From a virus, in IMG/VR virus record IMGVR_UViG_3300024346_000260, positions 1-34,667 of that record: DNA of 34,667 bases. The stretch is one strand, 5' to 3'. A model generated the notes under the pieces. It searched no databases, was not told where the DNA came from, and saw only the letters and a program-made list of their open reading frames with translations. Each line of letters opens with the position of its first letter. Within the stretch, counting starts at the first letter, position 1. The translations under genes were made by a program, and so were the position numbers. Positions 1 through 34,667 of this stretch are shown here, piece after piece.

Positions 1-54
1 GTATCACACAAATAGTTAATAACTCGCCCTCAGTGGCGTTTTAGGAGGTAGTAT

Positions 55-1233
55 ATGAATATATACGAGTTTATACAACAAAGGTCGTCATGGGAGGATT
101 TCCTTATATTAGAGGAAGCTAAACCATTCCCAGACATTAAAACAATGCGAAGAGTCATGAAGATCATTCAAAAGAAACAATACTTAAAGTTCAACAAGGA
201 ATATCTGTTGAGCTTTGCACTGCCACAAAAAGTGTTACTCTCAGAGTTTAACACATCGAAAAAGCGCACAGTGTATGTATACCCTGAACCATACAGAACA
301 ATCTTGAAGTTAGCAGCCATGTACATGCTGAACAATTACAATGATGACTTCTGTGGTAACTCATTAGCATATACAAAAGGTAGATCAGTTAAGTCTGGTT
401 TCCGTATACTGCGAAGATGGGGATTAACACATGGTGACTTAGTTTATAAGAATGATTTTTCAGATTACTTCAACTCAATTAACCTAGACTTGTTAGAGTT
501 AGAATTAACGTCTTTCATAGAAGACGAGGACAAAGATTTAACAATCTTTATCATGAAGCTATTACGCGAACAGCGAGTACGTTACAAGAAAGCCATCATA
601 ACCGTTGAAAACAAAGGTGTAATGGCAGGTTCACCTATTGCCGGGATATTAGCCAATATCTTTATGCATAAGATAGATGAACAGATGATGAAGCACGATT
701 ATAAATATATTAGATACGCAGATGATACTCTGATCACTGGAAGAGATGCATTAGCATTCTTCAAACAGCAAGTAGCTCTGGCTGGCATTACTTTGAATCC
801 TAAGAAAATGAAAGTAATGACGTTAGAAGATGGCATCACTTTCTTAGGGTTTAAGTTTGTCAATACAACAGTAGACATTTCCGATAAAGCCTTAGCGAAG
901 ATGAAGTCCCGTTTTAAACGTAGGGCAAAGTGGTACAGTAAATGGGCACGAACTAACAATGTGAAAAGAGATGTAGCTGTAAGAGATTATATCAAGAAGA
1001 TTAACTATAAACTATTCTCAGATCAAGATGATTCAATCAATTGGTCTAGATGGTATATTCCAAACATTAATACACCTGATAGCTTACACTACTTAGATAT
1101 ATACTTTCAGACATGTATCAGATATTTATACAGTGGAACATGGCATAGAGGTAAGAAACACTACGCCTTGACATACAAAAAGATGAGAGAACTTGGCTAC
1201 AGATCTCTTGTCAATGAGTACTACAAATATTAA
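55..1233 (+). CDS. Reverse transcriptase (RNA-directed DNA polymerase), class unassigned
   Basis: This 392-aa protein carries the ordered motifs of a reverse transcriptase palm. Motif A is KNDFSDYFNSI (Asp134), motif B is GVMAGSPIAGILAN (188-201), the catalytic YADD is at 221-224 inside YIRYADDTLI, a motif D-like AGITLNPKKMKV is at 243-254 and a motif E-like ITFLGFKF is at 261-268. It should polymerise DNA on an RNA template. About 120 residues follow as a basic, aromatic thumb-like tail ending GYRSLVNEYYKY. I see no HNH endonuclease or maturase domain, so a complete mobile group II intron ORF is unlikely. The motif B lacks the SQ signature usual in diversity-generating retroelements. The start is supported by AGGAGG at 43-48. 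It lies in the same orientation as, and 118 bases upstream of, the cold-shock gene that precedes the head genes. RT identity is certain; the class (stand-alone, defence-type or other) is not. Confidence 0.95.
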   Translation: MNIYEFIQQRSSWEDFLILEEAKPFPDIKTMRRVMKIIQKKQYLKFNKEYLLSFALPQKVLLSEFNTSKKRTVYVYPEPYRTILKLAAMYMLNNYNDDFCGNSLAYTKGRSVKSGFRILRRWGLTHGDLVYKNDFSDYFNSINLDLLELELTSFIEDEDKDLTIFIMKLLREQRVRYKKAIITVENKGVMAGSPIAGILANIFMHKIDEQMMKHDYKYIRYADDTLITGRDALAFFKQQVALAGITLNPKKMKVMTLEDGITFLGFKFVNTTVDISDKALAKMKSRFKRRAKWYSKWARTNNVKRDVAVRDYIKKINYKLFSDQDDSINWSRWYIPNINTPDSLHYLDIYFQTCIRYLYSGTWHRGKKHYALTYKKMRELGYRSLVNEYYKY

Positions 1234-1351
1234 AATGCGAAAACGGTCGAATATAAAACACAAGATATGTATATTATATATATGTAAGGCGTGCAACAAG
1301 ACGCACACGCAACAACACTAGAATACAAAACGAGTATAGGAGAGAAAAGTT
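1234..1351 (+). promoter_or_regulatory. Intergenic gap with candidate phage promoter element
   Basis: This 118-base AT-rich gap between the RT and the cold-shock gene contains TATTATATATATGTA at 1272-1286. A near-identical TATTATATATGTA occurs at 32621-32633, also in a gap, upstream of the gene following the terminase. The shared position before a gene suggests a promoter core used by the phage, but no convincing -35 partner is visible. A Shine-Dalgarno (AGGAGAG) follows at about 1339-1345. The A-rich stretch 1288-1330 was inspected as a possible retroelement template repeat and no matching variable copy was recognised in the window. Confidence 0.3.
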
Positions 1352-1594
1352 ATGACAGAAGAATTAGTAAGACAAGGCAAAGGAATTGTAAAAAGCTTTA
1401 GCACAGTGAAGGGTTATGGATTCATTTCATGTGAAGACCACCTAGATCTAGATATCTATGTTCACTACTCACAAGTTATCATGGAGGGTAAGAAAGAACT
1501 TAAAGTCGGACAAAAAGTAGAGTTCCTTTACAAACAGTTCGAAGAACAAGGTCTTAGAGCATACCAAGTCAAAGTTATCACAGAAGAAGAATAA
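1352..1594 (+). CDS. Cold-shock-domain (CspA-like) nucleic-acid-binding protein
   Basis: This 80-aa protein is a single cold-shock domain, an OB-fold that binds single-stranded RNA or DNA. Visible hallmarks are GIVKSFSTVKGYGFIS (RNP1-like, about residues 11-26), DLDIYVHYSQV (RNP2-like, about 33-43) and the C-terminal LKVGQKVEFLYK strand. It is slightly longer than the usual 65-70 aa because of short N- and C-terminal extensions. In bacteria such proteins melt RNA structure or act as antiterminators. Here it sits between a reverse transcriptase and the head genes and ends 17 bases before the next gene, consistent with co-transcription. A role as RNA chaperone for late mRNA, or as partner of the RT, is inference. 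The family call is firm. Confidence 0.88.
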   Translation: MTEELVRQGKGIVKSFSTVKGYGFISCEDHLDLDIYVHYSQVIMEGKKELKVGQKVEFLYKQFEEQGLRAYQVKVITEEE

Positions 1595-1611
1595 CGAAGC
1601 GAGGTAACACT

Positions 1612-2067
1612 ATGGAACCAAAAGAACAACAAGGTGATTTAATACTGTTTGGTATCCTATTAAGAACTAATATGTCTGAGCCAACGCTGTATGTTTCACA
1701 TAATCAAAAAGCTGTTGACATGTTAACAGAGAACCTCAACTTATATTATGATGATTATATCAATGGCTTAGAAAGCTATCAAGATACAGCAACAGAAGTG
1801 TTAGACTTTATGGACACCTACGCAAAGTATTACAGAATGATACGTCTCGTAGCTGAGGATATCATTGGTACGAAGAAATTAAAATTAGATCCAAAGAATA
1901 AGTATAACAAAAAAGATAGTGGACAATATTTAACTATCGTTGATCAAACAAAATTAAAAACAAAGTACGATGGACAACTATATCAGGACCCAGATCTCCC
2001 AGAGAATGGTGTACTAGTATCACACTACGTCGTAAATCTATTGAGTAAAGAAGGTTATAACAAATGA
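1612..2067 (+). CDS. Unknown 151-aa protein preceding the prohead protease
   Basis: I do not recognise this protein. It is mostly helical in appearance (acidic and Leu/Tyr-rich, about residues 30-85) and has a Lys-rich middle (KKLKLDPKNKYNKKD). It begins 17 bases after the cold-shock gene behind a GCGAGGTAAC ribosome site. Its stop overlaps the start of the protease gene (AATGATT), implying translational coupling with the head genes. Position suggests a small head or core component, or a prohead accessory factor, but nothing in the sequence proves it. Its TGA stop is the only TGA terminating a gene in the window. Confidence 0.6.
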   Translation: MEPKEQQGDLILFGILLRTNMSEPTLYVSHNQKAVDMLTENLNLYYDDYINGLESYQDTATEVLDFMDTYAKYYRMIRLVAEDIIGTKKLKLDPKNKYNKKDSGQYLTIVDQTKLKTKYDGQLYQDPDLPENGVLVSHYVVNLLSKEGYNK

Positions 2068-4187
2068 TTAAAAAACCAATTATAACAGAGAGCCGACTAA
2101 ATGTTGGTATCGTAGAATCATATAAGAAAGCTGATCCAGGTAGTCCTGTACTAGGGACATTTGGTGTTAAAAGCATGACAGTAGAAAACGCGGTATCACA
2201 GAACCGAACTCGCTACTCATCAGAAGTATGGAATACTCCAAACTCATTTGGTGCTGGAGGGAAGTTTATGGACGAGAGTCGTAAGCTTAAGCCTACTTCA
2301 CTATTAGGAAGTTTAGATCACCCATTAGATGACAGAGCAGAGCTTACATTAAGCGAAGCAGCAATTGCTTGGACTAATGTAACTCGTAATGAAGACGGAT
2401 CATGGGACGGGGAAGCAGATATCTTAGATACTCCTCAAGGACGTATCTGTAAAACAATGTTAGAGTATGCTAAACTAAGAGGTGGTGGAGAGCTACTAGG
2501 TGTATCTTCAAGAGCACTTGGTGATTCAGAAACTGTACAAGAAAGCTCTGGATATATTGAAGATATTATCCCAGAGAGCTATGATTTAATGTCATTTGAC
2601 TTTGTATACAATCCATCATTCACTAATAAAGCATCACTAACTGAATCAAAGAAAGCACTTAAAACTTTAACTGAATCAATTAAAGACTTAGCTAAAGAAG
2701 ATAAAGACCATGCAGAAGTGTATGAATCATTCTTAGAAAGACTTTCTAGCAAAACTAAGTTAGATACTATCACAGAGATGAAATCTAAAGTAGATGAGAT
2801 TAGAGACGCATACCTGGATGCACTTGAACAACATGAGAATGATATTGTGAATGCAATTTACAAACTAAAGAAAATGTCAGACGAAGATTTCCAAGCGAAG
2901 TATGGACAGAAATCACGTGAGAGCATTCAAAAGAAATTAGAAGCTGAACTAGAAAAAGCTAAAGAAGCTTTATATAGTACAGAAAACGGTGGGCCTTTAG
3001 AAACACCATTAGAATCAACTGAACCAGTAGTTGAAGATAATGTTGAACCAATCACAGAAGAAACAGTTGTTGAACAAACAGCAGTTGAAATCTTATTAGA
3101 AGGTAACAACGAAGGTAACAAAAGACATTGGACAAAAGCGAACATTGGAAATCTTATTAAACTAGGATTCATCAACGCCGTTTCATTAGTAAGCAGATTT
3201 GAAAAATCAGTTGAAAAGAACTTAGGCGAAAGAGGAGTTCAAGAATTAGAAAAAATGAGTGCCAAAGAAAAACTTAAAGGTGCTGCACGTTTAGTATCAG
3301 ATGAATCAATTAAGAAATATTTAGAACCTTGGGCAATTGACTTCCACGAACAAATCAGTGAAGTACAGGATCCTGAGCAACTATATAGAATGCAACCACA
3401 AAATGTTGTAGACTTTATTAGTAAGAACCAAGATAACAATTGGTGCCAGTTAAAACTAAAAGAACTGCAAGATAATGTTAATGCATATAAAGCAGTGTTA
3501 GGAGAAGAAAACATGAAAGCAGAATCAATGAACCCAGTACGTAGAGGCTACAGAGTAAATGTAACCCCTGAACAAGCTGATGGCATTAGTAAGCACTTAG
3601 ATGAGCAAGCAATCGAGTATCAAACTTCAGAGTACAATGGTAAAATACGCTTCGACTTAAGCTGTAATATGACAGAACGCATTGAACTAAATCGTTTGTT
3701 ATCTACACTAAATGAATCAGCGTTAAGAATCCAAAAGAAAAACTTATTTGAAGCTGATGAAGAAGGAAACAAAGGTAAAATTAATGAATCAGATATCATC
3801 GACGACTTCGCAGATGACGAAGATGATCCTGGATTAGATAATGATGATCCTGAAGAAGATCCTGAAGAAGAACCAGCTGAAGATGAAGATCCAGCAGCAG
3901 AAGAAGACGAAGATCTTGAAGAAGATCCTGAAGAAGAAGAACCAGCTGCAGAACCTACTCTACAAGAAGTGTATGACTTAATGCTTGAAATCAAAGAATT
4001 ATTAGTACCTGTTGAAGAAGCAGAACTTGATGATCTTGGTGACTTAGAAGATGAAGACTTATTAGATGACGACATCGACGAAGAAGAAGCTGCTCTACTT
4101 GATGATCTAGACGAAGAAGACCTAGATGAGATGGAAGACGAAGAACTTGATTATCTACTTGATTTAGAAGAATCACGTAATAAATAA
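2064..4187 (+). CDS. Prohead protease fused to scaffold/core-like domains with acidic tail
   Basis: This 707-aa protein starts with a T4 gp21-type serine protease domain (about 1-200): LLGSLDHP supplies the catalytic His86, GVSSRALG the Ser148/149, and FDFVYNPS the usual downstream signature with an Asp. A helical, charged stretch follows (200-345), then a globular-looking domain (about 350-560, HWTKANIGNLIKLG onwards), then an extremely Asp/Glu-rich tail (about 575-707). In T4 the protease (gp21) and scaffold (gp22) are separate; here they seem fused. Sites of the form [L/I]-x-E before a small residue occur at ILLE/G (Glu346) and NLFE/A (Glu563), exactly between the apparent domains, so self-processing into three parts during head maturation is plausible. 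It overlaps the preceding gene by 4 bases and the capsid gene follows. The protease call is strong; the scaffold role is inferred from position and composition. Confidence 0.85.
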   Translation: MIKKPIITESRLNVGIVESYKKADPGSPVLGTFGVKSMTVENAVSQNRTRYSSEVWNTPNSFGAGGKFMDESRKLKPTSLLGSLDHPLDDRAELTLSEAAIAWTNVTRNEDGSWDGEADILDTPQGRICKTMLEYAKLRGGGELLGVSSRALGDSETVQESSGYIEDIIPESYDLMSFDFVYNPSFTNKASLTESKKALKTLTESIKDLAKEDKDHAEVYESFLERLSSKTKLDTITEMKSKVDEIRDAYLDALEQHENDIVNAIYKLKKMSDEDFQAKYGQKSRESIQKKLEAELEKAKEALYSTENGGPLETPLESTEPVVEDNVEPITEETVVEQTAVEILLEGNNEGNKRHWTKANIGNLIKLGFINAVSLVSRFEKSVEKNLGERGVQELEKMSAKEKLKGAARLVSDESIKKYLEPWAIDFHEQISEVQDPEQLYRMQPQNVVDFISKNQDNNWCQLKLKELQDNVNAYKAVLGEENMKAESMNPVRRGYRVNVTPEQADGISKHLDEQAIEYQTSEYNGKIRFDLSCNMTERIELNRLLSTLNESALRIQKKNLFEADEEGNKGKINESDIIDDFADDEDDPGLDNDDPEEDPEEEPAEDEDPAAEEDEDLEEDPEEEEPAAEPTLQEVYDLMLEIKELLVPVEEAELDDLGDLEDEDLLDDDIDEEEAALLDDLDEEDLDEMEDEELDYLLDLEESRNK

Positions 4188-4317
4188 AGATAAACAAATC
4201 CCTAAACAAACGGGGTTAACAATAGAATACAGTTACAGTTGAACTGAGTTAAAGTTATGAAACACTCAATGCCCAAGCCGGGTAAATAAAATAAAATAAA
4301 CTCATAAGGAGAAAACA

Positions 4318-5973
4318 ATGGCTGTAACAAGAGAACAAATCCTTGCTCGTATTAACGAACGCAAGAAAGCAAAAAAAGCACCAGTTGTCTCTGAACGTGC
4401 GAAACCTAAAACTGTAAAAACAGTAACAGAAACACGCCAAGCTCGTGGACCTCGTACTATTAAAGAAGACATTCAAAGACGTGTTAAAGACATGGACAAG
4501 TTCAATATGAACATGTACAAAGTATTATCAGAAAATATGGTGAAAGCCGTAAGTATCTTAACTGAAGCAACTCAAGCTGGACCTGCCGTATATGGTGTGA
4601 CTGGACAAGGTGCTGGTGTTGGACTAATGAAAACTTATTTCGACATCTTCTTCGGATATTTCCCTAACTTAATCGCTACTGAATTAGCGTCTACACAACC
4701 TATCAAAACTGAAAAAGCAATGGTATTCTACTACGAAACAGTAGCTGGATCAGATAAAGGTAATGTACAAAAAGGTGATGCATTAATCACTCCATTCAAA
4801 ATCAATACTGACGTTAACTTCTCAAGCGACATGGTAAACTTACCAAGAGTTGCTGTTGGAAACTTAACTTTCGACACAGATCATAACAACTATGACTCAG
4901 GAGCTATCGCAATCTGGGGACCATTCGTTGCTAGATCATTACAACTTAAAAATGCAGATGGATCATATGCTTCATTAGCATGGTCATCAGACACTGCATT
5001 CACTGGATCATTTGTTGATGGTGCTGGAACTACAGTAGCAATCACTAATGGTGTTGTAACTGCTGGAGCTTCAACAGTTCAAGTAACTATGACATTCGCT
5101 GCAACTGCAGATGGTTGGGCACCAAGTGGTAGAGAAGATGGAATCTTAGCTTATGCTTATGATAACAAATATGCTCCTACTGAAGTACCTGAAATCAATG
5201 CAAACATCGATTCAAGAGACATTACTGCTAAACCTCGTACTATCAAAGCTAACTACTCATTCCAAGCTGGTTTCGGTTTCGAAGCACAGTTCGGTGTTAA
5301 ATTAGAAGATAAACTTGCTGAAGCTGCAATGTTTGAATTAAAACGTGAGACTGACTTAGACTTCGTATTCGAAATCATGAGAAGTGCTCCTGCACAAATC
5401 GTATGGAACAAAGCAGCTGGTGTTGCTAATGGTATGTACGAAATGCATAAACTATCATTCCAAGATGCAGTAATCGCTGCTTCAAACCATATCTTCGGAA
5501 TCTCAAAACGTGTTCGTGGTAACATCTTAGTAGTAGGATTAAACGCACAAACTATCGTTGAGACTCTTCCTGGATACAAAGGTGCAGAGTTCGGAAGCCA
5601 ATTAGGTGGACCAACTGTAATCGGTAAACTTGGAAGCAACATGAAAGTTATTGCTATTCCTGATTTAGATGCTGACGACTGGTTAGTATTATACAAAAAT
5701 GATCAAGACAATCTTGATGCTGGAATCATCTTCGCTCCATACATTCCTGTAGTTGCGACTACTCCAGTTACGTTAGATGACTTCGTTATCCGTAGAGCAT
5801 TCACAATGTCATATGGTAAATTAGTAACTAACGCAGATTACTTCGTTAAAGGTAGAATCATTAATGAACCAATGGCTATGCCAATGTACTTAGTATCTAA
5901 AGATGGTACTGATACTAACTTAGGAACTATCGGAACTGATGCTTACGCACCTAGTATCCCTTCAGTACAATAA
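4318..5973 (+). CDS. Major capsid protein
   Basis: This 551-aa protein directly follows the prohead protease and matches T4 gp23-like capsid proteins in length and organisation. It has a basic, helical N-terminal region (1-80, Lys/Arg-rich), then a core beginning AGPAVYGVTGQGAGVG. LTE/AT at residues 81-84 fits the T4-type protease consensus [L/I]-x-E/A, predicting loss of about 83 residues and a mature shell protein of about 468 aa. A beta-rich stretch at about 210-285 (TAFTGSFVDGAGTTVAI onwards) could be a surface insertion. Codon use is strongly biased (repetitive GGA, AAC, TTC), as expected for a highly expressed gene. The start has AAGGAG seven bases upstream. The 130-base leader (4188-4317) has a weak hairpin at 4197-4217 and may hold a promoter I cannot define. 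Confidence 0.85.
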   Translation: MAVTREQILARINERKKAKKAPVVSERAKPKTVKTVTETRQARGPRTIKEDIQRRVKDMDKFNMNMYKVLSENMVKAVSILTEATQAGPAVYGVTGQGAGVGLMKTYFDIFFGYFPNLIATELASTQPIKTEKAMVFYYETVAGSDKGNVQKGDALITPFKINTDVNFSSDMVNLPRVAVGNLTFDTDHNNYDSGAIAIWGPFVARSLQLKNADGSYASLAWSSDTAFTGSFVDGAGTTVAITNGVVTAGASTVQVTMTFAATADGWAPSGREDGILAYAYDNKYAPTEVPEINANIDSRDITAKPRTIKANYSFQAGFGFEAQFGVKLEDKLAEAAMFELKRETDLDFVFEIMRSAPAQIVWNKAAGVANGMYEMHKLSFQDAVIAASNHIFGISKRVRGNILVVGLNAQTIVETLPGYKGAEFGSQLGGPTVIGKLGSNMKVIAIPDLDADDWLVLYKNDQDNLDAGIIFAPYIPVVATTPVTLDDFVIRRAFTMSYGKLVTNADYFVKGRIINEPMAMPMYLVSKDGTDTNLGTIGTDAYAPSIPSVQ

Positions 5974-6012
5974 GTAGTATTAATAAGTATTAAACACTAA
6001 CAATTCGTATTT

Positions 6013-6040
6013 CCTCCTGGACCCTTCGGGGTCTGGGGGA
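6013..6040 (+). terminator. UUCG-capped hairpin after the capsid gene
   Basis: CCTCCTGGACCC (6013-6024), loop TTCG (6025-6028) and GGGTCTGGGGG (6029-6039) form an 11-bp stem with three G-U pairs, closed by a very stable UUCG tetraloop, 40 bases after the capsid stop. No U-tract follows, so it may be a weak or partial terminator, or a 3' mRNA stabiliser that keeps capsid transcript abundant, rather than a classic intrinsic terminator. Confidence 0.55.
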
Positions 6041-6045
6041 CATAC

Positions 6046-6086
6046 TTATTTATGTAAGTAAAGAACTGTGCTATTTACATAAATAA
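6046..6086 (+). repeat. 12-bp perfect inverted repeat in the post-capsid gap
   Basis: TTATTTATGTAA (6046-6057) and TTACATAAATAA (6075-6086) are perfect reverse complements separated by 17 bases. Together with the preceding UUCG hairpin this makes a two-hairpin region between capsid and the next gene. It may be an RNA stem, a protein-binding dyad or a regulatory site; the sequence alone does not decide. The remainder of the gap up to 6148 also contains short complementary arms (AACACA/TGTGTT) but no gene. Confidence 0.6.
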
Positions 6087-6148
6087 CAACACAGATTACA
6101 GTTATGCACAGTGTGTTATTTACTAAAAGAAAGACAGAAGGTGAACAC

Positions 6149-6709
6149 ATGGGAAACACTAGAACAGACTTATTTAGTCTAGTAAAATCACTACGCGAGA
6201 ATAACCTGATTACAGAATCAGATGCTAACGTATTCAAAGACGTTATCACAAAGACAGATTTAGAAGACTATGCAGCCGTAGAAGACATGATCTTAGAGGC
6301 AGCAGAAAATATGTCTAACATATTAGTAGACCTAAAGATATTAGCAGAAGCAATTTATCCCACTTTCCAATCTTACAAGAGAGCGCTTAAGTTCGGCCGT
6401 GAACTTACAGACAAGCTATCTGTAATTAAACTCGAAGGTTTTGATGTATTCGAAGTATATTCTCAAAAGAATATATATAAGGTACCTAAAGATCAACGAC
6501 ATAAACTACTAGTATTCCACGTAATTGTTAACGTGGAACATAATGGTACGAGCTATGGGTTTGGGTTCAACAAATCACAGAAAGCTGTATCATATAAAGT
6601 AGGGGACAAAGGACCACTCTTTGATAACATCTCTAACATACCAGAAGATTACGAAGAAGTAATTATGCTTATATCTTATCTGATTCAATATGTTATGGAT
6701 ATCGTATAG
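6149..6709 (+). CDS. Unknown 186-aa head/neck candidate
   Basis: I choose the ATG at 6149 because GAAGGTGA lies just upstream; a longer frame open from 6104 lacks a ribosome site. The protein is helical at its N-terminus (SLVKSLRENNLITESDANVFKDVI) and helical again through about residue 90. A more beta-like half follows (GFDVFEVYSQKNIYKVPKDQRHKLLVFHVIVNVEHNGTSY, split here for reference only as residues about 100-145). It lies right after the capsid gene and before a tail-terminator-like gene, the slot where head-completion or neck proteins normally sit. No family motif is recognised. Confidence 0.6.
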   Translation: MGNTRTDLFSLVKSLRENNLITESDANVFKDVITKTDLEDYAAVEDMILEAAENMSNILVDLKILAEAIYPTFQSYKRALKFGRELTDKLSVIKLEGFDVFEVYSQKNIYKVPKDQRHKLLVFHVIVNVEHNGTSYGFGFNKSQKAVSYKVGDKGPLFDNISNIPEDYEEVIMLISYLIQYVMDIV

Positions 6710-6718
6710 GATTATCAT

Positions 6719-7333
6719 ATGCTAAAAGACTTTGACATCGCATTTACAAACAAGATCAAAGCATGGTATTCAAATACTATCTTCGCAGAGACCTCATTGG
6801 TATACAACGTAGCTTACAACCTAGTCGACACCAATCCATTTAAAAAGGCACTGCAGTTTCCACTCGTATCTATTTATAGACCTGGCGGATTCTCAGTTCA
6901 ACCAAACCAAAACTTCGCCGCTCGTAAACGTGGTATCCCTGTGTTTGAAGATGCAGTGACACACGAAAAAACGATGGCAAGATGGTTAGTAGTAAACCTG
7001 CCTTATCAAATTGATATCTATTCGAAGACACCTGAAGATAGAGAAGACTTAACGGAGCAGCTGTTACATGCACTGAGTTTAGATCAGTACTTAACAGTAT
7101 CGCAAAATGACAAAGAATCAGGTAAAGACTATGTTGAATCATATGACATTGAGTATGACGCAGGACCAGTAGACAACAGTACATTTGATGAAGGAGACCG
7201 CATCTATCATTATGCATTAACGTATGATGTTAAAGGTGCAAAGATCATCAACTTCAAAGGTACTCCAGCTATTGAATTAGTTTCTGTAGATGCTACACTA
7301 GATGTCGGTGGGTCTGATCCAGATGACTTATAA
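6719..7333 (+). CDS. Putative neck / tail-terminator protein
   Basis: This 204-aa protein has features commonly seen in head-tail joining or tail-terminator proteins of myophages. An N-terminal helix is followed by PLVSIYRPGGF, a strand pair WLVVNLPYQIDIYSKTPEDREDLTEQLLHAL (residues about 85-115), in which a beta-strand leads into a helix, and then a C-terminal strand block ending in DYESYD-like and IYHYALTYDV segments. The pattern 'P-Y-x-I-D-I-Y ... helix ... HAL' is typical of proteins that cap the tail tube and sheath. It lies two genes upstream of the sheath. The ribosome site (TAGGA) is weak and only 9 bases separate it from the preceding gene, suggesting coupling. The functional call is an inference from position and fold pattern. 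Confidence 0.5.
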   Translation: MLKDFDIAFTNKIKAWYSNTIFAETSLVYNVAYNLVDTNPFKKALQFPLVSIYRPGGFSVQPNQNFAARKRGIPVFEDAVTHEKTMARWLVVNLPYQIDIYSKTPEDREDLTEQLLHALSLDQYLTVSQNDKESGKDYVESYDIEYDAGPVDNSTFDEGDRIYHYALTYDVKGAKIINFKGTPAIELVSVDATLDVGGSDPDDL

Positions 7334-7345
7334 AGGAGCTAACAC

Positions 7346-7759
7346 ATGAATGTAAAAATTGATTCAGTATTTGATAGAGAGAAATACTACAAAGAGTTAC
7401 ACAAGTTAGAGCACTCAAGAAAAGCTCCAGCTTATGTATTAGAAGCTTACAAAGACGGCCAAGTAAAAGTTATAAATGAATATTACAGAGACAAACTAGC
7501 AAAACTTAGAAAGCAAGCTAGAAAACAGATAAAGTTAGAAAGTTCAAAGTCTTTGTCTAGTTTTATAAAACTAATGAATATCAGTTATTTAACAGAAGCA
7601 GAAACGGTAAAAGATCTAGACTTCATCAAAGCGTTCTTTAAGATGGCGAACCTAGATTTAGTATCAGGAAATAAACTTCCACCAAATGCTTCTGCATTAA
7701 TAAAACAAGGTATCATAAAAGATCTAAACCTAAATGATCTATTTAAGAAATTAACATAA
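7346..7759 (+). CDS. Unknown 137-aa basic helical protein
   Basis: I do not recognise this protein. It is Lys-rich and strongly helical, with a probable coiled coil at about residues 45-75 (EYYRDKLAKLRKQARKQIKL) and a second helical half ending LNLNDLFKKLT. A good GGAG ribosome site lies 12 bases after the preceding stop, and the sheath gene follows by 15 bases. By position it could be a neck component or a sheath-assembly helper. Confidence 0.6.
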   Translation: MNVKIDSVFDREKYYKELHKLEHSRKAPAYVLEAYKDGQVKVINEYYRDKLAKLRKQARKQIKLESSKSLSSFIKLMNISYLTEAETVKDLDFIKAFFKMANLDLVSGNKLPPNASALIKQGIIKDLNLNDLFKKLT

Positions 7760-7774
7760 AGAGAGGTAATGTAA

Positions 7775-9172
7775 ATGGCAATTAAAATTAATGTACAAAC
7801 TCAACGTGCAGTTCCATTTAAGAATGATGAAGCTTTAACACTGGTTGTACTAAAGAACGCAGTCCCAGCACTGACAGCTAGGGGCGAAGTAATCAGAATT
7901 GATGCTTATGACTGGACTACCTTCGAAGCAGCTTTCGATAATCCAGTACTACCTGCAGATGATGATCAATGGGTAGATCCTGTAGCAGAATTATTATTCA
8001 CAGCAACTAGTGGAGCATGGGATGCTGGAGTAGCAATTGACGCAGTATCAGCTATAGCACCATCAGGTGTATCAGTTATTGGTGATACACACTACAACAC
8101 AGCTAACAACACTTTATATACTGCAACTGACACTGCATGGACAGCGGACACAGTAGTACTGACTCCATATGATCCATTCGTAGCTGCAGCTAAAGAACTA
8201 TATGCGCTTGAGTATTTACTAAGTGCAGGTGTAAGCGTATTGGCTTATCCTGTAGTATCACTAGGAACATTCAGTGCAACAGATGCAGGTAACGTAGACG
8301 ACATAGATATTCTACAATATAGAATGATATGTATGCCTTATGCCTACATTGAAGCCGGAAACTTAGAAGATGCAATGACTGTGATCATCGCAGGTACAGG
8401 TGGAGACGTTGGGTTAGACGCTCAACTATTCTTAGACCTAGCACCAGACACAGACTCATCAAGTATTCCAGCAGTAACAAACTCATCACCTAAGATTGAG
8501 TTATTCATCAATGCGGGTTATCTTGAGTTTGCACCAAGATTCACTTCAGCATTAGTTACTACAGAAGGTAGTATCAACTTTGAAGGGATCCCTGCTTCAT
8601 TAGCTGCATTAGCTAAAAAAGCAGAACTGTTAAGAACAAGCTCACCTTGGCTACCAGTAGCTGGTGAAAGAAATGGTAAGGTCACAGAGTTCTTATCATT
8701 AAGCAGAAACTTATCAACAGTAGAAAAAGAATTATTCCAAGCAGCAAACATCAATGTATTAGTATCTCGCGTTGGTATCGGACCACTGTTCGTATCACAG
8801 AATACACAATATAGTGGTGAAGGTACATTAGAAAGATCTCATGTAACTACAACAGCTTTAGTTATCAAAAGATTCCTATATCAAGTTGCGTTATCAACTG
8901 AGCATCTACCTAACAACCAAAAGACTTGGACTTCAGTAACAATGAAACTTAGATCGTTCTTACAAAATATGTTAGAATCTGAAGGTATCACATCATTCCA
9001 AGTAGCATGTGGTGAAGGACTTACAATGACTGAGCAAGATGTTATTGATGGAATCCTTAAGGTATCAGTAAACTTCATGCCTATAAGCGTGGTAGAAAAC
9101 ATTACATTCAATGTAGTGATTAGAGAAACTAACAGTCAGTTCGATGTACAAACTAGTGGAGGTGTATTATAA
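7775..9172 (+). CDS. Tail sheath protein
   Basis: This 465-aa protein is the contractile sheath subunit. The C-terminal third has the typical sheath layout: ALVIKRFLYQVALSTEHLPN, then WTSVTMKLRSFLQNML, then a polymerisation strand domain with DGILKVSVNFMPISVVENITFNVVI. The N-terminal start, AIKINVQTQRAVPF, and the segment ALEYLLSAGVSVLAYPVVSLG (160-180) fit the Rossmann-like core. Between them, about residues 71-133, is a beta-rich insertion with the phrase GDTHYNTANNTLYTATDTAW. That phrase resembles the 'GD-x-YYNT-x-x-x-LY' segments of phage receptor-binding proteins. The next gene starts inside the stop (TAATG) and encodes the tube protein, the canonical partner. It has a GAGAGG ribosome site. 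Confidence 0.85.
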   Translation: MAIKINVQTQRAVPFKNDEALTLVVLKNAVPALTARGEVIRIDAYDWTTFEAAFDNPVLPADDDQWVDPVAELLFTATSGAWDAGVAIDAVSAIAPSGVSVIGDTHYNTANNTLYTATDTAWTADTVVLTPYDPFVAAAKELYALEYLLSAGVSVLAYPVVSLGTFSATDAGNVDDIDILQYRMICMPYAYIEAGNLEDAMTVIIAGTGGDVGLDAQLFLDLAPDTDSSSIPAVTNSSPKIELFINAGYLEFAPRFTSALVTTEGSINFEGIPASLAALAKKAELLRTSSPWLPVAGERNGKVTEFLSLSRNLSTVEKELFQAANINVLVSRVGIGPLFVSQNTQYSGEGTLERSHVTTTALVIKRFLYQVALSTEHLPNNQKTWTSVTMKLRSFLQNMLESEGITSFQVACGEGLTMTEQDVIDGILKVSVNFMPISVVENITFNVVIRETNSQFDVQTSGGVL

Positions 9173-9690
9173 TGAGTGACATTACAAGCGTTCACAACTT
9201 AACAGGTAACTTAGGTGACGTAAGACGTACGAACAACTTTATACTATCTATCGATGGTTTAGAAGGATCTTCTTTAGATCTAGTAGTTCAAAAAGCATTC
9301 CTACCTAAATTACAATTAAATGTATTAGAATTAAGACACGGGAACGATGCTAAAAAGTATGCTGGTGTTGCAAGCTGGGAAGGTGGACAGGTTACGATCT
9401 GGGACACACTTAGCCAATTAGAATTAGACGCTGTATTAGCGTGGTATCAATCAACATACGACTGGGAAACTGGTGTAATTGGTAATTCAGCTGAATACAA
9501 AAAAGCTGGAACTATTCGTGAATATGCGGCAAACAGCCAATTCATTCGTGAGTGGAGACTGCAAGGATTATGGATCTCTGAATTAGATCTAGGGGAACTA
9601 GATGCATCACAAGGTGAAATGAAACAAATATCATTCACTATTCAAATCGATCCTCAACAATCATTTGCACCAAGCTACGAGAAATATTAA
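9172..9690 (+). CDS. Tail tube protein
   Basis: This 172-aa protein follows the sheath with a one-base overlap, as tube genes usually do. It matches gp19-type tube subunits in length and pattern: NNFILSIDGLEG near the N-terminus, a long strand around FLPKLQLNVLELRHG, the conserved GGQVTIWD turn, and a C-terminal WISELDLGELDASQGEMKQ followed by a final strand FTIQIDP. It should polymerise as hexameric rings inside the sheath. The gene is followed by a hairpin terminator, so the head-neck-sheath-tube block forms the end of one transcription unit. Confidence 0.85.
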   Translation: MSDITSVHNLTGNLGDVRRTNNFILSIDGLEGSSLDLVVQKAFLPKLQLNVLELRHGNDAKKYAGVASWEGGQVTIWDTLSQLELDAVLAWYQSTYDWETGVIGNSAEYKKAGTIREYAANSQFIREWRLQGLWISELDLGELDASQGEMKQISFTIQIDPQQSFAPSYEKY

Positions 9691-9727
9691 TAGTTAAGTA
9701 CAGTTAAGTTTAAAATCAAAACACTCG

Positions 9728-9770
9728 CAGCTCGAGAAACTGTTACTTAACAGACTCGAGCTGTTTTCAT
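9728..9770 (+). terminator. Intrinsic terminator after the tail tube gene
   Basis: CAGCTCGAG (9728-9736) pairs perfectly with CTCGAGCTG (9755-9763), and the interior CTGTT/AACAG also pairs around an ACTT loop, giving an extended hairpin. It is followed by TTTTCATTTT. Stem, loop and U-tract fit a rho-independent terminator 38 bases after the tube gene stop. Confidence 0.88.
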
Positions 9771-9789
9771 TTTAATACATCAAACAACA

Positions 9790-9833
9790 CACTATGATGT
9801 AGTAAAGCATAATAGTGATGCACTAAACTATTA
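9790..9833 (+). promoter_or_regulatory. Two mutually exclusive hairpins in the leader of the tail chaperone gene
   Basis: CACTATGATG (9790-9799) pairs with CATAATAGTG (9808-9817) with one mismatch. TAATAGT (9810-9816) pairs perfectly with ACTATTA (9827-9833). The middle arm is shared, so the RNA can form only one at a time. The region lies between the terminator and the chaperone ribosome site (AAGGAGAG, about 9868-9875). It could be a regulatory leader or overlap a promoter with the TATTATTAAT-like stretch at 9829-9838. Confidence 0.4.
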
Positions 9834-9879
9834 TTAATAGAGAAGTAAACAAAACGTTTACAAGTATAAGGAGAGTATT

Positions 9880-10566
9880 ATGGACAATGTCGATAAAGTA
9901 AAACTACCTTCAGCTGGGCTACTTAAAGTACCGGCAGAAGTATCAGTAAGAGGTATGAGAGGTGTAGAGATTTCAACAATCTACAGTTCACTATCAACAG
10001 CATCAATAGACGCTGTAATCAAAAAAGTAACAACACCAGAGGTTGATCCTGACACGATGTGTGATGAGGATAAACAATATATTCTACATAAGACTAGAGT
10101 ATTAACATTTGGTAATGAGGTTATGCAAACTATGAGATGCCCTTTCTGCTCTCACATTCAAGATCATACATTAAGTTATGATAACTTTGAAACAACCTAT
10201 TTAACTGTTGAAACTTTAGAGAAAACACTTACATTAGATGATGAAGAGAAAACTGTGTTAGAGGCTAGAATACCTACCGCTCGCACATTTGAAGAGATAG
10301 ATACATATAAAACGAAACGTAACCTACCAGATTCATATGCATACTTGCTTTTAGCAGCAGCTAAAGTAAAAAGTATTAATGGTGTAAGAAAATCAATCTC
10401 AGAGCTAGTTTTGTGGCTTGAGCAGATTCCTGGTAAGTATGTTATACAAATAGCAGAAGGATTAACAATCAAGTTTGGTTTAGATACTACATTCCTTGTA
10501 CCTTGTGAAAGTTGCAAAATCGAGTATCCTGGAGGTATAGGCCTTAACGCCGATATGTTTCGTTAG
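9880..10566 (+). CDS. T4 gp26-like tail assembly chaperone/baseplate protein with zinc ribbon (short form)
   Basis: This 228-aa protein begins VKLPSAGLLK and VRGMRGVEIS, typical of the T4 gp26 family. A zinc-ribbon-like pair of cysteine knuckles follows: CPFCSHIQDH (about residues 87-96) and CESCKIEY (about 208-215). It ends in LNADMFR. In T4, genes 26 and 51 lie just upstream of the hub and tape measure genes; here the gene lies between tube and tape measure, the usual place for tail assembly chaperones. Its stop TAG at 10564 is followed in the +1 frame by an open ORF with no start codon, so the protein is probably also made as a longer frameshifted form. Family call is by motif pattern and synteny. 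Confidence 0.7.
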   Translation: MDNVDKVKLPSAGLLKVPAEVSVRGMRGVEISTIYSSLSTASIDAVIKKVTTPEVDPDTMCDEDKQYILHKTRVLTFGNEVMQTMRCPFCSHIQDHTLSYDNFETTYLTVETLEKTLTLDDEEKTVLEARIPTARTFEEIDTYKTKRNLPDSYAYLLLAAAKVKSINGVRKSISELVLWLEQIPGKYVIQIAEGLTIKFGLDTTFLVPCESCKIEYPGGIGLNADMFR

Positions 10567-10810
10567 CATTATTGAATTATACAGAGTTGGGTTTGACGTT
10601 CTTAACAAACTCGATCCAGCTATTAAAGAAGCATTCTATAAAATGAGAGAAGCAGAAGTGCTTGATCTCATGGAGTTACAGTTCCTGTTATCTTATCATG
10701 GTAAGATTACTAAAGAAGACTCAGATAAAATGACAATCTTCGAGTTACGTCAATGGTATATATTGTTAAAGAAACAAGTTGTACTAGAAAATGACGCAGT
10801 TAACAAATAA
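10541..10810 (+). CDS. Startless +1-frame ORF: candidate frameshift extension of the tail chaperone
   Basis: The +1 frame relative to the upstream gp26-like gene is open from 10541 to the TAA at 10808-10810. It has no ATG, GTG or TTG near its beginning with a usable ribosome site. From 10562 it encodes 82 residues starting VSIIELYRVGFDVLNKLDP and including VLDLMELQFLLSYHGKI and FELRQWYILLKKQVV, a helical pattern like the C-terminal part of gp26/gp51-type chaperones. The junction reads ATG TTT CGT TAG C: tRNA-Phe on TTT could slip +1 to TTC, giving TTC GTT AGC. The long product would be about 309 aa (227 plus 82). GGAGG occurs at 10531-10535, about 22 bases upstream of the slip codon, with no start at proper spacing. 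Without frameshifting this conserved-looking ORF would be untranslated. Confidence 0.7.
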   Translation, partial: ALTPICFVSIIELYRVGFDVLNKLDPAIKEAFYKMREAEVLDLMELQFLLSYHGKITKEDSDKMTIFELRQWYILLKKQVVLENDAVNK

Positions 10811-10834
10811 TCCTTAAGGTAAGAGGTGACAAGA

Positions 10835-12982
10835 ATGCCAACAGCAAAACCAGATGATAAAAGATTAAAACAAAATAAAGACCTAGACGTCAGAGAACAG
10901 CAAAGATTATCAAAGATCTTTGGTGCATTAGATGAAAAAGGTAAAGCAGCTCACAAGCATGCACTCTCACTTTCGCAGACGCTTGAAAGCTTAGACATTA
11001 AGCAGTTAGATGATGCTCTGAAGAAAATGAAGAAGATAGTTAAAACTGAAAAAGACCGTTACCACTATCTAAAACTGATTCAGAGAAAACTAAAAGAAGC
11101 TGGTAACACCAACGCAGCTACACTAAAAGCATTAGAGAAAGAAATAGAACTTACTGCTGAATTAGCAGTAGCTGAGGAAGACAGACTTAAACTACAAGGT
11201 AACATAAATAAGTATCTTAAAATGGGTAACAAGCATTTAATGAATGCTTTAGCTACAAACAAAGAGATCTATGAGATCTCACATAAAATGCAGCTTGATT
11301 CAAATATAACATGGGAAAACTATTCTAAGTTATATGATGCAGCTTATAAATCTACCCGAGAAATGAACAAAGAAGTAAATCAAAATGTTCACAATGTAAA
11401 AGATTTAATTGCTACACAAGAAAAACTATTATCTGATGGTTGGAAAGATATACCTATGGACGATGTCAATGGTGTGTCAACTGCTGTCATGCAACTTTCA
11501 AAAACGTTAGGTAGTTTCCCTGCGGAATTATCAACAGCGTTCCAACAAAGTTATCGTATCTTTGGTGAGAAAACTGAAAGATTCGTTACAGCAATGGGTA
11601 ACAGACTAAATGCATTCTCAAATACGTTTGGTATAAGTATAGGTATGCTATCAGGTGCAGTAACAGACATGATGGCTTCAAACAACTTTATATCAAGAAG
11701 TAACATGAATGCTCAGATGAATGCAAATGAAAGTTTAATGAGAGCTGCAGCACTAACAGCAAACATAGGGCTAACATCTACAAACTTCTTAACTGCGCTG
11801 GCGAAGACTTCACAGTTCGGTACAATGGAAGAGATGGCAAATCTTTATCAAGGTGGAGCAATGATCCAAAACTTTGACACTGGTGAGTTCCAACAAAAGA
11901 TGACTAGCCAAGATTATGCTGGTGCTACTATGGATCTATTCAAGGGTATCAAAGACACATTTGATAATATTGATGATCACTATGTCAGAGCTGAGTATAT
12001 GCAACGTATCGGTGGCTCATTCGGTTTATCTGATGATGATATAATGAACATCGTTACAAATGGTGGAAATCTTGAAGCCTACGATGATAAACTACAGAAC
12101 AAATTAATAGACATCAATACATCAATGAAAGATGAGATTGCTGGTTTAAATGTAGCAATCGTTGACCAATTCACTAACTGGAGAGACTCATGGAAAGCAA
12201 CACAAACCGTTGGTAAGTTCTTCCAGGATATTGGATTGTATGGTATTGAAGGCTTAACTAAAACAATGGTCGCAGAACTTGGAGTACTTATTCTACAAAG
12301 CTCAATGCAAAATGGACTACTAGGAAAAGGTTTTAGTGGACTTCTTAAGTTCTTCGGAAAAGGTGCAGCAGGTGGAGCAGGACAACTAGCAGGACAAACA
12401 TCGTTGTTTGGACCAGCAGCTGGTGGAGGTATCAGTGGATTAACTGGTGCGTTCGGTACAACTGGTGCAGCAGCATTAGGTATTGCCGGAGCCGGAGCCT
12501 TAGCTGGTGGAGGGCTTGCATTATGGCAATCTAACAGAATGAAGAAAAACATGATGGACACTAATCTAAGTAACAAGCAAGCAAACAACAGAGCTAACTG
12601 GAACATGGCTGGTATGGCCGGTGGTGGAGCATTAGCCGGAGCAGCAATAGGTTCAATAGTCCCAATTGTTGGTACTGCTATAGGTGCTGGTATCGGTGCT
12701 GTAGTTGGTGGAGCTATTGGCTTAGGTACTGGACTTGTCCAAAAGAGTAAACTTAAAAAAGAACGCGCATCTATGATGGAATCATTAGATAATGAAAGAA
12801 GAGCCTCAGCGAGAGCTGCATCAGGTGCTTCATTCTTAACAGGTGATCCAATGGTAGACGCGATTAATCAACAAACAGAAATCCTAGCAGGAGTATTAGA
12901 TTCTCAATATTCTAGAAATAGAGAGATGTTCCTAATGGGAAATACTATAAATGAAACAAAAGCAAAACTAGTATTCGATTAG
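10835..12982 (+). CDS. Tape measure protein
   Basis: This 715-aa protein sits after the chaperone pair and before the tube-cap candidates, as tape measures do. The ATG at 10835 is preferred to the in-frame GTG at 10826, because AAGAGGTG (10821-10828) is its ribosome site. The N-terminal 250 residues are helical and charged with coiled-coil character (RIMKK-like heptads around 60-170). Two long Gly/Ala-rich hydrophobic segments lie at about 520-570 and 590-640 (GAGALAGGGLALW; GTAIGAGIGAVVGGAIG), typical of the membrane-active part of tape measures. From the rule of about 1.5 angstrom per residue, the tail would be of the order of 100 nm. No peptidase or lysozyme motif is visible. Confidence 0.85.
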   Translation: MPTAKPDDKRLKQNKDLDVREQQRLSKIFGALDEKGKAAHKHALSLSQTLESLDIKQLDDALKKMKKIVKTEKDRYHYLKLIQRKLKEAGNTNAATLKALEKEIELTAELAVAEEDRLKLQGNINKYLKMGNKHLMNALATNKEIYEISHKMQLDSNITWENYSKLYDAAYKSTREMNKEVNQNVHNVKDLIATQEKLLSDGWKDIPMDDVNGVSTAVMQLSKTLGSFPAELSTAFQQSYRIFGEKTERFVTAMGNRLNAFSNTFGISIGMLSGAVTDMMASNNFISRSNMNAQMNANESLMRAAALTANIGLTSTNFLTALAKTSQFGTMEEMANLYQGGAMIQNFDTGEFQQKMTSQDYAGATMDLFKGIKDTFDNIDDHYVRAEYMQRIGGSFGLSDDDIMNIVTNGGNLEAYDDKLQNKLIDINTSMKDEIAGLNVAIVDQFTNWRDSWKATQTVGKFFQDIGLYGIEGLTKTMVAELGVLILQSSMQNGLLGKGFSGLLKFFGKGAAGGAGQLAGQTSLFGPAAGGGISGLTGAFGTTGAAALGIAGAGALAGGGLALWQSNRMKKNMMDTNLSNKQANNRANWNMAGMAGGGALAGAAIGSIVPIVGTAIGAGIGAVVGGAIGLGTGLVQKSKLKKERASMMESLDNERRASARAASGASFLTGDPMVDAINQQTEILAGVLDSQYSRNREMFLMGNTINETKAKLVFD

Positions 12983-12993
12983 AGGTGAACTAA

Positions 12994-14475
12994 ATGTATG
13001 AACAAAGACTAACAAAACCCTGGTCTTCAAATCAAACCTTCATGGCTTTAAATGAAGGATTCAATGTATTAACTACAGTTAATGAATTGTTACTATTAGA
13101 CATGGCTGCAGTTGGACAATCATCAGGGAATACAAACCATGCTATGTTACTACAAGAGAATAATGTAGCTTACATAAAAGTACCACTTATCCCAGAGGCA
13201 ATGCAAGAATCATATTCACCAAACATTGTCAAAAGAGAAATATTTGGTCTTGTTCACCCACTAAGCTTTTATACTGGTGGAGGCGAGAAAAAGATATCTT
13301 TCTCTATAGACATACATGATGATGTAAAAGGCGTATATGGAAATGTATATGCCTTTGTAGATAAATTAAAACAAATGAGTAAACCAAAAAATAAGGTAAA
13401 TGATGTTATTCAAGAACCCTCTGTTTATTTACAAATGGGTACTCAGTTTGCTGGTAAAGGTCATATCGAAACCAGTGTACAATATAAAAAACCATTCGTT
13501 AATGGTAGATACAAAATGGCAACAATTAGTATAACCTTTACATTTCATGAGCTTGTAGATAACTCAGAGACCTATGTCTTAAATGAGTTAGACAACACTG
13601 TAATATCAGATTCATATGGTGCGGATCTTCTTGTTGATGAAAGTGCCTTACCAAATGGTGTATCTATTGCAGACTTTTATCAAGACAACATAGTAGATGA
13701 TTATTTCATTGGACAGTATGATGTTGTAAAACAAAAGCTAGCTACACTATGGCAAGTATCAGTTAGTGATAACATGATGCAATCAATGGACTATCAGTAC
13801 AGAAAAAATGATGAATACCCAATTGTTACAGCTGGTGGTGCAAAGATAGACCCAAACTCAGATCAGTTCTATGGTAACTTAGCCGATTGGTATTTAACAC
13901 CAAATACAACTGATGAAGAAAAAAAAGATTATGGATCATTCCTATGGGATATTGGGTATCACTACACAGAGTACAGTGGTCACTTCGATAATGGATTCCA
14001 AACAGACAATCTACACCCATATGTTGTGGAACTAATGATTGTACTAAGAGAATACTATCATATAATAAGTATGTTAGGTTCTATGTCATATAGAGATGCA
14101 GTAAATAATATGCGTGATTTATTAGAAACTATAGATGCATTAGTAAACAAATACCTAGTACCACCACCTAGATTTCAATGGGCACACAAAAAAGTATTTG
14201 GTAGTGATCCAACTGAAAGACAGATGAAAGGTGTTTATGACTTAAAATATGGTAGTGGTTATCCCAGCGACTACGTTCAACGAGACTACTATTATGATTT
14301 TCAGTTTATGGATAATACACAGAAAAGAATATTTGAAGATATACTAGGTGGATTTTTAATTTGTGAGATGCGCCCTGGGTATTCAGTAGAGCTATGTACA
14401 ATGAATGTAGGACTAAGAACTCTATTAGAGAAATACATAGAAAACTTCTCAGTATTTTCAGGGGTAGGTGAATAA
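12994..14475 (+). CDS. Baseplate tube cap/initiator candidate, paralogue 1
   Basis: This 493-aa protein shares a core with the next gene. The pattern IPEAMQESYSPN, then SFYTGGGEKKISFSIDIHDD, then VYLQMGTQFAGKGHIE, then KKPFVNGRYKMATISITFTF (residues about 65-190) is repeated there with substitutions. A C-terminal half (about 200-493), Tyr/Asp-rich and without recognised motifs, is specific to this copy. In T4 the tape measure gene 29 is followed by 48 and 54, a related pair that caps the baseplate hub and starts tube growth. Here the paralogous pair also directly follows the tape measure. The role is therefore inferred from synteny and paralogy, not from a recognised domain. The start has AGAGGTG upstream. 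Confidence 0.6.
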   Translation: MYEQRLTKPWSSNQTFMALNEGFNVLTTVNELLLLDMAAVGQSSGNTNHAMLLQENNVAYIKVPLIPEAMQESYSPNIVKREIFGLVHPLSFYTGGGEKKISFSIDIHDDVKGVYGNVYAFVDKLKQMSKPKNKVNDVIQEPSVYLQMGTQFAGKGHIETSVQYKKPFVNGRYKMATISITFTFHELVDNSETYVLNELDNTVISDSYGADLLVDESALPNGVSIADFYQDNIVDDYFIGQYDVVKQKLATLWQVSVSDNMMQSMDYQYRKNDEYPIVTAGGAKIDPNSDQFYGNLADWYLTPNTTDEEKKDYGSFLWDIGYHYTEYSGHFDNGFQTDNLHPYVVELMIVLREYYHIISMLGSMSYRDAVNNMRDLLETIDALVNKYLVPPPRFQWAHKKVFGSDPTERQMKGVYDLKYGSGYPSDYVQRDYYYDFQFMDNTQKRIFEDILGGFLICEMRPGYSVELCTMNVGLRTLLEKYIENFSVFSGVGE

Positions 14476-14476
14476 T

Positions 14477-15571
14477 ATGGCAGATCCGTTTCAATCAATA
14501 CTATTTACATTCATACCATATCAAACAGCAATTCTTGGTACAGAACCTGTAGAAAAATCTATCATAATAAATAAAGTTATACCAGAGGAACTAGCATACA
14601 GCTACAATCCAATGTTTAATCCACAAGCAGTATTAAACCGTATGTCACCAATCTATATGTATAAAGGTGGATCTGATATCACTTATACATTCACACTTAC
14701 ACTACATGAAGACATGGTTACAGATGGTAGTACTATATTAACAACGTCAGCATCTGATTCTCAAGTTAAATACACAAAGATAACAGACTTAATAGATGAC
14801 ATCAAATCAATGTCATACCCATATAAAGATAGCCAAGGACTACTACGTGGACAAAATGTCTACTTCCAAATAGGAGCAATAGCTGGTAGAGGTTATCTTG
14901 AAACAAAACACACTTGGAAGAAACCATTTAGAAATGGTAGATATGTAATGGTAGATATATCATTTACTATTACAGCTCAACTGATCTTCCCATCAGTTCG
15001 TCAAGCTACTGCTATCGTAGAAAATGAAGAGATTGAAACATTCTTAACATACAACGACACAGTAAGATTATCAGAATCAGAAACACAGTTAGTAGCAAAT
15101 CTAAAAAAATATACAGGGCTTGATCTAACAATATCAGACTTTATATTTAGTGACAATATTACAACTGCAGAAAAACAAAGCAACATAAACTATACTAATA
15201 AGTACTTTGATAGAAACCAGGAACGATTTGGTGATCTATTAAACATGCTTGATTCTATGGATCCAAAGTCAGAAACTGTTGACAATTTACAATCAATGTT
15301 AGAAGGTCAAGAGAATCTGTTTAACTGGAACATACTAGGTGCACCAGCACAATCAAAAGTAGTACAAGTAGCACAACTTGCTACAAAGATAGGTGCGCTA
15401 GAACAGTTCAAAGAAACATTAGTTGAATATATAACTGGTGATTACTATGACACAATATATGATGAGATGCTACCAGAGGAAAGAGATGCTCTAGTAGATG
15501 ACATTGAAGGTACAATCAATGCAATGATCGATCTATGGAAAGAGGTGTATAGTTATGCCCCAACAAAATAA
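14477..15571 (+). CDS. Baseplate tube cap/initiator candidate, paralogue 2
   Basis: The ATG at 14477 is used, with TAGGTGA upstream of it. The 364-aa product repeats the core of the preceding protein: VIPEELAYSYNP, PIYMYKGGSDITYTFTLTLHED, VYFQIGAIAGRGYLE, KKPFRNGRYVMVDISFTITA (residues about 30-175). The remaining 190 residues are helical and acidic (LLNMLDSMDPKSETVDNLQSML; EEERDALVDDIEGTINAMIDLW region). The gene starts one base after the previous stop and overlaps the hub gene by 17 bases, implying coupled translation. By analogy with T4 gp48/gp54 the pair would form successive rings between hub and tube. Confidence 0.6.
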   Translation: MADPFQSILFTFIPYQTAILGTEPVEKSIIINKVIPEELAYSYNPMFNPQAVLNRMSPIYMYKGGSDITYTFTLTLHEDMVTDGSTILTTSASDSQVKYTKITDLIDDIKSMSYPYKDSQGLLRGQNVYFQIGAIAGRGYLETKHTWKKPFRNGRYVMVDISFTITAQLIFPSVRQATAIVENEEIETFLTYNDTVRLSESETQLVANLKKYTGLDLTISDFIFSDNITTAEKQSNINYTNKYFDRNQERFGDLLNMLDSMDPKSETVDNLQSMLEGQENLFNWNILGAPAQSKVVQVAQLATKIGALEQFKETLVEYITGDYYDTIYDEMLPEERDALVDDIEGTINAMIDLWKEVYSYAPTK

Positions 15572-16820
15572 TGGGCTAAGAGTAGTTAATGTTATCCTTG
15601 ATTACATTGACAGCTCAGGTAATAAAACAGAAATTGATATAAACAAACATGGACTTGTGGACCTAAGTTTTCAAAGGTTTACAGGTACAACAGGCAGCAC
15701 ATTACCAAACATAAATCTTACTATGTTTGATGAGACAGGGTATAAACTACTATCAATGTTCCAATCAAATGGTGGTAAGCTTAGAGTTAAATATGGTTTT
15801 GAAAACGATCTATCAGGTCTGTATGAATTAACTATTGTTAAATACAAATCAACTAGAAATAATCTTGGAACCATGGCATCTATTGGTGCATTTGGTAGAC
15901 AAACAATAAGAACATATGGACCACAGGCATTTGTATTTGATGCTAGTGTACAAGAAATATTAAAGAAGATGGCACTAAGAAATAACTGGGATACTAACAA
16001 CTTTGCTAATATAAGTGTTGGTGATATTAGACTCCCTTGGCCATTACTACTAGAAGCTAACGAAACAGATATTGAGTTTATACGTAATAAGATACTACCT
16101 ATATGTAATAGGACAGTATCAAATGCATCAGCAGGGCAACTACAGTATTGGAGTGTTACACTATACACAGCAACAAGTGGGAGAGTAAACTTTAGCTTTA
16201 AGAAGTATGCTGACAGAACAGAAAGACGCAGAGTCTGGTATTACAGCTATGGTGCAGATGCAAATAATAGTGAGGTCATTACCTTAACAGACACAATTGA
16301 CTACACATTTTTACTTAATGGTCTATACTTAGAAGTACCAGCAAAACCATCTGAGATCTATGGTGGTGACGATACAACTGTAGTACAGTACTATAATAAC
16401 AAGATCATGAACAATTGGAACCTAATAGAAGCAATGTTCGAAGAGTATCACTTACCGTTACCGGCAAAGGATCAATTCGCACTTAGAGTTAAGTTCGTAC
16501 CAATGGAAGAGGCCGACGACGATATGTTAGTAGATAGAATCTATGAAGCTATTAGAGCGGCAGTTACAACAGTTAACACTATTGAAATGGAAGTGATCGG
16601 TAATAACCACATCGTTCCTACAGATATAGTTGAACTTGATGTAAGAAATAAGTCAGGATTTCAGACACTACTAAGTGGTGCTTGGAAAGTAGTACTAATT
16701 GAAGAGAAAATTGGACTACAAGGATATACTACAAAGCTAAGTTTAGTTAGAGAAGTTACACCTTATGATACAGTTCTAACAGCTACACAAAGAGATGGAG
16801 GTTATAACAATGGCCAATAA
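15555..16820 (+). CDS. Baseplate hub protein (gp27/gpD-like)
   Basis: This 421-aa protein has the layout of hub proteins that hold the central spike: an N-terminal beta-domain (VVNVILDYIDSSGNKTEIDI; GKLRVKYGFENDLSGLYELTIVKYKSTR), a middle helical segment with FVFDASVQEILKKMALRNNW and ANETDIEFIRNKILPIC (about 130-185), and a C-terminal beta-domain with IEMEVIGNNHIVPTDIVEL. The 'N-E-T-D-x-E-F-I-R' segment is common in late-control-D/gp27-type hubs. GAGGTG precedes the ATG, which lies inside the upstream gene. The next gene, an OB-fold spike candidate, overlaps its end by 11 bases, which fits a hub-spike pair. Confidence 0.7.
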   Translation: MPQQNNGLRVVNVILDYIDSSGNKTEIDINKHGLVDLSFQRFTGTTGSTLPNINLTMFDETGYKLLSMFQSNGGKLRVKYGFENDLSGLYELTIVKYKSTRNNLGTMASIGAFGRQTIRTYGPQAFVFDASVQEILKKMALRNNWDTNNFANISVGDIRLPWPLLLEANETDIEFIRNKILPICNRTVSNASAGQLQYWSVTLYTATSGRVNFSFKKYADRTERRRVWYYSYGADANNSEVITLTDTIDYTFLLNGLYLEVPAKPSEIYGGDDTTVVQYYNNKIMNNWNLIEAMFEEYHLPLPAKDQFALRVKFVPMEEADDDMLVDRIYEAIRAAVTTVNTIEMEVIGNNHIVPTDIVELDVRNKSGFQTLLSGAWKVVLIEEKIGLQGYTTKLSLVREVTPYDTVLTATQRDGGYNNGQ

Positions 16821-17226
16821 TTATAGTGATAAGCATTTGATTGCTGTCGTGGTTGAAGTTATAAAAGATATTGATGATTTACCTACACTTGAGCTAAGAG
16901 TAAGGATTCCAACTATACATGGTGTGTTACCTCGTGGTGTTGCTGACAATTTATTACCGTTAGCTAAGCCACTAATAATCCCAGGATCTACAGTAGACAC
17001 AACTAAGTTTAATACAAATATAGTTGGAGCTAAGCTATTTGTCTTACTAGAAAACGGTGATGTAAACAAACCGCTATACTTAGGTATGCCAGCAGGTGCT
17101 GATGACTTCTCACAAGGAGTTACAATACCATATGCATCGGAATTAATACCTGGATTAGTGCGTGTTAAAACAGTAACAGATGAGTTCGGAACAACTGGGT
17201 ATATCTATACATCAGAACCGGAATAA
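16810..17226 (+). CDS. Baseplate central spike, OB-fold protein (gp5 N-terminal/gpV-like)
   Basis: I place the start at ATG 16810, with GGAGG at 16797-16801. The 138-aa product has an OB-fold-like beta pattern: HLIAVVVEVIKDIDDLPTLELRVRIPTIHG, then a PLAKPLIIPG turn, then GAKLFVLLENGDVNKPLYLGMP. The latter resembles the 'G-x-x-V-x-V-x-F-E-x-G-D-x-x-x-P-V-x-x-G' signature found in gp5/gpV spike OB domains. No lysozyme domain and no C-terminal triple-helical needle are present, so this is a minimal spike base or adaptor. Any cell-wall hydrolase of the tail tip must be elsewhere. Confidence 0.7.
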   Translation: MANNYSDKHLIAVVVEVIKDIDDLPTLELRVRIPTIHGVLPRGVADNLLPLAKPLIIPGSTVDTTKFNTNIVGAKLFVLLENGDVNKPLYLGMPAGADDFSQGVTIPYASELIPGLVRVKTVTDEFGTTGYIYTSEPE

Positions 17227-17250
17227 CTATATAAAAGGTAGGTGAAGTAA

Positions 17251-20200
17251 ATGGCAGATTACGTGAAGTTTAAAATTGGATCAGACAATCTAACAACAGT
17301 CCATTTACAGGATCCAACCACAAAAGAATTAAAAGATCTAGACTGCTTAGTCATAGATGATTCAATTGTATTTGGTAAGATGGTAGCTCCATCTATACTA
17401 GATATTGATGCACGATCAACTGACTTAGACTTCAAACTAAAGAACAACAATGTTTGGCGTCCTAGACCAGACCAACAGATCTTTTACGAGATCGACAACG
17501 CACTACCAGCAACAGACAGTACAATAGTTAAACCAACAGAAACATCGGAATCATTACAGATTCTAGATTTAATACGAGATACACAGTACACCCTATATGC
17601 TAGAACATATTATGAAGGTGTTTATTCTGGTATATCTCAAGTAACATTCACAACAGGATCAACAGTAGAAGTAGAACTAATAGAAGTTACTATTAACTTA
17701 GTAGCAGATAGCTCTTACATAGAGTTCCAAAACCCAGTAGAGAATATCTCAGAGATAATAGAATTGCTTGGTGGAAGTACTTATGAAGAGTTCCAGAATC
17801 CTGTAGAAAATCCTACACCATCTATTACTTTAATAGGTGACAGTACATATATTAGATTTGATAACCCTGTAGAAGACATAGCTGAAACAGTTAACATTCT
17901 TGGGGCAAGTTCATACAATATATTTAACAATGTCGTATTTGTAGTAGCACCAGCTGACACTACAATTAATATGCAAGCTGCAAGTTCTTATGAACAAACA
18001 GCTAACTACATACTGACATCAATATATGAACTACTAAACATTACTGCAGCAAGCTCATATGAGCAAGCACAGAATTATATACTTACTAATCAAGCTGAGA
18101 TTATTGAACTGCTGACTGCAAGCTCTTACATAGAGTTCAAAAATCCAGTAGAGAATATCTCAGAGATATTAAGTGTTGTAGCTTCAAGCTCATATATTAA
18201 CTTCGATAACATAGTAAAAACTATCTTAGATAACATTGCACTAGAAGCTTCAAGTTCTTATGAACAAGTACAGAACTATATACTAACAAATATTAATGAA
18301 GTAATAGAAACTGTGGCTTCAAGTTCTTATGAACAAGCCCAGAACTATATCTTAGCAACTGTAGTAAGTACACTAAGCATCATAGCAACAAGTTCATACA
18401 ATAAGTTCGACAATCCAGTAGAAAACATTGCTGAAACAATAAGTATACTAGGTGCCAGTTCTTATATTAACTTTGACAATCCGATTGAGAACATTGCTGA
18501 ATCAATAGGGCTAGTAGCATCAAGCTCATATGATCAAGCGCAGAACTATATCCTAACGGCTATAACAGACTCAATATCACTTATAGCATCAAGCTCATAT
18601 GATCAAGCACAGAACTATATATTAACGGCTGTTATTGAAGCCATGAACATAGTGGCAACAAGCACATACACTAAGTTTGACAATCCTGTAGAGAACATAG
18701 TAGAAGCATTAAGTATCTTAGCTTCAAGTTCATACGAACAAGCACAGAACTATATCTTAACAGCAATAGCAGAATCAATGACAATAACTGTCTCAAGTTC
18801 TTATGATCAAGCACAGAATCATGTGCTAGCTTCAATAGCTGAATCACTAAGTATCATAGCTTCAAGCTCATACGACACATTTGATAACCCAGTTGAGGCA
18901 ATAGCAGGAGCGATCTCTATCTTAGCAGATAGTTCTTATGATCAAGCACAGAACTATATCTTAACTTCAATCACAGAAGCAATCACAACGATAGCTTCAA
19001 GTTCTTATGATCAAGCACAGAACTACTTGCATGATTTAATAGCTGAAACACTTGATATTATTCCAGCAAGTTCATATACTAACTTTGATAACCCAGTGGA
19101 AAACATTACAGAATTAATCACGCTGATCGCATCAAGTTCATATGAACAAGCACAGAATTATATACTAACATCAATAGCTGAATCAATAAGTATTCTACCA
19201 ATGAGTTCATATGACCAAGCACAGAATTATATACTAACATCAATAGCGACTGCAATCACAGCAGCAGCTTCAAGTTCATATACTAAGTTTGACAATCCAA
19301 TAGAGAATGTTGCTGGTGTAATAAACATGTTAGCTTCAAGTTCATACAGCCAAGCTCAAAACTATATCTTAACTGTAATAGCAGATTCGATGAGTATAGA
19401 GGCTAGCAGTTCTTATGAACAAGCTCAGAACTATATCTTAACAGCTATAACAGAATCAATCACAGCGTTAGCTGTGAGTTCATATATCAACTTTGATAAT
19501 CCTGTAGAGGATATCATAGAAGCAATAAGTGCTATAGCTTCAAGTTCATACAGCCAAGCACAGAACTATATACTAAATGCAGTAGCAGAATCAATAGGTT
19601 TACAAGCCTCAAGTTCATATACTTACATTCAGTATGAAGATTGGGCTCTAACAGCTATATCAGAGTCTATAGCAGCAATAGCTTCAAGTTCATACAGCCA
19701 AGCTCAAAACTATATACTAACAGCTATAACAGGCACAATAACAGCTCAGGCAGCGAGTTCATATAATAACTTTGATAATCCTGTAGAAAACATAGCAGAA
19801 GCAATCACAACGATAGCTTCAAGCTCATACAGCCAAGCACAGAACTATATATTAACTGCAATAACAGATTCGATTGCCGCAAAAGCAGCGAGTTCATATA
19901 CTTACATTCAGTATGAAGATTGGACTCTAACAGCTATAACAGATTCGATTGCCGCAAAAGCAGCGAGTTCATACAGCCAAGCTCAAAACTATATACTAAC
20001 TGCAATAACAGAAGCAATAAGTGCCATAGCTTCAAGTTCATATATCAACTTTGATAATCCTGTAGAGGATATCATAGAAGCAATCACAACGATAGCTTCA
20101 AGTTCATATACACAAGCTCAAAACTATATACTAACAGCTATAACAGATTCGATTGCCGCAATAGCCTCAAGTTCATATACTTACATTCAGTATGAAGATT

Positions 20201-23200
20201 GGACTCTAACAGCTATATCAGAATCTATAGCAGCAATAGCAGCGAGTTCATACAGCCAAGCACAGAACTACATACTAACTGCAATAGCGGATTCGATTGC
20301 CGCAAAAGCAGCGAGTTCATATAACAATTTTGATAATCCTGTAGAGGATATCATAGAAGCAATAAGTGCTATAGCTTCAAGCTCATACAGCCAAGCTCAA
20401 AACTATATACTAACAGCTATAACAGATTCGATTGCCGCAAAAGCAGCAAGTTCATATACACAAGCTCAAAACTATATACTAAATGCAATAGCAGATTCGA
20501 TTGCCGCAAAAGCTTCAAGTTCATATGAACAAGCACAGAACTACATACTAAATGCAATAACAGATTCGATTGCTGCAAAAGCCGCGAGTTCATATGTTAA
20601 CTTTGATAATCCTGTAGAAAACATAGCAGAAGCAATAAGTGCTATAGCTTCAAGTTCATATACACAAGCTCAAAACTACATATTAACTGCAATAACCGAT
20701 TCGATTGCCGCAAAAGCAGCAAGTTCATATACATACATTCAGTATGAAGATTGGACTATAACTGCAATAGCAGATTCGATTGCCGCAATAGCTTCAAGTT
20801 CATACAGCCAAGCTCAAAACTATATACTAACTGCAATAACAGATTCGATTGCCGCAAAAGCAGCGAGTTCATATGAACAAGCTCAAAGCTATGTACTAAC
20901 TGCAATAGCAGATTCGATTGCCGCAAAAGCAGCGAGTTCATATATAGAATGGGATAATCCAGTCGTACCTGTTGCAGACTCAATCGCAGCAGAGGGTGCA
21001 AGTACATACACTCATGAGATCTGGTTAAAAGACCCAGTCATAGTAGTACACGCACAAACCACTACATCGGTTACCTTTAGAATAACAAATAATAATACAG
21101 AAGATGTTACATGCTATTATGATAATGACGCCACAATCGATGCATACAATAGAACTATTACAGGTAATGGCGGTTACTACGACTACACAATTAACACAAC
21201 AGAAGCTGGCACTGTAACAGCGTATGCATACTTCACTAAAGGTGGGGTATATATAGATACGGCAGATGTAAACCAATCTGGACAAGCTTTACCATTAGTA
21301 CCATTAGTAGAGTTAGTTTCAAACTCTGGCGATACTCTGGTATACAAAGTAACAAATCAATCAAGTGCTGCTTGTATTATATATAGGGAGTTAGATGATA
21401 GTTCAGGTCCGCTAACTGGTGGTGCAATTTATCTACCAGGAGGACAAGCTACAAATGGAACAACATATCCACATATAACTATTAGTGGATTAGATCATGG
21501 AACAACCCATACAATGTATGCACAAGCTAAAATCAATGGAACTTCATTGTATTCAGCTGTAGTGCATAGAGGATACTCAGATACATTAGCAGTACCAACT
21601 CCAACTGTATCAGCATATATTACAACAGAAAACAGCATTACTTGGCGAATCACTAACAACGCCAATGTAGCAGTTACTATGTACCACGCTTTAACATCAG
21701 AAGGATTAACTCCAGGTACGGCAGTTTCACTATCAGCGAACGGTAATGGTACTTACTATGCAGATATATTAGTTTCTAGTCTAGTAGACTTCACCCAGTA
21801 TTCTAGGTACGCAATGGTTGTAGCAAATGGTACAGCAAGTATCTCAACAGGTACTATAGCATTTACAGAGTTAGCAGAACCAACAATCACACAACATTCT
21901 TCAGTTACAGATACAAATATCTATTGGAGAATTACCAATAATTCACACCTAATTTGTAAAGTATATTATGAAATGGGTGACTCAGATCCTGATCTTAACT
22001 TGTCAGCAGATCTAGCAGCAAATGGAGGTTATGTAGATTATAATCCAGCAGTAACAGACGATGAAAATTACACGTTGTATGCTAAAGCTTACAAGTACTA
22101 TGCTGGTTATCCAGGAACTAAGTACTCAACAATAGATCAAGTATCTGTACGTACACTAGTTCATAAACCAGAGATCAACTTTGTAAGTAAAACAGCTAAT
22201 AGTGTAACATTCACGGCAACAAATAACTCAGCTAGTTACGTTGATATCTATGCAGCTCATAGTGATACAACACCAAACACACTAGTAGTTAACAGTCTAG
22301 CACCAGGTGCAACTTCAGGTAACTTCACAATAAGTGGATTATCAGCTGGATCAACTTATGGGTTCTCAGCTAGAGCAAGATCAGAAGAATCACCTTATAA
22401 TTATTCAGTTAGTGATACAGAGAGTTACACAACAACAGCACAATGGACTGCTTCATTCGCTGGACTAACAGGTGCAACACCGAGTTCATATGCAGATCAG
22501 ACAATTGATGAGGGTGGAACAGCCACAAGCCCAGGAAGTCCTACTAAGGCCCCTTATTATACATTCAATAGTTGGAGCCCAGCATTTGCAGCACTATATG
22601 CAGATCAGATATATACAGCTCAATGGGATCAAGTTCAACTAGACCCACCAACTGGTGGGGTAGCGTCATTAGTTACCACTACAACAGCTAGAATAACTTT
22701 CTGGAATGATGACGACCGTGACGCAACAATTCACATAACCTTAAATGGAGTAACAAAAACTGTTGAAGTTGTGCACTGGGAATCTGGGTACTGTGACTTC
22801 ACAGGATTGTCTCCAGGTACAGAATACACAGCAACAGCATATACTTCAAAAACGGGATATGCAGATTCAACAACAGCAAACGCAACGGCATTCACTACAG
22901 ATGTAGAGGAATACACTGTATGGTGGGAGAACTGGGACGGTTCAGCATTGGAAACAGACTTAAACGTTCCTTCAGGTACAACACCAACATATAATGGATC
23001 AACCCCAACTAGAGCATCTACTAACACGCTTACTTATTCATTCACAGGGTGGTCACCAACAGTCGGTGCAATATCTGGTAACACAACATATACAGCACAG
23101 TTCTCATCTTCAACAAGATACTATAATGTTTATTGGAGAAAATACTCAACATTAGCATTGGTTGAGACAGATACAGTGCAGTATGGAGCTACAGCATATA

Positions 23201-23979
23201 AACCTACCTCAGGTGGAACAACAAATACAGCACAATATACTTATTATTGGAGCCCAACGTCTGTAGTAGTATATGCAACTCAAAACCAAACAGAGCAACG
23301 ATCACTTAATTATTACACTATCACATTCGATGCTAATGGAGGATCAGGTGGAACAGCACCTTCAGTACCTTATGGAACAGGAGCAGGTACACTAGCTTCA
23401 ACCTATGCACCTACCCCAACAAGGTCAGGGTATAGATTCGCTGGTTGGTCTCCATCACTTACAACAGTAACAGGAACTAAGACATACTCAGCAATTTGGG
23501 TATTACAAGTTACAGCAACATTCGCTGGATTAACAGGAGCTTCACCAAGTTCTTACAGTTCACAAACAGTTGATACTGGTGGAACGATTACAAGCCCAGG
23601 ATCACCAACTAAGTCTGGATACACATTCGATGGTTGGAGTCCAACATTACCAAGAACAATCACAACAAACACAACATTCACAGCACAATGGACAGCAAGT
23701 AATCCACAAACTGAAAGACCTACATTGTACTATGTTACTTACAATAGTAAACTAGGTGCACACAGTTGGCAAGTTAAAAATGAAGATGACTCATCAGCAA
23801 CATGTTGGTCTGAATTTAATGACTCAACACCAGATACAAACTCGCAAACAATCGCAGGGAATACATTAAGTACTTCAGTTAAGACAACAGGACAAGTATT
23901 CCAAGTAGGCTATGTGTATGCTAAGTGTCAAGCTTCAGGCGAAGACCTAAGTGCATATCACAGAGTTTATAGTAGTTAA
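17251..23979 (+). CDS. Giant 2242-aa repeat-shaft tail/baseplate fibre protein
   Basis: This is probably a distal fibre or adhesive baseplate appendage. An N-terminal attachment region (1-150) includes one Fn3-like module (LDFKLKNNN to QVTFTT, about 57-135). Residues 153-1249 are 48 tandem 22-25-aa units of three kinds sharing SSY and a hydrophobic second half. Residues about 1265-1735 are five Fn3-like modules marked by [I/V]TNN signatures. Then come a Listeria/Bacteroides InlB B-repeat (Flg_new)-like module (about 1735-1792), an Fn3-like module (1793-1886), four more Flg_new-like modules (about 1887-2150, with GWSP and AQW/AIW endings) and a final Fn3-like module (2152-2242). There is no signal peptide. 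It lies between the spike and small appendage genes. The ribosome site is AGGTGAAG. Fibre function is inferred from size, repeats and adhesion-type modules; no depolymerase motif is seen. Confidence 0.85.
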   Translation: MADYVKFKIGSDNLTTVHLQDPTTKELKDLDCLVIDDSIVFGKMVAPSILDIDARSTDLDFKLKNNNVWRPRPDQQIFYEIDNALPATDSTIVKPTETSESLQILDLIRDTQYTLYARTYYEGVYSGISQVTFTTGSTVEVELIEVTINLVADSSYIEFQNPVENISEIIELLGGSTYEEFQNPVENPTPSITLIGDSTYIRFDNPVEDIAETVNILGASSYNIFNNVVFVVAPADTTINMQAASSYEQTANYILTSIYELLNITAASSYEQAQNYILTNQAEIIELLTASSYIEFKNPVENISEILSVVASSSYINFDNIVKTILDNIALEASSSYEQVQNYILTNINEVIETVASSSYEQAQNYILATVVSTLSIIATSSYNKFDNPVENIAETISILGASSYINFDNPIENIAESIGLVASSSYDQAQNYILTAITDSISLIASSSYDQAQNYILTAVIEAMNIVATSTYTKFDNPVENIVEALSILASSSYEQAQNYILTAIAESMTITVSSSYDQAQNHVLASIAESLSIIASSSYDTFDNPVEAIAGAISILADSSYDQAQNYILTSITEAITTIASSSYDQAQNYLHDLIAETLDIIPASSYTNFDNPVENITELITLIASSSYEQAQNYILTSIAESISILPMSSYDQAQNYILTSIATAITAAASSSYTKFDNPIENVAGVINMLASSSYSQAQNYILTVIADSMSIEASSSYEQAQNYILTAITESITALAVSSYINFDNPVEDIIEAISAIASSSYSQAQNYILNAVAESIGLQASSSYTYIQYEDWALTAISESIAAIASSSYSQAQNYILTAITGTITAQAASSYNNFDNPVENIAEAITTIASSSYSQAQNYILTAITDSIAAKAASSYTYIQYEDWTLTAITDSIAAKAASSYSQAQNYILTAITEAISAIASSSYINFDNPVEDIIEAITTIASSSYTQAQNYILTAITDSIAAIASSSYTYIQYEDWTLTAISESIAAIAASSYSQAQNYILTAIADSIAAKAASSYNNFDNPVEDIIEAISAIASSSYSQAQNYILTAITDSIAAKAASSYTQAQNYILNAIADSIAAKASSSYEQAQNYILNAITDSIAAKAASSYVNFDNPVENIAEAISAIASSSYTQAQNYILTAITDSIAAKAASSYTYIQYEDWTITAIADSIAAIASSSYSQAQNYILTAITDSIAAKAASSYEQAQSYVLTAIADSIAAKAASSYIEWDNPVVPVADSIAAEGASTYTHEIWLKDPVIVVHAQTTTSVTFRITNNNTEDVTCYYDNDATIDAYNRTITGNGGYYDYTINTTEAGTVTAYAYFTKGGVYIDTADVNQSGQALPLVPLVELVSNSGDTLVYKVTNQSSAACIIYRELDDSSGPLTGGAIYLPGGQATNGTTYPHITISGLDHGTTHTMYAQAKINGTSLYSAVVHRGYSDTLAVPTPTVSAYITTENSITWRITNNANVAVTMYHALTSEGLTPGTAVSLSANGNGTYYADILVSSLVDFTQYSRYAMVVANGTASISTGTIAFTELAEPTITQHSSVTDTNIYWRITNNSHLICKVYYEMGDSDPDLNLSADLAANGGYVDYNPAVTDDENYTLYAKAYKYYAGYPGTKYSTIDQVSVRTLVHKPEINFVSKTANSVTFTATNNSASYVDIYAAHSDTTPNTLVVNSLAPGATSGNFTISGLSAGSTYGFSARARSEESPYNYSVSDTESYTTTAQWTASFAGLTGATPSSYADQTIDEGGTATSPGSPTKAPYYTFNSWSPAFAALYADQIYTAQWDQVQLDPPTGGVASLVTTTTARITFWNDDDRDATIHITLNGVTKTVEVVHWESGYCDFTGLSPGTEYTATAYTSKTGYADSTTANATAFTTDVEEYTVWWENWDGSALETDLNVPSGTTPTYNGSTPTRASTNTLTYSFTGWSPTVGAISGNTTYTAQFSSSTRYYNVYWRKYSTLALVETDTVQYGATAYKPTSGGTTNTAQYTYYWSPTSVVVYATQNQTEQRSLNYYTITFDANGGSGGTAPSVPYGTGAGTLASTYAPTPTRSGYRFAGWSPSLTTVTGTKTYSAIWVLQVTATFAGLTGASPSSYSSQTVDTGGTITSPGSPTKSGYTFDGWSPTLPRTITTNTTFTAQWTASNPQTERPTLYYVTYNSKLGAHSWQVKNEDDSSATCWSEFNDSTPDTNSQTIAGNTLSTSVKTTGQVFQVGYVYAKCQASGEDLSAYHRVYSS
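17707..20997 (+). repeat. Array of 48 short coding repeats with higher-order periodicity
   Basis: Splitting at each [S/A]SSY gives 48 contiguous units that add up exactly to 1097 codons. Seventeen F units have 22 aa (SSY-x-x-FDNPVE). Twenty-six Q units have 23 aa (SSY-x-QAQNYIL). Four W units have 25 aa (SSYTYIQYEDW). One is an aberrant 25-aa unit. Their order is FFFF', QQ, FF, QQ, FF, QQ, then FQQ four times, then FQWQ three times, FQQQ, FQWQQ, F. W units start TACTTACATT-like at about 19621, 19900, 20179 (279 bases apart) and 20731 (552 further). The last third is nearly identical copy to copy at DNA level: GATTCGATTGCCGC occurs ten times from 19867 on and was not found earlier. Confidence 0.95.
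21058..23979 (+). repeat. C-terminal Fn3-like and InlB-B/Flg_new-like module block
   Basis: Fn3-like modules carry SVTFRITNNN (21070), LVYKVTNQSS (21340), SITWRITNNA (21634), NIYWRITNNS (21916) and SVTFTATNNS (22200), with a degenerate ARITFWNDDD (22690) and SWQVKNEDDS at the end (23766). Flg_new-like modules end in SWSP or GWSP followed by TAQW, TAQF or SAIW, at about 22450-22628, 22909-23105, 23119-23300, 23308-23502 and 23512-23694. The first and last of these share FAGLTGA-PSSY and TSPGSPTK almost word for word, indicating duplication. Positions are approximate to within about 20 bases. Confidence 0.75.
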
Positions 23980-23992
23980 AGGAGGTCACAAG

Positions 23993-24268
23993 ATGACTAA
24001 AAGAGAAGAAGTAATAGAATTTATAAACAATGAGTTAAACACAGAAACACATGAACTTCGTATGGGGGAGAGAATCTTATTCTCCCCAGACGAAGCATTA
24101 GTCAATACAAATGATGTAGGGACTGCTTCATACAAACATCAAGACAAAGAAAGACTAATAGAAATTATGGTAGAGCAATTTGATGAAGACATGAAGAGTC
24201 TAAATGGTACGATATCAGTTCAAGTTATGTTCTGGTATGCACACCCTAGATTAGTAGAGGGGGTATAA
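23993..24268 (+). CDS. Unknown 91-aa acidic protein downstream of the fibre
   Basis: The ATG at 23993 follows AAGGAGG (23978-23984), which itself overlaps the fibre stop; a longer frame starting inside the fibre gene is not needed. The protein is acidic and helical, with a single turn-rich middle (SPDEALVNTNDVGTASYKHQDK) and the C-terminal strand TISVQVMFWYAHPR. It has no signal peptide or membrane segment. By position it could be a fibre chaperone or a small baseplate factor, but I recognise no family. Confidence 0.65.
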   Translation: MTKREEVIEFINNELNTETHELRMGERILFSPDEALVNTNDVGTASYKHQDKERLIEIMVEQFDEDMKSLNGTISVQVMFWYAHPRLVEGV

Positions 24269-24270
24269 GT

Positions 24271-24747
24271 ATGAGCAGTATGAGAAACCCAATAGACATA
24301 GATGTCATTATTGATGGTGTGACTCATAACCTAGAGGTACTACTAGAAGCACACTTTCAAGCTTTAGTAAATGGAGACCCTGAACATACATTAGATTTGT
24401 CAGACCAAGATTTACACCATGTTATACTTACTAATCGGGATCTAAGAAATGCGGATTTAAGAAACACCAATCTGTTCAATGCAGATGTTATGAATACAGA
24501 CTTCAGGGGAGCAGACCTACGCGGAGCTAACATAGACTTCGCACAACTCAATATATCTTGTAAGAGTTTAAGCTTTAAGGTAGATGAGCGACAAGCAAAG
24601 ATGTTTCTATACATGATCATGACGATCATGGATTACAGTGACATAGATGTATCAGACTTAGTTACAGATGAGATGTACAACTACTTAGAAGATTCACATT
24701 TAGTTACAGAGCATGAGTTAGTAGTATTAGTAAAAAAGAATAGTTAA
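24271..24747 (+). CDS. Pentapeptide-repeat protein
   Basis: This 158-aa protein contains about eleven consecutive pentapeptides of the A(D/N)LxX type at residues about 40-95 (TLDLS DQDLH ... NADLR NTNLF NADVM NTDFR GADLR GANID FAQLN). That predicts one short right-handed quadrilateral beta-helix. It is flanked by a helical N-terminal part and a helical C-terminal part (ERQAKMFLYMIMTIMDY). It begins 2 bases after the previous gene's stop, with GAGGGGG as ribosome site. Most pentapeptide proteins lack a proven function; some mimic DNA. In a fibre neighbourhood the beta-helix could be structural or aid fibre folding. The repeat call is firm, the role open. Confidence 0.85.
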   Translation: MSSMRNPIDIDVIIDGVTHNLEVLLEAHFQALVNGDPEHTLDLSDQDLHHVILTNRDLRNADLRNTNLFNADVMNTDFRGADLRGANIDFAQLNISCKSLSFKVDERQAKMFLYMIMTIMDYSDIDVSDLVTDEMYNYLEDSHLVTEHELVVLVKKNS

Positions 24748-24773
24748 ACTAAAACACAAAGGAGAAACAAATT

Positions 24774-25112
24774 ATGGCAAAAGGAATTACAAGTGCTGGG
24801 TTAAATCTAGCAGCATCAATGTTAGCAGCAGGTTTCAAAGGAATCGATGAGAAACATATTGATCTATGCAATTCTACAACTATTGTTTTGAGCATAGGTG
24901 GAAAAAGTACTTCAATATCGAACAACGTAGTAACGCTGTCAGGGCATACATTTACTACAACTGAAGCCCAGGCGGCGGACAACATAAAGATCTATGACGA
25001 CAACGACGGAGGAGCAAAAGGTTTATTATTAGTAACACACGCATTTACACAAATTACATGGGACGATGGTGGGAAGTTTGTTCAAGCAGACACTACTATA
25101 ACGTTCAGTTAA
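24774..25112 (+). CDS. Small beta-rich appendage protein candidate (112 aa)
   Basis: I do not recognise a named family. The N-terminus is helical (GITSAGLNLAASMLAAGFKGID). The remainder is Thr/Ser-rich and beta-like (TTIVLSIGGKSTSISNNVVTLSGHTFTT; GLLLVTHAFTQITW). The ending TTITFS is like the terminal strand of a small tail decoration protein. AAGGAG precedes the ATG. It is followed after 12 bases by another small beta-rich protein of similar style, so the two may be parts of one appendage. Confidence 0.6.
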   Translation: MAKGITSAGLNLAASMLAAGFKGIDEKHIDLCNSTTIVLSIGGKSTSISNNVVTLSGHTFTTTEAQAADNIKIYDDNDGGAKGLLLVTHAFTQITWDDGGKFVQADTTITFS

Positions 25113-25124
25113 AAGGAGAAAACA

Positions 25125-25517
25125 ATGGCAAACTTTAACACATCAACACTTGACGACAATGTAACAGATATACTTATTGGGCAATGGGATATAGACGATA
25201 GTCCAGGTGGTAACAGTTGGTATATCAGATTATCAAATGCAGATGCAAATCCATATGAATCAACAATAGCATACGGGGACTGGGATTATGATCAAACAGC
25301 AGATCAAATTAAGTTCGATGTAGCATATGATTTTAGTGATATAATAACAGCAGGACACATTATTAACAAGCTAGAATTAATTTATGGAGCTTCGGCAGCA
25401 TTAGGAGATGTTGTATATTTAGATGACACATTCACACACACATTTACATATGGTGGTTTATTCATCATTAAAGATCTAACAATTTCGTTTAACAAAACAG
25501 TAAACAACTATGCATAG
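25125..25517 (+). CDS. Small beta-rich appendage protein candidate (130 aa)
   Basis: This 130-aa acidic protein is beta-rich and Asp/Tyr/Trp-rich (IGQWDIDDSPGGNSWYIRLSNADANPYES; YGDWDYDQTADQIKFDVAYDF). Its ending DLTISFNKTVNNYA resembles the TTITFS strand that ends the preceding protein, suggesting the same type of fold. AAAAGGAG lies before the ATG. No catalytic motif or signal peptide is visible. A structural role in the distal tail is inferred from the neighbours only. Confidence 0.6.
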   Translation: MANFNTSTLDDNVTDILIGQWDIDDSPGGNSWYIRLSNADANPYESTIAYGDWDYDQTADQIKFDVAYDFSDIITAGHIINKLELIYGASAALGDVVYLDDTFTHTFTYGGLFIIKDLTISFNKTVNNYA

Positions 25518-25530
25518 GAGGAAGTAAAGT

Positions 25531-25659
25531 ATGAATAAAAATACAAATGGTAAAGAAGTTAAAATGGGTGTCACTATGAAAATAGAGACTGTACAGTTTA
25601 ACAGTCAAGAAGAATACGACGCCTACATTAAAAAACAAAAAACAGATCAAAAGAAATAG
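25531..25659 (+). CDS. Small 42-aa hydrophilic protein
   Basis: An ATG at 25531 preceded by AGGAGG (25517-25522) opens a 42-codon frame ending TAG at 25657. The product begins MNKNTNGKEVKMG, has the central strand MKIETVQFNSQEEYDAYI and ends in a basic KKQKTDQKK. It sits tightly between two longer genes (13 and 10 bases away), so it is very probably translated. The strand-turn-helix MKIETVQFNSQEEYDAYI recalls small phage accessory proteins; the function is unknown. Confidence 0.65.
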   Translation: MNKNTNGKEVKMGVTMKIETVQFNSQEEYDAYIKKQKTDQKK

Positions 25660-25669
25660 GTGATTTAAC

Positions 25670-26059
25670 ATGATCAAAAGAAAAGATCGTGACATTCGCG
25701 GTAGATTCGATAACAGTTATGTTATAAAACATGAAGCAGTACCGTACAGTATACAAAGCAATAACAGATACAAACACTTTGACGAGATAACATTATTTGA
25801 TGGAATCACTATCAAAGCTATGCCAAGTCCACTTGACTTAGCAATTATTCCTATAGCAGGTGTAACGCCCTATACAGTACCAAAACACATGGAAAACCGT
25901 ATTGACTTAGTATCACTTAAGTTCTACGGAACATCAGACATGTATTGGGCGATCTGTTATGCAAATGGTATCGCAGATCCATTAAATCTGCCAGCTAAAA
26001 CAATTTTAGCTATCCCACACATAAATGGGCTTAGACAATTTCCTAATCCATTATCATAG
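25670..26059 (+). CDS. Baseplate wedge protein, gp53/LysM-like
   Basis: This 129-aa protein has the signature RIDLVSLKFYGTSDMYWAICYANGIADPLNL followed by LPAKTILAIPHINGL (residues about 85-122). This is the LysM-like pattern (structure 'D-x-I-x-x-K-F-Y-G-x-x-x-x-W-x-x-I-x-x-x-N-x-I-x-x-P') found in gp53-type wedge proteins and small LysM baseplate proteins of myophages. The N-terminus is basic and extended. The next gene is gp25-like and the one after is gp6/J-like, the usual company of gp53. The ribosome site is ATAGGTGAT. Confidence 0.75.
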   Translation: MIKRKDRDIRGRFDNSYVIKHEAVPYSIQSNNRYKHFDEITLFDGITIKAMPSPLDLAIIPIAGVTPYTVPKHMENRIDLVSLKFYGTSDMYWAICYANGIADPLNLPAKTILAIPHINGLRQFPNPLS

Positions 26060-26073
26060 AGAGGTGATCAAGT

Positions 26074-26439
26074 ATGGCACGTGGAACAAAGTTTAACGAT
26101 CTAATAAAGCCAGCCTCTGGTGAGACCAAAATAATACGAGGCTTGGACGTAATAAAAGAAGAGCTAGAAATATTATTAGGGTTTGAGAAGTATTCATTAT
26201 TCTTTGGGAACAACATCGGTTTAGATGCTAGAAGATTCTTATACTTACCAAACAAACTAGCAACATTTAATCTGATTAAGTCAGAGATCGAAGTTCTGAT
26301 CACTAAATACAATAGGGTTAGACTAATAAAAACAGAAATGAACTTCAATAAAACAACGAGTACACTGGAAGTAAACATAACAGTAGTACCGAAAGGTGTA
26401 GGTAATCCAATTACAGCATCTTTCACACTAGGAGATTAG
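26074..26439 (+). CDS. Baseplate wedge protein, gp25-like
   Basis: This 121-aa protein matches the gp25/GpW family in length and pattern. A short N-terminal arm leads to VIKEELEILLGFEKYSLFFGNNIGLDARRFLYLP (about 26-60), where small gp25 proteins carry 'I-x-x-x-L-x-x-L-L ... G-x-x-x-x-x-x-x-G-x-x-L'. A helix, LIKSEIEVLITKYNRVRLI, and two C-terminal strands follow (LEVNITVVPKG; ITASFTLGD). It is a core wedge component linking sheath and inner baseplate. It lies 14 bases after the gp53-like gene and 10 bases before the gp6/J-like gene. Confidence 0.82.
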   Translation: MARGTKFNDLIKPASGETKIIRGLDVIKEELEILLGFEKYSLFFGNNIGLDARRFLYLPNKLATFNLIKSEIEVLITKYNRVRLIKTEMNFNKTTSTLEVNITVVPKGVGNPITASFTLGD

Positions 26440-26449
26440 GTGATTATTA

Positions 26450-27988
26450 ATGGCAAAAACTAGAGACGAAATAATTAATGCAGTTAAAGAACAACTGTAT
26501 TCAAAGCTGTCTTACACTAGTCAAACATATGAAGAAATATTATTAGAAACAGTCAGCTTATTTAAAGATGATGATAAACTCGCAACAGAGTGGAACAACA
26601 TTTCTGAAGCAGATATTATGTTCATCTTTATGTCACTTCTTGCGGCACATAAAGATATACTTAATTACATGTTAGACTACAGAGTGCAAGAAGCATTTAT
26701 GAGTACAGCGAAAGAAAGACAATCAGTAATCCGAGTTTGTAATTCATTCGGATACAAACCAGATAGCTATAAAGCAGCGAGAGCTGAGTTTACAGTTACA
26801 CTATCTGGGTCACAAACAATTAATCCATTTGATTCATTTGTAGATGATGATGGCATTTCATGGGTATACATAGGTGAACAAAGAACATTTAATGATGCAG
26901 AAACTATTGAATTATTCCAAGGTCTACCTATATCACTTAAATTAGTAATAGGTAACTTCTCAAACAAAGTAAAGTCACACGAGATAAGCGCACAGCCAAT
27001 AGCGATCGGTAATAACTTTAACGCAGAAGGTTGTTCTAGACTTTCTTATGGTGATGTAAACATACCAACAACACTATTTGATGAAGTAAATAATCTATAT
27101 TCATACACAGGAAGCAACCAAGATGTTTATATGCTTAATGTTAGCCCACTAGGTGTAACCTACATAAAGCTACATAAGTTCATAGATATTGCACAATATG
27201 CAGATGATGCTGAGTTTACATTCCAATACATTACTACAAGTGGAGCAGATGTAACATCAGCAGCAACATTCACATCAACACCATTTGGTGCTGGTAGTGC
27301 AACGTTAACACCTGTTGTAGACTCATTCATTCCAGGATCAAACGCACCTGGTATAGATGAATTAAAAGAAAACTTTAAAACATATTATGCATCAGCAACT
27401 TCACTAGTAACATTAGAAGATTATGAGAACTTTGTTATGAGTGTCCAAAAAACAGTACCAGAGATTACCAAGTGTGTAGTTGTGGATCAACAAGACAATT
27501 CACGTGGTGAAGCAGGTGAAGCTGGAATGAATCAATTAGATGTTGCTGTATACGCGTTAAAAGAAACTGTTGATAATAATGGTGTTGTAACATACAATGA
27601 CCCATTAACAACTGGCGTAGGCAGTGAAACTGAAGCCCTTGCTGAACTTTTAAATGCACATAATGTTACAGGTATCACAGTGTACGTAAACTCAACAGAT
27701 GGAGCTACAGCAAACGCTCTGGCTAATGTTGGTGACATGACGGTAGCACTTACAACATCAGCGATCTTATCAGATGCTGAGAAATCAGAAATACAAACAA
27801 TTATATATGACTTAATAAAATCAAAAGATATTGGTGAAAGTATAACAGAAGCAGATGTAAACACAGCACTTTCTAATTATGGTTACAACTACTTCTACAA
27901 TGGTATTGTATTAACTAATAATACAGCGCTATACTATCAGTACGTAGACATCACAACGATAGACAACATTACATTCACCCTTGTTTAG
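26450..27988 (+). CDS. Baseplate wedge protein, gp6/gpJ-like
   Basis: This 512-aa protein follows the gp25-like gene as expected for baseplate J-type proteins. The helical N-terminus (KTRDEIINAVKEQLYSKLSY; AFMSTAKERQSVIRVCNSFGYKP) precedes a beta-domain carrying SGSQTINPFDSFVDDDGISWVY, the region where J proteins have 'G-x-x-I-P-x-G-t'. A conserved helical segment SATSLVTLEDYENFVMSV (about 318-335) is a hallmark of baseplate J ('A-V-T-x-x-D-Y-E'). The C-terminus has more beta structure and a helix with SEIQTIIYDLIKS. It should form the ring of wedges around the hub. Confidence 0.8.
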   Translation: MAKTRDEIINAVKEQLYSKLSYTSQTYEEILLETVSLFKDDDKLATEWNNISEADIMFIFMSLLAAHKDILNYMLDYRVQEAFMSTAKERQSVIRVCNSFGYKPDSYKAARAEFTVTLSGSQTINPFDSFVDDDGISWVYIGEQRTFNDAETIELFQGLPISLKLVIGNFSNKVKSHEISAQPIAIGNNFNAEGCSRLSYGDVNIPTTLFDEVNNLYSYTGSNQDVYMLNVSPLGVTYIKLHKFIDIAQYADDAEFTFQYITTSGADVTSAATFTSTPFGAGSATLTPVVDSFIPGSNAPGIDELKENFKTYYASATSLVTLEDYENFVMSVQKTVPEITKCVVVDQQDNSRGEAGEAGMNQLDVAVYALKETVDNNGVVTYNDPLTTGVGSETEALAELLNAHNVTGITVYVNSTDGATANALANVGDMTVALTTSAILSDAEKSEIQTIIYDLIKSKDIGESITEADVNTALSNYGYNYFYNGIVLTNNTALYYQYVDITTIDNITFTLV

Positions 27989-27999
27989 GAGGTTAGACA

Positions 28000-29469
28000 A
28001 TGAGTAACAGAATAAGTACATACGTTAGCGACAGCTTCTCTGACGAACAAAAATCAGTGTTTAACTTTCTAGTTAGCACGTTCCCAGAGAAGTTGAGAAT
28101 GGTAAACACTGGTAGTGAGCTTGTTGAGATTGAATCTGTTTATGCAGTGCTAGCTTTAATAGCACACATGATTGGTGAATCACGAGAGCTTATTAATAAT
28201 ACGCAGTATCTGAGAGATATTGATTATCTAAGACAAAACTCATCAGCCGATACTATACTTGAAAAAAGCAATGCGAAAGCACGACTTTTGAATGCTTTAG
28301 ACTTAAATGCTACACTCTTAGATGAACGTTTGACAGTGGAGCAACAATTAGAAGTTATAGATAACAATCCAGACTTCTTCTTAAATGCACCAGAATATAT
28401 CAATAACAGAGGTACAATGGCAACACTTAAGAATATCATTGAAGACTTCCTATTGATTAAGTTATCAGAACCAGCAAAAGAAACTGGTAAGGTGCAAGGA
28501 GTAAATAACCCAGCAGCATATGATTTTACAGTGGATCCTGACGGTGCAAATGGTGCACAGCTAATACAGATTGAAACTCTAATAGATGACGTACCAGATC
28601 CATCAGCTTCTTATATTGGTGATTACTATGAGATCAAAAGAGATTCTGATCTATATAAAGTAATTAATGCAGTTAGACCAGCTGGTATGATCTACACAAT
28701 TATAATGCTAAACAAACTTAATATATTAGAAAATCTAGCTAGCTCACTTATGGCTGGTGTACATTCAGACAATGCACCAATCACATCAAATGATAGCTTA
28801 ACAACAGGACCGACAATATCAGTATCACTGGTATCATACTCTGATCCAAACAATCCATTAGTATATGAAGTAACAGTAACAAATCCATATGAGCATCTAC
28901 CGGTTTTAGTAAGAGTGAGAGATTTCTCTACTACAACATACAACAAAACTTTAACACATCAGGAGTTCCTATTAGGACCAGGTGAAAGCTTAACAAAACA
29001 ATTTCAATCATTAAGCAACTACGGTTATAGCACAACAGTATACATTGCAGCATATTTAAAAGTTAGTACTAAGACTAGCCCATACAATAGTTCAACTAAA
29101 TCTATTATTACAAGTGCTGAGCCGCCAGTAGTACTACCAACACTTATTGATCCAGTACTTACAGCTGGACCAACACAAGTTACTTATGGTGGTGGGGAAA
29201 TATCTGTTGCTATTAGAAATAATAACAGTGTCGCTGTTACCGCACAGGTATACTGGGAGTTCACTGATGGAGGCTTTAACACAGACTACGGTTCAGAAAC
29301 TAGAAGTATATCAGGAACATCAAGCGTAACATACAAAAAATATACTACACTACCAGTAAACTCAACATGTTTAATTAGAGTCAGATTAACTGCAGTAGGA
29401 TATGACAACTCAAACTACGAGACAGTTTATATCTATAATGTGCCAGGTAGTCAGTTAGGAGAGGCATAG
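28000..29469 (+). CDS. Baseplate wedge protein (gpI/gp7-like N-terminus) with two Fn3-like domains
   Basis: The N-terminal about 260 residues are helical. They contain the segment YYEIKRDSDLYKVINAVRPAGM, like the 'V-x-P-x-H/G' end of P2 gpI-type wedge proteins, which follow J in many phages. Two C-terminal modules (about 270-372 and 378-487) are Fn3-like. The second contains ISVAIRNNNSVAVTAQVYWEF, the same signature as the 'ITNN' modules of the 2242-aa fibre. The 489-aa protein thus looks like a wedge component extended with fibre-type domains, perhaps reaching to or docking with the fibre. The start has AGGAGG. The N-terminal assignment is tentative; the shared modules are clear. Confidence 0.65.
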   Translation: MSNRISTYVSDSFSDEQKSVFNFLVSTFPEKLRMVNTGSELVEIESVYAVLALIAHMIGESRELINNTQYLRDIDYLRQNSSADTILEKSNAKARLLNALDLNATLLDERLTVEQQLEVIDNNPDFFLNAPEYINNRGTMATLKNIIEDFLLIKLSEPAKETGKVQGVNNPAAYDFTVDPDGANGAQLIQIETLIDDVPDPSASYIGDYYEIKRDSDLYKVINAVRPAGMIYTIIMLNKLNILENLASSLMAGVHSDNAPITSNDSLTTGPTISVSLVSYSDPNNPLVYEVTVTNPYEHLPVLVRVRDFSTTTYNKTLTHQEFLLGPGESLTKQFQSLSNYGYSTTVYIAAYLKVSTKTSPYNSSTKSIITSAEPPVVLPTLIDPVLTAGPTQVTYGGGEISVAIRNNNSVAVTAQVYWEFTDGGFNTDYGSETRSISGTSSVTYKKYTTLPVNSTCLIRVRLTAVGYDNSNYETVYIYNVPGSQLGEA

Positions 29470-29470
29470 T

Positions 29471-29968
29471 ATGAGACTTATAACAAATGATTTAAGCAGA
29501 CAAAAGCTAATACAATATATAAAAGATACAAAGACGTCCATTACAATGAAGCTCTTCCAAATAGGTGATGCATCACAACCGCTAGAAAACACAGCGCCAC
29601 CAGTAGCAACACCAGTTTTAACAAAAACAATTGGCAATGATCAAATGTTTTATGCTGTAAGAAAAAACCAGGTATCTAGTAAACCTGCAGGTTCATTTGA
29701 AGTGGTAATAAACTCACTAGAATACTATATTAAACCTACTTCATCTCAGGGTGACACCTATATGTACAACTGCTTGTATATTACCACATTAGTACACAAT
29801 GTCGGTACTAAGTATTATGATAAAGTTGGACTTTATGTTACAGGTGACTTTGGTGAAGATTCAACTGAATATTTACTTTCACTTGGGAACAACAACAGAT
29901 CATACTTAGTAAGTCATTCTGATAGACAATTCAACTTCTTAATAAAGTTTGATGGAGGTACAATCTAA
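29471..29968 (+). CDS. Unknown 165-aa distal baseplate protein
   Basis: It starts 1 base after the wedge gene's stop, with GGAGAGG upstream. The sequence has a short helix (RQKLIQYIKDT), a Pro-rich linker (ENTAPPVATPVLT) and a beta-rich remainder (FEVVINSLEYYIKP; LYITTLVHNVGTKYYDKVGLYVTGDFG). Size, position and beta content suggest a small wedge-tip or fibre-anchor protein. No known family is recognised. Confidence 0.6.
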   Translation: MRLITNDLSRQKLIQYIKDTKTSITMKLFQIGDASQPLENTAPPVATPVLTKTIGNDQMFYAVRKNQVSSKPAGSFEVVINSLEYYIKPTSSQGDTYMYNCLYITTLVHNVGTKYYDKVGLYVTGDFGEDSTEYLLSLGNNNRSYLVSHSDRQFNFLIKFDGGTI

Positions 29969-30489
29969 TGGCATACACATATGAATCACTCGGATCAGCA
30001 AACAACACATTTGTAATCAACAAAAGTATTAAAAAAAGACTATTAGAAAAACTAAAGGCAGATCTCGGTGTAGCAAATGGGTTTAAGGTTCTTACATATT
30101 TTGACCCAACTTATAGCACAACAGGTGTTCCGACGGACTATACTGAGGGCAGTAGGGATACAACTATACCAGCATCACCATTAGCAATCACAGAGGCAAT
30201 AACAGGATTCAAATATGCAGTATCAAGTTCAGAGAAGGTGTTATCAGAATCAGGTGGAATCACATTAGATATTAATAACTTCTACATAAGTGATACTGTC
30301 TTTGATGATGCTAACTGTATTAGAGTAGAGTTTACACTAGTACATGCAACATTAGAAACGTTTAATTACATTATTCTATACGAAACAATCCTATCGAATC
30401 CTGTAATTTATATGCGTGGATATATCCCAGATCGTGAGATCGATGATTCAGCAGTAGACAATATATTTTATGCATATATAAAGATTTAG
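29968..30489 (+). CDS. Unknown 173-aa distal baseplate protein
   Basis: Its ATG shares the last base of the previous stop (TAATG), with GGAGGT just upstream, so it is translationally coupled. The N-terminus resembles the previous protein in style (helix IKKRLLEKLKADLG, then beta-rich), and the C-terminus has strands CIRVEFTLVHATLETFNYIILYE and NIFYAYIKI. It may be a paralogous or partner baseplate-periphery protein. It ends the tail block; the terminase gene starts 12 bases downstream. Confidence 0.6.
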   Translation: MAYTYESLGSANNTFVINKSIKKRLLEKLKADLGVANGFKVLTYFDPTYSTTGVPTDYTEGSRDTTIPASPLAITEAITGFKYAVSSSEKVLSESGGITLDINNFYISDTVFDDANCIRVEFTLVHATLETFNYIILYETILSNPVIYMRGYIPDREIDDSAVDNIFYAYIKI

Positions 30490-30501
30490 AGAGGTGAGAG
30501 C

Positions 30502-32595
30502 ATGGCTAAGCTAGCTTATAAAACAAGTAACCAGCCAAAGCTAACAATTAACTCAGGTATAGAAGTAACAAAAGAGAGACAAAGCTTTGAGGATTTATTA
30601 GATCCACTTAAAGACTTGTATCCACCTGAGGAGTTAGATCAGATCCGTTTAGCTTATGATGCAATGAGAGCCTTGACAAAAGGTAAAGCTAAAGCAAAAC
30701 TTTTACGACCTATCAAACCAATTAAAGAGTGGGTAAATGATACTTACTTTGTAGGACCAGATGGAGAGAACATCTATGACTATTGGAAAGATGAAATTGT
30801 AAAGGTTTTTGATCGTCCAAAAGAAGAACGAATTAATCAAATAATTTTAACTGGTGCATATGGTACAGGTAAGTCTACATTTGCTGTACTATGTATTATC
30901 AGAGTTATATATGAGTTATCATGTTATGAAAATATTGCTGCACTATTCAATCTATTTGGTGTATCAAGAATAGCATTTGCATACTTATCAGTAACTAGAA
31001 CACAAGCACAGGCTACAGGTTTCGCGTTGCTAGTAGAATGGCTAGACTCAATACCATATTTCAGAGAGATGTTTCAACGTCGTAATGGTATAGATTCTAT
31101 GGTCATCTGGCCGCAAGAACGTTTAATCGTAACTTTTGGTTCTGTTGCCAATCACTTTATAGGAATGAACTTAATAGGTTCAATCTTAGATGAAGCAAAC
31201 TTCTTCTCAGGTAACTCACGTGAAGAAGGAGACTTTAAAATGAATACAAAAGTATCTTCACTGTACTCAGACATTATTACTCGTTCTGAATCACGATTCA
31301 TTGTGAATGGTATCAACCATTCATTATCAATATTAGTATCATCAGCTACAGTAGAATCATCATTTACAGAAGAGATGATCGAAAAATCTAAAGATGATAT
31401 ACACACTCATCATGTATCACCAGCAGTATGGGACGTTAAGCCACATAACTATAGTGGGGAAAGATTCTATGTATATGTTGGTGGAAATGATATGGATCCA
31501 TTTATTGTATATGATCAAGAAGATTTCAATGTAATACTAAACAGTCACAAAAAAGAAAGATTACCTGGTAATTTGTCACTAGAAGACTCATACACATTAT
31601 TACCAGCAGAGATCAAAGGTAAGTTAGTTCATGTACCAGAAGAACATAGAAAACCATTTACAATCGATATTGTAGCAGCATTACAAAACTTAGCTGGGTT
31701 CTCAACAGCAACAGCACTTAAGCTGTTTACATCACAGACTGCATACAATAGCGCCTTACACGACGGTCTAGAGCATCCTTTCAGTAGACCTGCTATTACT
31801 TTGTCTACAACTAAAGAGCCGACACAACCAGGATATATGCCCGTTAAAGCCTATCTCAAAAATGGGTTTAAGTTTAGAAAGCCAGAAATGCCAAGGTTCT
31901 TCCACCTGGATTTAGCCTTGACTGGTGACAGTGCAGCTTTAGCAAGTTGCTACATTGATGGTTGGAAAACTATACACAAACAAGAATCAAATTATGGGTT
32001 ATTAGGTGACAACGAAGACCAGCTAATTGAAGATGAGATCAAAGTACCAATCATCGCAGTAGACTTTATGTTGAGTATAGATCCACCTAACAAACCAAAC
32101 AGAATCTCAATTGGTAAAATACGTGACTTCATAATCTACTTAAAACGAGAGCACAACATTAAGATTGGTAAGTTCACAGCCGATCAATTCCAATCAGAGA
32201 TGCTGTTACAAGAGTTTGGTGAGCTTGGTATTAATGCAGGTCATCAATCTGTAGATAGAACAGCTGATGCATACCTTGCACTAGCAAATCTATTCTATGA
32301 AGAACGTATTAATACATACCATCTTGAGAAGTTTAAACATGAGCTATTCAATGTAATCTACTATCCATCTAAACGAAAAGTAGATCACCCCGCAAAAGGA
32401 TCTAAAGATATTACAGATGCTGTTGCTGGTGCAACATTTAATGCAATCATGTCAGAAGACAAAACAGATTTAGACAATGATTCATTGATCAACATCTTCA
32501 CTGATCTTAACACACTATCAGACGAGGAAGATTATGAATCAGCCGTTGAAAATGTACTAAAAGGATTAGTGTCACATATGATGCAAAAACGCTAG
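30502..32595 (+). CDS. terL: Large terminase subunit
   Basis: This 697-aa protein is the DNA-packaging motor. The Walker A motif is GAYGTGKST (118-126), Walker B is IGSILDEAN (225-233, with Asp230 and catalytic Glu231), and a coupling motif like LVSSAT follows at about 282. The C-terminal RNase H-fold nuclease is marked by FHLDLALTGDSAAL (first Asp), FTADQFQSEM (second Asp) and SKDITDAVAGA (third Asp). The ATPase cuts and pumps DNA into the prohead built from the capsid protein upstream. It has a strong ribosome site (GAGAGGTGAG). Unusually it lies after the whole tail cluster rather than beside portal and capsid, and no small terminase is recognisable in the window. Confidence 0.93.
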   Translation: MAKLAYKTSNQPKLTINSGIEVTKERQSFEDLLDPLKDLYPPEELDQIRLAYDAMRALTKGKAKAKLLRPIKPIKEWVNDTYFVGPDGENIYDYWKDEIVKVFDRPKEERINQIILTGAYGTGKSTFAVLCIIRVIYELSCYENIAALFNLFGVSRIAFAYLSVTRTQAQATGFALLVEWLDSIPYFREMFQRRNGIDSMVIWPQERLIVTFGSVANHFIGMNLIGSILDEANFFSGNSREEGDFKMNTKVSSLYSDIITRSESRFIVNGINHSLSILVSSATVESSFTEEMIEKSKDDIHTHHVSPAVWDVKPHNYSGERFYVYVGGNDMDPFIVYDQEDFNVILNSHKKERLPGNLSLEDSYTLLPAEIKGKLVHVPEEHRKPFTIDIVAALQNLAGFSTATALKLFTSQTAYNSALHDGLEHPFSRPAITLSTTKEPTQPGYMPVKAYLKNGFKFRKPEMPRFFHLDLALTGDSAALASCYIDGWKTIHKQESNYGLLGDNEDQLIEDEIKVPIIAVDFMLSIDPPNKPNRISIGKIRDFIIYLKREHNIKIGKFTADQFQSEMLLQEFGELGINAGHQSVDRTADAYLALANLFYEERINTYHLEKFKHELFNVIYYPSKRKVDHPAKGSKDITDAVAGATFNAIMSEDKTDLDNDSLINIFTDLNTLSDEEDYESAVENVLKGLVSHMMQKR

Positions 32596-32620
32596 TAAAT
32601 ATAAAAATAGAAAAACTGAC

Positions 32621-32633
32621 TATTATATATGTA
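32621..32633 (+). promoter_or_regulatory. Candidate promoter element after terL
   Basis: TATTATATATGTA here nearly repeats TATTATATATATGTA at 1272-1286. Both lie in intergenic gaps of 64 and 118 bases before a gene start, with a purine-rich ribosome site about 15-60 bases downstream. This could be an AT-rich phage promoter core read by a dedicated polymerase or modified host RNA polymerase. Chance in AT-rich DNA is a real alternative. Confidence 0.3.
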
Positions 32634-32659
32634 GAGTAGTATAAACAGGAGGAATAAAG

Positions 32660-33277
32660 TTGAGAACAAAAAAGAGAATACTAAACAAGGCAGCAGCTTG
32701 GAGTAATAATCCAATGATGATTGCAGGTACATACAAACTATTTACGTATGTTCCATGGGCAGATATACCAGAGAAGTACAAACCCTTCTTTGACGCAAAA
32801 GCTGCCGATATCTGGGACACAGACCTAGAAACCTATGACGAGGACTTAGTTAAATATGACATCGAGCGTCAGATCAAAGCGATCCTGCAGATATTAGTAA
32901 AGAAAAACGTTACACATTCAGTTGGATTACTTCCATCGATCTTAGCAGATGCTTACGCTATTGGTCTTGGAACATCACCGTTTGAGGGAAAGATTTTAAA
33001 AATAGTCGAAGAGTACAAAGAAATAGTTGACTTCGATCGTACATTAGCAGAACAGTATGTGCTAATAAAAGTTGTTGACCTTATGAAAGCTATAGTTAAA
33101 AAGCTACACTATGAGTTATCTTTTGATATTAATCATGTCGTAGAGCTTTTAATTAAAGACTATGCTGAGAAAGCACCAACCAAAAAGGGTGCTAAGAAAA
33201 AAGAAGTAGATATTGAAGCCGCAGTAACAGAAGCTTTAAAAGAAGAACACACACCAAAGGAGGCTGAAGATGCTTAG
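32660..33277 (+). CDS. Unknown 205-aa protein following terL
   Basis: The start is TTG at 32660, chosen because AGGAGGAAT lies just upstream (32648-32656). The body is helical with aromatic turns (YVPWADIPEKYKPFFDAKAADIWDTDLETY) and several amphipathic helices (IERQIKAILQILVKKN; LIKVVDLMKAIVKKLHYEL). The last 35 residues are Lys/Glu-rich, ending in KEEHTPKEAEDA, a disordered tail. No family is recognised. It overlaps the next start by 8 bases. Position after the terminase would suit a packaging or DNA-handling accessory, which is speculation. Confidence 0.65.
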   Translation: MRTKKRILNKAAAWSNNPMMIAGTYKLFTYVPWADIPEKYKPFFDAKAADIWDTDLETYDEDLVKYDIERQIKAILQILVKKNVTHSVGLLPSILADAYAIGLGTSPFEGKILKIVEEYKEIVDFDRTLAEQYVLIKVVDLMKAIVKKLHYELSFDINHVVELLIKDYAEKAPTKKGAKKKEVDIEAAVTEALKEEHTPKEAEDA

Positions 33278-33530
33278 GGACAAAGATCGCGAGTTTTTTC
33301 CTGAGGGAAGATTCGGCCTACACAGAAAAGGTGAAATCGTTGAGATAGAACTTTGGATGGAGCAGGACACAGGACCAAAACGAGAATTACATTTTCGCGT
33401 TTGGACATGTGGCTTTAGAAGAAAATCAAGATGGGGTTACTATGAAGACTTTGAAGGCTTTAGTAACAACAGAAAAGAGCTTAGAAAACTTAGACGGAGT
33501 ATTAAGCGTGGCAAAAAAACAAAAGTATAA
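33270..33530 (+). CDS. Small basic 86-aa protein
   Basis: The ATG overlaps the previous gene by 8 bases, with AAGGAGG (33256-33262) inside that gene's end. The protein is strongly basic at the C-terminus (ELRKLRRSIKRGKKTKV) and has a beta-rich start (GEIVEIELWMEQDTG; LHFRVWTCGFRRKSRWGYYEDFEGF). This would suit nucleic-acid binding, but no motif is recognised. Its last 23 bases overlap the preferred start of the nuclease gene. Confidence 0.6.
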   Translation: MLRDKDREFFPEGRFGLHRKGEIVEIELWMEQDTGPKRELHFRVWTCGFRRKSRWGYYEDFEGFSNNRKELRKLRRSIKRGKKTKV

Positions 33531-34107
33531 ACTAAGTGCATCATTAATTAATAGCTACTTGTATCACATGAACACACAATCAGAGAACAGTAAAGCTGAT
33601 TTTGTTAATAGATTAAAAGGAATATACACAAGCAACTTCTACTTAAAACGTGGTAAGAAATATGAAAAAGAAGTATCAGCAGGAATGCATAAAAAGATAT
33701 CTGAAAAGATTAATCACTTACCTAAAGAAGTATGGTTGAATGGCGTACTAAAACATCCAAGCTTTATACTAAAATTATCAGGTAAAATGGATGCTTGGGA
33801 TCCAGACAATGGAATCATTTATGACACAAAGCGCGTGGATTCTTACTATGAAGGTAAATATGATGATGATGTTACAATACAACATATATTATATTTCTAC
33901 CTAAACAAAGAAGCTAAGCAATTCATTTATCTAGTTGCGGCTGGTAAAAATGATACAGTAGACAATTATGTAGAACATGTAGTAAAAAGACCTTCAGAGA
34001 AGTATATTAATAAAACCTTACTAGAAACTATAGTCTTGTTTATTAATTATCTAAAATATGAAAACTTGTGGGAAGTTTATACAACTAACCAGAAAGCTAA
34101 ATACTAA
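33508..34107 (+). CDS. Cas4/RecB-like PD-(D/E)XK nuclease
   Basis: I use the GTG at 33508, preceded by CGGAG, because it begins AKKQKYKLSASLINSY, the typical first segment of this fold. The 199-aa protein then shows SGKMDAWD (first catalytic Asp), GIIYDTKR (the D-x-K pair) and QHILYFY (the QxxxY motif of Cas4/RecB-family nucleases). The His-containing first motif seems replaced by KKYEKEV. No iron-sulphur cysteine cluster is visible, unlike Cas4. It probably acts on single- or double-stranded DNA ends in replication or recombination. It marks the change from the structural block to DNA-metabolism genes. A longer in-frame GTG at 33409 is less likely. Function is confident at the fold level. 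Confidence 0.75.
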   Translation: MAKKQKYKLSASLINSYLYHMNTQSENSKADFVNRLKGIYTSNFYLKRGKKYEKEVSAGMHKKISEKINHLPKEVWLNGVLKHPSFILKLSGKMDAWDPDNGIIYDTKRVDSYYEGKYDDDVTIQHILYFYLNKEAKQFIYLVAAGKNDTVDNYVEHVVKRPSEKYINKTLLETIVLFINYLKYENLWEVYTTNQKAKY

Positions 34108-34119
34108 GGAGACTACAAT

Positions 34120-34667
34120 ATGGCACAAGCCTTAAAAATTAATTTTGAGATTGCAGAGTGGATGCAAAAACACATGCATGAGTACAAACGTACCAATGGC
34201 ACAGTAATATGGACAGAGGTATTAGAAGCTCTACAACATAAGTTTGGTAATGATAAAATTACTATGGGTAGAGCACGACATGTGTATCAATCACACATAC
34301 TGAAGCAAGGTAACAAAAAAAAGAAACTGAAGCAAGGTAAGATTTCAATAGGCGACATTGCATTTAAACGTACTGGTGAGACAGGAACTGGTACAGTAAT
34401 TATACCATCAGAACTAAACCCAATGAACTTAGACTTAGACACAATCGTTAAGATCTTTAAACTAGATCTAACTATTTGGGAATGTACAGGCTTTGATTCT
34501 AAAGCATGGCAAACAACAACTAAAGATGAAAACAAACAAGCGAAGCAGACAACAAACTGGTCTATAGCTGCGAAGTTTAAGCTAAGAGCAAAAATATTAG
34601 TAACAGAGAAGTTATTTAAAAACGTATTTGAAAATGCTAAGGTTGAAGGATATGCAGACCGTGGTAA
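34120..34667 (+). CDS. Truncated DNA-binding or DNA-metabolism protein (5' part)
   Basis: The ATG at 34120 behind AAGGAG opens a frame that runs past the window end without a stop (182 codons seen). The first 60 residues form a helical, winged-helix-like region (WMQKHMHEYKRTNG; ITMGRARHVYQSHIL). A Lys-rich linker follows, then GDIAFKRTGETGTGT. The segment FDSKAWQTTTK, then NWSIAAKFKLRAKIL (about 130-165), resembles the N-terminal 'G-[Y/F]-D-x-x-x-W ... N-x-W' region that precedes the metallophosphoesterase of many phage proteins. The catalytic part would lie beyond the window, so that reading is only a possibility. Confidence 0.6.
   Translation, partial: MAQALKINFEIAEWMQKHMHEYKRTNGTVIWTEVLEALQHKFGNDKITMGRARHVYQSHILKQGNKKKKLKQGKISIGDIAFKRTGETGTGTVIIPSELNPMNLDLDTIVKIFKLDLTIWECTGFDSKAWQTTTKDENKQAKQTTNWSIAAKFKLRAKILVTEKLFKNVFENAKVEGYADRG

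What the first reader, a model, noticed from the sequence alone, without database searches (positions are those of the whole stretch)
17707..20997. Three-flavour repeat array with changing higher-order order: FFQQ, FQQ, FQWQ
Forty-eight units of 22, 23 and 25 aa fill 1097 codons exactly. Unit types follow rules: FF-QQ blocks, then four FQQ blocks, then FQWQ blocks with an exact 279-base period. This resembles the layered growth of satellite DNA, but in a phage structural protein. The constraint that F units never vanish suggests a structural period (for example a turn or branch point every 68-93 residues) in a long shaft.
Basis: seen in the sequence. Interest (0 to 1): 0.8.

Follow-up and report, generated by a model that had tools for sequence, protein, structure and literature searches.

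The report
Growing repeat stalk in phage fibre
An uncultured T4-like phage makes a very long protein, probably a tail fibre, whose middle is 48 short repeats of three kinds in a regular but changing order, and a related phage fills the same spot with a different, separately ordered array, so the repeats look like a stalk that keeps being rebuilt.

Summary
Window 17707-20997 is 1097 codons, exactly 48 units (17x22, 26x23, 5x25 aa). Real order: FFFF.QQ | FF.QQ x2 | F.QQ x4 | F.QWQ x3 | F.QQQ | F.QWQQ | F. Corrections: the first block is FFFF (unit 4 is an atypical 25-aa unit). The 279-base period holds for three blocks only, exact in length but 81-84% in sequence. F spacing runs 22-116 aa, not 68-93. 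The array sits inside a 2242-aa protein between FN3-like domains and Listeria-Bacteroides repeats, in a variable slot of a T4-like baseplate cluster. One relative has a complete homologue with a different 20/22-aa array in its own three-unit period (192 bases); a second has a 66-base array; a third has tail-fibre genes there; a fourth has nothing. Synonymous divergence shows layered ages (5' part old, 3' part younger), but Q units are not slot-specific, so this is not a clean satellite-type higher-order repeat. Best explanation: a stalk of a baseplate-attached fibre that grows by in-frame duplication, with one probable short helix per unit. Fold unproven: both AlphaFold models were low-confidence. 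New variant of a known kind.

The parts
17251..23979 (+). Gene of the repeat protein, 2242 aa
   Evidence: Open reading frame; homologues in the same gene slot in L012/L009 and L013/L010
17251..17706 (+). N-terminal part (aa 1-152) with an FN3-like domain; the part conserved between relatives
   Evidence: 55% identity to L012, 30% to L013; alignment A2; leave-one-out HMM of the C-terminal FN3-like repeats finds it, E 1e-7
17707..20997 (+). Array of 48 units, 1097 codons
17707..18657 (+). Units 1-14: FFFF QQ FF QQ FF QQ (old layer)
   Evidence: the two FFQQ blocks are 68% identical
17905..17979 (+). Unit 4, atypical 25-aa F-like unit
18658..19473 (+). Units 15-26: four FQQ blocks, 204 b each
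   Evidence: 66-77% identical to each other
19474..20310 (+). Units 27-38: three FQWQ blocks, 279 b each
   Evidence: 81-84% identical
20311..20583 (+). Units 39-42: FQQQ block, 273 b
20584..20931 (+). Units 43-47: FQWQQ block, 348 b
20932..21009 (+). Unit 48 (F, degenerate) and a remnant ASTY start running into the next domain
20998..23976 (+). C-terminal part: about seven FN3-like domains of the same kind as the N-terminal one, interleaved with Listeria-Bacteroides (Flg_new) repeats
   Evidence: Pfam PF09479 E 4e-12; leave-one-out HMM, one domain (C6) only weak
16795..17226 (+). Small conserved gene directly upstream; left border of the variable slot
   Evidence: Conserved in L012, L013, L023, L024; no Pfam family
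25670..26059 (+). Baseplate-wedge-like gene; right border of the variable slot
   Evidence: PHROG baseplate wedge E 4e-7; 45-48% identity to L013 and L024
26074..26439 (+). gp25-like baseplate gene
   Evidence: PHROG E 1e-5; Pfam gp25 and sheath initiator below cut-off
26450..27988 (+). Baseplate-wedge-like gene
   Evidence: PHROG_219 E 4e-15

Best explanation
The array is the spacer (stalk) of a long baseplate-attached fibre or adhesin. The conserved N-terminal part anchors the protein near the baseplate. The 48 units hold the C-terminal FN3-like and Listeria-Bacteroides repeat domains, the likely host-contacting end, away from the particle. Each unit is most likely one short amphipathic helix started by the invariant S[ST]Y turn: F units carry a longer extended lead before the helix (FDNPVE cap), Q and W units a shorter one. 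The length changes by in-frame unequal exchange or slippage between units, which also spreads sequence between blocks. The 5' layers are old and held by selection on the unit head; the 3' FQWQ layers are younger. Regular order is mainly a record of block duplications. Shown: gene, array, order, age layers, selection on heads, variable slot with alternative fibre genes, a differently built ordered array in a relative. Inferred: fibre role, polarity, helical units, mechanism of growth.
For: The slot between the same two conserved neighbours holds homologues with other arrays (L012, L013), tail-fibre genes (L023: PHROG tail fiber protein, E 8e-5 and 3e-6), or nothing (L024). Baseplate, sheath, capsid and terminase genes surround it. 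The N-terminal part is conserved while arrays differ. Age layers and purifying selection on heads: Q heads pN/pS 0.19 against tails 0.73 in the old part. Exact matches of 36-53 b between non-equivalent slots in the 3' part. Hydrophobic periodicity peaks at 95-100 degrees in both array halves, and the low-confidence model puts one helix in every unit. Precedent for in-frame tandem duplication in a putative phage tail-fibre gene under host resistance: EfV12-phi1, PMC6365445.
Against: No family hit names the protein a tail fibre. No solved structure matches the array. The structure models are too weak to count (pLDDT 41 and 38), and the second one draws the first F units as strands. The relatives' arrays do not share the helical periodicity. 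No within-population length variants could be examined.
Confidence: 0.6

Rival explanations
1. The array is itself the binding surface: many copies of a weak ligand-binding unit giving avidity, with the variable unit tails (positions 13-23) tuned to the host surface.
For: Unit tails vary freely in the old part (pN/pS about 0.7) while heads are fixed; tandem BACON domains in gut phages were proposed to bind hosts (PMC6949934).
Against: Units of 22-25 aa are short for independent binding domains; the younger part homogenises the tails to nearly one sequence, SIAAKA/SIAAIA; dedicated C-terminal domains are present.
Confidence: 0.15
2. The order is purely historical: neutral block duplications in an unstructured or weakly structured linker, with no role for F, Q and W order.
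For: F spacing drifts 22-116 aa; no slot-specific Q subtypes; the relative uses a different order and different units.
Against: Heads are under strong purifying selection with synonymous sites far diverged (pS 0.6-0.85, pN/pS about 0.2), so the units themselves are constrained; this does not show that the order is.
Confidence: 0.15
3. The array is a HEAT-like alpha-solenoid, two units per helical hairpin (about 45 aa).
For: Pfam RRP12_HEAT matches above its cut-off, E 1e-13 on the array, also in sub-parts; helical periodicity.
Against: The array also draws several unrelated weak families (ClpS, PsbQ-like, SLOG), as biased repeats do; L013's array has no such match; the monomer model has no confident solenoid.
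Confidence: 0.1

Closest known systems
Tail-fibre tandem duplications of Enterococcus phage EfV12-phi1 (PMC6365445)
   Same: In-frame tandem duplication inside a 6.6-kb putative tail-fibre gene of a myovirus, upstream of a predicted carbohydrate-binding domain
   Different: One 1.8-kb unit copied during an experiment; here 66-75-base units in nested blocks, long diverged; no sequence relation tested
Tandem BACON domains in tail-associated proteins of crAss-like phages (PMC6949934)
   Same: Tail-associated tandem arrays that arose by sequential duplication in a phage
   Different: BACON is a whole carbohydrate-binding-type domain; these are 22-25-aa units with no trusted family match
T4-like long tail fibres
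   Same: Same kind of gene cluster (gp23-, gp25-, baseplate-wedge-like neighbours); long, probably fibrous protein
   Different: No tail-fibre family match; array is poor in glycine (1%), A/S/I-rich, acidic (115 D+E against 15 K+R)
Satellite-DNA higher-order repeats
   Same: Nested periods and an age gradient; L013 shows slot-specific subtypes
   Different: In the window, Q units are not more alike in the same slot, and the array is protein-coding and under selection

Membership tests
T4-like myovirus (the genome) | gp23-type major capsid, contractile sheath, T4-type baseplate genes, large terminase | tested here: met
   PHROG major head protein E 1.5e-25, sheath 4.9e-15, hub 3e-11; baseplate wedge 4e-15, terminase 5e-5; capsid tblastn to Listeria phage LIS04 and cyanophages, under 30%
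Phage tail fibre or adhesin | Sequence match to a known tail-fibre family | tested here: not met
   No tail-fibre family in PHROGs, Pfam or NCBIfam for the 2242-aa protein
Phage tail fibre or adhesin | Encoded in the slot that holds fibre genes in a relative, with other alternatives in further relatives | tested here: met
   L023 carries tail-fibre genes there; L012 and L013 have homologues with other arrays
Phage tail fibre or adhesin | Present in the virion, oligomeric, contacts the host | not testable with these tools
   Uncultured contig
HEAT-repeat alpha-solenoid | Helical hairpins of about 40-45 aa stacking into a solenoid | tested here: inconclusive
   Pfam hit above cut-off but biased composition; model pLDDT 41
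Satellite-type higher-order repeat | Units in the same slot of successive blocks much more alike than units in different slots | tested here: not met
   0.729 vs 0.722 (early Q), 0.778 vs 0.787 (late Q); F and W types do keep their slots
Listeria-Bacteroides (Flg_new, InlB B-type) repeat protein | PF09479 domains | tested here: met
   E 4e-12 in the C-terminal part, two stretches; also in L013 and in the upstream gene of L012

The most novel reading that the evidence does not exclude
In this phage lineage the stalk is rebuilt again and again with a near-constant unit length (20-25 aa) and, where long enough to see, an ordered mix of flavours, but with units that fold differently: helical in the window, strand-like in L012. 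If so, unit length and mixed order, not the sequence or even the fold, would be what is kept, and F-like units (F..NPV or F..P) would be the shared ancestral flavour.
Probability: 0.12. Interest if true: 0.7.

Novelty: new variant of a known kind. Interest (0 to 1): 0.45.

Why it matters
If the reading holds, this gene is a readable record of how a phage fibre grows: FF, FFQQ, three-unit and four-unit blocks are all still visible in one reading frame with measurable relative ages, and a relative shows the process run separately with other units. It gives a direct way to ask whether fibre length in phages is set by copy number, and whether the order of unit types matters mechanically or is only history.

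Tried and rejected
AlphaFold on units 27-38 with a self-alignment of other blocks (pLDDT 41) and on the N-terminal part plus units 1-4 (pLDDT 38): both too weak, so no fold search was run on them. One continuous coiled coil: unit lengths of 22, 23 and 25 shift a helical register by about 100 degrees at each Q unit, so considered unlikely (reasoning, not modelled). Glycine- or collagen-type fibre: rejected on composition (1% Gly). HEAT solenoid from the Pfam hit: not trusted. Array relatives: whole-protein and block searches in viral contigs, phages and plasmids found none. Host genomes: conserved upstream protein and capsid not found in genome contigs. The terminase search gave only a distant contig (L016), without tandem repeats in the part read. 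Flavour homology of L013 Y units to Q was not discriminated (z 2.3-2.7 for Q against 2.4-3.0 for F). A diversity-generating retroelement with the nearby reverse transcriptase as driver: no template/variable repeat pair seen in the window, and the enzyme matches another group.

Full report
Observation. The 1097 codons at 17707-20997 split without remainder into 48 units that each begin with x-S-[ST]-Y. There are 17 F units of 22 aa, one 25-aa F-like outlier (unit 4), 26 Q units of 23 aa and 4 W units of 25 aa: 374 + 598 + 125 = 1097. The order is FFFFQQ FFQQ FFQQ FQQ FQQ FQQ FQQ FQWQ FQWQ FQWQ FQQQ FQWQQ F. TRF recovers 279-b, 204-b and 69-b periods independently. The type order is non-random within the segments (lag 3 in units 12-27: 13/13; lag 4 in units 27-48: 14/18; shuffles about 1e-4 and 2e-4; segments chosen after the fact).

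What carries it. The gene (17251-23979, 2242 aa) has an N-terminal part with an FN3-like domain, the array, then about seven FN3-like domains of the same kind and several Listeria-Bacteroides repeats. The window is a whole virus record of 34,667 b, a T4-like myovirus fragment with gp23-like capsid, sheath, baseplate and terminase genes. It is far from any isolate: the capsid matches Listeria phage LIS04 and cyanophages below 30%.

Relatives. Capsid searches gave ten contigs: L002 is essentially the same virus but stops before the gene, eight share 49-65% of the capsid, and L019 is distant. The gene's slot lies between a small conserved gene (16795-17226) and a baseplate-wedge-like gene (25670-26059). 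In L013 (82-kb contig) it holds a complete 679-aa homologue whose array has two flavours, T = ESTTDFRTPKNLDILKTLLLTL (22 aa) and Y = DSTYKLTEHLDILKTLLLTL (20 aa), in a three-unit period (T, T, Y) of 192 bases, 85% match, followed by less regular units. There the T unit before Y reads I[AT]KDL and the T unit after Y reads ILKT in every one of the three blocks: slot-specific subtypes. In L012 the slot holds a homologue (N-terminal part 55% identical) with a 66-base array, 97% match, cut by the contig end. In L023 it holds tail-fibre genes; in L024 it is empty. So the array type is exchanged or rebuilt while the N-terminal part stays. T units of L013 and the L012 unit score better against F than against Q and W, a weak hint that F is the older flavour; the window's array also starts with F units.

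Age and selection. Synonymous difference per site falls from 0.61 (Q) and 0.76 (F) in units 1-26 to 0.42, 0.34 and 0.28 (Q, F, W) in units 27-48. The early layers are thus close to saturation and the late layers younger, as in a growing array, though none is recent. In the old layers the unit head is under strong purifying selection (Q: pN/pS 0.19) while the tail is much freer (0.73). Q units are not slot-specific, and exact matches of 36-53 b join non-equivalent slots in the late part. Type order is kept while sequence moves between slots, which fits unequal exchange or conversion better than clean block duplication. These pS values are uncorrected proportions over non-independent pairs.

Fold. 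Hydrophobic periodicity in both array halves peaks at 95-100 degrees, helix-like; L012's array peaks at 175-180 (strand-like) and L013's at both 120 and 180. The F head FDNPVE and the Q head SSYEQ look like helix caps (from general knowledge of capping motifs). AlphaFold drew one helix per unit for units 27-38 but at pLDDT 41, and strands for units 1-4 at pLDDT 38; neither is evidence. The Pfam HEAT match is formally above cut-off but sits among unrelated weak hits and is absent from L013's array.

Judgement. Best supported: a stalk or spacer in a baseplate-attached fibre, growing by in-frame repeat exchange (0.6). A published experiment shows such in-frame tandem duplication arising in a phage's putative tail-fibre gene under host resistance (PMC6365445), and tail-linked tandem arrays are known in gut phages (PMC6949934). 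What is unusual here is the small unit, the three flavours, the visible succession of block types, and the relative's separately ordered array. F as a structural clock is not supported by its spacing. Literature searches were limited to open-access papers and found no description of such an array.

Noticed in passing
55-1233 (+); homologues in L003, L004, L006, L008: A reverse transcriptase matching group UG26 of the defence-type enzymes over its full length (PADLOC RT_UG26, E 2e-94), kept at 59-65% identity in four relatives upstream of the prohead genes. A UG-type enzyme kept in a phage structural cluster is unexpected.
   Followed up: partly
L013:9397-10031: A relative's array with its own three-unit higher-order period (T, T, Y; 192 b) and slot-specific subtypes.
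   Followed up: partly
L012:8176-8976: In this relative the gene upstream of the fibre gene carries Listeria-Bacteroides repeats at its C-terminus, which in the window sit in the fibre gene: domain traffic between neighbours.
   Followed up: no
3810-4175: Acidic D/E/P-rich repeats at the C-terminus of the prohead-protease-like protein (Peptidase_S77, below cut-off).
   Followed up: no
12994-14475 and 14468-15571: Two adjacent tail genes are paralogues of each other: each also finds the other's homologue in the relatives.
   Followed up: no
24271-24747: A pentapeptide-repeat protein (PF00805) in the variable slot just after the fibre gene.
   Followed up: no
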